NCBI GenBank assembly: GCA_024280775.1
Contig: JAJRPM010000006.1
Coordinates: 1-64,000, forward strand
Source: Candidatus Zixiibacteriota bacterium
Lineage (GTDB): Bacteria > Zixibacteria > MSB-5A5 > GN15 > JACZUZ01
Length of the DNA stretch: 64,000 nucleotides
Reading direction: 5' to 3'
This document shows, piece by piece, positions 1 through 64,000 of the stretch (positions are counted from its first letter, which is position 1; the number at the start of each line of letters is the position of its first letter). The translations under genes were made by a program, and so were the position numbers. The notes beneath the pieces are model-generated. The model did no database searches. It saw only the letters and a program-made list of their open reading frames with translations, and was not told where the DNA came from.

Positions 1-1
1 A

Positions 2-106
2 AAGATTGTGCGAAGCTGGAAAACCGAAGATGGTGGCGGTGGTGGCTTGTATGAGAAAACTACTGCTGATAATACAGGCAATTATCAAAAAACAACAACC
101 ATTTAA
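2..106 (+). CDS. C-terminal tail of an upstream CDS (partial)
   Basis: The frame beginning at base 2 is open for 34 codons and stops at TAA 104-106. It encodes a Gly-rich, non-random tail ending in ADNTGNYQKTTTI. The gene starts outside the window, so its function cannot be read directly. It lies on the same strand as the GlmL/MutL-type ATPase, whose relatives often follow genes for B12-dependent carbon-skeleton or amino mutases, so a mutase subunit is a reasonable but unproven guess. Confidence 0.5.
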   Translation, partial: KIVRSWKTEDGGGGGLYEKTTADNTGNYQKTTTI

Positions 107-413
107 CCCAAATTACGCTTGACCAACAAGACGGTATCTACGTAACTGGATTTCGCCTGCCTGAAACCGATTCTCGGGATCCCCGCCTCGGCTTTACAAG
201 TCGCTCTCTCCCAATTATATTCAGCGACTGGCTTGGTTTAGCTGAGCCGGATTGTTTGCATATATTTGGCGTCGAGATTGTCGCGTCGCTACGCTCCTCG
301 CAATGACAGCGTGGCGCAAACGCCACTTAAGTTGTTGAAACATATAGCTTTTCAAGTTGAGACGAATTCAAGAAACATTTCATCCATATAAAACTGAGTA
401 ATCAATTCATCTT
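107..413. other. Intergenic region with part of a dispersed repeat
   Basis: No convincing gene is present. Bases 274-307 resemble one arm of the GTCATTGCGAG-type inverted repeat seen whole at 30080-30184: a GAGATTG-like end, a GCTACGCTCCTCG core and a GCAATGAC end. The apparent minus-strand reading frame here runs through this repeat and is not a gene. Confidence 0.5.
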
Positions 414-2300
414 ATGGCAAAATTGAATCCAGAACAGATTAAGTACATTCTAGCCACAGATTGTGGCTCGACCACTACCAAAGCAATTCTCATCGAATTC
501 AAAGACGGTGAATATCGTCTGACAACGCGCGGCGAAGCCCCGACGACAGTTGAGGCGCCGATTGAAGATGTTACCCGCGGGGTGCTCAATGCGGTCACCG
601 AGCTTGCCGAGCTTTCGGGGCGTAAACTAATTGACGACCAGGACCGGATAATTACGCCGTCCGATGGTAATACCGGGGTGGATATTTATATCTCTACTTC
701 ATCGGCCGGTGGTGGTTTGCAGATGATGGTCGCCGGTGTGGTGCGTTCGATGACCGCCGAATCGGCAGAGCGCGCGGCGCTGGGCGCCGGGGCGATTGTG
801 ATGGATGTAATTTCCTCCAATGACAAAAGACAGCCGCATGAGCAAATTGAGCGTATTCGTCATTTGCGCCCGGATATGATTCTTCTGGCGGGCGGAATTG
901 ATGGCGGGTCGATTACGCATGTGGTTGAGTTGGGCGAATTGATTGCGGCGGCTGATCCTAAACCTCGTTTGGGTTCGAGTTATAAATTGCCGGTGATTTA
1001 CGCCGGTAATAGCGCCGCTCAGGATGCTATCCGTGATACCCTGGCGGATAAAGTTGATTTGAAAATCACACCGAACTTACGTCCGGTGCTTGAGCGTGAG
1101 AATTTGATTCCGGCGCGTGAAGAGATTCATAATTTGTTTTTGGAGCATGTAATGGCGCAGGCTCCGGGTTATAGCAAATTGATGGGCTGGGTTGATGCGC
1201 CGATTATGCCTACTCCCGGCGCTGTGGGTAAAATCATCAAGACGATTGCGGATATTCATAACATTGAGGCGGTGGGTGTAGATATTGGCGGCGCTACCAC
1301 TGATATTTTTTCAGTGTTCCGTCCTGATGGAGCCGAAGGCGTGTTTAACCGCACAGTCTCGGCAAACCTCGGTATGAGTTACTCTATCTCGAATGTCTTC
1401 AAAGAAGCCGGAATGAAAAACGTTATGCGCTGGGTGTCATTCAAGATGGATGAGCGTGATTTGCGCAACCGTATTAAGAACAAAATGATTCGCCCGACTA
1501 CTATTCCGCAGTCGATGGAAGAATTGATTTTTGAGCAGGCGCTGGCTCGTGAGGCGCTTCGTTTGGCGTTCAAGCAACATAAGAGTTTCGCCACGCAATT
1601 GAAGGGTGTTCAACAGCAAAGAACTATCGCTGATGCATTCTCGCAGGAGGGTTCAGGACAGTCACTAGTTAATATGATGACGCTGAATATGCTTATCGGC
1701 TCGGGTGGTGTGCTTTCGCATGCGCCGCGCAGGAATCAGTCGGCGGCGATGATGATTGACTCTTTCCAGCCGGAGGGAATAACTCGCCTGGCGGTGGATT
1801 CAATCTTTATGATGCCGCAACTTGGTGTGCTTTCCGAGGTGCATCCTACCGCGGCGACTGAAGTATTTGAAAAAGATTGCTTGATTCATCTGGGGTCTTG
1901 TGTGGCGCCGGTGGGTGAAATCAAGAAGGCCGGTGGTGATGTGATGCAATATAACTTTACACTACCGGACGGTAGCACAGTTGCCGGTACTTTGAAACAC
2001 GGCGATATGAAACTTATCGAAGTGGGTATCGGCGATGATTCTTTGCCGCTGAAAGCCAAAGCTGTCTTGGAGCCGGCGCGCGGTTTGGATATCGGCGCTG
2101 GCAAAGGTGTCAAGGTTGAGACTGAGATTCAGGGTGGGGTTGTTGGAATTGTTCTTGATGGTCGTGGCAGGCCATTTGTTATTAGCGAAGACGAAGAAAC
2201 CCGGGTTAATGACTTGCAACGCTGGAATGAAGCGTTGAAAGTCTACCCTGAAGGAGCGGTTACGCATTCATACGCCACAACCGAAGCGGCAGTGGCCTAG
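414..2300 (+). CDS. glmL: GlmL/MutL-family ASKHA ATPase, putative mutase-associated protein
   Basis: A 628-residue protein of the GlmL/MutL family, linked in other bacteria to B12-dependent glutamate or ornithine mutases and thought to act as an ATP-dependent chaperone or reactivator. Visible ASKHA features are the N-terminal phosphate-1 loop DCGSTTTK (about residues 16-23), the LAGGIDGG segment near 157, a second phosphate loop GVDIGGATTDIF near 287-298 and a glycine-rich SGGVLSH near 430. Length fits the family. It is followed closely by a membrane-anchored protein and a barrel-sandwich protein, and preceded by the cut-off CDS at the window edge. This protein binds neither B12 nor substrate; which mutase it serves cannot be decided here. 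Confidence 0.85.
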   Translation: MAKLNPEQIKYILATDCGSTTTKAILIEFKDGEYRLTTRGEAPTTVEAPIEDVTRGVLNAVTELAELSGRKLIDDQDRIITPSDGNTGVDIYISTSSAGGGLQMMVAGVVRSMTAESAERAALGAGAIVMDVISSNDKRQPHEQIERIRHLRPDMILLAGGIDGGSITHVVELGELIAAADPKPRLGSSYKLPVIYAGNSAAQDAIRDTLADKVDLKITPNLRPVLERENLIPAREEIHNLFLEHVMAQAPGYSKLMGWVDAPIMPTPGAVGKIIKTIADIHNIEAVGVDIGGATTDIFSVFRPDGAEGVFNRTVSANLGMSYSISNVFKEAGMKNVMRWVSFKMDERDLRNRIKNKMIRPTTIPQSMEELIFEQALAREALRLAFKQHKSFATQLKGVQQQRTIADAFSQEGSGQSLVNMMTLNMLIGSGGVLSHAPRRNQSAAMMIDSFQPEGITRLAVDSIFMMPQLGVLSEVHPTAATEVFEKDCLIHLGSCVAPVGEIKKAGGDVMQYNFTLPDGSTVAGTLKHGDMKLIEVGIGDDSLPLKAKAVLEPARGLDIGAGKGVKVETEIQGGVVGIVLDGRGRPFVISEDEETRVNDLQRWNEALKVYPEGAVTHSYATTEAAVA

Positions 2301-2312
2301 AACAATCACTAG

Positions 2313-3149
2313 ATGAATATGATGAAAAGAAAACAAGCAAGAGTATCAAAACTCCAAATTACTATTGGAGCCGCTTTGTCGATAGTGGCGTTGACCATGT
2401 TTGCAGGGTCGTCGGCTACAGCGAAGAACTACGTCAATTGGGCCAACGAGTATTATTTCAATGTTCCCGATGATTGGCGCAAGATAGAGCGTTTCAATGT
2501 TCAGGAGTTTTTGCGCCTGCACGGCAAAGACCCGGCGACTGTTCCACATGACGCATTTTTCTGTCCCAAGGACGCTGAACCTTTTTGGTCCAAAGCGTAT
2601 TTATTTGTTACCTCTGAGAAATCAGAAAACAGCTTTGCAATGGCGGATTCACTCTTGCAGGGCATGGCGGCAGAGTTTGATAATATGGTCAAATCCCAGG
2701 ATTCATTGGGACCCATCACTCGTGTGACATCACAAAAACCCAAGCTCAACCGCAAAGCGCAAACTATCACTCAAGTCTCGAATCTGAATGTTCAGGGTGT
2801 TGATCAAGTGTTGCACTTGGTCATGAAGTTTCATAAGTCGGGAATCACTACATTCTACTTCTATTCGCGCGCAGATCTGTACAAAGAATATGAGCCGACA
2901 TTTGCCAAAATGGTTAGTAGCTTCTCCGATGAAAATCTGGCTGAAGCAGAGAGCGGCGAATCATTGTCGATTGTAAACGTATCGGATGTCAATGCTTCTG
3001 CAACTGATGTGGAAACGGATCGAGGATCAGGTGAAAGCAAAGGCTTCTTTGAATGGCTCGACAATAGAGGAACATATTTTGGAGCTCTGTTCGGTATCAT
3101 CGCCTATTTTGTTTACATTCGATACCGAAGAAAGCAAGGCGGTGGCTGA
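2313..3149 (+). CDS. Secreted, C-terminally membrane-anchored protein of unknown function
   Basis: 278 residues. The N-terminus is basic, then a hydrophobic stretch (about 18-33) ending SSATA, consistent with a signal peptide cleaved before KNYVNW. The middle (about 40-210) is a soluble domain I do not recognise, with Trp/Phe-rich segments such as YYFNVPDDW. Near the C-terminus comes a hydrophobic helix (GALFGIIAYFVYI) followed by RYRRKQGGG, a stop-transfer anchor placing most of the protein outside the cytoplasm. It starts 12 nt after glmL, so co-transcription is likely. No function is assigned. Confidence 0.8.
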   Translation: MNMMKRKQARVSKLQITIGAALSIVALTMFAGSSATAKNYVNWANEYYFNVPDDWRKIERFNVQEFLRLHGKDPATVPHDAFFCPKDAEPFWSKAYLFVTSEKSENSFAMADSLLQGMAAEFDNMVKSQDSLGPITRVTSQKPKLNRKAQTITQVSNLNVQGVDQVLHLVMKFHKSGITTFYFYSRADLYKEYEPTFAKMVSSFSDENLAEAESGESLSIVNVSDVNASATDVETDRGSGESKGFFEWLDNRGTYFGALFGIIAYFVYIRYRRKQGGG

Positions 3150-3246
3150 CACTAACGCCAACTGCGCCGTGCGCGCAGAGAGATTGATCGCGCTGATTTC
3201 AGCGCTGACGAATTAGAATTAACCAATTTTACTTTAGAGGATAAAA

Positions 3247-4374
3247 ATGGCTTTAGCATACGCGCCGGGATTAACAGTCACTGAACGGCAATTGGTGAAA
3301 TCGAAAAGAATACTTCCGCTGAAAGGCGATGTGCTGGTTAAAGTCGGCGATAGAGTAAAGCCTGACGATGTAGTCGCGCGGACAATGTTGCCGGGACCGG
3401 TAGAGCCGATGAATATCGCCAATATCCTCGGTTTGCCGCCGGAGGATGTTGAATCGGCGATGATTAAGAAAGCTGGTGACACTGTCACTGAGGGTGAAGT
3501 TATCGCTAGTGTTAAGAATTTCTTTTTCTTCACCAGTGAATGCAAATCCAAAATCAACGGCACACTTGAGTCAGTCTCCAGTGTCACCGGACAGGCGCTC
3601 TTTCGCGGCGCGCCCAGGCCAGTTGAAGTCAAAGCCTATATCGACGGTGTAGTGACAGAAGTTATTGAAAACGAGGGCGTAGTAGTTGCCACCTGGGGTG
3701 GACACTTGCAGGGCATCTTTGGAATCGGTGGTGAGACATCCGGTATTCTCAAGCGCGCAGTGTCATCACGCAAAGAGAACTTGACCGAGAAGAACATCAC
3801 TGACGATATGAAAGGTCACGTGATTATCGGCGGCGCGCGCGTCACTGCCGAGGCTATTCAGAAAGCTATCAAAGTTGGTGTCGCGGCGATTATTACCGGC
3901 GGTCTTGATGATCAGGATTTACGTAACTTGCTGGGCTATGATTTGGGTGTAGCTATTACCGGCAAAGAAAATATCGGTGTCACCTTGGTGGTGACCGAAG
4001 GTTTCGGCTCTATCAGCATGGCCGAACGCTCTTTTGATTTGCTCTGCTCCAAAGAAGGATCACTGGCTTGCGCCAATGGCGCCACTCAGATTCGCGCCGG
4101 GGTTATTCGTCCAGAGGTGGTAATCCCCGCCGAAGGTGATGTTAACGCCAAAGATGAACGTGAAGGTTACGAACAGGGCGGCATGGATATCGGCTCACCA
4201 CTGCGCGTGATTCGTCACCCCTACTTTGGGAAAATCGGCAAGGTAATCGACCTGCCTTCCCCATTGACGGTTCTCGAATCCGGCTCACACGCTCGCGTAG
4301 TCGAGATTCAATTCGACGACGACAATTCCAAAGCTGTTGTGCCTCGGGCTAATGTTGAGTTGATTGAGTCGTAA
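3247..4374 (+). CDS. Conserved protein with N-terminal barrel-sandwich (lipoyl/biotinyl-like) segments, linked to GlmL
   Basis: 375 residues, ATG preceded by AGAGG (ttagaggataaaaATG). The N-terminal 90 residues contain two capping motifs typical of barrel-sandwich folds: VLVKVGDRVKPDDVVA (about 29-44) and AGDTVTEGEVIASV (about 77-90). No lysine in a biotinyl/lipoyl attachment context is evident, so this is probably a structural relative rather than a carrier. The C-terminal half has Rossmann-like segments (GHVIIGGARVT, AAIITGGLDDQDL). No signal peptide, so cytoplasmic. It is the last gene before a strong terminator in the glmL cluster; a link to the same mutase system is inference. Confidence 0.75.
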   Translation: MALAYAPGLTVTERQLVKSKRILPLKGDVLVKVGDRVKPDDVVARTMLPGPVEPMNIANILGLPPEDVESAMIKKAGDTVTEGEVIASVKNFFFFTSECKSKINGTLESVSSVTGQALFRGAPRPVEVKAYIDGVVTEVIENEGVVVATWGGHLQGIFGIGGETSGILKRAVSSRKENLTEKNITDDMKGHVIIGGARVTAEAIQKAIKVGVAAIITGGLDDQDLRNLLGYDLGVAITGKENIGVTLVVTEGFGSISMAERSFDLLCSKEGSLACANGATQIRAGVIRPEVVIPAEGDVNAKDEREGYEQGGMDIGSPLRVIRHPYFGKIGKVIDLPSPLTVLESGSHARVVEIQFDDDNSKAVVPRANVELIES

Positions 4375-4392
4375 GATAGCGCTATCTGATAC

Positions 4393-4433
4393 AAAAGGCC
4401 GAAACCCTTCACGGGTTTCGGCCTTTTCTTTTT
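4393..4433 (+). terminator. Rho-independent terminator after the glmL cluster
   Basis: A perfect 15-bp stem, AAAAGGCCGAAACCC paired with GGGTTTCGGCCTTTT, loop TTCAC, followed by a T-rich run. It lies 18 nt after the stop codon at 4374. Confidence 0.95.
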
Positions 4434-4462
4434 GTGGAACGCTGGTATCAGGCGCATCCTCT

Positions 4463-4612
4463 GTCACTCTGAGCAAACTAAGTAGGTCAAGTCCCCTTTT
4501 CAGGGACTTGACAAAGTCAGGTACAGCAACAAAACATCAACCCCAAACAAACTCCAAAACGTCAAGTCCCAAGAAGGGGACTTGACCTACTGAAGTATGC
4601 TCAGCATGACAG
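4463..4612. repeat. CTGAGC-type palindromic repeat interrupted by a REPIN
   Basis: The outer arms GTCACTCTGAGC (about 4463-4474) and GCTCAGCATGAC (about 4600-4611) are inverted copies of the CTGAGC-type arms seen at 5305-5384 and around the GIY-YIG gene. The family A REPIN (4482-4590) sits between them, suggesting insertion of one repeat into another. Confidence 0.6.
4482..4590. repeat. REPIN, family A (GTAG + GTCAAGTCCC hairpins)
   Basis: Two REP hairpins in inverted orientation: 4482-4512 (GTAG, then GTCAAGTCCC / GGGACTTGAC) and 4561-4590 (the same hairpin ending in CTAC). The 48-bp spacer is A/C-rich. This is the third copy in the window of the element that flanks the RAYT gene at 26.8 kb. 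Confidence 0.9.
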
Positions 4613-4674
4613 GGTGGGTGATTGTGTCATCAGAAGTGTGTCGGACTTTTTGTTGGGCGTTCCACTCTGCCAGC

Positions 4675-5175
4675 TTATGGAGCCACTGACATTAGGGCAT
4701 AATCAAAAGTTGCCCCTGATGCGGTTTCAGAGGCATTCCCCAGCTTGTAGACAGAGCCCAAGTCCGTCTTAATCAGGAACGTGTTCGTACTATCGAACGG
4801 TACATTTAGAAAGGCCGTTGAGAATGTAGCCGAATCCGCCTGGGCAACGGTAACCTCTGAGAATACCTTCCCGACTAGTCTAGATATCGACCTGCCTGTT
4901 TCCTGAGACAAAATACTATTAACAGCCCGGCCTGCGGTAAACCTTATCTGGATATCTGCAGAAGCGAAAGGAGTTCCTCCGAACGTGGTATCTATTGCTC
5001 CCGAGTCCAGATCAAGGAAGTGTGCGGAGAATCTTAGAAACACTGATTTGACAGGCCCTCCGGTGTTCGGGGCAGGGTTGTTGACCGGATTTTTCTTATC
5101 GCTACAGGCATAGCCCATTACCAGTAACAATCCAAAAGACATCAATCGTAACGCAGATTTAGTTTTAGTATTCAT
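4675..5175 (-). CDS. Small lipoprotein of unknown function
   Basis: 166 residues from the ATG at 5175. I chose this start because it begins a textbook lipoprotein signal (Lys-containing n-region, hydrophobic LMSFGLLLVMG, lipobox GYAC before SDKK). The 62 upstream in-frame codons are repeat sequence and lack a signal peptide. The mature protein starts with a Pro/Asn-rich linker and then a beta-rich domain that I cannot assign. It is anchored in the inner or outer membrane facing the periplasm. It stands alone between repeat elements. Confidence 0.75.
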   Translation of the reverse strand: MNTKTKSALRLMSFGLLLVMGYACSDKKNPVNNPAPNTGGPVKSVFLRFSAHFLDLDSGAIDTTFGGTPFASADIQIRFTAGRAVNSILSQETGRSISRLVGKVFSEVTVAQADSATFSTAFLNVPFDSTNTFLIKTDLGSVYKLGNASETASGATFDYALMSVAP

Positions 5176-5304
5176 CAGGTTTCTCTTTTTGAGGGGTGTT
5201 TGTTTGAATCTCATTTGCGACCGGAAGTTATCAAAACAATACGGACCGGTCAAGTCAACAATTGATAGGGATGTTGGACAATATCTAAGCGCACAATGTG
5301 CTTT

Positions 5305-5384
5305 GTCACTCTGAGCGAAGCGAAGAGTCTTGTTTCTATTCATACTGCCACAACCTGACAAGACACTTCGCTCCGTTCAGCATG
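5305..5384. repeat. CTGAGC-type inverted repeat
   Basis: The left arm GTCACTCTGAGCGAAGCGAA followed by GAGTCTTGT is mirrored by ACAAGACACTTCGCTCCG followed by TTCAGCATG. The arms match those around the GIY-YIG gene (41.6 and 42.1 kb) except that the centre differs. Confidence 0.8.
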
Positions 5385-5415
5385 CCACAATATGGCCGCA
5401 CTTTCCCCGGAGGTA

Positions 5416-5502
5416 GTAGGCGCACAGCGTGCTGTGCCATGTATTGTTTTGAGATCGAATTTTCCTTTGAATCGAAACAGGCACAGCGCGCTGTGCCCCT
5501 AC
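5416..5502. repeat. REPIN, family C (GTAG + GCACAGCG hairpins)
   Basis: Hairpin GCACAGCGTGCTGTGC with GTAG at its left foot (5416-5438), and the inverted partner GGCACAGCGCGCTGTGCC ending in CTAC (5480-5502). Sequence differs from family A, but the GTAG tail and paired layout are the same. Confidence 0.8.
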
Positions 5503-5532
5503 GGGACAAACAGATAGTGACGATTCTTGAGA

Positions 5533-6807
5533 TTATTGTTTGGTAAACGGATCATCGCCCAGCAACACTAAGCGCAACAAATTCAGCGCCGCGGAGGTTG
5601 CTCTTTGGCGGTTTAGGGTTCGGTTTTGGCCGAAGTGAAATTTTCGAGAGCGGGATGACGGCGCGCTGGAGTCGGCGCCTTGTTGGGCTACTGCTATGTA
5701 GGTTAGGCCTACGGGTTTTTCTTCACTGCCGCCATCGGGGCCGGCTATTCCGGTTATGCTTATTGCATAGGTAGTCTTGGCGCGCTCTAGGGCGCCCAGG
5801 GCCATAGCCTCTGCGGTTTCTGTGGAGACTGCTCCGTGGTTCTCAATAGTTTTCTTAGTGACACCTAGCAGTTCGGTTTTGGATTCATTGCTGTAGGTGA
5901 TGAAACCTCTATCGAGATAGCGCGAGGAGCCGGGAGTTTCGGCTATTCTTCCGGCCAATAATCCGGCAGTGCAACTTTCCGCTAGTGACACTGTTGCCCC
6001 GGCTTCTACGAGCAAGTCACCAACAGCGCCTTGCAGAGTTTGCTCATCTTCGCCATATACCAGATTTCCGAGTTTACGTTTTAGCCAGCCCTGTGGTTGT
6101 TCGATTAACTCTTCGGCCAGGCGGTTCTTCTCTGCGTTGACTGTCAGACGCAAATCTACGCCATAAATATGAGCCAGGTAAGCCAGTTTGACACCTTCGG
6201 GAATTGGAATTTCCGGAGCTACTTTTTCTGCGAGAGCCGATTCGGTTATACCGCAAGTGCGAATCAGTCGCGAATAGGTCACCGCCGAGCCAACTCGCTC
6301 TTGCAAAAGCGGGATTAGTTCGTCATCAACAATTTGTTTCATCTCGGCAGGCACACCAGGTAGCGCGACACATAACTTTGTGTCCTCCTCAAAGAGAATA
6401 CCAACTGCCGAGCCGAGTTTGTTTGCTAGAAAAGTAGCTCCCTGCGGAAGTAGAGCCTGGTTTTGGTTTATCTCAGGCATGGTGATGCCGCGCGCGCTGT
6501 AGCGAGCTTTGAGGTCTTCTAAGACCTCGTCATGGAAGACCAAGTTTCGGCGGAAGACTTTAACTATCGCGCGTTTGGTGAGATCATCATCAGTTGGCCC
6601 CAGACCGCCGGTCATTATGACGAGATTTACTCTGCGCAGGGCTTGCTGGATTACAGCTTCGATATTGGCGACTGTGTCACCGACGGCTGTAATGTACGAG
6701 GTCTCCACTCCGATGCTTAGGAGTCGTTTGGTTAGCCAGACCGAATTGGTGTTGCTAATGTGTCCGGTGACTATTTCATCACCAATGCTTATTATTTCAG
6801 CTTTCAT
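5533..6807 (-). CDS. cinA: CinA-family protein (MoCF-like domain + NMN deamidase domain)
   Basis: 424 residues, the usual length of two-domain CinA. The N-terminal half is a molybdopterin-binding-like domain that in CinA acts as an ADP-ribose pyrophosphatase (IISIGDEIVTGHISNTNS at 4-21, TGGLGPTDDDLT near 66). The C-terminal half is the PncC-like nicotinamide mononucleotide deamidase (LAESCTAGLLAGRI with the expected catalytic Ser, ITGIAGPDGG). It recycles NMN from NAD turnover in the cytoplasm. Third gene of pgsA-pgpA-cinA. Confidence 0.93.
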   Translation of the reverse strand: MKAEIISIGDEIVTGHISNTNSVWLTKRLLSIGVETSYITAVGDTVANIEAVIQQALRRVNLVIMTGGLGPTDDDLTKRAIVKVFRRNLVFHDEVLEDLKARYSARGITMPEINQNQALLPQGATFLANKLGSAVGILFEEDTKLCVALPGVPAEMKQIVDDELIPLLQERVGSAVTYSRLIRTCGITESALAEKVAPEIPIPEGVKLAYLAHIYGVDLRLTVNAEKNRLAEELIEQPQGWLKRKLGNLVYGEDEQTLQGAVGDLLVEAGATVSLAESCTAGLLAGRIAETPGSSRYLDRGFITYSNESKTELLGVTKKTIENHGAVSTETAEAMALGALERAKTTYAISITGIAGPDGGSEEKPVGLTYIAVAQQGADSSAPSSRSRKFHFGQNRTLNRQRATSAALNLLRLVLLGDDPFTKQ

Positions 6808-6869
6808 TATTTCTTCTACACAGTTTTCTGCAAAAGTCTCATTAAAATCACCAGACTAAAGTCATCACA

Positions 6870-7370
6870 TTAAAACCAACGCGCCAGCGCCAGGAGAGTT
6901 AGTTGCACTGCGATATTTGCCTGAATGCCGGCTACTACATCATCGAGAGTAACACCCCAGCCGCGAGGCAGTTTCTCAGCGGCGCTGGCCGGCCATAGTT
7001 TGATTACATCAAAAAAACGAAAAGCCACAAAGGCAATCAGGTAATTTGTTGGGGAAATCGGCACCAAGAGCAAAGTGATAAACATCCCAGCATATTCATC
7101 GGAGACAATCGATTTCGAATCATGACCAAACAATTCCTCGGCCTCGCCAGCCACCCAGATTGAGAGTAGAGTTGTGAAGAGCGCAATAGCTCCGAGGAGC
7201 ATCAGGTTATCACCGATTAGGAAATAGGCAATAAGTAGTGGCGGGATTGATCCGACCGTTCCGGCGGTTATCGGGCTATAGCCTACCCAGAAACCGGTGG
7301 CCAGAGCCTTGACTATTGCGTCTTTGGCGGGACTCTTGGATGTCGTTGAATCTGATGCGGGGTTCGTCAT
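6870..7370 (-). CDS. pgpA: Phosphatidylglycerophosphatase A
   Basis: 166 residues, hydrophobic, inner membrane. It has PgpA-family motifs: GYSPITAGTVGS near the N-terminus, an EELFGHD-type acidic segment in the middle, FFDVIKLWPA, and the diagnostic GWGVTLDDVVAGI near the C-terminus. It removes the terminal phosphate of phosphatidylglycerophosphate to give phosphatidylglycerol, the step after PgsA, whose gene ends 23 nt upstream. Confidence 0.92.
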   Translation of the reverse strand: MTNPASDSTTSKSPAKDAIVKALATGFWVGYSPITAGTVGSIPPLLIAYFLIGDNLMLLGAIALFTTLLSIWVAGEAEELFGHDSKSIVSDEYAGMFITLLLVPISPTNYLIAFVAFRFFDVIKLWPASAAEKLPRGWGVTLDDVVAGIQANIAVQLTLLALARWF

Positions 7371-7393
7371 GCTTTTGCGCGCTCGTTCTCTGA

Positions 7394-7981
7394 TTATTTC
7401 ATTACTGTTTTGAGAATACTGTAGTGCTTGATTACATAATCAAGTCCGGTAAGCGCTGTTACAGCAGCAGTCAGGCCCACCAAATAGTCAAAGCCAATTT
7501 CCGCCTGGGCGCGAGTTACCAATGTGAAGCTCTCGCCCCAATGTGCGTAGACTGTGTCTATATTTATATAAACCAAGATGATTCCCAATGAAGTCATTTG
7601 CAGGAAGGTTTTGACTTTGGCCCAATAAGTCGGGGCTATCACCATCCCTTTGTATGCGGCTACCGAGCGCAGGCCGGTTATCAACAATTCGCGACCGATT
7701 ATCACCGCAACCATCCAGCCGCGCACATAACCAAGAGCGACAAAAGAAATAAAGGCTGAGGATACCAGAACCTTATCTGCCAATGGGTCGATGAACTTTC
7801 CAAAACCGGTGATGATTCCGTATTTTCGGGCATAGTATCCGTCAGCCAGGTCGGTTAGCGCGGCAATCATGAACACAAATAGCGCGGCGAGACGGAAATA
7901 CACATTGTCTACTAGAAACAATGCTACAAATATCGGAGATAGCATTATGCGCAATAGGGTTAATTTGTTGGGAGTGTTCAT
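7394..7981 (-). CDS. pgsA: CDP-diacylglycerol--glycerol-3-phosphate 3-phosphatidyltransferase
   Basis: 195 residues with several membrane helices. The CDP-alcohol phosphatidyltransferase signature is intact: DG-YY-AR followed by GKFIDPLAD (about residues 46-66), giving the D..G..AR..G..D..D pattern. It transfers glycerol-3-phosphate to CDP-diacylglycerol, the first committed step to phosphatidylglycerol. No strong Shine-Dalgarno precedes the ATG. About 135 nt upstream on the same strand lies a promoter-terminator unit (8117-8230) that could be an attenuator for this operon. Confidence 0.94.
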   Translation of the reverse strand: MNTPNKLTLLRIMLSPIFVALFLVDNVYFRLAALFVFMIAALTDLADGYYARKYGIITGFGKFIDPLADKVLVSSAFISFVALGYVRGWMVAVIIGRELLITGLRSVAAYKGMVIAPTYWAKVKTFLQMTSLGIILVYINIDTVYAHWGESFTLVTRAQAEIGFDYLVGLTAAVTALTGLDYVIKHYSILKTVMK

Positions 7982-8116
7982 CGCTTTGCGAATGTACTTT
8001 CAGAGCGTCTCAGGGTCAATGCATTGTCGCAGGAAAGCGATGAAAGATGCTAAGATAGAATGTAAAGATGTTGGGCTAGGTAGTGCAACAGGCTGAAGGC
8101 CGGAAAATATTGCTCC

Positions 8117-8150
8117 AAAAAAAATCCCAGGAAGATTGCTCTTGCCTGGG
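8117..8150 (-). terminator. Intrinsic terminator upstream of pgsA
   Basis: Read on the minus strand: CCCAGG, a 13-nt loop, CCTGGG, A, then eight T. It is 136 nt upstream of the pgsA start. Confidence 0.85.
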
Positions 8151-8197
8151 AGGACGATGAAAGGTAATCCTTAAAAAAGATATCCTTTCCGATTGCA
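8117..8197 (-). ncRNA. Candidate small RNA or attenuator leader of pgsA
   Basis: A minus-strand promoter (TTGACA at 8225-8230, TATACT at 8203-8208, 16-nt spacer) would start transcription near 8197. Only about 80 nt later comes the terminator at 8117-8150. The transcript would carry a first hairpin (GAAAGG pairing with CCTTTC, about 8157-8188) and then the terminator hairpin. This fits an independent sRNA; because pgsA follows on the same strand it could also be an attenuator. I do not recognise the family. Confidence 0.55.
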
Positions 8198-8202
8198 TTT
8201 GA

Positions 8203-8230
8203 AGTATACAACATCCAGAACTCTTGTCAA
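8203..8230 (-). promoter_or_regulatory. Sigma-70-type promoter (TTGACA-16-TATACT)
   Basis: -35 TTGACA is a perfect match and -10 TATACT matches five of six consensus bases, spacer 16 nt. Direction is leftwards, towards the terminator at 8117 and pgsA. Confidence 0.75.
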
Positions 8231-8298
8231 GGAATTTATGCCTATTTTTTCATGCGGACACTGTTGTGAGACAACGAGTTACTGAGTTACCAACATTC

Positions 8299-8320
8299 AA
8301 AAACCCCGCGCAGAGGGGTT
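8299..8320 (-). terminator. Second minus-strand terminator
   Basis: Read on the minus strand: AACCCC, a short loop, GGGGTT, then a T run. It ends whatever is transcribed leftwards from 8321-8461. Confidence 0.65.
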
Positions 8321-8461
8321 ACCGGACGAACTCGGGGCTCAACACGACCGAAGAAGCGACAGAATAGAGGCCACAGTGAAACAGTGGATACGCTACTTGT
8401 GGGTCTTTATACCTAGTTAATCGGGCCTAAGAAATGAGGTCCGTATCAGACATACAGACAC

Positions 8462-8497
8462 AAAAAAAGTCGCTGGCGCCCTCACAACGCCAACGAC
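8462..8497 (-). terminator. Strong minus-strand terminator
   Basis: Read on the minus strand: GTCGTTGGCG, a 9-nt loop, CGCCAGCGAC, then seven T. The 10-bp stem has one G-T pair. Confidence 0.88.
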
Positions 8498-8765
8498 CGG
8501 GTGGGCAGGGATCGAAGTCCCACCTAAATGAGACTCCGAACTTTGCGGGAGAGAATTGCCCAAGACTCTCCACCTAATCTCTTGCCTTCAACTATTTACA
8601 GTCTTTAACTATTAACAATGGGGACCTTTGCAGGTCATTCGAGCTTGCCCGACGTAGCTAGCCCAAAGTGAGACGCTCTGTTGAGCGACTCAGGGAGTTT
8701 TTAGTCTCCAAGAAACGATAACAGCGACCACCGTCCATTGGTTCCGAGCAGGCAGGTTATTCTCG
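8462..8765 (-). ncRNA. Candidate structured RNA of about 300 nt, family unknown
   Basis: This stretch ends in the strong terminator at 8462-8497, carries no reading frame of note and folds into many local stems on the minus strand: CGCTC-AACA-GAGCG, GACCT-GCAA-AGGTC (a GNRA loop), GGAGAG...CTCTCC and GGTGGG...CCCACC. CCTGCCT near the 5' end can pair with AGGTGGG near the 3' end. The 5' boundary is uncertain. I could not match it to tmRNA, RNase P RNA, 6S or SRP RNA by eye. Confidence 0.4.
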
Positions 8766-8932
8766 ATAGTTTTTTTATCATCTCCAATATTCTCTCAGCA
8801 ACAGTATTCTCATTTCAACAATACCTTCGCCTCAACATTGGTTTTCCGCTATATTCGCCCGGCGAGACTTGACTGAGTCGAAAGGGCGCCCTTAATTCGT
8901 GAAGCGGACATAACTTTAGAAGGACAAATAAC

Positions 8933-10156
8933 TTGCAGGCAGAACAACAGCAAAACACCATAGCGGCGGATTTATTCGAGAAATGCACCAGTTTCACTGC
9001 CGCCAAAGAGATTCAAGACCGCGGCCTATATCCGTTTTTTCATCCGATTTCCTCTGAGCTTGGCGACGAGGTAGTCATCGAAGGCAAGCGGATGATTATG
9101 ATTGGCTCGAACAATTACCTCGGGCTGGTAAGCGACCCACGGGTCAAAGAGGCGGCAATTGAAGCCACTAGAAAATATGGCTCAGGATGCACCGGTTCGC
9201 GTTTTCTAAATGGCACCATAGATTTACATATTGAGCTGGAGAATCGCTTAGCAAAATTTATGGGCAAAGAAGCGGCGTTAGTGTTCTCCACCGGTTTTCA
9301 GTCCAACCTGGGAGCTATTTCCTGTTTGGCTGGCAAATCCGATACTCTGATTATTGATAGACAAGATCATGCCTGTATTATCGACGGCTGCAGACTCAGC
9401 CATGCCCGGACGCTAAAATTCCGCCACAATGACATGGAGGATTTGGAACGTCTCCTCAAGAATGTCACCTCCGCCAAGCCTGACGGCGGAATCTTAATAA
9501 TCGTCGATGGCGTGTTTTCGATGGAAGGTGATCTAACTCCTCTGCCTAAGCTGATTGAATTGGCAAAGACCTATGGCGCCAAGGTGTATGTTGATGACGC
9601 GCACGCTATCGGAGTGATTGGCGAGCGAGGCTCAGGGACCGCTTCGCATTTTGGGTTGGTCGATGAAGTTGATATAACTTCCGGCACTTTCTCCAAGTCC
9701 TTCGCCTCTTTGGGCGGGTTTATTGTCGCCGATGCGGCAGTTATCGAGTATGTGAAGCATATCGGTCGAGCGATGATATTTTCGGCCTCGATTCCGCCGG
9801 CAAACGCCGCCGCGGTTCTTAAAGCTTTGGAGATTATTGAAAACGAACCTGAGCGCCGCGAAAGACTGTGGCATAATACGCATCGTATGCACAAGGAATT
9901 GCGAGGACTAGGATTTGACATTGGTGATACAGAAACTCCGATTGTTCCTATCATTGTGGGCGATAATGAACTGACACTGTTATTCTGGAGAGAGCTGTTC
10001 GATAACGGTGTTTTCACTAATGCAATTATCGCTCCGGCGGTTCCGGCTGAGCGGGCGATGCTTCGCACTTCTTACACCGCGACGCTAAGTGACGAACAAT
10101 TGGACATTGTGCTGGAAACAATGGGACGTATTGGCAAAAAGCTGGGAATAATCTAG
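8933..10156 (+). CDS. Alpha-oxoamine synthase, likely serine palmitoyltransferase-type
   Basis: 407 residues starting at TTG, supported by AGAAGG 8 nt upstream. A PLP-dependent alpha-oxoamine synthase (family of Spt, Kbl, BioF, HemA). Motifs: GSNNYLGL (about 58-65), GSGCTGSRFLNGTIDLH (about 82-98), DDAHAIGVIG with the PLP-binding Asp/His, and TSGTFSKSFASLGGF with the Schiff-base Lys. The SRFLNGT-D-H segment resembles Bacteroidetes serine palmitoyltransferases more than Kbl or BioF. It would condense serine (or glycine) with acyl-CoA or acyl-ACP. It is followed by a GNAT protein, a pairing that recalls bacterial ceramide synthesis. Kbl remains possible. Confidence 0.85.
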   Translation: MQAEQQQNTIAADLFEKCTSFTAAKEIQDRGLYPFFHPISSELGDEVVIEGKRMIMIGSNNYLGLVSDPRVKEAAIEATRKYGSGCTGSRFLNGTIDLHIELENRLAKFMGKEAALVFSTGFQSNLGAISCLAGKSDTLIIDRQDHACIIDGCRLSHARTLKFRHNDMEDLERLLKNVTSAKPDGGILIIVDGVFSMEGDLTPLPKLIELAKTYGAKVYVDDAHAIGVIGERGSGTASHFGLVDEVDITSGTFSKSFASLGGFIVADAAVIEYVKHIGRAMIFSASIPPANAAAVLKALEIIENEPERRERLWHNTHRMHKELRGLGFDIGDTETPIVPIIVGDNELTLLFWRELFDNGVFTNAIIAPAVPAERAMLRTSYTATLSDEQLDIVLETMGRIGKKLGII

Positions 10157-10213
10157 CATGACTTTCCCCGAGCCTTCTCGTCCATCTCTATTGAAACTTT
10201 ATTCTGTTCAAAC

Positions 10214-11344
10214 ATGAATACCGAAACCTCTGTTATCGAAGTTGACTCGCGTAGTCTGCTCAAGGAATTCATTCGTTTTCCAGCAGAGCTATACAAGGAC
10301 GACCCAAATTTTGTTTGTCCGCTTGACACCGAGCGGCTGGAATTTTTTGACAAAAAGAAAAACCCATTCTATTCCGGCGCAAAGACAAAGCTATTTCTAG
10401 CGAAGCGCGGCGAACAAATCGTGGGCAGAATCTCCACCTGTGTTTACTTTGCTCACAATGAAATTCATAAAGAAAATGTGGGCTTCTTCGGTTTCTTTGA
10501 TTGTATAAACGACGAAAAAGTTGCGCATGCGCTGTTGAAAGTAGCGCTGATTACACTCAAGACCGAGGGCATGACTTCAATGCGTGGCCCGGCGAGTTTT
10601 ACTTTGAATCATGAGTGCGGTTTGCTAGTTGAGGGCTTTGATTCGCCACCGGTGGTGATGATGACTTACAATCAGCCCTATTTGGTCAAGCTAGTGGAAG
10701 ATTTCGGACTCGAGAAGGTCATGGATCTCTATGCGTTTATGATTGATGACCAACAGCCACTGCCGGAGCGAGTGATGAGACTCACTGATAAAATCGCCAA
10801 ACGCAGCGCAGTGACAATTCGCCGAATAGATATGAAGCGCTTTGACGAAGAAGTTCAGACAATCAACAAAGTATACAATGAAGCCTGGGAAGATAATTGG
10901 GGGTTTGCTCCAATGACCACCGAGGAGTTTGAGTTCATGGCCAAGAATCTCAAACAGGTTGTTGACCCGGATTTGGCCTTGATTGCCGAAGTTGACGGCA
11001 AGGCGGTGGCGTTTTCGCTAACTCTCCCGGATATCAATCAGGCGTTGATTCATTTGAATGGCAAACTATTACCATTCGGCATATTCAAACTGCTTTGGCA
11101 TACGAAGATTAAGAACAAAGTTGTCGGAGTGCGCACTGTCACTATGGGTGTTATCCCGGAGTACCGCAAGCGCGGCATCGACACGCTATTGTATGTGAAG
11201 ACATTTGTAGATGGCACTGCCAAGGGCTACAAATGGTCCGAGCTCTCCTGGGCGTTGGAAACAAACACCTTGTTGCGCTCATTGGTAGAGGGCATTGGAG
11301 CCAAGCTCTATAAGACATACCGGATGTATGAAATGCCAATCTAA
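10214..11344 (+). CDS. GNAT-fold acyltransferase-like protein, possible bacterial ceramide synthase
   Basis: 376 residues, no signal peptide. The C-terminal third shows GNAT-type features: LIAEVDGKAVAFSLTLPD (about 259-276) and VTMGVIPEYRKRGIDTLLY (about 312-330), where the R-K-R-G loop resembles the acyl-CoA pyrophosphate-binding segment. The N-terminal part (FLAKRGEQIVGRIS) looks like a second, degenerate GNAT half. It follows the serine palmitoyltransferase-like gene by 57 nt. The ceramide synthase of Caulobacter is a GNAT-fold protein, so a role in N-acylating the sphingoid base is plausible but inferred from context. Confidence 0.7.
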   Translation: MNTETSVIEVDSRSLLKEFIRFPAELYKDDPNFVCPLDTERLEFFDKKKNPFYSGAKTKLFLAKRGEQIVGRISTCVYFAHNEIHKENVGFFGFFDCINDEKVAHALLKVALITLKTEGMTSMRGPASFTLNHECGLLVEGFDSPPVVMMTYNQPYLVKLVEDFGLEKVMDLYAFMIDDQQPLPERVMRLTDKIAKRSAVTIRRIDMKRFDEEVQTINKVYNEAWEDNWGFAPMTTEEFEFMAKNLKQVVDPDLALIAEVDGKAVAFSLTLPDINQALIHLNGKLLPFGIFKLLWHTKIKNKVVGVRTVTMGVIPEYRKRGIDTLLYVKTFVDGTAKGYKWSELSWALETNTLLRSLVEGIGAKLYKTYRMYEMPI

Positions 11345-11986
11345 ATGACTAACGCTATTCTGTTGACCAGATTGAAGAACTTCCTTGAAATACAAAAGAG
11401 CATCCTGACAGTCTTAGGGGCTGTTCTGGTTGTGTTATTCGTTGTGTTATTTGCTGGCTCATGCACTTCCAAGTACAGGCCAAGACTTTACATTGTAGCA
11501 GAAGAAGGCCGTACTGTTATCAAGCCAACTGAGATGTTCTATGTAGAAGGTATGGCTGTTTCTTCCCCGCTTTCAGAGGCATATATGACACCTGCCAATG
11601 GCAATCTCGCGGCGGTCTCTTACTACTCGAAGGAAACCGGAATGGGCTCCGATGAACAGAGCGGCTTTTTTGTTCAGCGACGTCGATCCACTTACCGAAT
11701 GATACTGTCTTTGCCAGCAAAACTATCACCCGGAGAAATAACTTTGGATAATCTTTCCTTCGTAAGAAACTTCTCTAGTGTAGAGCAACCAATTCCGGCC
11801 AGAACATACCTATTCTCCACCGGGACATTTTCAATTGATTCAATTAAGTCTTCAGACTTGTACACCTCAATCGATGCAATCTTTCGCTCTTTGGAAGGCG
11901 ATACGCTAAAGTATCAAGGACACATGAAATTGGTCCCGAGAGACCGATTCTATTTCCGCGGAGTGATTTACCAACGCAAGAGATAG
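11345..11986 (+). CDS. Lipoprotein of unknown function
   Basis: 213 residues. The ATG abuts the stop of the GNAT gene (TAAATG), indicating translational coupling. A long hydrophobic helix (about 21-39) ends in AGSC, a lipobox, followed by TSKYRPR. The n-region of 20 residues is longer than typical, so a plain membrane anchor is an alternative. The rest is a beta-rich domain that I do not recognise. Co-transcription with the sphingolipid-like pair suggests an envelope role. Confidence 0.75.
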   Translation: MTNAILLTRLKNFLEIQKSILTVLGAVLVVLFVVLFAGSCTSKYRPRLYIVAEEGRTVIKPTEMFYVEGMAVSSPLSEAYMTPANGNLAAVSYYSKETGMGSDEQSGFFVQRRRSTYRMILSLPAKLSPGEITLDNLSFVRNFSSVEQPIPARTYLFSTGTFSIDSIKSSDLYTSIDAIFRSLEGDTLKYQGHMKLVPRDRFYFRGVIYQRKR

Positions 11987-12014
11987 AAGCGGTAGAATGA
12001 ACCAAAATGTTCCA

Positions 12015-12042
12015 GTAGGGCAGAACCCGAAGCGGTTCTGCC
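12015..12042. repeat. Solo REP, family B (GTAG + GGCAGAACC hairpin)
   Basis: GTAG followed by GGCAGAACC, loop CGAAGC, GGTTCTGCC: a 9-bp perfect stem. The same hairpin occurs as an inverted pair at 36084-36189. Confidence 0.85.
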
Positions 12043-12552
12043 ATTTGTTCAATCTGTAGCTACTGGTGAAATAGCAGAATCGATTCGGGCTCTTGACGCG
12101 CGAGATAACAATTCATCTAGCTAAACTTGCAAAAGGCATTCTTCCGAATTGCGCTATGAAACTTTTAAGTAAAGTCTTTTCAACTTCCCGCGGTTCTGTA
12201 GTGTCGAGCGTCTTCCAGCAAAACTTCAGGTCCCGATGGTTCTTCAATTGCCAAATAAATCGTCCGCCCCAATGCCCGACGTTTTTCCCCTGACCGAATT
12301 GCAAATATTGGCCTAGCCGTGAATGTAACGTGGAACCAGTGGCTCCTCCACCAGCCTTCCCTATATATAGACTACAATGGACTTCGGAACGCTGATATGG
12401 TCAACCTGATGCCGCGAATTTCATGTACGGTTAGTTAAAAGAGATAGTGTTTTGATCGTAATCGACAATCAAGAATGGAACTACTGGAGAGTGCACCAAT
12501 TCTAGTACGCCCGGCGCCCCACCCCAATCAAAACCCACTGCCTCCCCCCACC

Positions 12553-12656
12553 TGTGGCCCGCCCATTGGGCGGGTTCCCGTAATCACACTCGACGCAAAA
12601 TAAGAAGACTATAAGAAATCATGCAACACAGGAACCCACCCAATGGGTGGGCCACA
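12553..12656. repeat. Inverted pair of CCCGCCCATTGGGCGGG-type hairpins
   Basis: 12553-12578 reads TGTGGCCCGCCCATTGGG and continues CGGGTTCC; 12631-12656 is its near-exact inverse (GGAACCCACCCAATGGGTGG, then GCCACA). Layout is REPIN-like, but the tail is TGTGG rather than GTAG. Confidence 0.75.
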
Positions 12657-12966
12657 ATACCGAAATAAGCCGTTCACATAGGCAACATATCAGACCGGAG
12701 CCGTGGGCTCCTGCCATGTTTGCAAAAGGACACCCACCATACAGAATCACCACAACAACAACCCAAATTCCAACCTGCCTCCATATATAGTGACACATTC
12801 CACCAACAGAATCACTACCATAATCACACCGAGGCGCCCTATATTTACCAAACGAACCCATTTCTCCACGATTCCAACTCCTATGCAACTATTTATCTAA
12901 TTTCTCGTTTGATTACCTAGGAGATTGCTTGTACAGCTCACGGATACTCACGAAGGGAGATTATTC

Positions 12967-13554
12967 ATGCATAAAAGACTATTTAGATCTCGCCAGGAAA
13001 AGGTCATTGGCGGAGTCTGCGGCGGACTGGCCGAATACTACGACATAGACCCGACAATCGTTCGTCTAGCGACAATTCTACTCGTGTTAGGACTCGGCTT
13101 CCCGATTGTCGCCTACATTGTCGCCTGGATTATTATCCCGCGTCGACCGATGGTAGCGGCGCAAAATCAAAACCCGCTTCCGCCGGAATCTCAGTCAACG
13201 CATGCTTATGCAGAACAAACTGACATGGCATCGCAAATGGCTCCTGCTCCAATGCCCGAGCCAAATGCCAAAGAGAAAAACACTGGAATGTCAGCAATGG
13301 TCCCCGGAATAGCAATGGTGGCCCTTGGACTCTTTGCTTTGCTAAAAGGATATTTCTGGTGGCATTGGGAAGACCTCCTGCCGGTAGGTCTAGTCGTTAT
13401 CGGAATCTACCTGATAGTGCGACATCTTGAATTGACCCCGACCAAAAAGAATGGCGATGCGAATAATCACAGCGCCTCCACTCACAGCGCATCCAATGGC
13501 GGAGCCGCACAAAACGGCGAGTCTACGCTTTCAACTAACGGAGGTGAATCATGA
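12967..13554 (+). CDS. PspC-domain membrane protein
   Basis: 195 residues from ATG 12967, chosen because GAAGGGAGA lies 7-8 nt upstream; an upstream TTG at 12925 is poorly spaced from its GGAGA. The PspC domain is at the N-terminus (LFRSRQEKVIGGVCGGLAEY, then DPTIVRLATILLVLGLG), followed by a low-complexity linker and a second pair of membrane helices (about 108-150) like the DUF5668/LiaF transmembrane module. The tail is rich in Asn/Ser/Ala. PspC proteins sense or respond to envelope stress. It overlaps the next gene by 4 nt (ATGA). Confidence 0.85.
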   Translation: MHKRLFRSRQEKVIGGVCGGLAEYYDIDPTIVRLATILLVLGLGFPIVAYIVAWIIIPRRPMVAAQNQNPLPPESQSTHAYAEQTDMASQMAPAPMPEPNAKEKNTGMSAMVPGIAMVALGLFALLKGYFWWHWEDLLPVGLVVIGIYLIVRHLELTPTKKNGDANNHSASTHSASNGGAAQNGESTLSTNGGES

Positions 13555-14516
13555 CCTCGGCACGGTCTGTTCGATGGGGAATGTTTTTCATCGCTATGGG
13601 TGTCTTTTGGCTCCTGGTTGAAAACAATGTCATAGCCCCGAGAGTGTTTCTGTATGCGCTATCATTGTGGCCGCTATTGCTAGTTGCGATAGGCATCGAA
13701 ATGATTTTCAAGCGCACAAAACTCAAAGCGCTTTCGTATTTGTCACCAGCTCTGCTAGGACTTGCATTGACAGCAGTAGCAGTCGAGGCCTATCACTACG
13801 AGCGTGGTGATAACCCGATGTACAATTCGTCATTCAGTCGCAATCTCGACACGGGCGTTGAGACTCTGCGCGCATCTGTTGAGCTGGGTGACTATGATCT
13901 ACTTGTGCGAGCGCGTTCGGGAGAGAAAGTTCGCGCCAAAATGGTTGGCGCGCATTCAATGCCCAAGATTGTGTTTACTCAGGATGAAACCGGCGCCGAG
14001 TTGATTGTCACCGACGACAACGGTTGGTTTAGCTGGGGTGGTCGCGGCTGGCCGCTTATGATGACCTCCAACGGATTCAATTCGAACCGTGAACCGGAAT
14101 ACCGCTTGGATGTACCAGAGAACACCGCGCTGGATTTGAAACTGACCGGCTCTGATTCTTACGCAGAACTAGACCTTACTCATGCATTGCTAGGGGAACT
14201 TCTGGCGGATTTGGATGAAGTGGAATTGAAACTAAAAATCGGAGCGGATGTTCCGGTAGTCAATGTGACACTATCAGGAACTGACAACCAACTAATCCTG
14301 CTCTTCCCGAATGGCGGCGGCGTGCGAATCGATGGTGACGGAATCACTTCGGATTTAACCGGATACCTTTCCGGCAAAGGACTGATAAAGGACGGTGATG
14401 CATTCATCACACCGGGCTTTGATACACTCACACCGCAAGTGATTCTACGTGTCGACGACGACCTACCGCGCCTGCGCCTGGGGACATACACCATAAAAAG
14501 TACCGACAAACTGTAA
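13551..14516 (+). CDS. LiaF-like membrane protein
   Basis: 321 residues. Three to four hydrophobic helices at the N-terminus (about 8-85), then a soluble beta-helix-like domain with repeated short strands (DLKLTGSDSYAELDL, VNVTLSGTDNQLILLFP), as in LiaF/toast-rack domains. It is translationally coupled to the PspC protein by a 4-nt overlap. The pair resembles PspC-LiaF envelope-stress modules, but no cognate two-component system or psp regulator is adjacent. Confidence 0.75.
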   Translation: MTSARSVRWGMFFIAMGVFWLLVENNVIAPRVFLYALSLWPLLLVAIGIEMIFKRTKLKALSYLSPALLGLALTAVAVEAYHYERGDNPMYNSSFSRNLDTGVETLRASVELGDYDLLVRARSGEKVRAKMVGAHSMPKIVFTQDETGAELIVTDDNGWFSWGGRGWPLMMTSNGFNSNREPEYRLDVPENTALDLKLTGSDSYAELDLTHALLGELLADLDEVELKLKIGADVPVVNVTLSGTDNQLILLFPNGGGVRIDGDGITSDLTGYLSGKGLIKDGDAFITPGFDTLTPQVILRVDDDLPRLRLGTYTIKSTDKL

Positions 14517-14549
14517 CAGACAAGACAGCGATTTGTCTTAACTAAACAA

Positions 14550-14585
14550 GGCGCTGCTCCGTTTTCGGGCCAGCGCTTTTTCTTT
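14550..14585 (+). terminator. Terminator after the PspC/LiaF-like pair
   Basis: Stem GCGCTG (14551-14556) with CAGCGC (14571-14576), followed by TTTTTCTTTT. It is 34 nt after the stop codon. Confidence 0.85.
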
Positions 14586-14609
14586 TGCTATCTTGTTTTC
14601 TACTGCGAA

Positions 14610-16283
14610 CTATTTCAGTTGATACAGCACATGAATACCGCAACTATCGAGCATAGCATAATTATCTCTTAGGGCCTGATGAAAACCCGGCGTATGCGCC
14701 GAGCCGGGCAAAAACTCGATATAGTATTCAGCGCCAAGTTGCGCGACACTATCAATTGAGGCGATATCCTGCAATTCCTCCGGCACACTGAATCCCTGAC
14801 GGTCCATCCAGTAGAACATCCAGGGGACGTTATACGCAACACTTCGCCCAATCGAAGATCGCGCCGGCGCCCCCCAAGCGGCAATTCGCGAATCCCCAGG
14901 AACCAAATCAGCAAACTCCAGCGCGCATGAATTCCAGTCCACAAAATTGGCCTCCTGTGGAACCATCCGAAAACTTCTCGCTCCCAAAGCTATCAGAACT
15001 ATCGCTGTGACTGTAATGACAAAATTGAAAGTAAAGGTCATACCTCTTGGTGACTGGTTTACATGCTTTGCTGGATACCTAAGCAGAATTATCGCCAACA
15101 CTGCCGCCAAAACCCCGACGAAGCCTGCAAGAACGAAGGTGAAGCCCAGGGCGATCCCAATTCCAAAACCGGCCAGCGCCGTGGCGGCGTAGGTGATAGC
15201 CGACGTACGCCAACTCCTAAGACTACTCGGAATCGGACCTGACTGTTCAACAAAGATTCCTAATGCCAAGCCCACAAAGGGAATTGAAAGCGAGTGGTAG
15301 TAGAACGCCCAAGAAGCGCCGGTGGTGTAGAGCGTAACAAAATAGAACAACGCCAAGCTGCCTCCAAGTATATATAGTGGCTTGGCAAGCCTGGAATTAC
15401 GAGCCGCCCACAAACTCAATGCCACTGCTATGGCGCCGGGATAGCTGGTAATGTAAGAGACAACATTGTTAACAAAACCCCGGTAGTAGGCCCTATTGAA
15501 GAGCATGTCACTTCCGATGCGATGTGATTCATTAGTGACACCCAGCGACATTTTGTAATCCAGCCAGAATTGATGCGAATGAGCCATCCAGGCGAGATTG
15601 GGGATTATGACAAGCCCCAGAGCGATGTAGGTAAGTTTGCTGGTAAATGTCTGGCGCGGGCCCCGGCGACGTAACGTATCAAACGCAAAGAACAAACCGT
15701 AAGGAGCCGCTGACGCTTTGCACAGAATTGCCAGCGACAAGAACCCCGCACATATCACAAAATCACGTGACACACATTCAGAGTCAACACTCCGGCTATA
15801 GCTACGGAAGTAGTAATACAAAGACAATGATAGAAACAACAACATCAATGTATCGGATTGCACTGCGGTCGAAAGGTAGATGAGCAACGGATTGACAGCA
15901 AAAAACGCAGTCATCACCAGCGCTCCTATTTCGGATATCAATAGGAACGCCAACCGGGAGAGAACAAAGAGCGTAAGTATCGAAATCAAAAGAGAAAACA
16001 ATCTCGCCTGTTGCTCATGAAAGCCAAAGGCGCTATACGACTGAGCAACTAACCATGGGTAGAGAGGGAATTCACTTTCCACATAGCCAGGTGTGTTCTC
16101 CCGCCAGTCGGTTCGGGGATACAGGATATTGTTATCCTCACGATAGAAATTACGAGCTACCGCGCCGACATCAGTTTCGCGCCAAAGAGTCGAACGCATC
16201 GCAACTGACCCATCAATCGGACGCCACACATCAACCGCGCGCAAGTAGAACCCGACCGACATAATAACTGTCAGCGCAGACAA
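14610..16283 (-). CDS. Polytopic membrane glycosyltransferase (PMT/ArnT-like, GT-C fold)
   Basis: 557 residues with about a dozen hydrophobic helices. The first extracytoplasmic loop after helix 1 carries acidic/aromatic residues (WRETDVGAVARNFYREDN) typical of GT-C enzymes that use polyprenyl-phosphate sugars, and a PLYPWLVAQSY segment follows. It would glycosylate lipid, polysaccharide or protein on the periplasmic face; substrate unknown. The listed start is TTG at 16283 with no Shine-Dalgarno. The frame stays open upstream, and a GGAG at 16332-16335 sits 6 nt before an ATT codon (16323-16325), so a rare AUU start adding 14 residues is possible. Confidence 0.8.
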   Translation of the reverse strand: MSALTVIMSVGFYLRAVDVWRPIDGSVAMRSTLWRETDVGAVARNFYREDNNILYPRTDWRENTPGYVESEFPLYPWLVAQSYSAFGFHEQQARLFSLLISILTLFVLSRLAFLLISEIGALVMTAFFAVNPLLIYLSTAVQSDTLMLLFLSLSLYYYFRSYSRSVDSECVSRDFVICAGFLSLAILCKASAAPYGLFFAFDTLRRRGPRQTFTSKLTYIALGLVIIPNLAWMAHSHQFWLDYKMSLGVTNESHRIGSDMLFNRAYYRGFVNNVVSYITSYPGAIAVALSLWAARNSRLAKPLYILGGSLALFYFVTLYTTGASWAFYYHSLSIPFVGLALGIFVEQSGPIPSSLRSWRTSAITYAATALAGFGIGIALGFTFVLAGFVGVLAAVLAIILLRYPAKHVNQSPRGMTFTFNFVITVTAIVLIALGARSFRMVPQEANFVDWNSCALEFADLVPGDSRIAAWGAPARSSIGRSVAYNVPWMFYWMDRQGFSVPEELQDIASIDSVAQLGAEYYIEFLPGSAHTPGFHQALRDNYAMLDSCGIHVLYQLK

Positions 16284-16346
16284 TACGCGAAAACTGAGCC
16301 CGGCTATTTTTGTCTGGGTAAGAATAATAATCTCCGAGGCTCGGAC

Positions 16347-16844
16347 CTATTTACTCAGCGAGCCATTGATGACATAGGTGAGCGCCTTAAATGCCTGCTC
16401 AAGTGTCTCAGCAACTACTAAAGCGGCGGCGTCAACCTCTTTGAGCGCGTGAGTGAACTCCGCCGGATGTACAACTATCAAAGGTTTACCCAAAGCGCTG
16501 GCATAGCCAGCGTCAAATGCCGCATTCCATTGGCGATACTTCTCACCGAAACGAACAACCACAATATCCGCTTTCTCAATGAGCGTACGAGTGCGAACAG
16601 CATTCAGTTTCGCGCCCTTGTGATCTTTCCAAAATGGCTTCTCTTCCTCACCGAGGATATCCACACCACAATTGTCGCTGGCGCTATGATCTGTCACCGG
16701 CGAAAAAAATTCTACTGGCAACCCCTCGGCCCTAGCCGAGTCAATAATCTTATCGCGCCAATCGCTGTGGATTTCTCCTGAGAGGTACACTCGCCAGTTG
16801 GGACCTAAATTAGACTTCGATTTCACTTTTCCTCTAACCTCCAT
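16347..16844 (-). CDS. ytoQ: YtoQ-family protein
   Basis: 165 residues closely resembling Bacillus YtoQ: VYLSGEIHSDWRDKII, SPVTDHSASD, KPFWKDHKGAKLNAVRTRTL, IVVVRFGEKYRQWNAAFDAG. The fold is that of nucleoside 2-deoxyribosyltransferase-like proteins; the biochemical role of YtoQ is not established. The annotated ATG has no well-spaced ribosome site, but an in-frame GTG six codons later (16826) is preceded by GGAGG and AGAGG, so the true start may be there. It precedes the membrane glycosyltransferase gene on the same strand. Confidence 0.9.
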   Translation of the reverse strand: MEVRGKVKSKSNLGPNWRVYLSGEIHSDWRDKIIDSARAEGLPVEFFSPVTDHSASDNCGVDILGEEEKPFWKDHKGAKLNAVRTRTLIEKADIVVVRFGEKYRQWNAAFDAGYASALGKPLIVVHPAEFTHALKEVDAAALVVAETLEQAFKALTYVINGSLSK

Positions 16845-16894
16845 CCTCGATACAACTAGCTTGCCAACTTCAGAACAGCATAAGTAAACAGTAT

Positions 16895-16933
16895 AAAAAA
16901 ACGGCTCCCGAAAACGTATGCTTCGGGAGTCGT
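16895..16933 (-). terminator. Terminator of the ppiD-like gene
   Basis: Read on the minus strand: ACGACTCCCGAA, 9-nt loop, TTCGGGAGCCGT, then six T; 12-bp stem with one mismatch. It is 42 nt after the stop of the PpiD-like gene. Confidence 0.93.
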
Positions 16934-16975
16934 TGAATTCACTTTATTGGAATCTAGTATGATTCTCTGCTAGCG

Positions 16976-18844
16976 CTAGTTAAACAGGGAATCAACTATC
17001 GAACGTTGCTCTGCAACCTGACGCTCAATGAAGTTCTCAGATTCCGCGGCAAGAATCAGCTCACTATAAAATTTCTGCCAAACTGCATTTTGCTTTTGAT
17101 TCAGAATAGCGGCAGCGACAGAATCACTAGCGGCATTGAATTCTTCCAACCCGGGAGATTCTTTCTCCAGCAATTTGAAAAGTCCGGCGCCACGATCCAA
17201 CATCACCGGCTCTGACACATCATTAACATTCACCAATGAAAACGCCGCGCCAAGGGCCTTTGGGTCATTTCCAATAGGCGGCGGAAACGCCGCATTGCGC
17301 GAGAACTTCGCAGTCTCTACGTATTTTTGATTGTGCGCTTTGGCGGCATCGGCTATGTCAGTCCCAGCCTGAACTTCAGCATAGATAGCGCGGGCTGTAT
17401 CGAGGCTCATAGCCTTGAGTTTCTCATTCTTGACCAGGCTCTTGATTCCCACTCGAACATCATCCAAAGGTGTCGAACCGGCCGGCTGAATATCAGTGAG
17501 TTCCAAAACAAAGAAATTCGACGGATTGTCATAAATGCCGGAGATGTCACCCTTTTCTGCATTGAATGCCCATTCACTCGCGAAGTAATTAGTCCCGAGA
17601 TATTGAATAGGGTCACTGCGACGAACCGGTGGAATTACTTTCAACTCCACACCCAATTCATCGGCCGCCGCCTGTATGCCTTTGGTTTCAGCTAGATTCC
17701 GGAAGTCTCGCGCATGACGCTCGGCATTGTCCTTTGTTGCATCTGATGACTTAACTTGCGAGAGTATGTGAGCGGTGTGAATGCTAAAAGCTTTATCTTT
17801 ATCGGTAGTTACCTTGCCGTCCTTGTCTTTCATCTCTATCAGCTTGATAACATGCCATCCGAAGGAACTACGCACCGGATCGGATGTCTCGCCGATTTCC
17901 AGCGCCAACGCGCCTTTGACATAGAGTGAGTCAAGGTTGGTAACATCGATGTATCCAATATCACCACCGTCGGAGGCAGAAGGCCCCTCACTGTAAGAAC
18001 GTGCGAGGTCAGCGAAATCCTTCCCCGCTTCACGAGCCTCATTGGCAAAATCCTGACTCTCACTCTTAACACGTTCCCAGTCTTCCTCAGTAATGTCCTT
18101 GGAGAACAAAGCCAATTTCAAGCCACGACGCTCATCAGTTTTGAAACGATAAGCATGTGACTTGTAATACTCATCCACCTCGGCATCGCTAACTTCAACA
18201 AGTGAGTCCGGAAATGACGAGGAAGAAACCGCGACAAAACCAAAGCGTGCGGTCTCACGTGCGCTAAGGAAAGAGTACTTTATTTCATCCTGAGTAATCC
18301 GTGCGGCCGAAGTAATCATCTCCTGAATCATCGCCGTGCGAACCTGAGGCCGCACAACTTGCTCAACCTGAGCCCACATAGGAGCATTGGCCGGATCGGC
18401 CATAGTCTGCAAGTAACGCTGATAATCAAACTGACCGTCAGTTTGGAACTGAGGCTGACTACGCATAAACGCCGGCGGGTTCAATCTCAGGAAGGTATAA
18501 ACATCCTCGTCAGTAACAGTGATTCCTAAGCGATCCATCTCCTGTTCAAGCGCCTTCTGGGCGACGATGTTTGCCCAAGACTGCTCTTTTAGGCGCTGTA
18601 AATCCGCCTCTGTCGGATCAGTATCCGAATTTCCGAATTGCTGGTTGCGAGTGTTTTGATACACAGAGTTGTACTCATCACGAGAGACTTCCTCGCCATT
18701 GACAAGGCCTGCGGCGGCCGTTGGAGCGCCGTACTTATTGGAATTGGCAATGTCCATTCCCCAGGCAAGAACGATTGTGCCCATAAACGCGACGATACTG
18801 ATGTAGGTGATAGGTTTTATCCAACTGCGAAATAAATCAAACAT
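16976..18844 (-). CDS. ppiD: PpiD/SurA-type periplasmic foldase with parvulin domain
   Basis: 622 residues. One N-terminal transmembrane helix (about 12-30, ITYISIVAFMGTIVLAWGM) anchors it in the inner membrane. A SurA_N-like segment follows (LVNGEEVSRDEYNSVYQ, then KEQSWANIVAQKALEQE). The parvulin-type PPIase core lies near 260-375: FADLARSYSEGPSASDGGD followed by SSFGWHVIKLIE. A C-terminal tail with a second degenerate parvulin-like region follows. It assists folding of exported proteins. Layout matches PpiD, length 622 against 623 in E. coli. Single gene with its own terminator. Confidence 0.88.
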   Translation of the reverse strand: MFDLFRSWIKPITYISIVAFMGTIVLAWGMDIANSNKYGAPTAAAGLVNGEEVSRDEYNSVYQNTRNQQFGNSDTDPTEADLQRLKEQSWANIVAQKALEQEMDRLGITVTDEDVYTFLRLNPPAFMRSQPQFQTDGQFDYQRYLQTMADPANAPMWAQVEQVVRPQVRTAMIQEMITSAARITQDEIKYSFLSARETARFGFVAVSSSSFPDSLVEVSDAEVDEYYKSHAYRFKTDERRGLKLALFSKDITEEDWERVKSESQDFANEAREAGKDFADLARSYSEGPSASDGGDIGYIDVTNLDSLYVKGALALEIGETSDPVRSSFGWHVIKLIEMKDKDGKVTTDKDKAFSIHTAHILSQVKSSDATKDNAERHARDFRNLAETKGIQAAADELGVELKVIPPVRRSDPIQYLGTNYFASEWAFNAEKGDISGIYDNPSNFFVLELTDIQPAGSTPLDDVRVGIKSLVKNEKLKAMSLDTARAIYAEVQAGTDIADAAKAHNQKYVETAKFSRNAAFPPPIGNDPKALGAAFSLVNVNDVSEPVMLDRGAGLFKLLEKESPGLEEFNAASDSVAAAILNQKQNAVWQKFYSELILAAESENFIERQVAEQRSIVDSLFN

Positions 18845-19318
18845 GGTTGTTCTCCGAACATGGGGCTCTGTGTTACTTTTTTGTATTAGTTACTTACTGT
18901 TATTTCTAATTCAAATCTCATCGGTTATCTGAGAAAGGCTTCTCACAAACAAAACTCTGACTGTCTAGATAGCGCTAACTTGCAATCAGATTCACAACAA
19001 AGCATGCAACCCGCTTCAATGCTACCAGTTCAGCTATCTAAGGCCTTATTCTCCATGCGATTACCGACTCGAAAAATCATCAGTGGCAATAATCCGCCAC
19101 AGCTGACAAATATACTCCTCTCAGCAAAATCGGCAAGCGCCAGTTACAATTTTATACGCCTCGTTAACCGGCTGGCTCCAATCGCTTCGCAAGTATTTCC
19201 GCAACATTCGGGCCAAACCCGTAATCGTATCGCTAATAATTGATAAAACACCTATGCTAACGGCAATCATCGCCGATTGAGTTTGACTTATGGAGCCACT
19301 TTGGGGTAGAATCAAATA
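18845..19318. other. Divergent intergenic region
   Basis: 474 bp between the divergent PpiD-like and M23 peptidase genes; no gene seen. It carries a possible plus-strand promoter at 19283-19312 directly before the peptidase start. I see no other structure. Confidence 0.5.
19283..19312 (+). promoter_or_regulatory. Putative promoter of the M23 peptidase gene
   Basis: TTGACT (19283-19288), 18-nt spacer, TAGAAT (19307-19312). Transcription would start about 7 nt downstream, at or next to the annotated ATG (19319), implying a leaderless mRNA unless a downstream start is used. Confidence 0.5.
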
Positions 19319-21856
19319 ATGATAACCCGCCATTACATCCAAGAGAGATATTTCCTGTCCCGAGAAAAAGCACAACATGTGGAAGCTCGTAAGGCGTTGT
19401 GGTGCATACTGTTTCTGACGGCCATGGCCTGCTGGACTTTTGCCGCCCCTACAATCTATGCAAAACAAGGTCGCTCAAGCGCCTCCCGCTTGACCCCAAT
19501 CTGGCCAATGCCGGCAAGAACCGACTTCTCCTCCGGATTCGGTGACTATCGCCCTGGAAGATTCCATTATGGACTCGACTTGCGAACCGGCGATAATCGG
19601 CTGGCGGTGGTCGCTCCGGTTGATGGTTATGTTGAGCAAGTTTGGGTGCAGTATTTTGGTTATGGCAAAGCTCTATACCTGGCCGGTGATGATGGCCGGA
19701 CCTATGTATTCGCCCATTTGGCGCGCTTTGCGCCGCAGATTGACAGTCGAGTGCGCGAAATCCAAGTCCAAAAGGAGCGCTACTTCATTCGCGAATGGTT
19801 CGAACCTAGCTCCTACCGTGTGCGTCAGGGCGACACATTGGCATTCTCCGGCAAAACCGGAATCGGCGCGCCGCATATGCACTTCGAAGTTCGCAATAGC
19901 GGTAACGTGCCCCAGTCTCCGCTTCAGCAGGGCTTCCACATCAAAGACAAAACCGGCCCGAAGATAAAGTCACTGACTTTTCGCTATCTCGACTATGAAA
20001 CCCTATTCGCCACCGGGAAACGCACCAAAACAATTGAGTCTCTGCCAGTGGGGCTCGACTCCAAAGGCGCATCACGTTACAATCTTCCGGCCTTCCCTTA
20101 TCTCACTGCCCCATTCGGACTGGTGGTCTCCGCCACAGATTATCCAACCAACAACAAATTCAATTCCAGCCCTCGCGAGCTTCGCTATCGAGTCGGCAAG
20201 AAGCCATTAACAGACACAATCCCTAACCCCAGCCGGATTATCTACCAAACACTTTTCAGACAAGTTTTGGACTCACTAAGCTACGGAATAGGCGCCAGGG
20301 CGCTGGATGTCTATGACCAAACTTTGGCGTTGCAGGGCGATAAGACCTCATACCTCCTCTATCAACGTCGTCCAAACAAACCTGCGGGAACAGCAACTGA
20401 TCTAACAACAACTACTTCAAAAACAGCTACTCCAACCACCGCAGATTCAATTTCAAGCATGCGCCCGGGGAGATTCCCTGAATTCTTGAATCGCAAATCG
20501 AAGAAACAATACGGCATTTATCCTGCAAGAATCGATGTCATCGACGCCTCAGGAAACCGTTCGACACTTGATTACTCATTCTGCTATGGCCCCGCCGGCG
20601 AATTGTTCAATGTGACCGACATCGGTCCTGACTTTGCCATACTCACCACCGAGCATTTGAAACTGCTCAAAAACAAACTATTTTTCAGCAACCTCGAAAT
20701 CCATGAACTCAAAGAAACCGGCGGCTGGGGCCTAGCGGAAAAAGCCACAGTCAAACACATCGGCAAAGGCGCCTTTCGCATTACAGTCGAAAGACATATG
20801 CGCAACCGCAGGCGCGTCTATCGGGCGGTTCTCAGAGGTTATGACGGTTGGTACAAACCGGATGTAATCTTCAGCAATGTTCCTGCTACTGTCAAAACCA
20901 AAGTAGACCTTGATTACCAACTCGCCGACGGTGGCGTGTATCTCAAAGCTACTACCAACTCCCCACTCACAGAAAAACCGACACTACAGGCGCTAAGCGC
21001 TGACGGTCACGTAGACGACCTAAAAGTTATTCAAATCGGCGCCAAGACTTTCAGCTCCTACATCCCCTACAATAAGAAACTACAAACCATCACCGCCTTC
21101 CGGGCATACATAGGCGAACGCTCAGTAGACATTGCCGCAGAGGTTCTCGGACTTCGTATCGGAGTTCCGCAATCTACATCCGATGCTGATAAATCATTAT
21201 CGGTAAATGCTCACTCGGCGCATAAGATAATTGCAAACGGAACTTGCTATGTCCCATTGGTAGATTCACGCTTCACAAGATTATTGCAATGGGGACCTGC
21301 GAATAGAAATATTCCGCAAAAAGACGCATTGCTCGCGGGACCGTTTTATATCGGGCCAAAATACATTCGCTATCAGTCACCTGTATCTCTCCGCATGAAC
21401 GCTCCAACCACACCAATCCCGGCGCTGAATGTAGCAATTTGCAAACTGTCAAAGAAGGGCGACAAATGGAGTTGGTACACTACCGACTACGACGAACAGT
21501 TTTCTGCCGCGCCATTCAGCGCTGAGATAACTTCCAATGGAGTGTTTGCATTGCTGAAAGACACTGTGGCGCCGGAAATAAGGGGGATTCGTCCAGCCAA
21601 AGGAAAGACTGTTAAGTCTTCTCTTCCCAAAATAAGCGCAAGAATCGCCGATCATCTATCGGGAATCTGGTCGGATACACTTTTTGATATTCGTCTCGAC
21701 GGCGAATGGCTGATTCCGGAGTATGACAACGAGGACAATATCTTGATGACGCAACCGAATCATCCATTGAAATCGGGCAAACATTCCCTCATATTTAAAG
21801 TCCGGGATAATGCCGGTAATCAAACGCAACGCAAAACAACCTTTTACGTAGAATAA
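19319..21856 (+). CDS. Secreted M23-family metallopeptidase
   Basis: 845 residues. A hydrophobic segment (about 27-47, ending in AAPTIYA) is a signal peptide. The M23 (LytM-like) domain is at about 58-205: HYGLDLRTGD supplies the His and Asp zinc ligands and PHMHFEVR the His-x-His. The remaining ~600 residues are beta-rich, probably Ig-like or fibronectin-like modules, ending with a domain containing VRDNAGNQTQRKTTFYVE. It would cut peptidoglycan cross-links or act as a divisome/envelope hydrolase. The first 21 residues precede the signal peptide and are unusual; an in-frame GTG giving MEARKALWCIL would make a more typical signal. The rhomboid gene starts 3 nt later. Confidence 0.88.
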   Translation: MITRHYIQERYFLSREKAQHVEARKALWCILFLTAMACWTFAAPTIYAKQGRSSASRLTPIWPMPARTDFSSGFGDYRPGRFHYGLDLRTGDNRLAVVAPVDGYVEQVWVQYFGYGKALYLAGDDGRTYVFAHLARFAPQIDSRVREIQVQKERYFIREWFEPSSYRVRQGDTLAFSGKTGIGAPHMHFEVRNSGNVPQSPLQQGFHIKDKTGPKIKSLTFRYLDYETLFATGKRTKTIESLPVGLDSKGASRYNLPAFPYLTAPFGLVVSATDYPTNNKFNSSPRELRYRVGKKPLTDTIPNPSRIIYQTLFRQVLDSLSYGIGARALDVYDQTLALQGDKTSYLLYQRRPNKPAGTATDLTTTTSKTATPTTADSISSMRPGRFPEFLNRKSKKQYGIYPARIDVIDASGNRSTLDYSFCYGPAGELFNVTDIGPDFAILTTEHLKLLKNKLFFSNLEIHELKETGGWGLAEKATVKHIGKGAFRITVERHMRNRRRVYRAVLRGYDGWYKPDVIFSNVPATVKTKVDLDYQLADGGVYLKATTNSPLTEKPTLQALSADGHVDDLKVIQIGAKTFSSYIPYNKKLQTITAFRAYIGERSVDIAAEVLGLRIGVPQSTSDADKSLSVNAHSAHKIIANGTCYVPLVDSRFTRLLQWGPANRNIPQKDALLAGPFYIGPKYIRYQSPVSLRMNAPTTPIPALNVAICKLSKKGDKWSWYTTDYDEQFSAAPFSAEITSNGVFALLKDTVAPEIRGIRPAKGKTVKSSLPKISARIADHLSGIWSDTLFDIRLDGEWLIPEYDNEDNILMTQPNHPLKSGKHSLIFKVRDNAGNQTQRKTTFYVE

Positions 21857-21859
21857 GTC

Positions 21860-22633
21860 ATGTTCCTGCCTCTAAAAGACGACAACCCGGCTGTACGCAC
21901 TCCCTATGTGACAATAGGCATCATCGTACTCAACGGCCTTATTTACTTGATAACCGACCTGTTCGCCAGCGGGGTGCAATCCCATCTTTATAGCCTGAAA
22001 CTTGGACTGATTCCTTATGAAATAACTCATTTTGAGGAAATCTCATCTTTGGTGGCGCAACAATCTGTCCGCGGATATTTCGATAACGGCAATCTAAGTA
22101 TTCCTATTCTTCTGACACCTTTTACCAGCATGTTCATGCACGCCGGCTTTATGCATGTTGCTGGCAACATGCTCTTCCTCTGGATTTACGGCAATAACAT
22201 CGAAGACTATTTTGGACATGTGCGTTTTCTGCTGTTCTACCTCGTAGGCGGACTGGCCGCATCGGGATTATATATCGCCTTTTCCGCCAACTCACCAATT
22301 CCATTGATCGGCGCATCCGGAGCTGTCTCAGCGGTGTTGGGGGCCTATTTCATTCTCTATCCACGAGCGAAGGTGATGATTGTCTATTGGTTTTTCTTTA
22401 TTGGCACCACCTGGCTACCGGCGAGATGGGTGCTGGGTTTCTACTTTGTAGTGCAAGTTTTTTACTCTGTCGGCTCCTTTGGCTCGCAAGGCGGCGGAGT
22501 CGCCTACTTGGCGCATGTCGGGGGCTTCCTCTTCGGTTGGACGCTTCTCAAGCTACTGGTAACCAAACGCGGTGGCCCACAAAATTTCAACGACGGCGGC
22601 GACCGCTATCAGGTCTACCGAATGAAGTATTAG
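21860..22633 (+). CDS. Rhomboid-family intramembrane serine protease
   Basis: 257 residues, about six membrane helices. The catalytic pair is visible: GASGAVSAVLG with the serine (about residue 154) and AHVGGFLFGW with the histidine (about 217). HAGFMHVAGNMLFLW is the conserved rhomboid loop 1/helix 2 segment. It cleaves transmembrane substrates within the membrane; substrate unknown. It is probably co-transcribed with the M23 peptidase. Confidence 0.93.
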   Translation: MFLPLKDDNPAVRTPYVTIGIIVLNGLIYLITDLFASGVQSHLYSLKLGLIPYEITHFEEISSLVAQQSVRGYFDNGNLSIPILLTPFTSMFMHAGFMHVAGNMLFLWIYGNNIEDYFGHVRFLLFYLVGGLAASGLYIAFSANSPIPLIGASGAVSAVLGAYFILYPRAKVMIVYWFFFIGTTWLPARWVLGFYFVVQVFYSVGSFGSQGGGVAYLAHVGGFLFGWTLLKLLVTKRGGPQNFNDGGDRYQVYRMKY

Positions 22634-22767
22634 GATTTGAAACTTTGTTCTGTAGCTGTATTTGTATCTTCTTGTTCTCTTAAACAATCCTTACATTGTC
22701 AATCAACACCGCAAGGACAAACTTTGCGACGCTGAAACAAATATTCACTTAGAAGCAGGACTATACC

Positions 22768-25026
22768 ATGATAACTCGCGAAGACGCTTTAGAATATCAT
22801 AGCAAAGGACGACCAGGAAAAATTGAGGTCGTTCCCACAAAACCTTTTCGCACTCAGTTGGACTTGTCTCTGGCATACACCCCCGGGGTCGCCGAACCCT
22901 GTCGAGAAATTCAAAACGACCCGCTTAACGCATTCAAATATACTGCTCGCGGAAATCTCGTTGCGATAATCACCAATGGCACAGCGGCGCTAGGAATGGG
23001 CAATATCGGCCCGTTGGCTTCCAAACCAATCATGGAAGGCAAAGCCGGGTTGTTCAAACGCTTTGCCGATATTGACGTTTTCGATCTTGAGGTCAATGCC
23101 ACTACTGTAGAGGAAATGATTCAAGTAGTGCGCGCGCTGGAGCCGACTTTCGGGGGTATTAACCTTGAAGATATCAAAGCTCCGGATTGTTTTGTAATTG
23201 AGGAGCGCCTTGAAGCGGAATTGGATATTCCGGTGTTCCATGACGACCAGCACGGCACTGCAATTATATCTGCGGCGGCATTGTTGAACGGCCTTGAAAT
23301 TGTCGGTAAAGATATCGCTGATGTGCGCGTGGTATATCTCGGAGCCGGCGCCGCCGGTCTTTCCTGCGCGCGTTTGCATTGCAAGCTCGGCGTTGCTCGT
23401 GAGAATATCCTGATGTGTGACAGTCGTGGCGTGATTTACAAGGGCCGTGAACAGGGCATGAACAAGTACAAACAAGAATTCGCAAATGACACTTCGGCGC
23501 GAACATTAGAAGACGCATTCAAGGGCGCCGATGTATTCGTCGGCGCATCCGGGGCTAACCTTGTCTCGCCGGATATGATAAAACTAATGGCCAAAGACCC
23601 GCTGGTTTTTGCTCTGGCCAACCCAGACCCTGAAATAACATACGAAGCCGCTCGTGGCGCTCGCGAAGATGCAATTGTCGCCACCGGACGTTCGGACTTT
23701 CCTAATCAAGTAAACAACGTGCTCGGCTTCCCGTTCATTTTCCGTGGAGCTTTGGATGTCAACGCCACACACATTAATGACGAAATGAAACTAGCGGCCG
23801 CGCGGTCGTTAGCCACCCTCGCCAAAGAAGATGTTCCCGAAATAGTGGCTCAGGCCTATGGGGTGGAACGCTTTGCTTTCGGTAGAGACTACATTATTCC
23901 AAAACCATTCGACCCACGAATTCTGGTTTGGGAGTCGGCGTCCGTGGCGCAGGCGGCGATGGACAGCGGCGTGGCGCGGCGTCAGATAGATATTGAAGAG
24001 TACAAACAAACGCTTGAAGAGAGAATAGGACTATCGCGCGCAGTGATGCGACCGGTGGTGCGCTACGCAAAAAGCGCCAAGAGAAAAGTTGTTTTCCCTG
24101 AGGGTGACAATGAGCGTGTGATGCGCGCGGCGGTTGAGGCCGCTGATGAGGGTATTTGCTATCCGGTTTTGCTGGGGAAACGCGGGCGAGTGCGCGCCGC
24201 GGCTAAACAACTCAATATCGACCTTGGTGATATTGAAGTGATAGACATATTGGACTCAGAACACATGGAGCGCTTCGTAAAATCCTACTGGCGCAAACGT
24301 GAACGCAAAGGCGGAACTCTTGAAAACGTCCGCAGGACTCTCGAATCTCGCACCTACTTCGGTATGATGATGGTTTCAGAGGGGCTCGCCGATGCTACAT
24401 TGGTGGGTGTTAACAAACACTACAATGAGGTAGTGCGTCCCGCAATAGAGATATTCGAATTACGCAAGGATGTATCGCGTGTCTCGGGATTGTATATCGT
24501 ATTGCTAAACAATAAGGTCTATTTCTTTGCCGATACGACAGTAAACATCGACCCCACTGATGAACAACTTGCCGAAATAGCGCTACTAACAGCCGATGTC
24601 GCACGACGTTTCCATGTAACTCCAAAAGTCGCAATGCTCTCCTTTAGTAATTTCGGCTCAGCGCGTTCTGCGCAGGCAGACAAAGTTGCGCGCGCAACTC
24701 AAATTGTAAAAGACCGCGCGCCGGATTTAGAAATCGACGGTGAGATGCAAGTTGATCTAGCAACTATGCCCGAAGTAATTGCAGAGGACTTCCCTTTCAG
24801 CGCTCTCAAGAGCAAAGCCAATGTCTTTATTTTCCCGGATTTGAATTCCGGCAACATTGCATATAAGTTACTGCACCGCCTCGCTGGGGCTGATGTAATC
24901 GGTCCGATTCTGATGGGGCTAAACAAATCCGCGCATCTGCTACAACGCGGCTCGACAGTTTCTGAGATTGTAGATATGGCCGCAATCGCCACCGTAGACG
25001 CCGAGTGGCTGGCGCGTAAGAAGTAA
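22768..25026 (+). CDS. maeB: NADP-dependent malic enzyme with phosphotransacetylase-like domain
   Basis: 752 residues, the length of MaeB-type enzymes. The N-terminal ~430 residues are malic enzyme: [13 protein letters not shown], the DDQHGTA motif (about 156-162) and a Rossmann loop [16 protein letters not shown] (about 189-204). The C-terminal part is a phosphate acetyltransferase-like domain ([38 protein letters not shown]), regulatory rather than catalytic in known MaeB. It decarboxylates malate to pyruvate with NADP reduction in the cytoplasm. Own transcription unit between the rhomboid gene and mreB. Confidence 0.96.
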
Positions 25027-25048
25027 GCTCCAACCGACAATACAACCT

Positions 25049-25134
25049 GTAGTGGCGTCCCTTGGGGCGCCTTTTCCCAACTACGCGCGACAGTAATACT
25101 TGGGCCAACAAGGCGGGGCAAGCCCCGCCACTAC
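25049..25134. repeat. REPIN-like pair, family D (GTAG + TGGCG hairpins)
   Basis: GTAG-TGGCG...CGCC at 25049-25071 and the inverted GGCGGGGCAAGCCCCGCCA-CTAC at 25112-25134. The two hairpins differ in stem length, but both carry the GTAG/CTAC foot and face each other. Confidence 0.65.
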
Positions 25135-25172
25135 GGTTGTCGTTGGGTTTGGAGTAGGTGGATTTCCTGCCT

Positions 25173-25236
25173 CGCTCTTCTTCCCATACGCTCTTCTTCC
25201 CATACTCTCTTCTTCCTATACGCTCTTCTTCCTATA
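25173..25236. repeat. Tandem repeat, four 16-bp units
   Basis: Units 25173-25188, 25189-25204, 25205-25220 and 25221-25236 follow the pattern CGCTCTTCTTCCYATA with one or two changes each. It is pyrimidine-rich and not coding. Confidence 0.85.
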
Positions 25237-25453
25237 CATTGTGCAAACTTTGTTCAGATTCTCCGGTTCGTTGTCGATATACATAGTATTGGGACTCGGC
25301 TGAGATAGGTTGGGGCGGGGCATATTACCGGGTTTTCATATTGGCTGGCGTAAGTGGCCGATGCTTGGGGAGATAGGGCTGTACGGGGCTGGAATCTTCT
25401 GTGATAATCTTGCCGGCGGGGCTTGCCGGAATCCTGCGCTGAGGGTATATATT

Positions 25454-26635
25454 ATGATTGAGACAGATACGGTGACCAAAACGACGGCGGATACGAAATC
25501 AGTCGGACGTCATGGAGCCGGAAGCGCCGTGGGAGAAAGAACACCAAGCGCGCAAATGAGTTATGGGTCAGTTGCAGTCGGTGGACTGCAGACAGGGAAT
25601 AAACACGGATTGTTTGACGTAATTTCCAACGACATCGGCATCGACCTCGGCACCGCCAATATTCTGGTTTGGGTCCGTGGTCAGGGGATTGTCCTCAATG
25701 AGCCCTCGGTGGTGGCGGTCGAAAGAGCGACTGGTCGACCGGTGGCTATCGGCTCTGCGGCCAAAGAGATGATCGGGCGTACGCCCGGGGCTCTCGAAGC
25801 GATTCGTCCGCTCAAGGATGGCGTTATCGCGGATTTTGAAACTTCAGAAAAACTGTTGTCAGATGTAATCAAACGTGTGGTTCGTCGGCGCTATTTGATG
25901 AAGCCGCGTATTGTGATTTCGGTGCCCTCGGGGATTACCGAGGTGGAAAAACGCGCGGTGCGTGACTCGGCAGAAAATGCCGGAGCTCGTGAAGTGTTTC
26001 TGATGCAGGAGCCTATGGCCGCGGCTATTGGTGTCGGGCTGGCGGTTGAGCAGCCTAGCGGGATTATGATTATTGATATCGGCGGTGGTACTTCTGAAAT
26101 CGCCGTGATAGCGCTTAACGGAATCGTCACTAATACTTCGATTCGTATTGCTGGTGATGAGATGAACGAGGCGCTGATTACTTATCTTAAGAAGAATTTC
26201 AACTTGCTAATCGGTGAGTTGACCGCTGAGGAAATTAAGATTGGTATTGGCTCGGCGTATCCGATGGACAAAGAATTGTCAATGGAAGTCAAAGGCCGTG
26301 ATTTGGTTGCTGGTGTGCCGAAGACGTTAAAGCTATCGTCAGCGCAGGTGCGTGAGGCGTTAGTTGAGCCAATTGACAGGATCGTTGAAGCGGTTCGTGA
26401 GTCACTCGAGGCTACCCCGCCGGAGTTGGCTTCGGATATTCTCGATAGAGGAATTATTCTCACTGGCGGCGGAGCATTGCTTCGCGGCCTGGAGAAACGC
26501 CTGCGGCAGGAGACCAATCTCCCGGTGTATGCCGCTGAGGATCCTATTACTTGTGTAGTGCGCGGTTGTGGCGCGGCGCTTGAGAATATGGCGCAGTATA
26601 GTCAGGTGTTGATTCGTTCGCGGCGTGATTCTTAG
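25454..26635 (+). CDS. mreB: Rod shape-determining protein MreB
   Basis: 393 residues from ATG 25454, which has GAGGG 8 nt upstream. The actin fold is intact: phosphate-1 [14 protein letters not shown], connect-1 and phosphate-2 [14 protein letters not shown], adenosine loop [16 protein letters not shown]. About 55 residues precede the usual MreB start ([15 protein letters not shown]); they are Thr/Gly/Ser-rich and look disordered. A further 48 codons upstream are also open but lack support. MreB organises lateral wall synthesis beneath the inner membrane. mreC/mreD do not follow; the RAYT element does. Confidence 0.95.
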
Positions 26636-26656
26636 ACTCAGTTACACAAATCAACA

Positions 26657-26774
26657 GTAGGTCAAGTCCCCTTTTCAGGGACTTGACTTTTCTCTCCTTA
26701 GAGTGAGTGTATCTCGATTCCCAAATTGTTTTCTTTCCTGACATGTCAAGTCCCAAGAAGGGGACTTGACCTAC
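26657..26774. repeat. REPIN, family A, left of the RAYT gene
   Basis: REP hairpins 26657-26687 (GTAG, GTCAAGTCCC / GGGACTTGAC) and 26745-26774 (inverted, ending CTAC). This element is the mirror image of the one at 27319-27438: outer hairpins share the CTTTTCA-type loop, inner hairpins the AAGAAG/GAGAAG-type loop and an adjoining ACAT. Confidence 0.93.
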
Positions 26775-26794
26775 TTATGTGTTTCTCGAAGTTG

Positions 26795-27292
26795 TTATTC
26801 TCCGAAGTCGCCTTGGAATTTTACTCCGGCGCCCCAATCATCTGTGTAGACGCCGCTGTTCAAGTATTCTCGCGCCGATGAAAACTCATAGTCGAACGGT
26901 GAATCAGCGATACCATGCTTTACCGGATTGTAATGTATGTAGTCAAAGTGCGCGTTGAAGTCAGTCTGGTCTCGAATCACATGGTCCCAATAACGCAGTT
27001 GCCAGAATCTGCCGCCGTGATGAAAGCCTTTGACTCGCAACATATTTGTAAATGATAGCTTTAGAGACTGAATAAACTTAGGTAGCGGTGTGCCGTCCAG
27101 TTCTATCAGTAAATGAAAGTGATCCGGCAAGATCACCCATGCGTGTATCTTTGCGTTGTGTTTAGAAGATTGTCGATTCAATGCCTCAAGGAACACATCA
27201 GAATGTTGCGCCAGAAAGGGAGTTCGGCCATGAGTGACAGCAGTAATGAAAAACGTGGCGTTCTCTGTCACATATCGTCTCAGTTTCGACAT
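26795..27292 (-). CDS. REP-associated tyrosine transposase (RAYT, Y1 family)
   Basis: 165 residues, standard for RAYT/TnpA-REP. The HUH pair is in LPDHFHLLIE (about residues 55-64), and the catalytic tyrosine region shows the RAYT/IS200-type signature YIHYNPVKHGIA (about 117-128). The N-terminus ATFFITAVTHGRTPFL is also typical. These single-strand nucleases bind REP hairpins through the GTAG foot. The gene stands between two REPINs in mirror orientation that carry GTAG, so substrate and enzyme are side by side. It appears intact, without frameshifts. Confidence 0.95.
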   Translation of the reverse strand: MSKLRRYVTENATFFITAVTHGRTPFLAQHSDVFLEALNRQSSKHNAKIHAWVILPDHFHLLIELDGTPLPKFIQSLKLSFTNMLRVKGFHHGGRFWQLRYWDHVIRDQTDFNAHFDYIHYNPVKHGIADSPFDYEFSSAREYLNSGVYTDDWGAGVKFQGDFGE

Positions 27293-27318
27293 AAGGTAAT
27301 ATGGTCAAGAACACCCAA

Positions 27319-27438
27319 GTAGGTCAAGTCCCCTTCTCGGGACTTGACATGTTTGGTTATAGAACCAATTACAGATGGAGAAGATATTTCCTGTACAATA
27401 GGAAAAAGTCAAGTCCCTGAAAAGGGGACTTGACCTAC
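27319..27438. repeat. REPIN, family A, right of the RAYT gene
   Basis: REP hairpins 27319-27348 (GTAG foot) and 27408-27438 (CTAC foot). It is 120 bp, against 118 bp for the left copy. Confidence 0.93.
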
Positions 27439-27443
27439 TGGGC

Positions 27444-28217
27444 TCAAAGAGTGTCTACGCCTAGCTTGCGAAGATCGGCTCCGAGTGGGTTACTAAAAAT
27501 CTTGAGCGGGAGCTTACGTGGTGGGTTGAGTTTTAATGTGTCGCCACCTAATGCACTTATCTTCGCAAAATACGATGTGCGAGCGCTGTCCATATTGAAC
27601 CGTTTTCTTCTTGCGAAATTGATTTCGGCCATGACAACCATCCCCGACCTATACAAGCCTCGCGACGCGAAGTCCTCTCTGATAGCTTCGATCGAATCCG
27701 CCAGTCCCATGGGTACACTCTTAACCCAGAATTCGTAATCGGCCATGACGCTTGCCAGCTCTATTTCATTTTCTTGCTTGATTCTGGAATCAATGAGCGC
27801 CTGCTCCGCGTCGAACTGCCTGTCTGCAGAATACATATTCAGGAAAAAGAACAAAATGCCCACTAGCACTGGCCAAAAATACGCAAACCACCATGCTTGA
27901 TGTAGTTTGAATTCTTCGAGTTTATCACTTGCATCGATACTTATGGCAAGTCTTTCAAGCCAAGAACGTACATCCTTGAACCAAGCCTTCGAAATAATCG
28001 GATATTCGAGCTGGTCAGAATCGATAAAGTTCTCACTTCGATTCATGCACCTTTCAATATCAGTGCAAAGAGGGTCTTGTGGTCCAAAAGCATCTGACGC
28101 CAATCGGCGAGCTTTCTCCACCCATTTATTGAGAATCGATTCTCCACACGAATCTAACTCGACATCAAATTCGTGCCGTAACCTTTTGTACCTTCGCTTG
28201 GCATCAGATCGCTTCAT
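27444..28217 (-). CDS. Single-helix membrane protein of unknown function
   Basis: 257 residues. A basic, charged N-terminal region (KRRYKRLRHEFDVEL) of about 105 residues is followed by one hydrophobic helix (WWFAYFWPVLVGILFFFLN, about 109-127) and a charged C-terminal part ending in a Lys/Pro-rich segment. No signal peptide and no recognised domain. It starts 22 nt before the ETF-QO stop codon region on the same strand, but its stop falls right at the REPIN. Function unknown; a separate acquired gene is possible. Confidence 0.65.
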   Translation of the reverse strand: MKRSDAKRRYKRLRHEFDVELDSCGESILNKWVEKARRLASDAFGPQDPLCTDIERCMNRSENFIDSDQLEYPIISKAWFKDVRSWLERLAISIDASDKLEEFKLHQAWWFAYFWPVLVGILFFFLNMYSADRQFDAEQALIDSRIKQENEIELASVMADYEFWVKSVPMGLADSIEAIREDFASRGLYRSGMVVMAEINFARRKRFNMDSARTSYFAKISALGGDTLKLNPPRKLPLKIFSNPLGADLRKLGVDTL

Positions 28218-28239
28218 ATCAGCCTATCACCTTCGATTC

Positions 28240-29943
28240 TCACATCCCGACATAGTTGGGGCCGCCGGATTCTGGGACTACCCAGGTTATTATTTGGTAG
28301 GGGTCGGCTATGTCGCAGGTTTTGCAGTGGACGCAGTTTGAGGGGGTTAGTTGTAGTTTCTTTTTGCCGGCGTTTTGGTCGTCATCTACCATGTTGTAGA
28401 CGTTTGCGGGGCAGAAGTGTTGGCAGGGGTTGCCGTATTCTACTGTGCATTTGGTGTTGCAAATGTCATAGTCGGCTACTACCAAATGTGAGGGTTGGTG
28501 TTCCTCGTGCATCGCGCCGGAGTTGAAAACGTCGGTGAGTTTGTCATAGGTGTAGGAATTGTCAAACTTGGTGGACTCTTTGACCGGGTCGCCGCCGTAT
28601 TTTTCGCGATAGTCGGCGAGTTTCATTACGTGTTCGTGGTCGGCCTTTGTGACACGTCTGTTGAATAGTCCGCGTCCTCCGGTGATGGTTTGGAATGCGG
28701 TGTGCACCATTCCCATAAATAGTCCGTCCTCGAAACCAGCATGGAAATTCCGCACGCGATACATTTCATCATGCGCCCAGGAGGAATCGAAACGTCCGGT
28801 GTAGGCCGAGAGCGCGTTGTCATCAAAGGATTCTGAAGCTAGACATTCGTGAATAGTGTCAGCGGCCATCATGCCGGATTTCATTCCCAGGTGAATGCCT
28901 TTGAGGCGTTGCGCATTTAGCAGTCCGGCGGATTCGCCGATTACTAGCATGCCGTGATGATGGAATTTGGGCATAGCGTAATAGCCGCCCTCGGCGATGG
29001 TCTTCGCGCCATAGCGAACAATTTTGCCGCCGTCGAGAATCTTTTTGACTAGCGGGTGTGTTTTGTAGCGCTGGAATTTCATGTGCGGGTCATTGGTCGG
29101 ATTCGCGGCATTTAGCGCGACAGCGAGACCGATTGAAACTGTGGTGTTGGACATTCCGTAAATGAAGCCGCCGCCGAATTCGTCATTGGGCTGAGGGAAA
29201 CCGAAGGTGTGGATGATTTCACCGGCGGTGATGCGTCCTTCGGGGACTTCCCAGATTTCTTTGACACCGGTTAGGTATGAATGCGGCAGTTTTCCGTTGC
29301 CTATGCCTAGCTTGCTGTAGGCCTGCTTGGTTAGTGAGCCACGCACGCCTTCGGCGAGAACTGTTACTTTGGCTTTGAGCAAACTGCCCGGCTCGAAATT
29401 ATCGCGCGGTTTGCCGGCGACATCGCGGCCCATATCTACAGTTTGCGCGCCGACTACTTTGCCGTCTTCGATTAGTAATTCATAGCCACCGATTCCAGTG
29501 AGAATATCGACGCCCAGTTCCTCAACCTTTGTGGCCAACCAGGCGGTGAGTTTGTTGAGTGAAACGACGTACATGCCATGCACGCCCAGCCCCGGCGGGG
29601 TTAGCGGGGATTTTATTGAGCCGGACTCGCTGAGATATATGAGCGAGTCTTTGGTGGTTTTGGCCTCGAAGGGCATTCCCTGCTCTAGGAAATCGGGCAT
29701 CAACTCGGCGATTCCCTTGGGGTCCATCACCGCGCCGGAGAGCGAATGCTGGCCGACCTCCTCGGCCTTCTCGATTATGACAATCGCCGGCGGCTCGACT
29801 CCGGCGTCCTTGAATTTTTTGGCCAAATGATAGCCACAGGCCAACCCGGCCGGGCCGGCCCCCACTATGAGAACATCAACTTCCATTTCGTCGCGTTCAA
29901 TTGCTTCGCTTTGAGTGTTACTTTGCTGAGAGTCGGCGTTCAT
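28240..29943 (-). CDS. Electron-transfer flavoprotein:quinone oxidoreductase (ETF-QO)
   Basis: 567 residues, full-length. FAD-binding LIVGAGPAGLACGYHL (about 25-40) and EVGQHSLSGAVMDP follow the family; the quinone/membrane region is in the middle, and the C-terminal ferredoxin-type domain holds the 4Fe-4S ligands (NPCQHFCPANVY, then NCVHCKTCDI). It passes electrons from ETF, reduced in beta-oxidation and amino-acid oxidation, to the quinone pool at the inner membrane. etfAB are not in the window. Single gene. Confidence 0.95.
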   Translation of the reverse strand: MNADSQQSNTQSEAIERDEMEVDVLIVGAGPAGLACGYHLAKKFKDAGVEPPAIVIIEKAEEVGQHSLSGAVMDPKGIAELMPDFLEQGMPFEAKTTKDSLIYLSESGSIKSPLTPPGLGVHGMYVVSLNKLTAWLATKVEELGVDILTGIGGYELLIEDGKVVGAQTVDMGRDVAGKPRDNFEPGSLLKAKVTVLAEGVRGSLTKQAYSKLGIGNGKLPHSYLTGVKEIWEVPEGRITAGEIIHTFGFPQPNDEFGGGFIYGMSNTTVSIGLAVALNAANPTNDPHMKFQRYKTHPLVKKILDGGKIVRYGAKTIAEGGYYAMPKFHHHGMLVIGESAGLLNAQRLKGIHLGMKSGMMAADTIHECLASESFDDNALSAYTGRFDSSWAHDEMYRVRNFHAGFEDGLFMGMVHTAFQTITGGRGLFNRRVTKADHEHVMKLADYREKYGGDPVKESTKFDNSYTYDKLTDVFNSGAMHEEHQPSHLVVADYDICNTKCTVEYGNPCQHFCPANVYNMVDDDQNAGKKKLQLTPSNCVHCKTCDIADPYQIITWVVPESGGPNYVGM

Positions 29944-30079
29944 AGTAGCTCCTCTTTTATGTCCCTGTGATAACTTTGCTTTTCAGGGATAATCATAGAT
30001 TACCCACGCCTGAATATAGCTGATGGGAGCGTCAAGTAAAGGGAGCGGCGGATTCGCGATAAGAGCCTCAAACAACCTT

Positions 30080-30184
30080 GTCATTGCGAGGAGTCAGGCG
30101 CAAAGCGCCTGATGACGTGGCAATCTCGTGGTCGCCATGTCGCTCTATGAATCCACGGGATTGCCGCGCTTCGCTCGCAATGAC
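30080..30184. repeat. GTCATTGCGAG-type composite inverted repeat
   Basis: Ends GTCATTGCGAGGAG and GCTTCGCTCGCAATGAC are inverted copies. Inside lie a second hairpin (CAGGCGCAAAGCGCCTG) and the inverted GGCAATCTCGTGG / CCACGGGATTGCC. A partial copy is at 274-307. No GTAG foot. Confidence 0.85.
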
Positions 30185-30193
30185 TGACGGGCG

Positions 30194-30838
30194 TTACAGT
30201 TTTATGGAAATTGCTACGCCGTCGCGGATGGGGATTATGGTGGTGAAGAGTTTTGGGTGGGTGTAGACTAGTTTGGTGTATTTGCGGATTGAAGCGGTGG
30301 CTGAGTCGCGGTTTTTTCCGAAGACTTTGCCGGACCAGATTAGGTTGTCAGAAATTAGTAGGCCGCCTTTGTTTAGACGCGGGACTACTGCTTTGACTAC
30401 TGTGGGATAATCTTTTTTGTGTATGTCACTGAGGACAATGTCGAATTTGCCGCGGGTTTTGCTGAAGGATTCTAGCGCATCGCCGGCGTGATATACGAAC
30501 TTACTCTTGAGTCTTCCCTGCTTGAAATATTTCCGGGCTAATTCAAGATTTGATTCGTCATTGTCAGTTAGGTGAATCTCGGCCTTGGCTCCGAGGGCTA
30601 TGCTGAACCAATAAGCGGAATAGCCATAGCCCGAGCCCAGCTCGAAGATTTTGGTTTTCGCTTTGGAGTTATTGGTCGCATGGAGCAAGGCCTGCTGGTA
30701 GAGTAATCTACCGGCGACCGGGCCGATATATGGAAAGTCATGCTTCTTAGCATAGCGCTCCATCTCCTCCAAGGTCTTTGGCCTTGGAGGAGTGATCTTC
30801 AGTAGATATTTATCGAGCGCAGGAAGTAAGTCACTCAT
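30194..30838 (-). CDS. SAM-dependent O-methyltransferase (catechol-O-methyltransferase-like)
   Basis: 214 residues. Motif I is IFELGSGYGYSAYW (about 65-78), the acidic TDND after strand 2 binds the adenosyl ribose, and DIVLSDIHKKDYP plus GGLLISDNLIWSGKV match the bacterial class I O-methyltransferase family 3. The acceptor is unknown. It is transcribed just after ccmF with a 24-nt gap, but the pair has no obvious functional link. Confidence 0.85.
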   Translation of the reverse strand: MSDLLPALDKYLLKITPPRPKTLEEMERYAKKHDFPYIGPVAGRLLYQQALLHATNNSKAKTKIFELGSGYGYSAYWFSIALGAKAEIHLTDNDESNLELARKYFKQGRLKSKFVYHAGDALESFSKTRGKFDIVLSDIHKKDYPTVVKAVVPRLNKGGLLISDNLIWSGKVFGKNRDSATASIRKYTKLVYTHPKLFTTIIPIRDGVAISIKL

Positions 30839-30862
30839 ATTACTACACTCATAGTGATACGC

Positions 30863-33124
30863 TCATGATGTCATGCTACCTGTGGAAACTGTTGACTTCT
30901 CAGGCGCGGCTTTGGCGACTGCCTTTTGTTTCCTCTTGGCGGCGCCCTGACGCATTGTAACTCCGCCACCTATGAAGATAATGATAGCGCCCAACCAGAA
31001 CAAATTGATAAGCGGTTTGACAGTCACTTGCGCGGCCATTACATGTATTGCTTTAGATTTTGGTTCAGGCACAAAATCACCGAAGAACTTCACTAAAACT
31101 GAGCCAGTGCTAGCGTCGATGTTCGCAATATAGACCTCGCCTTTGTCATTATCGAATTTTACACCTTCAGGCTCTAAATTGTTTTGAACCATCCTCAGCG
31201 CAGGCGCTATTTCTTCTTTTGTACCATCATGTTCAATAGTTAGCAAGGCCTCGACTCTAGTCGGAGACTGCGTAGCGCCATCATGACCCATCAGCTCAAA
31301 TCCTTCAAAGGTTATTACATATGGCCCAAGAGTATCAGAGGAGCCTTCTTGTAATTGTACTAACCCTGGATCCTCACCGCCCTGCACTTGCACCGCTTGC
31401 GGGGCGATGTATAAATCATACAACAAGTGATTGCGCACATACGGTATTCGCATCACACCCTCACCACCCATACCGGGCTTGGCGATAGTGTTAGCGGTAT
31501 AGGCTTCGTCACCATCGATTTCAGTGACTTCGATAATCTGGTGTTCTTCCTTGCCAGTAGGATTTTCAATTCCAGCGAATTTGAAATTGAAACCAAAAGC
31601 TTCCACTGCCTGTCCCTCGGGCATGGTGATGTTAATGGTCTTATCTAGCCCCGCAGAAGTTGTGGCGCCGATTATCAGCGTGGCTAATCCCACATGAATC
31701 AAGTATGGCGCGGCAAGGTGTGACCTTGAACTGCGTTTGAAGAGAAAGTATCCATTGGTGAACGCCGCGGAAACACCAAGAGAAATCATCGCCATGTGCG
31801 CCAGGGAAGCGATATCAGCAAAGAGCGCTAAGGACAGATACATGGCGCCTGCAATACTCAAGGCGGCTATCATTATCGATTTCTTTTGAAGCCCTGAGTC
31901 CCATTTGAAAGTCGGGAACAGTGTCAGCAATAGCAGAATCGCTATAGCAATCGGATTCATGGTCAATTGATAGTAACTCAGGCTGACCGCCGCAGGGTTA
32001 TCAGTGAAACGAGTCAACAACGGGGCCGAGGTGCCTAGTAGTGTCAGCACACCGCCGAGGAATAGTATTACTATTCCAAGAGTCACGAAATAGGAGCGCG
32101 ACATCACTGAAGTAAACGCCGAGCGGGATTTTATGTCGTTCCAGCGCATCATAAACAGCCCGGCAGTTAGAAGCAGGAAGAAGAACAATCCGCCAATCAG
32201 GAAATTGTTTATCCCCAAATCGACAAATGAATGGACTGAGAAGTCAGCCAGCACGCCTGAGCGTGTGAGAAATGTTCCATAGAGAACAGAAAGGAATGTC
32301 AAGCACACCATGAACAGCCCGAAGCGATTCATGCCTTGGCGGCGTTGCCGAATGAAGGTTGTGTGTATTTGAGTGGTTAGGAATATCCATGGGATAAACG
32401 ATGCGTTCTCCACCGGGTCCCAGGCCCAGAATCCGCCCCAGCCAAGTGTTTCATAAGCCCAGTACCCACCCTCGATAAGCGCGATACCCAACATAAGCCA
32501 GGCAAACAATGTCCACTTGCGAGATCTTTCCGCCCAGTCGTCATAGGAGCGCTGGGTCAGGGCAGTTAAGGCAAATACACATGGAATAGCTGTTGCCGCG
32601 AATCCGACGAACATTGTCGGCGGATGGATTGTCATCCAGTAGTTTTGCAATAGCGGATTCAAGCCATTACCGTCAACAGGGGTAAATGGCAGAACATCGA
32701 AAGGAGATTTCTTTATGACAATCACCAGGATTGAGAGTATGATAAGTCCGAGGTAGAGCATTGTTCCCTTCTCGTACTTTTTCCCTACGGTGCGCATCAG
32801 CACGATACCCATGATGCCCATAAAGAGCATCCACATCAGGAATGTGCCTTCCTGACCGCCCCAGAAAGTGGATATCAGAAAGTACAACGGTAGCTCGTTG
32901 TTGGAATAATTAGCAACGTAAGCGACGCTATAATCGTGACTGAGTATCAAATACATCAGCGACGCACAAGCGGCAAAGATAAAGAAAGTCCCGGCGCCGA
33001 ATAGGACTTGGCCCGGTTTGCTGTAGCGCTCGTTACCGCGCCAGGCTATGAAATAGCACACGACTGAAGCTAGCGTAAGCAAACTGGCGTTGTATATGAA
33101 GAAATCTCCCAGTGATGGTAACAT
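30863..33124 (-). CDS. ccmF: Cytochrome c biogenesis protein CcmF (heme lyase)
   Basis: 753 residues, about 15 membrane helices. The WWD heme-handling domain reads GWGGFWAWDPVENASF (about residues 230-245), with histidine-bearing loops such as WMTIHPPTM nearby. The long C-terminal extracytoplasmic domain is beta-rich. CcmF attaches heme to apocytochrome c at the periplasmic face. CcmE, CcmH and CcmABC genes are not adjacent. Confidence 0.93.
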   Translation of the reverse strand: MLPSLGDFFIYNASLLTLASVVCYFIAWRGNERYSKPGQVLFGAGTFFIFAACASLMYLILSHDYSVAYVANYSNNELPLYFLISTFWGGQEGTFLMWMLFMGIMGIVLMRTVGKKYEKGTMLYLGLIILSILVIVIKKSPFDVLPFTPVDGNGLNPLLQNYWMTIHPPTMFVGFAATAIPCVFALTALTQRSYDDWAERSRKWTLFAWLMLGIALIEGGYWAYETLGWGGFWAWDPVENASFIPWIFLTTQIHTTFIRQRRQGMNRFGLFMVCLTFLSVLYGTFLTRSGVLADFSVHSFVDLGINNFLIGGLFFFLLLTAGLFMMRWNDIKSRSAFTSVMSRSYFVTLGIVILFLGGVLTLLGTSAPLLTRFTDNPAAVSLSYYQLTMNPIAIAILLLLTLFPTFKWDSGLQKKSIMIAALSIAGAMYLSLALFADIASLAHMAMISLGVSAAFTNGYFLFKRSSRSHLAAPYLIHVGLATLIIGATTSAGLDKTINITMPEGQAVEAFGFNFKFAGIENPTGKEEHQIIEVTEIDGDEAYTANTIAKPGMGGEGVMRIPYVRNHLLYDLYIAPQAVQVQGGEDPGLVQLQEGSSDTLGPYVITFEGFELMGHDGATQSPTRVEALLTIEHDGTKEEIAPALRMVQNNLEPEGVKFDNDKGEVYIANIDASTGSVLVKFFGDFVPEPKSKAIHVMAAQVTVKPLINLFWLGAIIIFIGGGVTMRQGAAKRKQKAVAKAAPEKSTVSTGSMTS

Positions 33125-33271
33125 GGGGCCTCTCTGTCTATTTTAGTTTGTGAAGTAACATTATCATGAGAACCAATATGGATCATTCGTAAAAAACTAA
33201 ATTGTTTGAACTTTATCTGCGGGTTTACCACCTGGTGGCTTAGAGCCAGCTATTTGCTGAGTAAAGCCAAC

Positions 33272-34258
33272 TCAGGAACAATCATCCTGTAAGGCTAGAG
33301 TGTTCACCTTTTTTGCTTTCACTGGACGCACTACTTCGGCGCCTCCACCGGACATTTCAACCAATCTCTCCACGACACCATCGACCAAAAACTCAGGAGT
33401 TGACGCTCCGGCGCTAATGCCAATGTTTTCTATTGGAGATGGGCTATTGTTGAACCACTCCGACTGGATGTCCGCTTCACTGTCAATCAAGTACGCCTTT
33501 CCGCACAGCGCTTCGGCCATTGAGGCCAGGCGGACAGAGTTAGCCGAAGTTGTCGAGCCAACTACCAGGATCATATCGACCTCGGGGGCAAGTTTCATGA
33601 TGGCGCTTTGTCTTTGGTTGGTGGCGTTGCAAATGGTGTTGAATACTTTTATATGCGGCCAGCGTTCAATTGCCTTTTTTTCAGCCTCATCAAATTCTGA
33701 CGCCTCGGCGGTTGTCTGGGTTGTCAGCGCTAGTTTTTCCGGTTGCTCATCAGGTAGCGCCATCAGCGCCTCCAAACTAGGAATGACTGTCATCATGCCG
33801 TCTTTGGCATGACCCAAAACACCCATGGTCTCGTCATGATGCTCATCGCCGAAATGCAGAATCGTATAGTCGCGACTATCGAGTTTGTCGATGATATCAT
33901 GAATCCGTGTCACTAGAGGACAGGTTGCGTCGATTACATCGAGACCTTGCTCTTTGGCGGAGCGAATGATGTGCGGGGAGACACCGTGCGCAGAGACAAT
34001 GACTGTCCCTTTCTCGATGTCCTTAACTTCAAACTTCTGATCAATACCTTCCTTGCGGAATTTCTCTACTACGGCGTGGTTGTGAACTATCTCTTTTAGA
34101 ATAGTCACATTCTCCACTCCACGAGTCTTAGTTTCCTCGGCGATATTGATTGCCCGCTTGACTCCCATGCAAAAGCCATGATGATCTGCTATGACAACTT
34201 TCTTCATGCTGGTAGCAATTGCATCAGATGAGGTGTCTGCTGTTGTTACATCTGTCAT
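33272..34258 (-). CDS. ispH: 4-Hydroxy-3-methylbut-2-enyl diphosphate reductase
   Basis: 328 residues. The three cluster cysteines are in GFCMGVKRA, DATCPLV and TICNATNQRQ. Substrate-binding histidine regions SAHGVSP and FGDEHHDET are present. It makes IPP and DMAPP in the MEP pathway, using a 4Fe-4S cluster. Residues 1-17 (TDVTTADTSS...) precede the usual start MKKVVIADHHGFC (34207); GAGGAG lies 12 nt upstream of the annotated ATG, so both starts are possible. Confidence 0.96.
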   Translation of the reverse strand: MTDVTTADTSSDAIATSMKKVVIADHHGFCMGVKRAINIAEETKTRGVENVTILKEIVHNHAVVEKFRKEGIDQKFEVKDIEKGTVIVSAHGVSPHIIRSAKEQGLDVIDATCPLVTRIHDIIDKLDSRDYTILHFGDEHHDETMGVLGHAKDGMMTVIPSLEALMALPDEQPEKLALTTQTTAEASEFDEAEKKAIERWPHIKVFNTICNATNQRQSAIMKLAPEVDMILVVGSTTSANSVRLASMAEALCGKAYLIDSEADIQSEWFNNSPSPIENIGISAGASTPEFLVDGVVERLVEMSGGGAEVVRPVKAKKVNTLALQDDCS

Positions 34259-34385
34259 TTTTGTTAAAAGCTCCTCTGTCCCTAGGAAACTGTGATTTTG
34301 TTACTTTTCTAAAAGCAAATGGCAGAAGGACGCCCCTGTCCTCTGTTTGATTCTCGTTATTTACTCTTGCCTATATCACTCTTAC

Positions 34386-35351
34386 CTATATCGCGTTCGC
34401 CAGCAATTGTTTGGACTGGTTGAACGCCCTATAGGATGACCTAACCAGCGGGCCGGATTCTATATGTCCAAATCCTATTTGTTTGCCTAGAGCGGCAATT
34501 TCTTCAAACTCCTCCGGCGGATAATAACGCTCAACCGGCAGATGGTCATCGGAGGGCCGTAAGTATTGCCCCACCGTTACTATATCGGTACCGGTATCGC
34601 GTAATTGATGAAACAGCTCGGTTATCTCATCGAGTGTCTCCCCCAGCCCAACCATTATACCAGTTTTGACCACCGGTCGGGGATTGAATTTGTGCCCTTC
34701 TTTGAGAATAGCCAGTGAGCGCTCCAACTCGGCTCCGGGTCGCACCCGACGATAGAGACGCTCAACTGTTTCCACATTGTGCGCAAAAACATCCGGCTGA
34801 CTATCCAGAATTACTCGAACCGCATCCATATTGCCCTGCAAATCTGGGATAAGGAACTCCACTTTGACCAGCGGGTCTCGTAAACGTAACTCCCGCAAGG
34901 TCTCAGCGAAAATCTCAGCTCCGCCGTCGGGAAGATCATCGCGGGTTACCGAAGTAATCACCACTTGATTCAGCCCCAACTCCGCGACTCCTTCGGCGAG
35001 GCGTCGCGGCTCATCTTTGTCCAAACCAACCGGTCGACCGGTTAGCACATCACAAAAACGACAGCCGCGAGTGCAGAATTTTCCGAGAATCATGAAAGTT
35101 GCGGTGCCCTCACCCCAACATTCACGAATATTCGGGCAGGCGGCTTCACCGCAAACTGTGTGCAAGTTGTTTTCACTCATCACACGTTTAACCCGCAGGT
35201 ACTCTTTATTGAATCCGGCGGAAATTTTTAGCCATTTGGGCAAGCGGGCAGAACGCGGCAATGACGCTCCTGCGCAACCTCCCGGTCCGGCAGAGCTAGC
35301 TCGCAAAGTAGGAGAGCTTTCTATTGGTTGAGAAAATATCTTGTTCTTCAT
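34386..35351 (-). CDS. lipA: Lipoyl synthase
   Basis: 321 residues. The auxiliary-cluster cysteines lie in VCGEAACPNIREC and the radical-SAM triad in CTRGCRFCDV; the C-terminal RSSY serine that ligates the auxiliary cluster is present. It inserts two sulfurs into octanoyl-carrier proteins, making lipoyl cofactors for 2-oxoacid dehydrogenases and GcvH. About 35 N-terminal residues are not conserved. Stands 127 nt from ispH. Confidence 0.97.
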   Translation of the reverse strand: MKNKIFSQPIESSPTLRASSAGPGGCAGASLPRSARLPKWLKISAGFNKEYLRVKRVMSENNLHTVCGEAACPNIRECWGEGTATFMILGKFCTRGCRFCDVLTGRPVGLDKDEPRRLAEGVAELGLNQVVITSVTRDDLPDGGAEIFAETLRELRLRDPLVKVEFLIPDLQGNMDAVRVILDSQPDVFAHNVETVERLYRRVRPGAELERSLAILKEGHKFNPRPVVKTGIMVGLGETLDEITELFHQLRDTGTDIVTVGQYLRPSDDHLPVERYYPPEEFEEIAALGKQIGFGHIESGPLVRSSYRAFNQSKQLLANAI

Positions 35352-35381
35352 GCAATAACTCTTCTATTTGCTTTTACATCC

Positions 35382-36065
35382 TTAGGCGACTTCTCTTGAA
35401 CGTGAATTTGTATTAGTGATACTCTCGCCTTTATCCGCAGAGAGAGTTTTAGATACGTGATTCAGGAAATATCTAATAAAGGTTGTGTCCTCATGTAGCT
35501 CGGTGTGAAAAGCGCTACCGAGCAGGTTGCCCTGCCGAACCAAAGTTGGCGTATCATCTGTTTTCGCTAACACTTCTACCTTGGATCCAACTCTGGTTAT
35601 CTTTGGCGCTCGAATGAAAGACACCGGAGCTGACAACTTCTCAGCGCCGTCGATGATTTCAACTTTGTCCTCAAAGGAGTTTATCTGTCGGCCATAGGCG
35701 TTACGAGACACTGTGACATCCAAGACACCTAACGGCTCAAATGTTTTGTCCGGCGCGCCTGTGCCATCTTCAACTTGGGAACTCAGAAGTATTAGCCCGG
35801 CGCAGGTACCCCACACTGGTTTTGTTTTGGTGAATTTTTTCAACCCAGTCCACATATTAAATTCGCGCAACAGAAGCGCCATCGTTGTTGACTCGCCTCC
35901 GGGGAGTATGAGCGCATCAAGGTTATGCAATGATTCAAGCGAGCGCACTTCACGGCCTGTAGCGCCGACTTTTTTGAGAGATTCCAAGTGACAATTGAAA
36001 TCTCCCTGTAAAGCTAGAACACCAATAACCGGGGCTGTTGCTAATCTGTCAGATAACTGATTCAT
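35382..36065 (-). CDS. pdxT: Pyridoxal 5'-phosphate synthase glutaminase subunit
   Basis: 227 residues. Class I glutamine amidotransferase motifs: GGESTTM, WGTCAGLILLS with the nucleophile Cys, and SAFHTELHED with the His-x-Glu pair. It supplies ammonia to PdxS in the DXP-independent vitamin B6 route. A ~35-residue C-terminal tail beyond the domain is Ser/Thr-rich. pdxS lies upstream on the same strand, separated by a 200-bp segment of repeats. Confidence 0.96.
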   Translation of the reverse strand: MNQLSDRLATAPVIGVLALQGDFNCHLESLKKVGATGREVRSLESLHNLDALILPGGESTTMALLLREFNMWTGLKKFTKTKPVWGTCAGLILLSSQVEDGTGAPDKTFEPLGVLDVTVSRNAYGRQINSFEDKVEIIDGAEKLSAPVSFIRAPKITRVGSKVEVLAKTDDTPTLVRQGNLLGSAFHTELHEDTTFIRYFLNHVSKTLSADKGESITNTNSRSREVA

Positions 36066-36083
36066 ACCGTAGCTGATAATAAG

Positions 36084-36189
36084 GTAGGGCAGAACCCGTA
36101 GTGGTTCTGCCTTCTTTCTTATAGATTGTTGCTTGAGAAGTTCATATTCAACTAATCCAATGGCAGAACCGCTTCGGGTTCTGCCCTAC
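36084..36189. repeat. REPIN, family B (GTAG + GGCAGAACC hairpins)
   Basis: 36084-36111 carries GTAG, GGCAGAACC, loop, GGTTCTGCC; 36162-36189 is the inverse ending CTAC. It lies between pdxS and pdxT. Confidence 0.88.
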
Positions 36190-36213
36190 TCTTGTTTGGG
36201 CTAGATTCTGAGT

Positions 36214-36244
36214 GTCAAGTCCCTAAAAAGGGGACTTGACCTAC
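36214..36244. repeat. Solo REP, family A
   Basis: GTCAAGTCCC, loop, GGGACTTGAC, then CTAC: one half of the REPIN that flanks the RAYT gene, 25 bp from the family B REPIN. Confidence 0.88.
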
Positions 36245-36268
36245 GACTAGCGCTAAACTATACGCGCC

Positions 36269-37195
36269 TTAGCGGACTTGCAACAACTCCGCTTCGGGTA
36301 TTGCCGCGGCTTCGATTCCCGGCATGGCTTTTCCCAATCCTCTACTAGTCTCAGCGACTACTTTATAGTCTTTGTACCTTGCAGTAGCCTGAACAATGGC
36401 TCTTGCATAGGCCAATTGAACTTTTCTCTTATCCGCATCTTCCTTTTGATCTTCCCCTGCTTTGAAAATGCCGCTACCAACAAATACAGCTTCGGCGCCG
36501 AGCTCCATGCATAGCGCCGCATCAGCGGGAGTAGCAACTCCACCGGCGGCAAAATTCGGGGTTGGGAGTTTTCCGTTCTTCGCCACCCAGCGCACCAGAT
36601 TCAACGGCGCCGCTAGAGTCTTGGCGGCGGTGAAGAGCTCGTCTTCATCAAGCGTTGTCAGCCAACGGATTTCTCCGTTGATTTTGCGCAAGTGATTCAC
36701 CGCGTGAGAGACATCACCTGTTCCAGCTTCGCCTTTAGTACGAATCATCGCTGCGCCTTCTCCTATACGTCGCAGAGCTTCACTCAAGCTCCGGCAACCA
36801 CAAACAAAGGGAACTTTGTATTTCCACTTGTTTATATGATGCGCTTCATCGGCAGGGGTCAATACTTCGGACTCGTCTATAAAATCAATTTCCAAAGTTT
36901 CCAGAACCCGGGCTTCACTAATATGTCCAATCCGGCATTTGGCCATCACCGGAATACTGACTGTGGCCTTGATATCTTCGATCATTTGCGGATCTGACAT
37001 CCGCGCTACACCGCCGTCACGGCGAATATCCGATGGCACCCGCTCGAGGGCCATCACCGCCTGCGCTCCAGCGTCCTGCGCAATCCGGGCCTCTTCGGCG
37101 TTGGTGACATCCATAATCACCCCGCCTTTTAGCATTTCTGCCAGGCCGATGTGGACGCGGTGCTCTTTTGAATCAAATTGCTCGTCAATATTCAT
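36269..37195 (-). CDS. pdxS: Pyridoxal 5'-phosphate synthase lyase subunit
   Basis: 308 residues, a (beta/alpha)8 barrel. Conserved blocks include [48 protein letters not shown] followed by EARVLE, and [27 protein letters not shown]. It condenses ribulose/ribose 5-phosphate, glyceraldehyde 3-phosphate and ammonia from PdxT into PLP. Forms a 12+12 complex with PdxT. The pdxST pair is separated by family B and A repeats. Confidence 0.97.
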
Positions 37196-37282
37196 TTTCT
37201 TTTTTACCCTATAGTATAAATCTTTGTCTATGCTAAATGCGCTTTAGCCAACACTCCGCTTAACGAAGAGCGCATCCAATGA

Positions 37283-37338
37283 TGCCACACAGGAAACGCC
37301 CTGTCCAGTCCGAAAGACAAGTCTTTCGTCCTGTGGCA
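37283..37338. repeat. Compound palindrome between pdxS and the rrf2 gene
   Basis: Outer arms TGCCACACAGG and CCTGTGGCA (37283-37293, 37330-37338) enclose a GAAAGAC-AA-GTCTTTC hairpin (37311-37326). No GTAG foot. Single copy in the window. Confidence 0.6.
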
Positions 37339-37462
37339 GAGAATTCTCTGATGAGCCGTCGCGAACCTTCAAAACTGAATTCGCGCCCGGATTATCTACG
37401 GATTATACTCCCGAAAAAGATTCGGAGTTAAATCTCTGATGGGAGCGCTGAGCGCAAAGAAA

Positions 37463-37885
37463 CTAGGCGCTGGCCGCTACCGGGGCCTGGATATAGCGAT
37501 CCATGGTTTCGCTGGCGAGACTGGATAGATAGGCGTTTTGCTGACGTTTCCAGAAATGGCGCATTTTGCAATCATCATAGACATTACAACAGCCAGCATT
37601 CTCACGGCAACACTGATTGAGCGAAATCGGCCCCTCAACACCCTCGATTACATCGAGAAAAGATATTTCCTTGGCGGGACGGGCTAGTTGATAGCCGCCA
37701 TGAATACCCTGATATGACCGGAGAATTTTTACTCTGGTTAACTGCTTAAGAATCTTTGCCAAAAACTCCCTGGGGGCGCTTTGCTCTTTGGCTATTTGAC
37801 CGATGGAGGCCAATTCTCCCTCCGGTAGCTGTGTAATGTGGAACACAGCGCGAAGCGCGTAGTCAGCTTTTTTGGTTAATTTCAT
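37463..37885 (-). CDS. Rrf2-family transcriptional regulator with likely Fe-S ligands
   Basis: 140 residues from ATG 37885, chosen because AGGGGAG lies 6-7 nt upstream; an earlier in-frame start lacks a site. The winged-helix part (KADYALRAVFHITQLP, then ASIGQIAKEQSAPREFLAKIL and GGYQLARPA) is classic Rrf2/IscR. A Cys-rich segment, CCRENAGCCNVYDDC (about 92-106), exceeds the three-cysteine cluster of IscR. It faces the Fe-S carrier gene across a shared promoter region with inverted repeats, so it may sense Fe-S status. Ligand unproven. Confidence 0.9.
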   Translation of the reverse strand: MKLTKKADYALRAVFHITQLPEGELASIGQIAKEQSAPREFLAKILKQLTRVKILRSYQGIHGGYQLARPAKEISFLDVIEGVEGPISLNQCCRENAGCCNVYDDCKMRHFWKRQQNAYLSSLASETMDRYIQAPVAASA

Positions 37886-37978
37886 TTTCTGCTCCCCTTT
37901 CAAACGAATCAATTAAATTTACAGACCTGCAACAGTAAAATGGCTATATTTCAATTGCAAAACTGCAACTCCGAAACA

Positions 37979-37994
37979 TAGACGAAACTGTCTA
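37979..37994. promoter_or_regulatory. Inverted repeat TAGAC-N6-GTCTA upstream of the rrf2 gene
   Basis: TAGACGAAACTGTCTA is a perfect palindrome with 5-bp arms. It resembles the GAGAC...GTCTC repeats near the divergent Fe-S carrier gene and may be an operator half of the same regulator. Confidence 0.5.
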
Positions 37995-38108
37995 CAATAG
38001 TATAGCTAGAGATTGCTACATTGGCAAGTAGGTAATTACCTGTGCATTGAACTAAACCAGATTAGTGTGGTTTAAGGAAATAGTGGATGGAGATTGTATT
38101 TTCTATCC

Positions 38109-38136
38109 TTGACGACCGATAATAAAGTAGTATTAT
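38109..38136 (+). promoter_or_regulatory. Putative promoter of the Fe-S carrier gene
   Basis: TTGACG (38109-38114), 16-nt spacer, TATTAT (38131-38136). Transcription would start near 38143, at the first GAGAC repeat. Confidence 0.65.
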
Positions 38137-38142
38137 GATTTA

Positions 38143-38177
38143 GAGACCGCAATAGTCTCCATTGAGACATAAGTCTC
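38143..38177. promoter_or_regulatory. Two GAGAC/GTCTC inverted repeats (candidate operators)
   Basis: GAGAC-N7-GTCTC at 38143-38159 and GAGAC-N4-GTCTC at 38164-38177 lie at and just after the predicted transcription start. The divergent Rrf2 regulator is the obvious candidate to bind them. Confidence 0.55.
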
Positions 38178-38217
38178 TAACCTACCAGCATTAACGTATT
38201 AAGAGGTAATGATTTAT

Positions 38218-38592
38218 ATGACCACAACTAACACAGACAAGCAACCGGCTACTTCCCAGTCGGATACTCTGCTGGCTATAACTCCTCCAGCGGTTAAGGA
38301 AATCAAACGATTGATTGCCGAAGAGGGCGATAATGCGCTTTACCTTCGCCTTGGAGTTGAAGCCGGAGGATGTAGCGGGCTTTCCTACGCTATGGGCTTT
38401 GATACCAAGAAAACTGACACTGATCGGGTTTTTGAATTTGATGGTGTCCAGACTTTGGTTGACGCCAAGGCTTTGCTTTATATGGCCGGCACGACCCTCG
38501 ATTATAGCGGCGGTATGATGGGCGGCGGTTTTAAGTTCATCAATCCTAAGGCCCAACGTAGTTGCGGATGTGGCTCCAGCTTTAGCGTTTAA
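38218..38592 (+). CDS. A-type iron-sulfur carrier (IscA/ErpA/HesB family)
   Basis: 124 residues. I chose ATG 38218, about 11 nt after AGAGG, over ATG 38209, which is too close to it. Family motifs: ITPPAVKEIKRLI, LRLGVEAGGCSGLSYAMGF with the first Cys, and RSCGCGSSFSV with the C-terminal CxC. It binds and delivers Fe-S clusters to apo-proteins. Regulated most likely by the divergent Rrf2 protein. It could be named erpA or iscA; the sequence does not decide. Confidence 0.93.
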   Translation: MTTTNTDKQPATSQSDTLLAITPPAVKEIKRLIAEEGDNALYLRLGVEAGGCSGLSYAMGFDTKKTDTDRVFEFDGVQTLVDAKALLYMAGTTLDYSGGMMGGGFKFINPKAQRSCGCGSSFSV

Positions 38593-38609
38593 GCGGAATC
38601 CTACTTACT

Positions 38610-38879
38610 TTGGAAATTGTTGATATTAAGTCGTTTGTCGATGGGGGTATGCTCATCGAGAGCGAGTTTGTGGCGCGTATCGAAAGCCACGATTGGAGCC
38701 AATATCGGGACAAGATGGTTCTGATTCGGGGCTGTAGTGATATAATTATTCCTACCTGGGCCTATATGTCGGTGACTGCCCGGCTCTCGGCCTTTGCGAA
38801 GGTAATCCGCTATGGAAACGAGCATTCTAACCTCGTTGTATACCGTCGGCCCAAAGTAGAATCCCCGAAATCAACCTAG
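38610..38879 (+). CDS. Small DUF2480-like protein
   Basis: 89 residues from TTG 38610, 17 nt after the carrier gene; no strong ribosome site. The segment ESHDWSQYRDKMVLIRGCSD and the following IPTWAYMSVTARLSAFAK resemble one repeat of DUF2480 proteins known beside SUF genes in Bacteroidetes, which are about twice this length. So it may be a half-size member. One Cys is present. Function unknown; the Fe-S setting is suggestive. The family call is by eye. Confidence 0.6.
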   Translation: MEIVDIKSFVDGGMLIESEFVARIESHDWSQYRDKMVLIRGCSDIIIPTWAYMSVTARLSAFAKVIRYGNEHSNLVVYRRPKVESPKST

Positions 38880-39099
38880 CCGTTCTAAGCTTTATCAAAT
38901 AGCTCTAGAATATTTTCCAAGTGGAATCACAAAACAAGCGCTTTACAGAATACGGTATCAAGCGCTATATATGCCGCTGATTATATGGGTGGCTGGATCC
39001 CATCCATTGGTCATTGGTCAAAATGGGCGGCGTCGATGAATTATTCTCTGGAACATCATCGGCCGGAAAACTACACAGACAAAACGGAATTACTTGTAT

Positions 39100-39423
39100 A
39101 TGCCAAAAGTGCGATTTGAACCAAGCGGAGTTGAAGTAGACACAGAAGCGGGAACATCAATCCTTGATGCGGCTCTTGATGCAGATGTTGAACTTGACCA
39201 CAACTGCGGCGGCAATTGCGCCTGCTCTACTTGCCATGTGATAATCGATTCCGGCATTGAGGGAATCAACCCGATAACTGATGATGAGCAAGACATGCTC
39301 GATGAGGCAATCGGCCTGACACCAAACTCACGTTTGGCTTGCCAGTGTAACCTAACTAGTGACGTGACAGTTACGATTCCTGATACTTCATCGCAGTTCG
39401 CTGACTTCGACGACTTTGATTAA
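39100..39423 (+). CDS. [2Fe-2S] ferredoxin, adrenodoxin/Isc type
   Basis: 107 residues. The cluster ligands appear in the plant/adrenodoxin-like order: NCGGNCACSTCHV (three cysteines of C-x5-C-x2-C type) and later LACQCN. The C-terminus is acidic (FADFDDFD). It carries electrons, probably for Fe-S assembly or a monooxygenase/reductase. It lies 220 bp after the DUF2480-like gene in the same orientation. ATG 39100 is preferred to an upstream TTG. Confidence 0.92.
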   Translation: MPKVRFEPSGVEVDTEAGTSILDAALDADVELDHNCGGNCACSTCHVIIDSGIEGINPITDDEQDMLDEAIGLTPNSRLACQCNLTSDVTVTIPDTSSQFADFDDFD

Positions 39424-39435
39424 GTTAGGCGCTGT

Positions 39436-40581
39436 CTAAAACTTATCAAAGCGCTGGACTTCTATGTCACGCTTTGCTAGCTCAGCCATGAAAATATCAG
39501 GATCAATAGCTATCTCCTGAGGGACTACGCCGCGCTTTTCTACACGACCGGAGGCCGCCATCCAGGCGATTATTGCAATAGGAAATGCAGTGGTGCGCAT
39601 CATAGCTGTCAATCCGGTTTTCTCATCCTGCTTATCGACAATCTGAAGACGCAATTGCTTTTGTTTGCCGTTTTGCTTCCCGGAAAAATCCACCCTTACT
39701 AAAGTTAAATCCGGCTCACCAAAACTGAGATTCTTATCCAAAACTTCACGTAATACCGAACGCGGCTGGACTGTTGCACCATCGACACTAACCGGCTCAC
39801 GCGAGGCCAAGCCAATCTCCAACATCGGACGAAACAAATCGCAGTGCCCGGGATAGCGAATAGTCTTGTAATCCAGAAAATCTACTACACCGGCGTAGGT
39901 TTTGGGTAAAGTCGATGTGCCACCGGAGGTGTAGAAGGCTTCCAGCTTGCCGATTTCAGCGAACTCCAACGCCTCGACACCACTCATCGGGTCTACGGTT
40001 TTCTCTTTGCCGCCATCAAGGATGACTACCGGCTCCCAGTATTCATTTATTAGTCCCTCGGCGGAGAACACCATTTGATAATTCAATGGCGGACGCGGGT
40101 TTTGTGGTAATCCGCCGACACGGATTTTCAATGAATCGACCTGGTCAAACTCTCGAATTCCCGCGGCGGCCAGAATCGAAACCATGCCGGGAGCCAAACC
40201 ACAATCAGGAACCACTACCACATCAGCGGCTTTGGCCTTTTCGTCGCGTTTGAACTGCTCGGCGACGGTGTCATTGTTGCCGCCAAGGTCGAAAAAGTGA
40301 GCTCCGGCGGCTATGGCGAGGTCGGTTAATTCCGGGTTGTATTTGTAGGTTACCGCTGAAATTACAGCAGAGGCTCCTTCGAAGGGGTTCGCTGAAGAAT
40401 CCACTTTGGAGACATCAAGAAACTTTCCGGTGGTTTTCCTGGCTCCAAATTCTTCGGCTACTTTTTCGGCAGTTTCTTTGTCAATATCGAAAACAACTAT
40501 TTGGGTAACTCCTTGAGCTCTGGCTAGATCGTAAACTGCCGCTCGTCCCATCAATCCTGCGCCTACAACTGCTATTTTCAT
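39436..40581 (-). CDS. Saccharopine dehydrogenase-family oxidoreductase
   Basis: 381 residues. An N-terminal Rossmann motif VVGAGLMGRAAVYDLA (about 4-19), then IVVFDID for NAD(P), and the family blocks GAHFFDLGGNNDTV and VVVPDCGLAPGMVSI. This group includes saccharopine and lysine 6-dehydrogenases and carboxynorspermidine-type enzymes; the substrate cannot be told from the sequence. Convergent with the ferredoxin gene (12 nt between stops). Confidence 0.88.
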   Translation of the reverse strand: MKIAVVGAGLMGRAAVYDLARAQGVTQIVVFDIDKETAEKVAEEFGARKTTGKFLDVSKVDSSANPFEGASAVISAVTYKYNPELTDLAIAAGAHFFDLGGNNDTVAEQFKRDEKAKAADVVVVPDCGLAPGMVSILAAAGIREFDQVDSLKIRVGGLPQNPRPPLNYQMVFSAEGLINEYWEPVVILDGGKEKTVDPMSGVEALEFAEIGKLEAFYTSGGTSTLPKTYAGVVDFLDYKTIRYPGHCDLFRPMLEIGLASREPVSVDGATVQPRSVLREVLDKNLSFGEPDLTLVRVDFSGKQNGKQKQLRLQIVDKQDEKTGLTAMMRTTAFPIAIIAWMAASGRVEKRGVVPQEIAIDPDIFMAELAKRDIEVQRFDKF

Positions 40582-40786
40582 CTCTTAACCTTGTCTTTCT
40601 TCTGTAAATTCCGAATTGAAACATCGACTATCGCTTAGGTAGCGAAGGAATCTGCCGATGACAATAGTACAAGGGAGTTCGACAAATATCAAACTCTCCT
40701 TGACACCTCGGGATACGCCCGTAACAAAGCGTTTTCCGGGAAAATCATAGGATCGAAAAAACCGAACATCGCGGAGCCTTTCTCTC

Positions 40787-41167
40787 ATGAGTAACGATAC
40801 TACGGCCAAAGCCAGTTCTTCCTCAACTACTGGCGCATCCACAGCCAAAGCTGCGGATAAAGCTGAGGACAAAGAGAAACAGTCTCTTGTCCCGTTGAAT
40901 TCACCTGAAGGACAGGCTTGCTTAAAGGAGTTTTTCAGCGCGCAGTTTGAATTGAACCACGACCTCAACAATCCCCTGGCCGGTGTTGTTGGTTATCTTG
41001 AATTGGCGCTGACAGATTCAGAGACTATTCCAGCTCGTCCGCTTGAACTATTGAAGAATGTGCAGAAATGCGCTGACCGAATGGACCAATTGATTCAAGA
41101 ATATGTCAAATCCAAACGTCGCTTACAAACTACAGTTGACCTTAGCGACGTAGTTGATGAAGGTTAA
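40787..41167 (+). CDS. Orphan DHp (HisKA-like) protein without kinase ATPase domain
   Basis: 126 residues. A 40-residue Ala/Ser/Lys-rich, low-complexity N-terminus precedes FFSAQFELNHDLNNPLAGVVGYLELAL (shown in part), whose H58-D-L-N-N-P-L matches the H-box of HisKA domains. A second helix follows (ELLKNVQKCADRMDQLIQEYV). There is no N, G1 or G2 box, so it cannot autophosphorylate. It could act as a phosphotransfer or phosphatase partner or be a truncated kinase. No two-component gene is nearby. Convergent with the RidA gene. Confidence 0.75.
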   Translation: MSNDTTAKASSSSTTGASTAKAADKAEDKEKQSLVPLNSPEGQACLKEFFSAQFELNHDLNNPLAGVVGYLELALTDSETIPARPLELLKNVQKCADRMDQLIQEYVKSKRRLQTTVDLSDVVDEG

Positions 41168-41174
41168 CTGACAG

Positions 41175-41567
41175 TTAAGCGTCACTAAGCATAGCGTCAA
41201 CTTCGATTTCAACTAACGCTTCGGCGTCAATCAAATTACTAACTTCGACAAGTGTAGTGGCAGGTTTGATATCTGCAAAGACTTCCCCATGCGCTTTGGC
41301 CACTTCCTGCCATCGGCTTATGTCAGTCACAAACATTCGGGTGCGTACGACATCTTTGACTTCAGCGCCGGCTTCAACTAGAGCCTGCGTAATAATTTCC
41401 AATGAGCGTTTAGCCTGAGCGTACATATCACCCTTGGCAATCACTGCGCCATCGGGGCCAAGTCCGATAGTTCCGGTGACGAATACGAAATTGCCGGAAC
41501 GCACAGCTCGTGAGTAGCCAACGATTTCCTCCCAGGGGGCGCCGCTTGAGATGTTAATGCGTTTCAT
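41175..41567 (-). CDS. ridA: RidA/YjgF-family protein
   Basis: 130 residues, single-domain. It has the RidA fold motifs: YSRAVRSGNFVFVTGT, QAKRSLEIITQALVEAGA and VRTRMFVTDIS, where the Arg of RTRMFV is the catalytic/imine-binding arginine, and LVEIEVDAM at the C-terminus. It hydrolyses reactive enamine/imine intermediates made by PLP enzymes. Single gene in the cytoplasm. Some family members have other roles; the exact activity is inferred. Confidence 0.88.
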   Translation of the reverse strand: MKRINISSGAPWEEIVGYSRAVRSGNFVFVTGTIGLGPDGAVIAKGDMYAQAKRSLEIITQALVEAGAEVKDVVRTRMFVTDISRWQEVAKAHGEVFADIKPATTLVEVSNLIDAEALVEIEVDAMLSDA

Positions 41568-41635
41568 TGTTTTCTCCTTTGAGTTGATGCTAGCGTGTAG
41601 TTTTACTTTGATTCGGTACAGTGTGGTTTGCTAAG

Positions 41636-41721
41636 AAGATTCTTCGCGTTGCTCAGAATGACAATATCCTAGCTATCGCAGAATCTTCGATAGTGTCATT
41701 CTGAGCGTAGTGAAGAATCTT
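41636..41721. repeat. CTGAGC-type palindromic repeat, left copy at the GIY-YIG gene
   Basis: 86 bp. Arms AAGATTCTTCG...GCTCAGAATGACA and TGTCATTCTGAGC...GAAGAATCTT face each other around a 30-bp centre. A flanking CAGTGTGGTTTGCTAAG (41619-41635) is repeated in the same orientation at 42049-42065, but the centre is inverted relative to the other copy. Confidence 0.92.
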
Positions 41722-41751
41722 GTTTGATTTGGCAGCTCATATCGAACTTGA

Positions 41752-42041
41752 CTATTCTGTAAACCAACCCTCACTTAGGTCCAGCCAACCGGCATTATTC
41801 TCTTCAATCAGAGCTATCTTTTTTGCCCTTGTCCATCCTCTTATCTGCTTTTCACGTGCAATGGCTGAATGTATATCATTGTAGACTCGAAGAACACAAG
41901 CTGACCGATTTTGTATCTTGAAGTGAATCCGGAAGTGATCTTGTTTTTGTGTTCGTATACACGGCGTTGCAGGTCGTTTGTGACACCAGTGTATAGTGTC
42001 CGCGAGTGGTTGGTCATGATGTATACGAAGTAGTTCTTCAT
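41752..42041 (-). pseudogene. GIY-YIG nuclease gene with a one-base frameshift
   Basis: The start at 42041 reads MKNYFVYIMTNHSRTLYTGV and HKNKITSGFTSRYKIGQLVF, a GIY-YIG domain (YVYIM...LYTGVTNDL...R...H). The frame ends early after 66 codons, but the rest of the domain continues in another frame: YNDIHSAIAREKQIRGWTR then KKIALIEENNAGWLDLSE, with TAG at 41752-41754. Restoring one base near 41883-41886 would give a normal ~96-residue protein. Real mutation or sequencing error. Single-domain GIY-YIG proteins of this type are small, of unknown role. Sits 7 bp from one repeat copy and ~30 bp from the other. Confidence 0.88.
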
Positions 42042-42065
42042 TTCGTTGCAGTGTGATTTGCTAAT

Positions 42066-42151
42066 AAGATTCTTCGTTACGCTCAGAATGACACTATCGA
42101 AGATTCTGCGATAGCTAAGATAATGTCATTCTGAGTGTAGCGAAGAATCTT
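42066..42151. repeat. CTGAGC-type palindromic repeat, right copy at the GIY-YIG gene
   Basis: 86 bp, same arms as the left copy. The 30-bp centre matches the reverse complement of the left centre at 28 of 30 positions. Confidence 0.92.
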
Positions 42152-42197
42152 ATTTATTCAGGCAGTCCACGTCGGACTTATGAACGACATGTGCGCT

Positions 42198-44534
42198 CTA
42201 CAACAATTGCAGGCGCTTGCGGATGAACCATTCGAGGGACAGCGCTATGATGAAGGCCGCCAGGAAGCGCCAATCGCCGCGCAGGGGGATTTCTACTTCT
42301 TCGGAGACATTAATCAGAGCTCCAGATAGGGACTGCTCAATGGACTCCAGGTGGGAAATATGGGCATACTTCCCGCCGGTTTTTTGGGCTATTGCTTGCA
42401 GGGCGCCGAAATCCGGGGTGGTTTCTCTTTGCTCAAGGGAGTATTGTGTCACTTGAATCCTGCCAGTGTCAGTCTTGATTTGTTCGCCATCGACAAAAGA
42501 GCGCCCTTCAAAGCGATATGTCCCGGGAGTCAATCCCTCAAACTCGGCGCGATACACTCCCTCACCTGTGCTCTGCAATGTTGCAACAATTGTATCAGGA
42601 GCGCCCTGTCGATATAAAAAGACATCGCCGCTGTAGCCATCAAGCGCTCGATAACTTTGATCGAATGCCGTGCCGGAAAACACGGCAATCTCACCACGCG
42701 AATAGATTGAGCGCTCCGGCTCAATTTTCACTGGAGAAATATCTTATGTCACCGACAGCCAGTTCACCGCACCATTTACAAACTCACTGAAGTGACGTGT
42801 GGTTAACTCGGTTTCAACAGATTGAAACGCCATGCGCCAGAGTGGCGAGCCGTTTAGTTCCAGTATCTTTCCTGCGCCACGCTTTTGGGCGACCAGCAAA
42901 GCGACCGGCTTAGTGTTGCTGGAATCAGTAAGCAGAGCAGGAGCGCTTGAGACTCCCGGCGCTTTGGCTTGTATTTGGTATTCGCTTTCGGCCAGGACTA
43001 GCGCCTCACCAGAGTCGGAATTGATTTCGGTAAATGGCGCGACAGTGACAAATGGCGGGAAACTTCGCCAGACTTCGCGGACATTTTCATCCTGTCCGGA
43101 GATTCTTAGCGCTGGATGCAAGACATTTTCTCCGCGCAGGGAGATTGTGGTTGGGCGACGGAGAACACTTCGATATCCCGAAGCAATGCGCATTGGCAGA
43201 AGGCTATTGAGCGATACTGTTCCGGCGGCCTCACTGGCGCCTTGATTTCTGCCAAGCAACCGCTCTCCGGCGGCCACAAATAGCCCGCCACCATGTGAGC
43301 TGACAAATGACTGCAGCAATCGGTAGCGGTTGTCACGACGAATCGCCGAGGGATTCAACAGAATCACTACATCAAATTGATTCAACGCGCTCTGAGTAGT
43401 CGGAAATTTGGTGTCGATATAATCGCCCGATGCTTTCTCTATTATATTGGTAACCTCTACTCGCTCATTTTTCTTGAGCGCTTCCTTGATAAACTTGAAA
43501 TCCCAACTCAAGTTTTCACTAACTAAGGCGACTTTCAGGCGACTCTTTAGGACTTTTATGGCAAATACTCTGGAGTTATTTTCTGTGCGGCGTTCGGAAG
43601 TGGCGCTTGTGATTTTTGTAGCTAGAAATGCCGCTCCAGGTTTTGTCGGAGTGAACTTCAGCTCTATCTCAGCGGCCAACTCGCCTCGGCCTAGTTTTAT
43701 TCTTTGAGTAGCGCTTGGAGCGCCGGAGGAGTTGTCACTGTCAGGATTAACTTCTCGCAATTCAACTTGTGCCTCAATTGCGTTTTCACCAACACCGCGC
43801 CAACGCAAAGAAACCTTTATGGGAGTCTCAGCTCCGACATAGGCAACGGGATTGTAAGTAATATCTGCGATTTCGATATCGAAATCATCCGAGCGCTCGC
43901 CAACTCCGATAGTGTAAATGGGTGTTTGCATGGGCGCCGGTAACTCCTCAACAACCTGCAGAGGCTCGCGACCGATATTGTTAATTCCATCAGAGATTAC
44001 CATCCATATATCAGCCGGATTCTCAACGTTTTGCCGCGCCAATTCTGATAGCGCCTCGCCAATTGCAGTGCCGCCCACAGCGCTGGCGGAATTGCCCCCT
44101 GCATTTTCGGTATTAGGCGCCTCGCGAGTTGTCATCAGAGTATCTGAGAAATAGCGATACTCCAGGTCGTAATTCTCTGAGAGCCGGGCAAGCGGATTAT
44201 TGCCGGCGGTGAATACACTATCTACACTCGCAAGACGTGATACGCCGTCACTGGATTGACGCATCGAACCTGAGACATCCAGAGCGATAGTCATTCGCTG
44301 GCGACGTTCGCCGCTGAGGTTGTATGAAATTACCGGCTCCAGCAAAGTCAGGAACAGGGCAATCAAGGCAATTATGCGTAAGCCTAGTAGTGGGTATTTG
44401 ACTCTGGCCGGGAGAGGCGGATTTGTGCGCCTGTAATGATAGACCGAGAGCGCCAGCAGGATTATCAATGCGCTCCAGCCCAAAAGGGGTGAATTGCTTA
44501 GGAATTGTAGTGAGAAATCGGAGATGTCACTCAT
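42198..44534 (-). pseudogene. vWA-domain membrane protein gene interrupted by an in-frame TAA
   Basis: One continuous reading frame of about 778 codons is broken once, at TAA 42744-42746. The upstream part (44534-42744, 596 aa) has two N-terminal helices, a von Willebrand A domain with MIDAS-like DVSGSMRQSS (DxSxS), and a glutamine amidotransferase-like Ig/Rossmann region (FDVVILLNPSAIRR, SHGGGLFVAAGE). The downstream part (42731-42198, 177 aa) is an Ig-like module (RSIYSRGEIAVFSGTAF) and a C-terminal helix (FLAAFIIALSLEWFI). Only four codons separate the stop from a GTG without a ribosome site. A nonsense mutation (for example GAA or CAA to TAA) or an error is likeliest; two coupled proteins are possible. 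Confidence 0.75.
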
Positions 44535-44642
44535 GGTGTCTTATACGGTGAGTTCATCGGAATAGCGCCAGAAACAGGCCGGGAAAAACAGAAAAATTGA
44601 ACAGATGAAGATGAAACTGCGAAAAACCGGATGATTGGATTC

Positions 44643-45680
44643 TCAACCAGCGCGACGAGTTGCGAATTGGGCGATTTCGGTTAGCGAATTGAAATATTCC
44701 GAGCCTTCAAGGAAGTTCACTCCGGCAAATCCCTCTTCGCAAATCTGCTCAGCGCGACTATAGGCGTAATCTATGCCGCCATTTTTGCGCACAAATTCGA
44801 GAACCTGCGGGAAATCTTCCTGCCCGACACCATTGTTGAGCAATTCCTTGATTTTGTCAGCTTTGGCGCTGTCGCTGTGGTGCAATGAATATATCAGCGG
44901 CAAAGTCACTTTTCCGGTCATCACGTCATTCCCCGGCTCTTTGCCGGTTACTCGGGCATCGCCGACAAAGTCCAGCAGATCATCAGCGATTTGGAATGAA
45001 GTCCCGAGCGCCGAGCCGAATTGCGAACATTTGATTCGCGTTTCTTCATCGAGACCACCAAGAATCGGGCCAACCTGACAGGCCACATCAAATAGTGATG
45101 CGGTTTTGTCGGCTATTATGCCTAGATATTCTTTTTCTGAGACGTCGTAGTTGCGTGTTTCTTCAATCTGGCGCAATTCGCCGACAGACACCTGCTCGGT
45201 GGCTTGGGAGATGGCGTTCATCAACTGCAATGATCCGATTGAGCTCATGATTTTGAAAGCCTTGGCAAATAGATAATCACCCATTAGGACGGCAATCAGG
45301 TTTGTCCATTTGAAATTGACGGTTTCCTGATTGCGGCGCATATAGGATTCATCGACTACATCATCATGCAGAAGCGTCGCGGCGTGAATCAACTCAATAG
45401 CCAAAGATGCATCTACAGTGTTCTTATCGAATGTTCCAGCGGCGCGGGTCAGCAAGAATAGTAATGCCGGCCTTATCCTTTTGCCCTTGCTCTTGAGCAA
45501 GTGTTGGGCAATTGAGGAAATAAGCGGGCTGTCTCCCCGTAGAAACTCGGCCATTTTGTCATCAAAAACGGCAAAATCCTCTTTGACTGGCTCAATGAGA
45601 CGTTTAAGCTCGGTTGAGTCAAGACGCTTAGAGGACTTGGAGCCTTCGCTTAGATTTATTTCGGCTGTTTTCAGTGTCAT
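44643..45680 (-). CDS. Polyprenyl (long-chain) diphosphate synthase
   Basis: 345 residues. The first Asp-rich motif is LLHDDVVDES (DDxxD) and the second FQIADDLLDFVGD; KGKRIRPALLFL is the family lysine/arginine block. It elongates IPP to a C30-C45 product used for quinones (ispB/hepT type) or carriers; chain length cannot be read. Same strand as guaA and nadB. Confidence 0.94.
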   Translation of the reverse strand: MTLKTAEINLSEGSKSSKRLDSTELKRLIEPVKEDFAVFDDKMAEFLRGDSPLISSIAQHLLKSKGKRIRPALLFLLTRAAGTFDKNTVDASLAIELIHAATLLHDDVVDESYMRRNQETVNFKWTNLIAVLMGDYLFAKAFKIMSSIGSLQLMNAISQATEQVSVGELRQIEETRNYDVSEKEYLGIIADKTASLFDVACQVGPILGGLDEETRIKCSQFGSALGTSFQIADDLLDFVGDARVTGKEPGNDVMTGKVTLPLIYSLHHSDSAKADKIKELLNNGVGQEDFPQVLEFVRKNGGIDYAYSRAEQICEEGFAGVNFLEGSEYFNSLTEIAQFATRRAG

Positions 45681-45817
45681 AACTTATTGTCGGGCAGACT
45701 TTTTCTGTGGAACGGCGATATCAACAATCAGGCTCCTCCGACTACCGGAGGGAGAATATACATCGTGAATAGCGCCTGTCAAATCCTTAAGAATTCTATT
45801 CTGCTATTCCCATTCGG

Positions 45818-47437
45818 TTATTCCCATTCAATAGTCGCCGGTGGCTTGGAAGAAATATCGTAGGTGACCCGATTTACTCCTGAAACTTCATTAATTATCC
45901 GATTAGATATCTTTGCCAGCACATCATCGGGGATTCTGGACCAATCGGCGGTCATGCCGTCCAATGATGTAACCGCACGTAAGGCGATTACGTTCTCATA
46001 AGTGCGTTCATCGCCCATTACTCCAACTGTGCGAATTGGAAGCAGGACCGCGAAGGCCTGCCAAATGAGGTCGTATTGTCCGGTTGAATAGAGTTCTTCG
46101 ATGAAGATTGCATCGGCGTCTTGCAGGACTTTGATACGCTCGGGAGTAATATCGCCAAGAATGCGCACCGCCAGCCCCGGCCCGGGGAAAGGATGTCGGC
46201 CAAGAAATTTCGGAGCGAGTCCCAGCGCCGTTCCAACATTTCGGACTTCGTCTTTGAAAAGCTCTCTTAGCGGCTCGACGAGCTTGAGCTTCATGCGGTC
46301 TTTGAGTCCGCCTACATTGTGATGCGATTTGATTGTCACTGATGGTCCCTTAAAGGACACCGACTCAATGACATCGGGATACAAAGTGCCCTGAGCCAGG
46401 AAATCCACTCCGCCGATTTTCTCGGACTCTTCCTCGAAAATATCGATGAAAGTGGCGCCGATAATTTTGCGCTTTTTTTCAGGATCAGTGACTCCCGCGA
46501 GCCTATCGAGAAACAATTTTGAAGCATCCACACCCAACACAGATATTTCAAGCTCCTCGAACATTTTCATAACCGAGGAGTATTCATCTTTGCGTAATAA
46601 TCCATTATCCACAAAAATCGGAAACAAACGGTCACCAATTGCGCGGTGGAGTAACATCGCGGCGACTGAGGAGTCTACCCCGCCGGAAATGCCAAGTACA
46701 ACTTTGCCGTCACCGACAGTATCGTTTATGCGTTTGATGGCGGATTCTATGAACTTGTCCTCTGTCCAGTCGCCGGTGCATTCGCAAATATCAGTCAGGA
46801 AATTCGAGAGAATATTGCGCCCCTCGGATGTGTGCGAGACTTCGGGATGGAATTGGACGCAGAAGATTTTGCGTTCCAGGTTTTCGATTGCCGCGAAAGG
46901 TAGAGACTCAGTATGCGCAGTTACTCTGAATCCTTCGGGAAGGGTGACGATAGAATCTCCATGACTCATCCATGCCTGACTGCTGGCGCTTACTCCGTCG
47001 AACAGGGGATTGTCTTTGCAGTCTGAATCGGATTGGACAGATAGCTGTGCTTTGCCATACTCTCGCGAGCTGGCTTTCTCAAGTTTTGCTCCGAATTCAT
47101 CGGCTATTAACTGCATGCCGTAGCAAATACCTAATATCGGTTTGCCAGTCTCGAAGAGTCCTTTGGGAGCTCGCGGGGCGTCGGGGTCGGTTAATGAACT
47201 CGGGCCGCCGGAGAGTATGTAGCCACACACATTTGCATTGGCGTACTCGGAGATTTCATGAGTGCAGGGCATGATTTCGCAATACACATGCGCCTCACGA
47301 ACCCGACGCGCTATCAATTGGGTGTATTGCGAGCCAAAGTCAATAATCAGAATCATTTCACCGGAGTTTGTCTCCAGCTTAGAGTCATTCATGGAATCTA
47401 CCGCTACCTGAGTTTCTGTTAGTTCACTATTGGCCAT
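45818..47437 (-). CDS. guaA: GMP synthase (glutamine-hydrolysing)
   Basis: 539 residues. GATase domain: ILIIDFGSQYTQLIARRVRE, GICYGMQLIA with the nucleophile Cys, FHPEVSHT with the His. ATP-pyrophosphatase: VLGISGGVDSSVAAMLL (PP-loop) and dimerisation C-terminus ending SSKPPATIEWE. It converts XMP to GMP. An N-terminal extension of about 27 residues precedes the usual start. Convergent in direction with nadB. Confidence 0.97.
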   Translation of the reverse strand: MANSELTETQVAVDSMNDSKLETNSGEMILIIDFGSQYTQLIARRVREAHVYCEIMPCTHEISEYANANVCGYILSGGPSSLTDPDAPRAPKGLFETGKPILGICYGMQLIADEFGAKLEKASSREYGKAQLSVQSDSDCKDNPLFDGVSASSQAWMSHGDSIVTLPEGFRVTAHTESLPFAAIENLERKIFCVQFHPEVSHTSEGRNILSNFLTDICECTGDWTEDKFIESAIKRINDTVGDGKVVLGISGGVDSSVAAMLLHRAIGDRLFPIFVDNGLLRKDEYSSVMKMFEELEISVLGVDASKLFLDRLAGVTDPEKKRKIIGATFIDIFEEESEKIGGVDFLAQGTLYPDVIESVSFKGPSVTIKSHHNVGGLKDRMKLKLVEPLRELFKDEVRNVGTALGLAPKFLGRHPFPGPGLAVRILGDITPERIKVLQDADAIFIEELYSTGQYDLIWQAFAVLLPIRTVGVMGDERTYENVIALRAVTSLDGMTADWSRIPDDVLAKISNRIINEVSGVNRVTYDISSKPPATIEWE

Positions 47438-47504
47438 TATTGGTTGTCCAATTGTTGGTTATCCACTGCCCTGTATTCATCGCCGGATATTCCGGGTATC
47501 CCTG

Positions 47505-49238
47505 TTATTCGAGATATCCGATGATTTTCTCGATTTCCCCCAAGTGTTCGGAGACTTGGGGAGAATTAGGTTCGAAGACGCTATCTTGTTTCCATTTCAA
47601 GTCATTGGTTTCGGGATAATCAGTTAGATAATGTAGTCCTCGTGACTCATGACGCTCAAGCGCCATCTCGGTCATCAATAACGCCACAAGAGCGAGATTT
47701 CGCAACTCAAGCGCCGCATAGACATCTGGTAAATGTGCAAATTCACGACCAATCACGCGATTTATGTCCATCAGCCTGTCACGCGCCAACGAAAGCCTAT
47801 CTAGCGAGCGAACAATTCCCAAATAGTCGGACATCAACAGTTTCAAACTCTTGCGCTCATGCGCCAAGATGATATTCGCGGTATCCCTCTCCACCGCGCC
47901 GGTATATTCCGGGGCTCTTACTGCTTCCAACGGACGGAAGTCCTTAATGTTCCTCGTGGTCCATTCAGCGGAAAACTCAGCCATCACTACTGCTTCGAGT
48001 AGTGAATTACTCGCGAGACGATTTGCTCCATGCATTCCGGTGTGGGCGCTTTCCCCGCAGACCATCAGGCCCTTGACTGAGGTCACACCTTCAAGTGTGG
48101 CGCGAACACCGCCGCAAAGGTAATGCGCTGAGGGCACTACCGGGATTGCTTCTTTGGTAATGTCCACCCCCCTATCGAGACAACCCTGATAGATATTCGG
48201 GAAGCGCTTTATTATTTCCTCGCGTGAAATCGAGGAAAGGTCCAGCATTACATGCGAATCACCTGACTTTTTCAATTCGCTGTCGATTGCGCGAGCGACA
48301 ATATCGCGCGGGGCCAAATCTCCGCGGGTGTCGTAATCGCTCATAAAGGCGCGCCCATCGATTGTGCGCAATTTGCCGCCATGCCCGCGGACTGCCTCGG
48401 AAATAAGCAGAGACCTTTCGGCTTCTTCATAGAATGCGGTGGGATGAAATTGCACAAATTCAAGGTTTGCAACCGCGGCCCCGGCACGGTAGGCCATCGC
48501 GATTCCATCACCGGTGGCGATCATTGGGTTGGTGGTGTATTGATAAACCTGACCCACACCGCCGGTAGCCAACATCACTATACGCGCATCGAAGATAACG
48601 AATTCTCCACTAGTGGCGTCAAAGGTGACTACACCATTCGCGCAAGTTTCCTCACCGTCGTTAGCGGTAAGCACATCGGAGGCAATATGGTTTTCATGGA
48701 GGTGGATATTGGGAGAGTTGCGACAGCCGGTTAGTAGCGCGCGCTCAATTTCGCGGCCTGTCAGGTCATCGGCGTGAACGACACGATTGGCGCTGTGGCC
48801 TCCTTCCAGCGCTAAGTCCAGATTTGTTTCAGGATTGGCGCTGGTTTCGCGTGAGACATGAGTGAAGCGAACACCTATAGCAGTGAGACGTTTGATAGAC
48901 TTCGGCCCGTGGCGGACAACTCTTTCTACAACTTCGGGATCGCACAAGCCACCACCGGTTTTCAAAGTATCTGACAGATGACTCTCAAAACTATCGAGCG
49001 GTGACATCACCGAAGCAATTCCGCCCTGTGCGTAGTTGGTGCTTGATTCGCGTTGTTCTTTTTTGGTGATGATTGAAAGTGTCAGCGAGGGGTTCGCCTC
49101 GGCGACAGCCAACGCATAGGATAGCCCGCCGATTCCAGAGCCGATTACCGCGACGTCACACTTGATGCGTTTCGGCGCGGACTGTATTTCAGCGGACTGT
49201 TTTTCAGCGAACTGTGTTTCAGGTGAGGTTTTCTGCAC
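47505..49238 (-). CDS. nadB: L-aspartate oxidase
   Basis: 577 residues from GTG 49238. FAD-binding VIGSGIGGLSYALAVAE (about 30-46), STNYAQGGIASVMSP, HEVMGHFGA-like region RGVDITKEAIPVVPSAHYLCG and the substrate Arg/His regions of the succinate dehydrogenase flavoprotein family. It makes iminoaspartate for NAD. nadA/nadC are not in the window. Five bases after lpxK; functionally unrelated to lipid A, so the operon link is one of convenience. Confidence 0.95.
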   Translation of the reverse strand: MQKTSPETQFAEKQSAEIQSAPKRIKCDVAVIGSGIGGLSYALAVAEANPSLTLSIITKKEQRESSTNYAQGGIASVMSPLDSFESHLSDTLKTGGGLCDPEVVERVVRHGPKSIKRLTAIGVRFTHVSRETSANPETNLDLALEGGHSANRVVHADDLTGREIERALLTGCRNSPNIHLHENHIASDVLTANDGEETCANGVVTFDATSGEFVIFDARIVMLATGGVGQVYQYTTNPMIATGDGIAMAYRAGAAVANLEFVQFHPTAFYEEAERSLLISEAVRGHGGKLRTIDGRAFMSDYDTRGDLAPRDIVARAIDSELKKSGDSHVMLDLSSISREEIIKRFPNIYQGCLDRGVDITKEAIPVVPSAHYLCGGVRATLEGVTSVKGLMVCGESAHTGMHGANRLASNSLLEAVVMAEFSAEWTTRNIKDFRPLEAVRAPEYTGAVERDTANIILAHERKSLKLLMSDYLGIVRSLDRLSLARDRLMDINRVIGREFAHLPDVYAALELRNLALVALLMTEMALERHESRGLHYLTDYPETNDLKWKQDSVFEPNSPQVSEHLGEIEKIIGYLE

Positions 49239-49243
49239 TTTGT

Positions 49244-50398
49244 TTACACGCTATCTGAGTTCGCTATTTGCGTTGCTTCTTTTAGAAGTGTGGCGAATCG
49301 CTCTTTCTGGTCTAGTTCGGAGCGCACTTTGATAATCCAAACCGGCACATTCCAGGAAAACTCTCTGAGTTTTACCCAGTCTTTCCCAGTGGTTACAATC
49401 GCTTTTGCCGCGACAGCCTCTATCTCCGATAGAATAGCCGCGACGCTGTTTGCATCATAGTCAAAGTGGTCCGGGAATTCAATCATACCGAGACATTGAA
49501 TCTCCAGAGCCTGGGCGGTTTTGCGGAATCCGGCATTGTCAGCCAAACCGGAGACCAGTATCGCAGGTTCTGTCAGTCTGCTGGAAGCGTCGGTGAGAGT
49601 GTCACCCGGTGATAGAGCTGGAAGCGCCTGCACCAGTTTTGTTTCCATTGCTGATTTCAACACTATTCCGTCATAGGCCGCGCTTACTGCATCTTGAATC
49701 CAACCAGCGGGTTCGGAAGCCGGGGAATCGAGTTTGGTGAAAACGACAATATCGGAGCGTTTGAGAGCGGTAAGCGGCTCCCTGAGTCTTCCGAAAGGCA
49801 ACAATCGGAAGTCTGCCACCGTTGAGTTTGAATCGATGAGAGTAATGGCCAAATCCGGTTTCAAACCGCGAGTCTGAAAACCGTCATCGACTACTATTAC
49901 ATCAACTGCCACATCAACTGCGCCTTTATCGCTCAGCGTCTTGACTGCATTACGTTTGGATTTGCTAATCGCGAAACACATATCGGGAAACATTTCCGCT
50001 AATTCACGTGGCTCATCACCGGTGTCGGCAACCGGTCGCAATAACAAGGCGCTTCCGTTTTCTACCAACTCGATATTATTGGCTCGACCGTAACCCGAGC
50101 AAACAATTCCGACTTTCTTGCCGGACTTTTGCAACTCGCGCGCCACTAGCGCTACAAAGGGAGTTTTGCCTGCGCCTCCGACAGTCACTCCGCCTACTGT
50201 TATCAAAGATACACTTAGATTCAAAGGTTTGGGCGCTAGTGATTTGCTAATTGCGAAACCCAGACGGTACACAAGTGACATAGGCCACAGGGTTACTAAA
50301 CGTAACAACCCTAATAGCGATGAGTTCTCAGCATGAATGGCTTTTAGCCAAAGACGCTCAAGGCTGAAACTTTTGGAGGTAGGCTTGTCTTGTGTCAT
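49244..50398 (-). CDS. lpxK: Tetraacyldisaccharide 4'-kinase
   Basis: 384 residues. N-terminal membrane helix segment followed by the P-loop VGGVTVGGAGKTPFVALVAREL (shown in part as TVGGAGKTPF, about 67-76), and IVVDDGFQTRGLKPDLAI for Mg/ATP. It phosphorylates lipid A disaccharide at the 4' position. Start codon ATG overlaps the waaA stop (ATGA). Confidence 0.95.
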   Translation of the reverse strand: MTQDKPTSKSFSLERLWLKAIHAENSSLLGLLRLVTLWPMSLVYRLGFAISKSLAPKPLNLSVSLITVGGVTVGGAGKTPFVALVARELQKSGKKVGIVCSGYGRANNIELVENGSALLLRPVADTGDEPRELAEMFPDMCFAISKSKRNAVKTLSDKGAVDVAVDVIVVDDGFQTRGLKPDLAITLIDSNSTVADFRLLPFGRLREPLTALKRSDIVVFTKLDSPASEPAGWIQDAVSAAYDGIVLKSAMETKLVQALPALSPGDTLTDASSRLTEPAILVSGLADNAGFRKTAQALEIQCLGMIEFPDHFDYDANSVAAILSEIEAVAAKAIVTTGKDWVKLREFSWNVPVWIIKVRSELDQKERFATLLKEATQIANSDSV

Positions 50399-51720
50399 GG
50401 TGTCACATTATCACTTACCAGTGTTTCTACTTTGCCAATGGTGAAGTCCATAGCGCTTTCTGAGTTGGATTCAGATGGCGCCGCATCCCATTGGCTGAAT
50501 TCATGCTCGCCTTTTAGCGCAAGTTCAACTTGACTGGTAAGTCCTTTCCAATCTCTCACCTGCAGGCCGCATTTGCGCTGTTTTATTAGAGCTACCGCCT
50601 CGGTCACGTTGGCGGTATGCGGCCCGAATAGGACCGGAGTTCCAACTTGCGGCGGCTCAAGGATGTTGTGCCCGCCTATTGGAATCATAGTGGCTCCCAC
50701 GAATGCCAAATCAGATGCGCCATACAATTCACGCAGGACTCCGAAGGAATTGATAATTGTTACATGTGAATTGGTATCTGCTATAAACTTGGCGTCTTTG
50801 CTGAATGTTTGTGTCGCAATTCCGAGACTGTGCGCCTCGCTGGCGATTTCTGCGCAACGTTCCAGGTGTCGCGGGGCTATGGCGATTCGTAGTTGTGGAA
50901 AACTTGGCGATAGATGTTGAAACAACTCCAGCGCTCCGGTGAATTCTCCACTTCGGATGGAACCGAAGACCAGCAGAAAATCTGTTTCAGCCACTCCGAG
51001 GGTTTCACGCCAGTGTCTTTTTCTTTCCGCAGGTATGTGATTGACGGGCGCATCGCTTTTGATATTCCCCGAATGACAAAGACGCCCCTGCGGTACTCCC
51101 AGCGCTTTGAACCGCTCCAAATGCTCCTGCGCCTGACAAATCACCATCTCATAGTTTTGCATCGCGCGCTTAACCAGCGAGTGGGCCTGCATGTATTTTC
51201 TAAAGGAGCGCTCTGTCAGACGCGCATTGAGTAGCGCATAGGGAATCTTCCGTGCAATCAGCGCGGAGGTCCAGCAGGGCCATATCTCTGTTTCGGTAAA
51301 GAGAAACAAATCCGGGGTTATTTGGTTTAGAGCTTTGTTAATCGACTGCGGACAATCTAAAGGAAGGTAGAACACTTCTACTACGCCGGACTTGATAAGC
51401 TCAGCAAGGGCGGCTTTCGCGGTATCATAACCGCTATCTGTTACAACTGTCACAACAAATCGCAAGGTACAGCTCGTGCTGGAGGCGCGTTTATGATAGG
51501 CTTTTACAAAATGTGACAACACTTGCGCCTCGCCGGCTGAGGCGGCGTGCGCCCATATCAAATGACTTTCCTGTTCCGATTGCGTTGACGGGAACCCGGA
51601 GAACCCTCGACCGAGACGATTGCGCCATTTCACCGAACCAGCCAAAGCCAGCGCTCCCAAGACCGGGAAAGCCAGCGCGTACAGGATGAAAACGACAATT
51701 CTGTATATCAGCAGTAGCAT
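50395..51720 (-). CDS. waaA: 3-Deoxy-D-manno-octulosonic acid transferase
   Basis: 441 residues. N-terminal transmembrane helix, then IWAHAASAGEAQ (catalytic Glu in the SxGE motif), FTETEIWPCW and C-terminal GGHNILEPPQVGTPVLFGPHT, all characteristic of KdtA/WaaA (GT30). It transfers Kdo to lipid IVA. Overlaps lpxK by 4 nt. Confidence 0.95.
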   Translation of the reverse strand: MLLLIYRIVVFILYALAFPVLGALALAGSVKWRNRLGRGFSGFPSTQSEQESHLIWAHAASAGEAQVLSHFVKAYHKRASSTSCTLRFVVTVVTDSGYDTAKAALAELIKSGVVEVFYLPLDCPQSINKALNQITPDLFLFTETEIWPCWTSALIARKIPYALLNARLTERSFRKYMQAHSLVKRAMQNYEMVICQAQEHLERFKALGVPQGRLCHSGNIKSDAPVNHIPAERKRHWRETLGVAETDFLLVFGSIRSGEFTGALELFQHLSPSFPQLRIAIAPRHLERCAEIASEAHSLGIATQTFSKDAKFIADTNSHVTIINSFGVLRELYGASDLAFVGATMIPIGGHNILEPPQVGTPVLFGPHTANVTEAVALIKQRKCGLQVRDWKGLTSQVELALKGEHEFSQWDAAPSESNSESAMDFTIGKVETLVSDNVTP

Positions 51721-51762
51721 CTCGAGTGAATCTGTATCTGTTCGGGTGGAATGTCAACGTAT

Positions 51763-52938
51763 CTATGCTGTGTAATACTCCGAGACTATTTTGGCTACGC
51801 GGTCGGAGGGTGAAACATCAGCGCCTAAATGCAGGCGCTCTCGCACTTCCAGAAAACTGCTGACCATTTCTTCTCTTTTGCCCGGAGCGCTCAATAAGTC
51901 ATTTGCACAATCGGCGATGGAGTTTGCATTTGCCGCTCCCTGAATGAACTCAGGCGCTACCGATGCTCCCGCAACAATGTTGGCCAGCGCTATATGGGGT
52001 AGTTTAACTAAGTGTTTTGCGATGGCGTAGGTCAGCGCTCCGGTTTTGTATAGCACAATCAAGGGCCTACCTATTAGCGCGGTTTCCAGAGTTGCGGTTC
52101 CTGAAGAGCTGATAACCAGGGCTGACTCGGCAACTGTTTCTCGCGTCTTGTCGATTACCAGCTTATCACGGAACTCGCTAAAAGCGCTCAGAACAGGCTC
52201 ATAGTCCAGCCCCGCCGAACGTCCGCAGATTCGGAAATCCCATTTGTCTAATCCTAGTTTGCGCGCGGCTTCCAGCATTGTCGGAAGCATGCGATCGATT
52301 TCCTGTTGACGCGAACCAGGAAGAAGGGCGATGATTTTTGAGGCTTCGTTGTATGGCTTCTGTAAGATTTCCGGCGCTATGTCATCGAGGAGATAGTGTC
52401 CGACATATTTGGATTTGACTTGATGTTCCGCGAAGAAATCAACTTCGAAAGGTAGGATTAACAATAGCTCATCGATGACCTCGCGCATCTCTTTGATGCG
52501 TCCGGCGCCCCAGGCCCAAACTTGAGGTGAGATATAGAAGATTACCGGCACGCCGCGTTTTTTGAGCTGGCGCGCCAGGCGCAAATTGAAACCCGGGTAA
52601 TCTATGAGCAAGGCCGCCGCTGGTTTTCGGTTGTCGATTTCTGTTAGTGTTTGATGAAACAGCTTTCGGAAGAAGGGATATTTCTTGGCAACTTCCCAAA
52701 ATCCCAGCGCGGCGAGTTTTTCGCCAGCGACTAATTGTTCCTGGCCGCATTGGCGCATACGTTCACCACCGAGACCAAAAACTTTCACTGACGGATTGCG
52801 TTTGGCAAAACGCTCCAAAAAATGAAAACCGGCGATATCCCCCGAGGGGTCGCCGGCAGATACAAAGAGCGAATGTCCTTGCGGTGAAACCGATGTGTTA
52901 TGCTTATCGTTGTTTTGCTTATCGTTTTCTTGATTCAT
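51763..52938 (-). CDS. lpxB: Lipid-A-disaccharide synthase
   Basis: 391 residues (GT19). SAGDPSGDIAGFHFLE (about 27-42), VFGLGGERMRQCG, LLIDYPGFNLRLA and the nucleotide region LLPGSRQQEIDRMLP and SSSGTATLETALIGRP. It joins UDP-2,3-diacylglucosamine to lipid X. N-terminal ~20 residues are polar and variable. 29 nt after the dehydrogenase gene. Confidence 0.96.
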   Translation of the reverse strand: MNQENDKQNNDKHNTSVSPQGHSLFVSAGDPSGDIAGFHFLERFAKRNPSVKVFGLGGERMRQCGQEQLVAGEKLAALGFWEVAKKYPFFRKLFHQTLTEIDNRKPAAALLIDYPGFNLRLARQLKKRGVPVIFYISPQVWAWGAGRIKEMREVIDELLLILPFEVDFFAEHQVKSKYVGHYLLDDIAPEILQKPYNEASKIIALLPGSRQQEIDRMLPTMLEAARKLGLDKWDFRICGRSAGLDYEPVLSAFSEFRDKLVIDKTRETVAESALVISSSGTATLETALIGRPLIVLYKTGALTYAIAKHLVKLPHIALANIVAGASVAPEFIQGAANANSIADCANDLLSAPGKREEMVSSFLEVRERLHLGADVSPSDRVAKIVSEYYTA

Positions 52939-52967
52939 CAGCTTTCCAATAGCTGTGTTAGTTGCGA

Positions 52968-53969
52968 CTAGTCAATCAAACGCCCGGCCTGCGCAACCCG
53001 CTCAACCTCCAGAGCAACTTCAAGCGCCGCGAGCGCCTCAGCCCCGCTTACCGCCACCGGCGCCTCACCTGCGACCGCGCGCAGGAATGCCTCAAGTTCG
53101 CGGCATAACATATCATCATCGGCAGGCTCTTTTTCATGACGATGCAACAAACTACGTCCTGAATCACCTAGCGGAAAAACTGACGCATTCTCAGGTTTGT
53201 TCTCAACGGCAGAGCCGTCAACAAGATTGTACAAATCCGCTGTCTTGGTGGCAAAATCCAGCGCGTAGTAGCTGGCAATTCCGAAAATGCGCATTTTGCG
53301 CATGGCCTGCAATGAAATCCGGCTGGCAGTTAAGTTGGCAACAGCGCCATTCTCGAATTCAATACGTACATTGGCAATATCCGCAAACTCAGAAATCACC
53401 GGAACCGCCGAGGCATGGATTGCTTTTACTTCTGACTGCACAAAATACAAAGCCAGGTCAATGTCATGCACCATCAAATCCAAAATCACCGCGACATCAG
53501 TGGCGCGCGGATTGAACGCCGCCAGTCGATGGGCCTCAATGAAACGGGGTTTTAAGCCCGCCGCCTGAGCGGTTTTCATAGCCAGGGTCGCGGGGTTGAA
53601 TCTTTCTATGTGCCCCACTGTTAGTGTGCAATTGTTTTTCTCGGCGGCGGCTATCAACTCTTGCGCCTGAGCGACACTGGGAGTGATGGGCTTTTCAATC
53701 AGCACATGCTTCCCGCGCTCTAATGCTTGCAGGGCGACTTCATGATGGGTTGAAGTTGGTGTGACTATCGATAGCGCATCGACATTCTCCAGCAGGGATT
53801 CAATATTATCAAATGCTTTAACCTGCAACTCAGTGGCAATTGCCTCTGATCTCTCAGGCATGGTGTCATAGACGCCAACTAATTCGCAGGCGGGTAGTTT
53901 GTTGTACCAGCGCGAATGATGTCCGCCAAGACGTCCAACACCGACAACTGCGACTCGTGTTTTATTCAT
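52968..53969 (-). CDS. Gfo/Idh/MocA dehydrogenase, GnnA-like
   Basis: 333 residues. Rossmann motif VAVVGVGRLGGHHSRWY (about 6-22), VIEKPITPS substrate loop, and GHIERFNPATLAMK, a segment typical of UDP-GlcNAc 3-dehydrogenases. It lies between lpxA and lpxB, the same place where gnnA-gnnB sit in Acidithiobacillus. GnnA oxidises the 3-OH of UDP-GlcNAc for later amination. No GnnB-like transaminase is adjacent, so the reaction is uncertain. Confidence 0.75.
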   Translation of the reverse strand: MNKTRVAVVGVGRLGGHHSRWYNKLPACELVGVYDTMPERSEAIATELQVKAFDNIESLLENVDALSIVTPTSTHHEVALQALERGKHVLIEKPITPSVAQAQELIAAAEKNNCTLTVGHIERFNPATLAMKTAQAAGLKPRFIEAHRLAAFNPRATDVAVILDLMVHDIDLALYFVQSEVKAIHASAVPVISEFADIANVRIEFENGAVANLTASRISLQAMRKMRIFGIASYYALDFATKTADLYNLVDGSAVENKPENASVFPLGDSGRSLLHRHEKEPADDDMLCRELEAFLRAVAGEAPVAVSGAEALAALEVALEVERVAQAGRLID

Positions 53970-54046
53970 GGGATAACTCTGTTGTAATTATTAGTAACTG
54001 TCAGACAGAAAATTGCGGTACACAGTCAATACCTTGAGTAAGGAGG

Positions 54047-54835
54047 TTATTTGACTAACCCGCGGGTGGAGTCTTCGATAAAACTCAGGATATTCTGCAC
54101 TTCAGGAATTAGCTCAATTTCTTCTTTGATTCTTTCGACTGCTTGCGAGGTATTCAATTCGGAGAAAAACAGCAGTTTGTAGGCGCTGTTAATCGCTTGT
54201 ATTGCCTCGCGTTTGAACTTTCGGCGCCGTAAGCCGGTCAGATTGGCGCCGGCAATACGCAATGGGTAACCGCCAACTAGCGCATAAGGACAAACATCCT
54301 GCACTGTGCGAAATCCGCCGCCTATCATCACATGCTGACCTATGTGCACAAATTGATGAATAGTCACACCACCGCCAATTATGGCGCTATCTCCGATTTC
54401 AACGTGACCGCCCATTTGTATGGCATTTGCGAGGATTACATTGTTGCCGATTTGGCAGTCATGCGCGACATGCACATAGGCCATCAAGAGGCAATTCTCG
54501 CCAACTCGGGTTTCACCGCTTTCGATTGTACCCCGATTGAGTGTCGCATACTCGCGAATCTCAGTTCCAGACCCGACAGTTAGGAGCGTTTCCTCGCCAG
54601 CAAATTTCAAGTCCTGCGGCGCTGAACCTACTACTGCTCCGTGATGAACGGTGATATTTTCTCCGAGCCTCGCGCCGGAAGTTATCAGGGTGTTGCTAGC
54701 GATTTTGCATCCGGCGCCTATCACAGCTCCGGCTTCAACTATCGCTCCCGGGCCAATAGTTACATCAGCGCCAATCTCCGCCTTAGAAGATACCACCGCT
54801 GTAGCATGAATCGCGCTATCTGTGACTTCGTTCAT
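54047..54835 (-). CDS. lpxA: UDP-N-acetylglucosamine O-acyltransferase
   Basis: 262 residues, full-length. Left-handed parallel beta-helix from repeated hexapeptides (IGPGAIVEAGAVIGAG and similar), catalytic-His region HVAHDCQIGNNVILAN, and the C-terminal helices GLRRRKFKREAIQAINSAY. It adds 3-hydroxyacyl chains at position 3 of UDP-GlcNAc. If the neighbouring GnnA-like enzyme works as in Acidithiobacillus, LpxA could take a 3-amino sugar; unproven. Confidence 0.95.
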   Translation of the reverse strand: MNEVTDSAIHATAVVSSKAEIGADVTIGPGAIVEAGAVIGAGCKIASNTLITSGARLGENITVHHGAVVGSAPQDLKFAGEETLLTVGSGTEIREYATLNRGTIESGETRVGENCLLMAYVHVAHDCQIGNNVILANAIQMGGHVEIGDSAIIGGGVTIHQFVHIGQHVMIGGGFRTVQDVCPYALVGGYPLRIAGANLTGLRRRKFKREAIQAINSAYKLLFFSELNTSQAVERIKEEIELIPEVQNILSFIEDSTRGLVK

Positions 54836-54864
54836 AATATCCGCTACTAATAAATCAATCTAAT

Positions 54865-56256
54865 CTATCTGTCCATCACCATGGCCATGAAATCCGCCGA
54901 GGCGACAAGTTTGTCATCCACATACGCTTTGCCGGACATCTTGCAGGCCCCGCGACGGAATGAATGCATTTCCAGCTCCAGACGCAATTGGTCTCCCGGT
55001 AAAACAGGCTTTCTGAATTTTACTTTATCCAGAGACATGAAATAGACGACCTTGCTCTTGGGATCATCGAGCGCATTGAGCAACAACACTCCACCGGACT
55101 GCGCCAGTGACTCAAGAATCAAAACTCCCGGCATAATCGGATGTCCCGGGAAATGTCCTTGAAAGAATGGTTCGTTTATAGTGACATTCTTGAGGGCTGT
55201 GACATGTTTGTCCGGGACAACATCAATGATTCGGTCAATAAGCAAAAACGGATAGCGATGGGGCATGATATCCAGCAGGCCATTGATGTCCATGAAGGCA
55301 TTGGCTCTGCTCTTTTTCGCCTTTTGTTGCATTTGCTGTTTTTTCTGCAACACGCGGATTTTTTTGGCTAGCTCTACATTGGCTTTGTGACCACTGCGCG
55401 CGGCGAGTATGTGCCCTTTTATCGGAGCGCCAACCAGATATAGATCACCGAGCAGGTCCAGCGCCTTGTGACGCACCGGCTCGTTTTCAAAACGTAACGG
55501 AACATCATTGATTATCCCCGTATCGCCGACTAGAATTTCTTCTTTTATATTCAGCGCCGCGCGAATCCGCTCCACCTCGTTTTGGCCGTCTTTGGCGTCG
55601 CTAATGACAACTGCATTATCCAATGAGCCGCCTTTTATCAATCCGGCGCCTTTCAAGGCTTCGACTTCCGAGAGGAAACAAAATGTTCGCGCCGGGGCGA
55701 ATTCCTCGACGAACTCTTTTTCGAGATTTACCAAAGTGGTGTACTGGGTGCCGAGCGCGGGGTTATTGTAATCCACCATGAAGGTGATTCGCATATCGGT
55801 CGAGGGAGTCACAACTAAATCCACCGCACGCTCCGGCTCGGAATATGACAGCGGTTCGACTATCTCGACAAATCGCTTGTCGGCATCCTGATCGACAATT
55901 CCGGCTTTGACCAAGGCTTCGACAAAAGGCAAAGCCGAGCCGTCCATCACCGGCGGTTCATTATCAGAAAGCTCAACAATAACGTTGTCTATCTCCAGCC
56001 CGGCCAACGCCGCGAGGACATGTTCGACTGTATATACTTTGCAGTCGCCCTCGGCGAGCGTGGTGCCGCGCGCGATATCTACTACTTTATCTATGTCAGC
56101 TTTGACTCGGGGCGAATCCGGTAAATCGGTGCGTTCAAAATATACACCCTCATCGACTTCCGCCGGGCGAAATGTCAGATTGCAAAGCTTACCTGTGTGA
56201 AGCCCAATTCCGCTGATAGTGGCCGGGCCTGCAATTGTTCTTTGTTTTGTGTGCAT
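54865..56256 (-). CDS. lpxC/fabZ: Bifunctional LpxC-FabZ (UDP-acyl-GlcNAc deacetylase / hydroxyacyl-ACP dehydratase)
   Basis: 463 residues. Residues 1-300 are LpxC: zinc-ligand His in TVEHVLAALAGLEIDN and RHKALDLLGDLYLVGAPIKGHI (HKxxD, shown in part), with SGHKAN. After a Lys/Gln-rich linker (about 300-318), residues 319-463 are FabZ: MPHRYPFLLIDRI, PGHPIMPGVLILESLAQ with the catalytic His and Glu. The fusion is characteristic of FCB bacteria. First gene of the lipid A cluster. Confidence 0.97.
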   Translation of the reverse strand: MHTKQRTIAGPATISGIGLHTGKLCNLTFRPAEVDEGVYFERTDLPDSPRVKADIDKVVDIARGTTLAEGDCKVYTVEHVLAALAGLEIDNVIVELSDNEPPVMDGSALPFVEALVKAGIVDQDADKRFVEIVEPLSYSEPERAVDLVVTPSTDMRITFMVDYNNPALGTQYTTLVNLEKEFVEEFAPARTFCFLSEVEALKGAGLIKGGSLDNAVVISDAKDGQNEVERIRAALNIKEEILVGDTGIINDVPLRFENEPVRHKALDLLGDLYLVGAPIKGHILAARSGHKANVELAKKIRVLQKKQQMQQKAKKSRANAFMDINGLLDIMPHRYPFLLIDRIIDVVPDKHVTALKNVTINEPFFQGHFPGHPIMPGVLILESLAQSGGVLLLNALDDPKSKVVYFMSLDKVKFRKPVLPGDQLRLELEMHSFRRGACKMSGKAYVDDKLVASADFMAMVMDR

Positions 56257-56438
56257 TGTTTTGTGTGCATCATACTATTAGTGTAAGGTTTTACCTGTAA
56301 ACGAGTTTCCAACTATTGGGCGCCTTATCAGAGGCTTTCAGTTGCTGTCTGCATAAACCTCATAATATATCTCGCAAGCGAGTATACGCCGTGAAACCGG
56401 ACATGACAAGCGCGCCTATCACAGACTACCCTATTCGA

Positions 56439-56738
56439 CTATATCTCCTTGATAGCCTTAATGTTACGAGATTTTCGGAATAACTCCACATATTCGCGCA
56501 TCATCACCTGCTCAGCCTCGGAAATCCCTCGCATTACCGGAATCCCAACTTTGAGCAATGCCCGCACCATATCTGCGACTGTCCGGTCATAGACCCCCGC
56601 AAGCTCTTTCAATTCGCTCTTCAATTCATAGGATACGAAAACATTGATGCAATGCTCACCTCTTAGTTTTTTCATTTGTTTTGCTGTTTTGTTCCCGGAT
56701 GTCTCTTTGCAGGTAAGTTTGGCGTTGGTTGATTTCAT
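56439..56738 (-). CDS. Small ribbon-helix-helix-like protein
   Basis: 99 residues. The region from about 28 to 68 (CINVFVSYELKSELKELAG, then RTVADMVRALLKVGIPV) has the strand-helix-helix pattern of RHH DNA-binding proteins. A basic N-terminus and a charged C-terminal helix follow. It lies 22 nt after the gene that follows the sigma-like pattern; the two are probably co-transcribed. No toxin partner is recognised. Confidence 0.6.
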   Translation of the reverse strand: MKSTNAKLTCKETSGNKTAKQMKKLRGEHCINVFVSYELKSELKELAGVYDRTVADMVRALLKVGIPVMRGISEAEQVMMREYVELFRKSRNIKAIKEI

Positions 56739-56760
56739 TTTCGGAGTCTTTCTATATTTT

Positions 56761-57276
56761 CTATTGATTGTTATTCGTTTTTGTTTTTCCTGGACGGGTA
56801 AAGCTGAGATGATATTTCACATGCCCAATAACCGCTTGCGGTGAGTCTATACTCAAGCCCAACTGTCGTAACTCGCGCATCACCCGCCGCCAGGTTTCCT
56901 TCTTTTGTTTCCCGGCTATGATTTCTTCTGCGCATTCTCTATTAGCGAATTCACAGATTGAACATCGTCGCTGGTAGATTATTCCGGTATTGTATCGCTT
57001 TTCGACATAGGGTTTCAACAGGCGCTTAAGCTTGAGAGAGACCTCACGCAAACCCCGCTCGGTATCTCGCTCTGAGCGCCGCAGCTCCTCGCTAATGACG
57101 GCAATTGACTGCCCCATCAAATAACGCCGCTCTGCCAGCTCTTTTTCGGGCTCCTCCAGTTTCTCCAGCGCCTGTCTCACGGTTCTATCCAATTCCTGAT
57201 CATCGTCATCACCTGTGGCAACCAAATCAACCATCGCATCCATCCAATGCTGATAGCGCACCTTATTGTTCGACAA
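56761..57276 (-). CDS. Sigma-70 region 4-like protein with Cys-rich segment
   Basis: 171 residues from TTG 57276, backed by AAGGGAG 8 nt upstream. The middle (about 37-95) is rich in Glu/Arg helices with an HTH-like pattern (KLEEPEKELAERRYLMGQS, then IAVISEELRRSERDTERGLRE), reminiscent of region 4 of ECF-type sigma factors. A Cys cluster RCSICEFANRECAEEI follows (about 104-119), a possible metal or Fe-S site. The combination is unusual. No region 2 is present, so it is not a complete sigma factor. Confidence 0.6.
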   Translation of the reverse strand: MSNNKVRYQHWMDAMVDLVATGDDDDQELDRTVRQALEKLEEPEKELAERRYLMGQSIAVISEELRRSERDTERGLREVSLKLKRLLKPYVEKRYNTGIIYQRRCSICEFANRECAEEIIAGKQKKETWRRVMRELRQLGLSIDSPQAVIGHVKYHLSFTRPGKTKTNNNQ

Positions 57277-57735
57277 CTACTAATCTCCCTTCCGCACACT
57301 GTATGCGTTCTTGTGCCAGTTGTGCTGACGCCGCTCAAGACGTAAAGGGCGCCAGCTCTTACGCACGAAACAAAGGGAGAATTTGCAATTCCGTCTACAA
57401 CACAGGCGACACATCCAAATCGGGGCAAAGCCCGCGACTAGTGTCACATCTGTCACATCCTTGCTAAGCAGTAGTTTAGCTGATTGAATCTATGAGAATA
57501 AAGCGCACTAAGGTGAAACTAAGTATTGGTATTTCACATGTATCACATGGTATCACACGCTGGGGAACCGGTTGGAGTTCAGAAATTGTTCAGTTTTGAA
57601 ACATCTATAATCCCCACGCCTGCAGACAAAGGAAGTCTTGTTGTGAGCCGACAACTCTATATATTGGGCCTTCTGTCAGGCGGCGGGTAAGAATACCGTC
57701 GTAAGTAATGTGACAGGGGTTATGAAAGAAGAATT
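57277..57735. other. Intergenic region with CACAT-type repeats
   Basis: No gene is supported. GTCACATCTGTCACATCC (about 57440-57457) and a triple CACATG/CACATGG/CACACG run (57534-57560) are short direct repeats. A GC-rich hairpin CGGGGCAAAGCCCG lies at about 57420-57433. Confidence 0.5.
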
Positions 57736-58560
57736 ATGTCAGAGAATCCAGAACAACCGCCAACAACTCCTACTCCAGAGCCGAATGACTCTCCGCTGAT
57801 AGACCGCGGTCCTGTGGCGCCGTCGATTCCGAATCCGGGAGATATCTTTGATACTTCCGGCTATTCGCGCTCATGGTTTACCTATTTGGCGCTATTTATT
57901 CTGATTGCCTTTCCGCTATCAAACTTGATTGCCACCGGTGACCCTGCCGAGGCGATAAAGATACTTGGGCAATACCCGATGGTCTTTTACATCTCGACTA
58001 TGATTTTCCTTTGGGGGCTCTTTGCGATGGTATATGTGGCGGTTTGGAAAGAGGGTCAATCGCTACGCTCTTTGGGATTCACCGGATTTCGCGGCTTGCA
58101 TCTAATGCAGGGATTCACATTTTTTCTGGTTTCAATTATTGTCCTGAAGGGAATCGAATTTGTACTCGAAGAGCTTGGTTATCACTCAATCGGTGAGTTA
58201 TCGTTGCTTCTGCCGGATACGGCTCTTGAGAGAGTAATGTGGGTGGCGCTTTCTATTACCGCCGGAGTTTGTGAGGAAGCGGCTTTTCGTGGCTATTTCA
58301 TTACTCGTTTCAGAGAGATGACCCCCAAAATCTGGCCGAGTAAAGCCCGCTGGCTCGCGCCAGTTGCGGTTTCGGCTTTGGTGTTTGGACTGGGTCACAC
58401 CTATCAGGGTGTTTCGGGGTTTGTGATGATAACCGCCTATGGCGTGATGATCTCGCTATTGTTTCTCTACACCCGCTCAATATGGCCGGCGATTTTCGCA
58501 CATTTCCTGCTGGATTTTATCAACCTCTTTGTCCCGCTACTTGAATCTAATTCGAATTGA
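57736..58560 (+). CDS. CPBP-family intramembrane metalloprotease
   Basis: 274 residues with about seven membrane helices after a Pro-rich cytoplasmic N-terminus. The catalytic motifs are VCEEAAFRGYF (EExxxR), FGLGHTYQG with the His and AHFLLDFIN with the second His. These Abi/CAAX-like proteases act on membrane or prenylated substrates; the bacterial substrate is unknown. Confidence 0.9.
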   Translation: MSENPEQPPTTPTPEPNDSPLIDRGPVAPSIPNPGDIFDTSGYSRSWFTYLALFILIAFPLSNLIATGDPAEAIKILGQYPMVFYISTMIFLWGLFAMVYVAVWKEGQSLRSLGFTGFRGLHLMQGFTFFLVSIIVLKGIEFVLEELGYHSIGELSLLLPDTALERVMWVALSITAGVCEEAAFRGYFITRFREMTPKIWPSKARWLAPVAVSALVFGLGHTYQGVSGFVMITAYGVMISLLFLYTRSIWPAIFAHFLLDFINLFVPLLESNSN

Positions 58561-58597
58561 GCGGCGCTGTCTGTTTGAGCGGTTTTGGTTGCCGCTA

Positions 58598-58804
58598 TTA
58601 GTAGCGCACAAAGTATGGCAGAGCCATTAACGCCACCCCCACAATTACAATCAAGAGCGACCCGGTTATGAAGTATGGCTCTACACATAGAATCAGCCCC
58701 GATATCATTGCTAGAGCTCGCTGGTTTTTCTTGCCATAGATAAAATAACCTGTCCCTATTGAACTGAACAGGATTCCCCAAAATAATGTAGCGTGACTCC
58801 CCAT
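58598..58804 (-). CDS. Small membrane protein
   Basis: 68 residues, two to three hydrophobic stretches (LFWGILFSSIGTGYFIYG; LIVIVGVALMALPYFV). The ATG has an excellent ribosome site, AGAAGGAGAG, 5 nt upstream. It resembles small conserved inner-membrane proteins with a short GKKNQR loop. Function unknown. Confidence 0.75.
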   Translation of the reverse strand: MGSHATLFWGILFSSIGTGYFIYGKKNQRALAMISGLILCVEPYFITGSLLIVIVGVALMALPYFVRY

Positions 58805-59091
58805 ATAGCTCTCCTTCTGATAATTCTATCTAAGATACATATGCTTATCGGTAAAGCCTCTTTGTCTATATCGACCCTTCAAGCGTGTTTACCGCTCTGC
58901 AATCCACTGCGCACTTAAGCTACCAAAAGAGCTTCTCTTTTTCTGAAAATATGTTACCTTTCATTTGGCGACGGACTCCCTCTATCGGTTGCTTCAATCG
59001 GTTGCCTCAATCTTTGGCTCGTAACACTCGATATAAACTCATATAGCGCACACTTCTTACTCAAAATGGAATTGAAAGTAACGTACATAGG
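58805..59091. other. Intergenic region, nothing clear
   Basis: 287 bp between the divergent small membrane protein gene and the FG-GAP protein gene; I see no strong repeats or structure. Confidence 0.4.
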
Positions 59092-61122
59092 ATGAAACAC
59101 TTATATAAGCTCCTCTATGTTGTGGGTGTTGCAACGCTTGCAATTCCAACCCTCATTCAAACATCAAACGCACACTACGTCAAAGAGCGCAATCCCTGGC
59201 CAGTGATTGTAAACGGAGTCGTGGTGGAGATTCCATTCTGGGGTGGAATTAACAACGCCAAGCCTGCTTTGGTTGATTTCGACGGCGATGGTTTGCTGGA
59301 TTTGATGATTGGCGAAGATCGGGGCAAAGTCGCCTATTTCAAGAATACTGGTACAGCTCTTGCTCCTATCTGGACACCTCAAGTCGAGCGTCTGGGCGGT
59401 ATCAACACCGGAACCTGGTTTGCCTTTGCCGATATTGACGCTGACGGCGACCCTGATTTTTTCTGCGATAACCGACTTGGCGGAACTGCGTTTTATCGAA
59501 ACAACTCTATCGCTTCTCAGGTTATGCTTACATTGGAAAATGAGTCATTTGGAGGTTTTCAAACCGGGGCCTCAAATTCACCGACCTTTGCCGATATTGA
59601 TTCCGATGATGATTTCGATTTCTTTGTTGGTAATCAAGGTGGCGGAGTTATTTTGTATCGCAATCTCGGTGACGAATTTGATCCCTTTTTTGTTTTCGAA
59701 ACAGACGCCTATGACAGTGTGCTGGCGTTTCCGCAGATTCTGCCTCCATCAGAGCAATCAGAGCAAGGGCCACTGCATGGATTTTCCGCATTGAGCTTTG
59801 CGGATCTGGATCATGATGGGGATTTGGATTTGTTCTATGGTGACTCTTTCAACCCCAGTATCTGGTATTTCCAAAACTTCGGAGATATCACTACTTCCAA
59901 TCTGCGGTTCATCAGTCAAACATATTTCCCTATTAACAACTCCGGATTTAATCACACGGCGTTTGGGGATATAGACGCTGACGGTTCATTGGACATTATT
60001 GTCGGCCCTGCCAATTCAGGCAAAATCGACAATTTGATTTTGATGAAAGACATTACCTTTCCCGATAGTGTAACTTTGGAAGTGCAGGATCTGAATATTA
60101 TTAAGAACATTGATATCGGGTCAAATGCGATGCCGGCATTTGGTGATCTCGACGGCGACGGCGATCAAGATATGTTGCTCGGTGGTGAGAACGGGCGGTT
60201 GGCATATTTTAAGAACACCGGCTCTCCGACTAGCCCGGTATTCACTATGACTACTGATTTCTTCGATAGCATTTTCGTTGGTGTCGGGGCAATGCCGGAG
60301 ATTGTCGATTGGGATTCTGACGGAGACCTGGACTTGCTATTGGGAACTGGCGCTGGCAAAGTAGAGTTTTGGCGCAACAATGGTTCAACGACGAATTTTG
60401 CATTGACAAAAGTCTCAGAAATAGCTGACCAGGTCAAAGTCATCAAACTGGATCAATTGGCAATACCGCGCGCAGTGGATTTCAATAATGACGGCAAACT
60501 GGATTTGATTCTTGGCGAATTCGACTTCAATGGCTCGGCCAATGTCCTTCTCTATGAGAACATCGGTAGCAGATTCAACCCGTCACTACGTTTAGTTACC
60601 AAGCGTCTGCTCAAGAGACTTGTACGCACCCGTCCTTTCACTATTCCCTTGGCGCATGACTGGGATGGTGACGGTCGCAAAGATATTATTCTCGGGGTCG
60701 ACGGAATTGGCCTGACTTTGTTTCGCAATATCGCACCAGCGGGGGCATTCGCAGATTCTCTTACTCTCATAGAGCAACCGATAGCTCTCCCCGGCTCCGA
60801 TGACGGCGCCTGGTCCTCAATACGATTCGTTGATATAGACAGCGATGGTGATTTGGATGTATTTGTCGGTGAGCAGGACGGCGGGCTGAACTTCTACCGT
60901 CACAATAGGGTGAGCTTTGTGCGCGGTGATGTTGACGGAATCAGCGGCGTGAATCAAGCCGATGTTATGTACTTAATCAATTTCTTGATTCTCAACGGCC
61001 CGGCGCCCCAGCCTGAGGCGTTAGCCGCCGATGTGAACTGCTCTGGCAATATCGACTTGGGCGATATAGTCTACCTGATTGGATTCCTGTTCAATTCCGG
61101 CCAGGCGCCTTGTGTGAACTAG
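59092..61122 (+). CDS. Secreted FG-GAP/VCBS repeat protein with C-terminal dockerin-like module
   Basis: 676 residues. The N-terminus is a signal peptide (KLLYVVGVATLAIPTLIQTS, then NA). About ten FG-GAP-type calcium loops follow, e.g. DFDGDGLLDLMIGED, DLDHDGDLDLFYGD, DWDSDGDLDLLLG, DIDSDGDLDVFVGE, implying a beta-propeller. The last ~60 residues hold two EF-hand-like repeats (GDVDGISGVNQADVMYLI and ADVNCSGNIDLGDIVYLI), the dockerin type I pattern. It is exported, perhaps surface-attached. No cohesin is in the window. Confidence 0.88.
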   Translation: MKHLYKLLYVVGVATLAIPTLIQTSNAHYVKERNPWPVIVNGVVVEIPFWGGINNAKPALVDFDGDGLLDLMIGEDRGKVAYFKNTGTALAPIWTPQVERLGGINTGTWFAFADIDADGDPDFFCDNRLGGTAFYRNNSIASQVMLTLENESFGGFQTGASNSPTFADIDSDDDFDFFVGNQGGGVILYRNLGDEFDPFFVFETDAYDSVLAFPQILPPSEQSEQGPLHGFSALSFADLDHDGDLDLFYGDSFNPSIWYFQNFGDITTSNLRFISQTYFPINNSGFNHTAFGDIDADGSLDIIVGPANSGKIDNLILMKDITFPDSVTLEVQDLNIIKNIDIGSNAMPAFGDLDGDGDQDMLLGGENGRLAYFKNTGSPTSPVFTMTTDFFDSIFVGVGAMPEIVDWDSDGDLDLLLGTGAGKVEFWRNNGSTTNFALTKVSEIADQVKVIKLDQLAIPRAVDFNNDGKLDLILGEFDFNGSANVLLYENIGSRFNPSLRLVTKRLLKRLVRTRPFTIPLAHDWDGDGRKDIILGVDGIGLTLFRNIAPAGAFADSLTLIEQPIALPGSDDGAWSSIRFVDIDSDGDLDVFVGEQDGGLNFYRHNRVSFVRGDVDGISGVNQADVMYLINFLILNGPAPQPEALAADVNCSGNIDLGDIVYLIGFLFNSGQAPCVN

Positions 61123-61135
61123 CGTTGGCTCTTAC

Positions 61136-62326
61136 TTACGGCGCACGGTAAATCAAGCCCAAAGAATTCAAACCCACATCAACCGAATCGACCTTGGTGA
61201 AGGTCTTTGTATCAATCGCATACACACTACCGCGCTGGTTCTCTAGATTTGCGCAGGCGACATATACTCGTGATCCGTCATCTGATATGGTAATCCCGAA
61301 CGGCCGTGGAGTTTGGAAGAACACAGTTCCAACAACGGCCTTATCAGACCGTCTGATACCTACAACTCGATTGCTCCATTGCGTTGTTACATACACAATA
61401 TCATTATCAGGAGAGACAGCCATTAGGGTCGGACCATTAAGTTTGGCTCCGCCTGGGTCGGATGCGAGACGCGGGATAAACAGTGAATCAACACCTCTCT
61501 GTTGCGCGATGTCCAACACACGGACTTGGTAGGCGTTGATGCAGGCGATATAGGCCAAAGAATCCCCTGGCCCAATCTCCACTCCAAAAGGGCCGTACTT
61601 TGGAACTCCTGAAGGCGCATAGGCGCTATCTGGATCGATTTGCACTCGCACCACGTCATCAGTTTGTGTGTCAACTATTGTGATGTCTTCAGTGTTGCGG
61701 TTGCAAGCGACAACCCATCGTCCATCCGAGGTGCTCTTGAGGTCATGCGACATAGCGCCGGAGAACAACGAATCTTTGAGCGTCATAGTAGATAGGTCAA
61801 ACTTGTATATCTTGCTGAGATTCACACCTGAAGTAAAGTCACAAACATAACCGAACTGTCCGGTAGCATCGAAAGCTATGCCCGAGGGAAGCAACGCAGT
61901 ATTAGTTCTTGCGAAACCAAGAAAATTATTTGTGGGAGTGGCGTACTTTGCCACTCGACCGTTGAATTCAAGTGTGACAACATAGTAATTCAGACCATCG
62001 GGGGAGAAACGAATGTAATGCGGCGCGGCCACTTGAGCCGGGAATGAATCAATCCGTGTGAAAGTCTTGGTGTCATAGATGAAGATTGTGCTGTCTTTTT
62101 GATTGAGGACATAGAGACGACCAGCGGGATTAGGAGCGGGTGTATTTCCGCTATTCATTCCTTTATCAGTGGTGTCACTACAAGAACTGAAACCAAACAC
62201 GCCGATTGCGAGAACAAATGATAGCGCGAAACTATTGCGCAAACTCTTACTTAGCGAAGTTCTACTGTACAAACCGACTCCTTCCTTCTGAACCAAAGCT
62301 CCGGCAGTTTGACGGCGCTGATTCAA
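61136..62326 (-). CDS. Lipoprotein with YncE-like beta-propeller
   Basis: 396 residues. The signal (LSFVLAIGVFGFSSC, lipobox FSSC) follows a 31-residue basic N-terminus. The body has repeated blades of YVLNQKDSTIFIYDTKTF type, IRFSPDGLNYYVVTLE and VSPDNDIVYVTTQWS, as in YncE/lactonase-like seven-bladed propellers. Function unknown, possibly surface reporting or binding. Opposes the FG-GAP gene (13 nt between stops). Confidence 0.82.
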   Translation of the reverse strand: MNQRRQTAGALVQKEGVGLYSRTSLSKSLRNSFALSFVLAIGVFGFSSCSDTTDKGMNSGNTPAPNPAGRLYVLNQKDSTIFIYDTKTFTRIDSFPAQVAAPHYIRFSPDGLNYYVVTLEFNGRVAKYATPTNNFLGFARTNTALLPSGIAFDATGQFGYVCDFTSGVNLSKIYKFDLSTMTLKDSLFSGAMSHDLKSTSDGRWVVACNRNTEDITIVDTQTDDVVRVQIDPDSAYAPSGVPKYGPFGVEIGPGDSLAYIACINAYQVRVLDIAQQRGVDSLFIPRLASDPGGAKLNGPTLMAVSPDNDIVYVTTQWSNRVVGIRRSDKAVVGTVFFQTPRPFGITISDDGSRVYVACANLENQRGSVYAIDTKTFTKVDSVDVGLNSLGLIYRAP

Positions 62327-62364
62327 TAAATGAATACCTGCTTACACGCTGTGAGGAGGAGCGC

Positions 62365-63300
62365 CTATTTTAGAATTACCTGACCAAACGGCATCTGCGG
62401 AGTGTCCTGACGATACGCAAGGTTTGAAAACATTGTACTATCAAGGCTTTTGCAGAATAAAGTAAACGGCGTAAATGGCATAGGTGAGTTATCCGGGTCC
62501 GGTTCCAGTGTTACAAAAGCCATACCGCCGCGAACATCCAACGGAAAAGTCTCACCAGCCGGTGGATTTGTCAGAAAGTCCTCGCCGGGGAAATTCCAAA
62601 AGCTATCGACATATGCGCTGTCAGTGTTGGAGAAATATGCATTGGTTTCATCCTTGGCGCTGACGTTAGTGAACTTGCCGGTTGAGATAAACTTCATTGC
62701 CGGGCTCATATACCAGCCTTCATACTTCCAGCCACTCGGCGGAGCCAACAAATTCAAGCCGAATTCCGGCTCGCCCCAGGGCTTGGAGACAAACCATATT
62801 CCGCTAAAGCCGTTTGAAGGATCACCGGCCGGCGGGAAGATTCTGCCACCTCCATCGGACGGCGTTATCATCACCACATTACCCTGTCGTCCCGAATAGT
62901 CAACCTGAAATGCCAAGGCGAGTGTGTCACCGACAATGTCTGCTGTCAATAACTCAATGGCGCTGGGAAGTGTGTCAGTATCAGGGTTTGGCTCTAAAGT
63001 AACTGTGATATGTGAGGCGTTATCCAGTGACACCGAAGAAGGAAACTCGGTGATTATGTTCCCGCTGTCATCGATAGGATCACCGCGAAAATTTAGATTG
63101 AATTTGCCCAGGCTGGAATACTGGCCCTGAGTTACTACCCAGGCTTCGTATCGTTCCATGGTCAGGGAGTCAAGCCCAGTGAGCGTCATCGACAACTTGG
63201 TATACTTCACCACCGGACTGGTTGAATCAGACGAACATGACGCATTTATCAAAAAAGCCGCTGATAGAATAAGCGCTAGCGCGTAGGTTTTCCGTAACAT
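62365..63300 (-). CDS. Lipoprotein of unknown function
   Basis: 311 residues. Signal LALILSAAFLINASC with lipobox NASC, followed by SSDSTSP. The mature part is beta-rich with Pro/Gly/Asp turns (LEPNPDTDTLPS; GGRIFPPAGDPS) and no domain that I can name. Precedes the propeller lipoprotein by 38 nt, likely co-transcribed. Confidence 0.8.
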   Translation of the reverse strand: MLRKTYALALILSAAFLINASCSSDSTSPVVKYTKLSMTLTGLDSLTMERYEAWVVTQGQYSSLGKFNLNFRGDPIDDSGNIITEFPSSVSLDNASHITVTLEPNPDTDTLPSAIELLTADIVGDTLALAFQVDYSGRQGNVVMITPSDGGGRIFPPAGDPSNGFSGIWFVSKPWGEPEFGLNLLAPPSGWKYEGWYMSPAMKFISTGKFTNVSAKDETNAYFSNTDSAYVDSFWNFPGEDFLTNPPAGETFPLDVRGGMAFVTLEPDPDNSPMPFTPFTLFCKSLDSTMFSNLAYRQDTPQMPFGQVILK

Positions 63301-63493
63301 TCTGAATGCTTCCTTCTTCTCATTTAGCCCAACTTACCCAAACTCACGCTCGATCAAATTCTCCGCGGCGCGAGAACCAACATCCAGAGTATAATAGGCA
63401 AGCCCCGCCGATACAACGACATTGATAAGACATTCCAAACCCATTCATCAACTATTACTGAAACAGCAACAGCGATATCTGGCAGAATCAGCG

Positions 63494-63994
63494 TCAGCCT
63501 ACCCGAGGATCCGGCTGAGCCAGGATTGCATCGGACTTTGCCTCGCGGAAGTCTGCTATCGCCTGGCGAATCTCCGGGCGACTGGTTCCCAGGATAGCGG
63601 CGGCAAAAAGCGCGGCGTTAATACAGCCCGGCTTGCCGATTGCCAGTGTCGCTACTGGTATTCCCGCTGGCATTTGGACTGTGGAAAGCAAAGAGTCCAT
63701 ACCATTGAGCGCCGCAGATTTCATCGGAACCCCTAGAACTGGTGCAGTAGTCAAGGCCGCAACCACTCCTGCGAGATGCGCGGCGCCGCCGGCGCCTGCT
63801 ATGAAGACCTCCACTCCGTTCTTCTCGCTGGACTGGATAAACTCCACTACTGCGTCATGTGTCCGATGCGCCGATAGCGCTCGCACATCACAGGGGATAT
63901 TCATATTCTCCAAAGTCTCAACTGCGTGGCGCATCTCTTCCCAGTCGGACTTTGAACCCATAATCACTGCAACTAACGCTTTCTTGTCGCTCAT
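63494..63994 (-). CDS. purE: N5-carboxyaminoimidazole ribonucleotide mutase
   Basis: 166 residues. Class I PurE motifs: IMGSKSDWEEM (about 12-22), SAHRTHDAV with the catalytic His, GAGGAAHLAGVVAA and GVPMKSAALNGMDSLLS. It interconverts N5-CAIR and CAIR in purine synthesis. The start lies 6 bp from the window edge; purK would be upstream, outside. Confidence 0.97.
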   Translation of the reverse strand: MSDKKALVAVIMGSKSDWEEMRHAVETLENMNIPCDVRALSAHRTHDAVVEFIQSSEKNGVEVFIAGAGGAAHLAGVVAALTTAPVLGVPMKSAALNGMDSLLSTVQMPAGIPVATLAIGKPGCINAALFAAAILGTSRPEIRQAIADFREAKSDAILAQPDPRVG

Positions 63995-64000
63995 ATCTTC

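Follow-up and report, generated by a model that had tools for sequence, protein, structure and literature searches.

A RAYT gene between mirrored REPINs in a Zixibacteria genome, and near-identical REP-bounded units in its relatives

RAYTs (TnpAREP) are regarded as domesticated transposases, which are present in single copy, are not mobile themselves and act on REPs in trans. Nunvar et al. described them as always located between two inverted REPs and did not see mobility of the IS type (PMC2817692). Bertels and Rainey found them to be single copy and apparently incapable of self-mobilisation (PMC3116915), and REPtrons, composed of a RAYT and its REPs, are reported not to transpose as a unit (PMC3116915, PMC6006769, PMC2817692). 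REPs are usually present in more than 100 copies per genome and their nearness to RAYTs has been seen earlier in other bacteria (PMC2817692), while REPs without a close RAYT are also a known pattern (PMC3686654). No report of a RAYT in Zixibacteria was found in the open-access literature.

The DNA analysed here, referred to as the window, is the stretch of 64,000 nucleotides of Candidatus Zixiibacteriota bacterium (GCA_024280775.1, contig JAJRPM010000006.1, positions 1-64,000 of the forward strand) corresponding to contig C9 (66 kb, 2% of the genome) of a 3.17-Mb assembly with the genome label G000. It carries, between convergent genes, a RAYT gene flanked on each side by one REPIN, and we consider with high confidence that this block is a REPtron of the known kind, here in Zixibacteria.

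The gene and its hairpins

The RAYT gene (26795-27292, minus strand) is an intact open reading frame encoding a 165 amino acid protein with the motifs DHFH, WQ and YIHYNP and the C-terminus GDFGE. LPDHFHLLIE contains the HUH pair and YIHYNPVKHG the Y motif, which together give the HUH-Y1 core with the class 2 Y---NP signature of RAYT / TnpAREP proteins. In a profile search the protein matches the NCBIfam family REP_Tyr_transpos (NF047646) with 136.1 bits at a cut-off of 80, Pfam Y1_Tnp (PF01797) matches as well, and the closest solved structure is TnpAREP of E. coli (PDB 4er8, E=5e-21). A sequence-only reading of the window had already called an intact Y1/RAYT gene from the HUH pair and the Y signature, and reading frame, motifs and NF047646 agree with it. 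In an alignment of 15 RAYTs the key residues of PDHFHLL and YIHYNPVKHG are invariant and a C-terminal GE is present in all 15; this GE is probably equivalent to the GE pair G160/E161 of E. coli TnpAREP, the pairwise alignment with 4er8 ending before it. TnpAREP subclass 2.2 (Bertels group 2) is defined by DHLH, WE, YIHYNP, a median length of 165 amino acids and a host among the Proteobacteria (PMC6006769 Table 1). The window protein shares the length and YIHYNP and differs in DHFH and WQ, and as its host belongs to the Zixibacteria the protein is called closest to subclass 2.2 and is not placed inside it.

Each REPIN is composed of one hairpin with a 7-nt loop and one with a 6-nt loop, arranged in mirror order across the gene and with GTAG at both outer feet. 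The left REPIN (y-i', 26657-26774, 118 bp, 57-nt spacer) starts with the outer REP of type y (26657-26687, plus strand), which consists of GTAG, a 10-bp stem GTCAAGTCCC and the 7-nt loop CTTTTCA, and ends with the inner REP of type i (26745-26774, minus strand), whose GTAG foot points toward the gene and which has a 10-bp stem and the 6-nt loop CTTCTT, followed by ACAT. In the right REPIN (i-y', 27319-27438, 120 bp, 59-nt spacer) the inner REP of type i (27319-27348, plus strand) again has its GTAG foot toward the gene, a 6-nt loop CTTCTC and then ACAT, and the outer REP of type y (27408-27438, minus strand) has the same sequence as the outer left one. The outer arms 26655-26691 and 27404-27440 are inverted copies identical over 37 of 37 nt (100%). 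Folded as single-stranded DNA, each of the four hairpins has a 10-bp stem with about -10 kcal/mol (z -4.4 to -5.1), equalled by 0-1 of 200 shuffles; the whole left REPIN folds into one long hairpin of -30 kcal/mol (z -7.5) and the whole right REPIN into one of -36 kcal/mol (z -9.5).

The sequence-only reading had described a REPIN of about 120 bp per side, with inverted hairpins and outer GTAG, which is confirmed at the coordinates given, and had taken the left and right REPINs to be reverse complements of each other. The latter is correct for the hairpins, for the loop order and for the ends of the spacers, which are mirrored between the two REPINs (TTTT at one end and ACAT at the other), and does not extend to the spacers themselves, for which a gapped alignment of 57 against 59 nt gives 38 identities, a marginal likeness (z 3.3). 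The mirror thus exists in the hairpins but does not extend over the full length of the REPINs.

The REP family in the genome and across the order

The stem GTCAAGTCCC occurs 16 times in the window with at most one mismatch, against 2.7 expected, and 55 times exactly in the genome, against 5 for the reversed control. The genome-wide count of the hairpin proposed by the sequence-only reading gave, with relaxed matching, 11 REPINs and 8 single REPs, for a total of about 30 REPs across nine contigs, together with a second RAYT at 44% identity. All 11 pairs are composed of two head-to-head REPs with a short spacer and are repeated as a pair. The spacer measures 57-60 nt in six REPINs, including both of the unit, and 48-49 nt with a different sequence in two. 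Within the window the same family is represented by a further REPIN of 109 bp with the other spacer family (4482-4590, plus strand) and by a single REP of y type (36214-36244, minus strand), both intergenic. The REPs flanking the gene are therefore repeated in the genome as in other REPtrons, with a copy number which is low compared to the usual figure of more than 100 and which counts against the REPtron reading.

Further repeats of the window genome were recorded. Two REPINs on C2 (G000:C2:204-324 and 697-817, L047) follow each other at a distance of about 493 bp, with spacers that are nearly identical, an apparent tandem duplication, and the REPIN at G000:C17:107512-107717 (L044) has a spacer of about 140 nt in which an inverted repeat of the CTTCGCTACGCTCAG.ATGAC type is present, suggestive of the insertion of another small element. 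A palindromic dispersed repeat of 27-29 nt (GTAGTGGCGTCCCTTGGGGCGCC type) is present at 25049-25077 of the window, and a stretch of the same type is also found at two REP-bearing intergenic sites of the sister species G001 (L108, L112). The second RAYT of the genome (G000:C5:289-759; L032, L119) is accompanied by REPs with GTCGGGAGC/GTCAGGAGC stems, whose inner feet point toward the gene as in the window unit. A second, long and bulged REP family, GTAG-GTCGGGTTCCG...GAAACCCGAC, is present in the window genome at L043:1552-1597, L047:2460-2682 and L048:6435-6561; the RAYT clade carrying GTAG-GTCGGGTTCCG long REPs was not found in this genome and was found in G001 (L117).

When the REP was defined strictly as GTAG-GTCAAGTCCC-(4-9)-GGGACTTGAC, there were 20 in the window genome, 7 in G001 and none in a further 78 genomes from the order. 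The sequence-only reading had named a REP distribution unrelated to RAYT presence as evidence against itself; the REPs are restricted to the genus, within which G001 has REPs and no RAYT closer than 45% to that of the window. Those RAYTs of G001 that have adjoining REPs have REPs of types other than those of the window unit. At one orthologous interval (C1:213 kb in the window genome, C18:19.4 kb in G001) window-type REPs are present in both species. The REP family thus most likely predates the divergence of the two, and a RAYT of window type was most likely either lost from G001 or is missing from its assembly. REPs would accordingly persist without their enzyme, which counts against the REPtron reading.

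When named genomes are considered, most of the nearest RAYTs belong to candidate division Zixibacteria, so that the earlier guess of an FCB-group host holds. Among 131 other genomes of the phylum no RAYT closer than 48% to that of the window was found. Mirrored GTAG hairpins with matching stems were detected by a strict test around 24 of 49 related RAYTs, these being the ones with full flanks and including a few from other phyla, and around 0 of 1060 shuffled flanks. RAYT and REP co-segregate over the order. On a tree of 73 RAYTs, built by a quick method and with many weak forks, the REP stem type requires 11 changes, compared with 20.3 when the labels are shuffled (none of 300 shuffles being as low), and host family requires 12 compared with 12.0, which indicates a joint inheritance of REP and RAYT that crosses host families. 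Horizontal transfer, or old paralogy with loss, may be the reason. One supported clade comprises 15 RAYTs, most of them shorter, in which the long REP type replaces the short one, and two further REP stems are patchily distributed over the order. The earlier description of the block as a complete RAYT-REPIN unit is supported by the NCBIfam match, the match to the 4er8 structure, the genome-wide REP set and the order-wide pairing.

By analogy with other RAYTs, the protein would recognise hairpins with a GTAG foot in single-stranded DNA, for which the lagging-strand template is the most likely place, and would cut and rejoin beside them. In this way REPINs, each a head-to-head pair of REPs of about 110-120 bp, would be copied or moved into further intergenic positions, those in the vicinity being somewhat preferred, and the two flanking REPINs would be its nearest cognate substrates, enzyme and sites staying linked. 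Single-strand cleavage and contact with GTAG by the window RAYT are taken over from other RAYTs, and we infer that the window RAYT is active and the maker of these REPINs. Among the genomes compared no REPIN insertion was seen to be polymorphic, which also counts against the reading.

Origin of the mirrored layout and mobility of the unit

The mirror layout had suggested to the sequence-only reading that the whole unit could have been mobilised. Mirrored GTAG hairpins belong to the original RAYT description (PMC2817692), hence the layout alone is no proof of unit movement. Moreover, the window RAYT has no second copy in its own genome (nearest 44%) and its site has no clean empty counterpart. 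In relatives, by contrast, near-identical REP-bounded units at unrelated sites do support movement of whole units.

For the window unit, the explanation to which we give close to an even chance, just short of it, is that the two REPINs came independently to lie beside an immobile RAYT, REPINs gathering near RAYTs, and that the mirror is one of few possible outcomes or is kept by a need of the RAYT for inverted REPs. Outside the unit, 3 of 14 REP loci are on the 66-kb contig C9 of the unit, where 0.29 are expected (P = 0.003), an excess that equally supports the REPtron reading. The two spacers of the unit are hardly more alike than those of other REPIN pairs, and the left spacer matches C2a and the right one C16 slightly better than they match each other (z 4.1 each). 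Against independent landing stands the recurrence of mirrored REPs with different stems around RAYTs of the order, by which the mirror order is a rule and no accident.

Alternatively the block in its entirety, both REPINs included, would be an autonomous mobile element, or would have been one until recently, its RAYT cutting at the outer feet and taking its own gene along. This refines the REPtron reading and is compatible with it, and we rate it as tentative, somewhat below even. Within the window unit, the two outer REPs show no difference over 37 nt while the spacers have drifted. The main evidence comes from G044, a single-contig genome in which two 658-bp REP-RAYT-REP units (C1:108-765 and C1:903441-904098; L084/L280/L281) differ by 2 bases. 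The homologous stretch reaches 7 nt beyond GTAG on one side and 8 nt beyond CTAC on the other. The flanks, compared over 15 kb and 8 kb, have nothing in common except separate short repeats measuring 20-61 nt. Copy 1 has a short left flank, since the contig begins 107 bp away from it, and a right flank that is long and distinct. A lone 61-nt REP copy lies about 240-300 bp from copy 2. Dispersed pairs in G052 (90% over 611 bp, the right end exactly at CTAC, the left REP shortened in one copy) and in G010 (86% over 615 bp, the left end about 30 nt beyond GTAG) are older and weaker evidence than the G044 pair. Also weaker is a 593-bp unit (92%) with unrelated flanks that G032 and G052, which belong to different genera, have in common.

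Two other candidates for moved units were discarded: the G024/G012 pair (L091/L248) has syntenic wider flanks, and G045:C91 (L158) is an exact 1664-bp tandem duplication (100%), possibly an assembly artefact. The latter duplication includes a RAYT pseudogene and ends on the right a few nt beyond a CTAC foot.

Against a mobile element speak, in addition to the single copy of the window RAYT, the single-copy and non-transposing RAYTs of the literature cited above, the fact that REP-REP recombination could produce the same borders, and the lack of clean empty sites. The interval downstream of mreB is variable, being occupied in the window (26639-27711) by the RAYT unit and in G001 (C12:154970-157343) by open reading frames of 447 and 161 amino acids, with neither a REP nor a clean empty site. 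G002 and G003 gave no continuous match across mreB and the downstream genes. Around copy 2 of G044 no clean empty site was found either, relatives being without the larger surrounding stretch. The dispersed pairs favour movement of the unit, be it by the RAYT or by REP-REP recombination, and whole-unit movement is a serious and testable possibility. The wider proposition, that Zixibacteria RAYTs with mirrored REPs still move as REP-bounded wholes within genomes and between genera, and that the window unit is such an element, is one we regard as possible, with the chances leaning moderately against it.

Two further explanations concern the nature of the hairpins and of the gene. That the hairpins are merely transcription terminators or mRNA-stabilising structures between convergent genes, the RAYT being incidental, would suit the intergenic position of the window REPs and the place of the unit between convergent genes; it was rejected as very improbable, since the conserved unpaired GTAG feet, the pairing into REPINs, the genus-limited spread and the RAYT-linked stem types require an explanation at the DNA level. 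An ordinary active IS200/IS605 insertion sequence, with which the block shares the Y1_Tnp domain, the HUH motif and terminal hairpins, can be dismissed almost entirely in view of the GTAG feet, the single copy, a score of 26 bits at a cut-off of 55 for NF033573, and a Y motif YIHYNP without Y---Q (PMC6006769 Table 1).

Comparison with described systems

The IS200/IS605 elements (IS608, ISDra2) share with the window the HUH-Y1 catalytic core and the terminal single-stranded DNA hairpins; in distinction to the window they have no dispersed GTAG-REP population, carry a Y---Q motif and transpose as whole elements. Among the closest described systems is the REPtron of E. coli K-12 (TnpAREP/RayT, 4er8; y and z2 REPs), which has in common with the window a 165 amino acid HUH-Y1 protein and GTAG REPs of two types that surround the gene as head-to-head REPINs. 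The window differs from it in the phylum, in the unbulged stem (10 bp, 6-7 nt loop) and in its genomic REP number of about 30, and identity to E. coli TnpAREP is about 33% or less, an inexact figure, the measured likeness being the E value of 5e-21. In Stenotrophomonas (Nunvar et al. 2010, PMC2817692) the gene likewise lies between inverted GTAG hairpins repeated genome-wide, with single REPs per side and 37-427 perfect REPs per genome, whereas the window has REPINs on both sides. In Pseudomonas fluorescens SBW25 (Bertels and Rainey 2011, PMC3116915) inverted REP pairs are likewise the unit of dispersal and cluster near each RAYT; the REP sequences are different and the RAYTs are single copy, whereas relatives of the window RAYT occur in dispersed near-identical units.

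The window block itself is a fresh example of an arrangement already known, and the greatest interest lies in the relatives, with whole units that look as if they had moved. Should they have done so, the Zixibacteria RAYT units would be mobile wholes, and not immobile domesticated enzymes acting solely on REPINs in trans. The REP type tracking the RAYT lineage across host families and the G044 pair together offer a place to test the loss or retention of self-mobility by RAYTs, the pair supplying two exact borders, at 7 nt and 8 nt beyond the feet, on which a study of cleavage could be based. Near-identical whole blocks at unrelated sites are contrary to the earlier papers on RAYTs.
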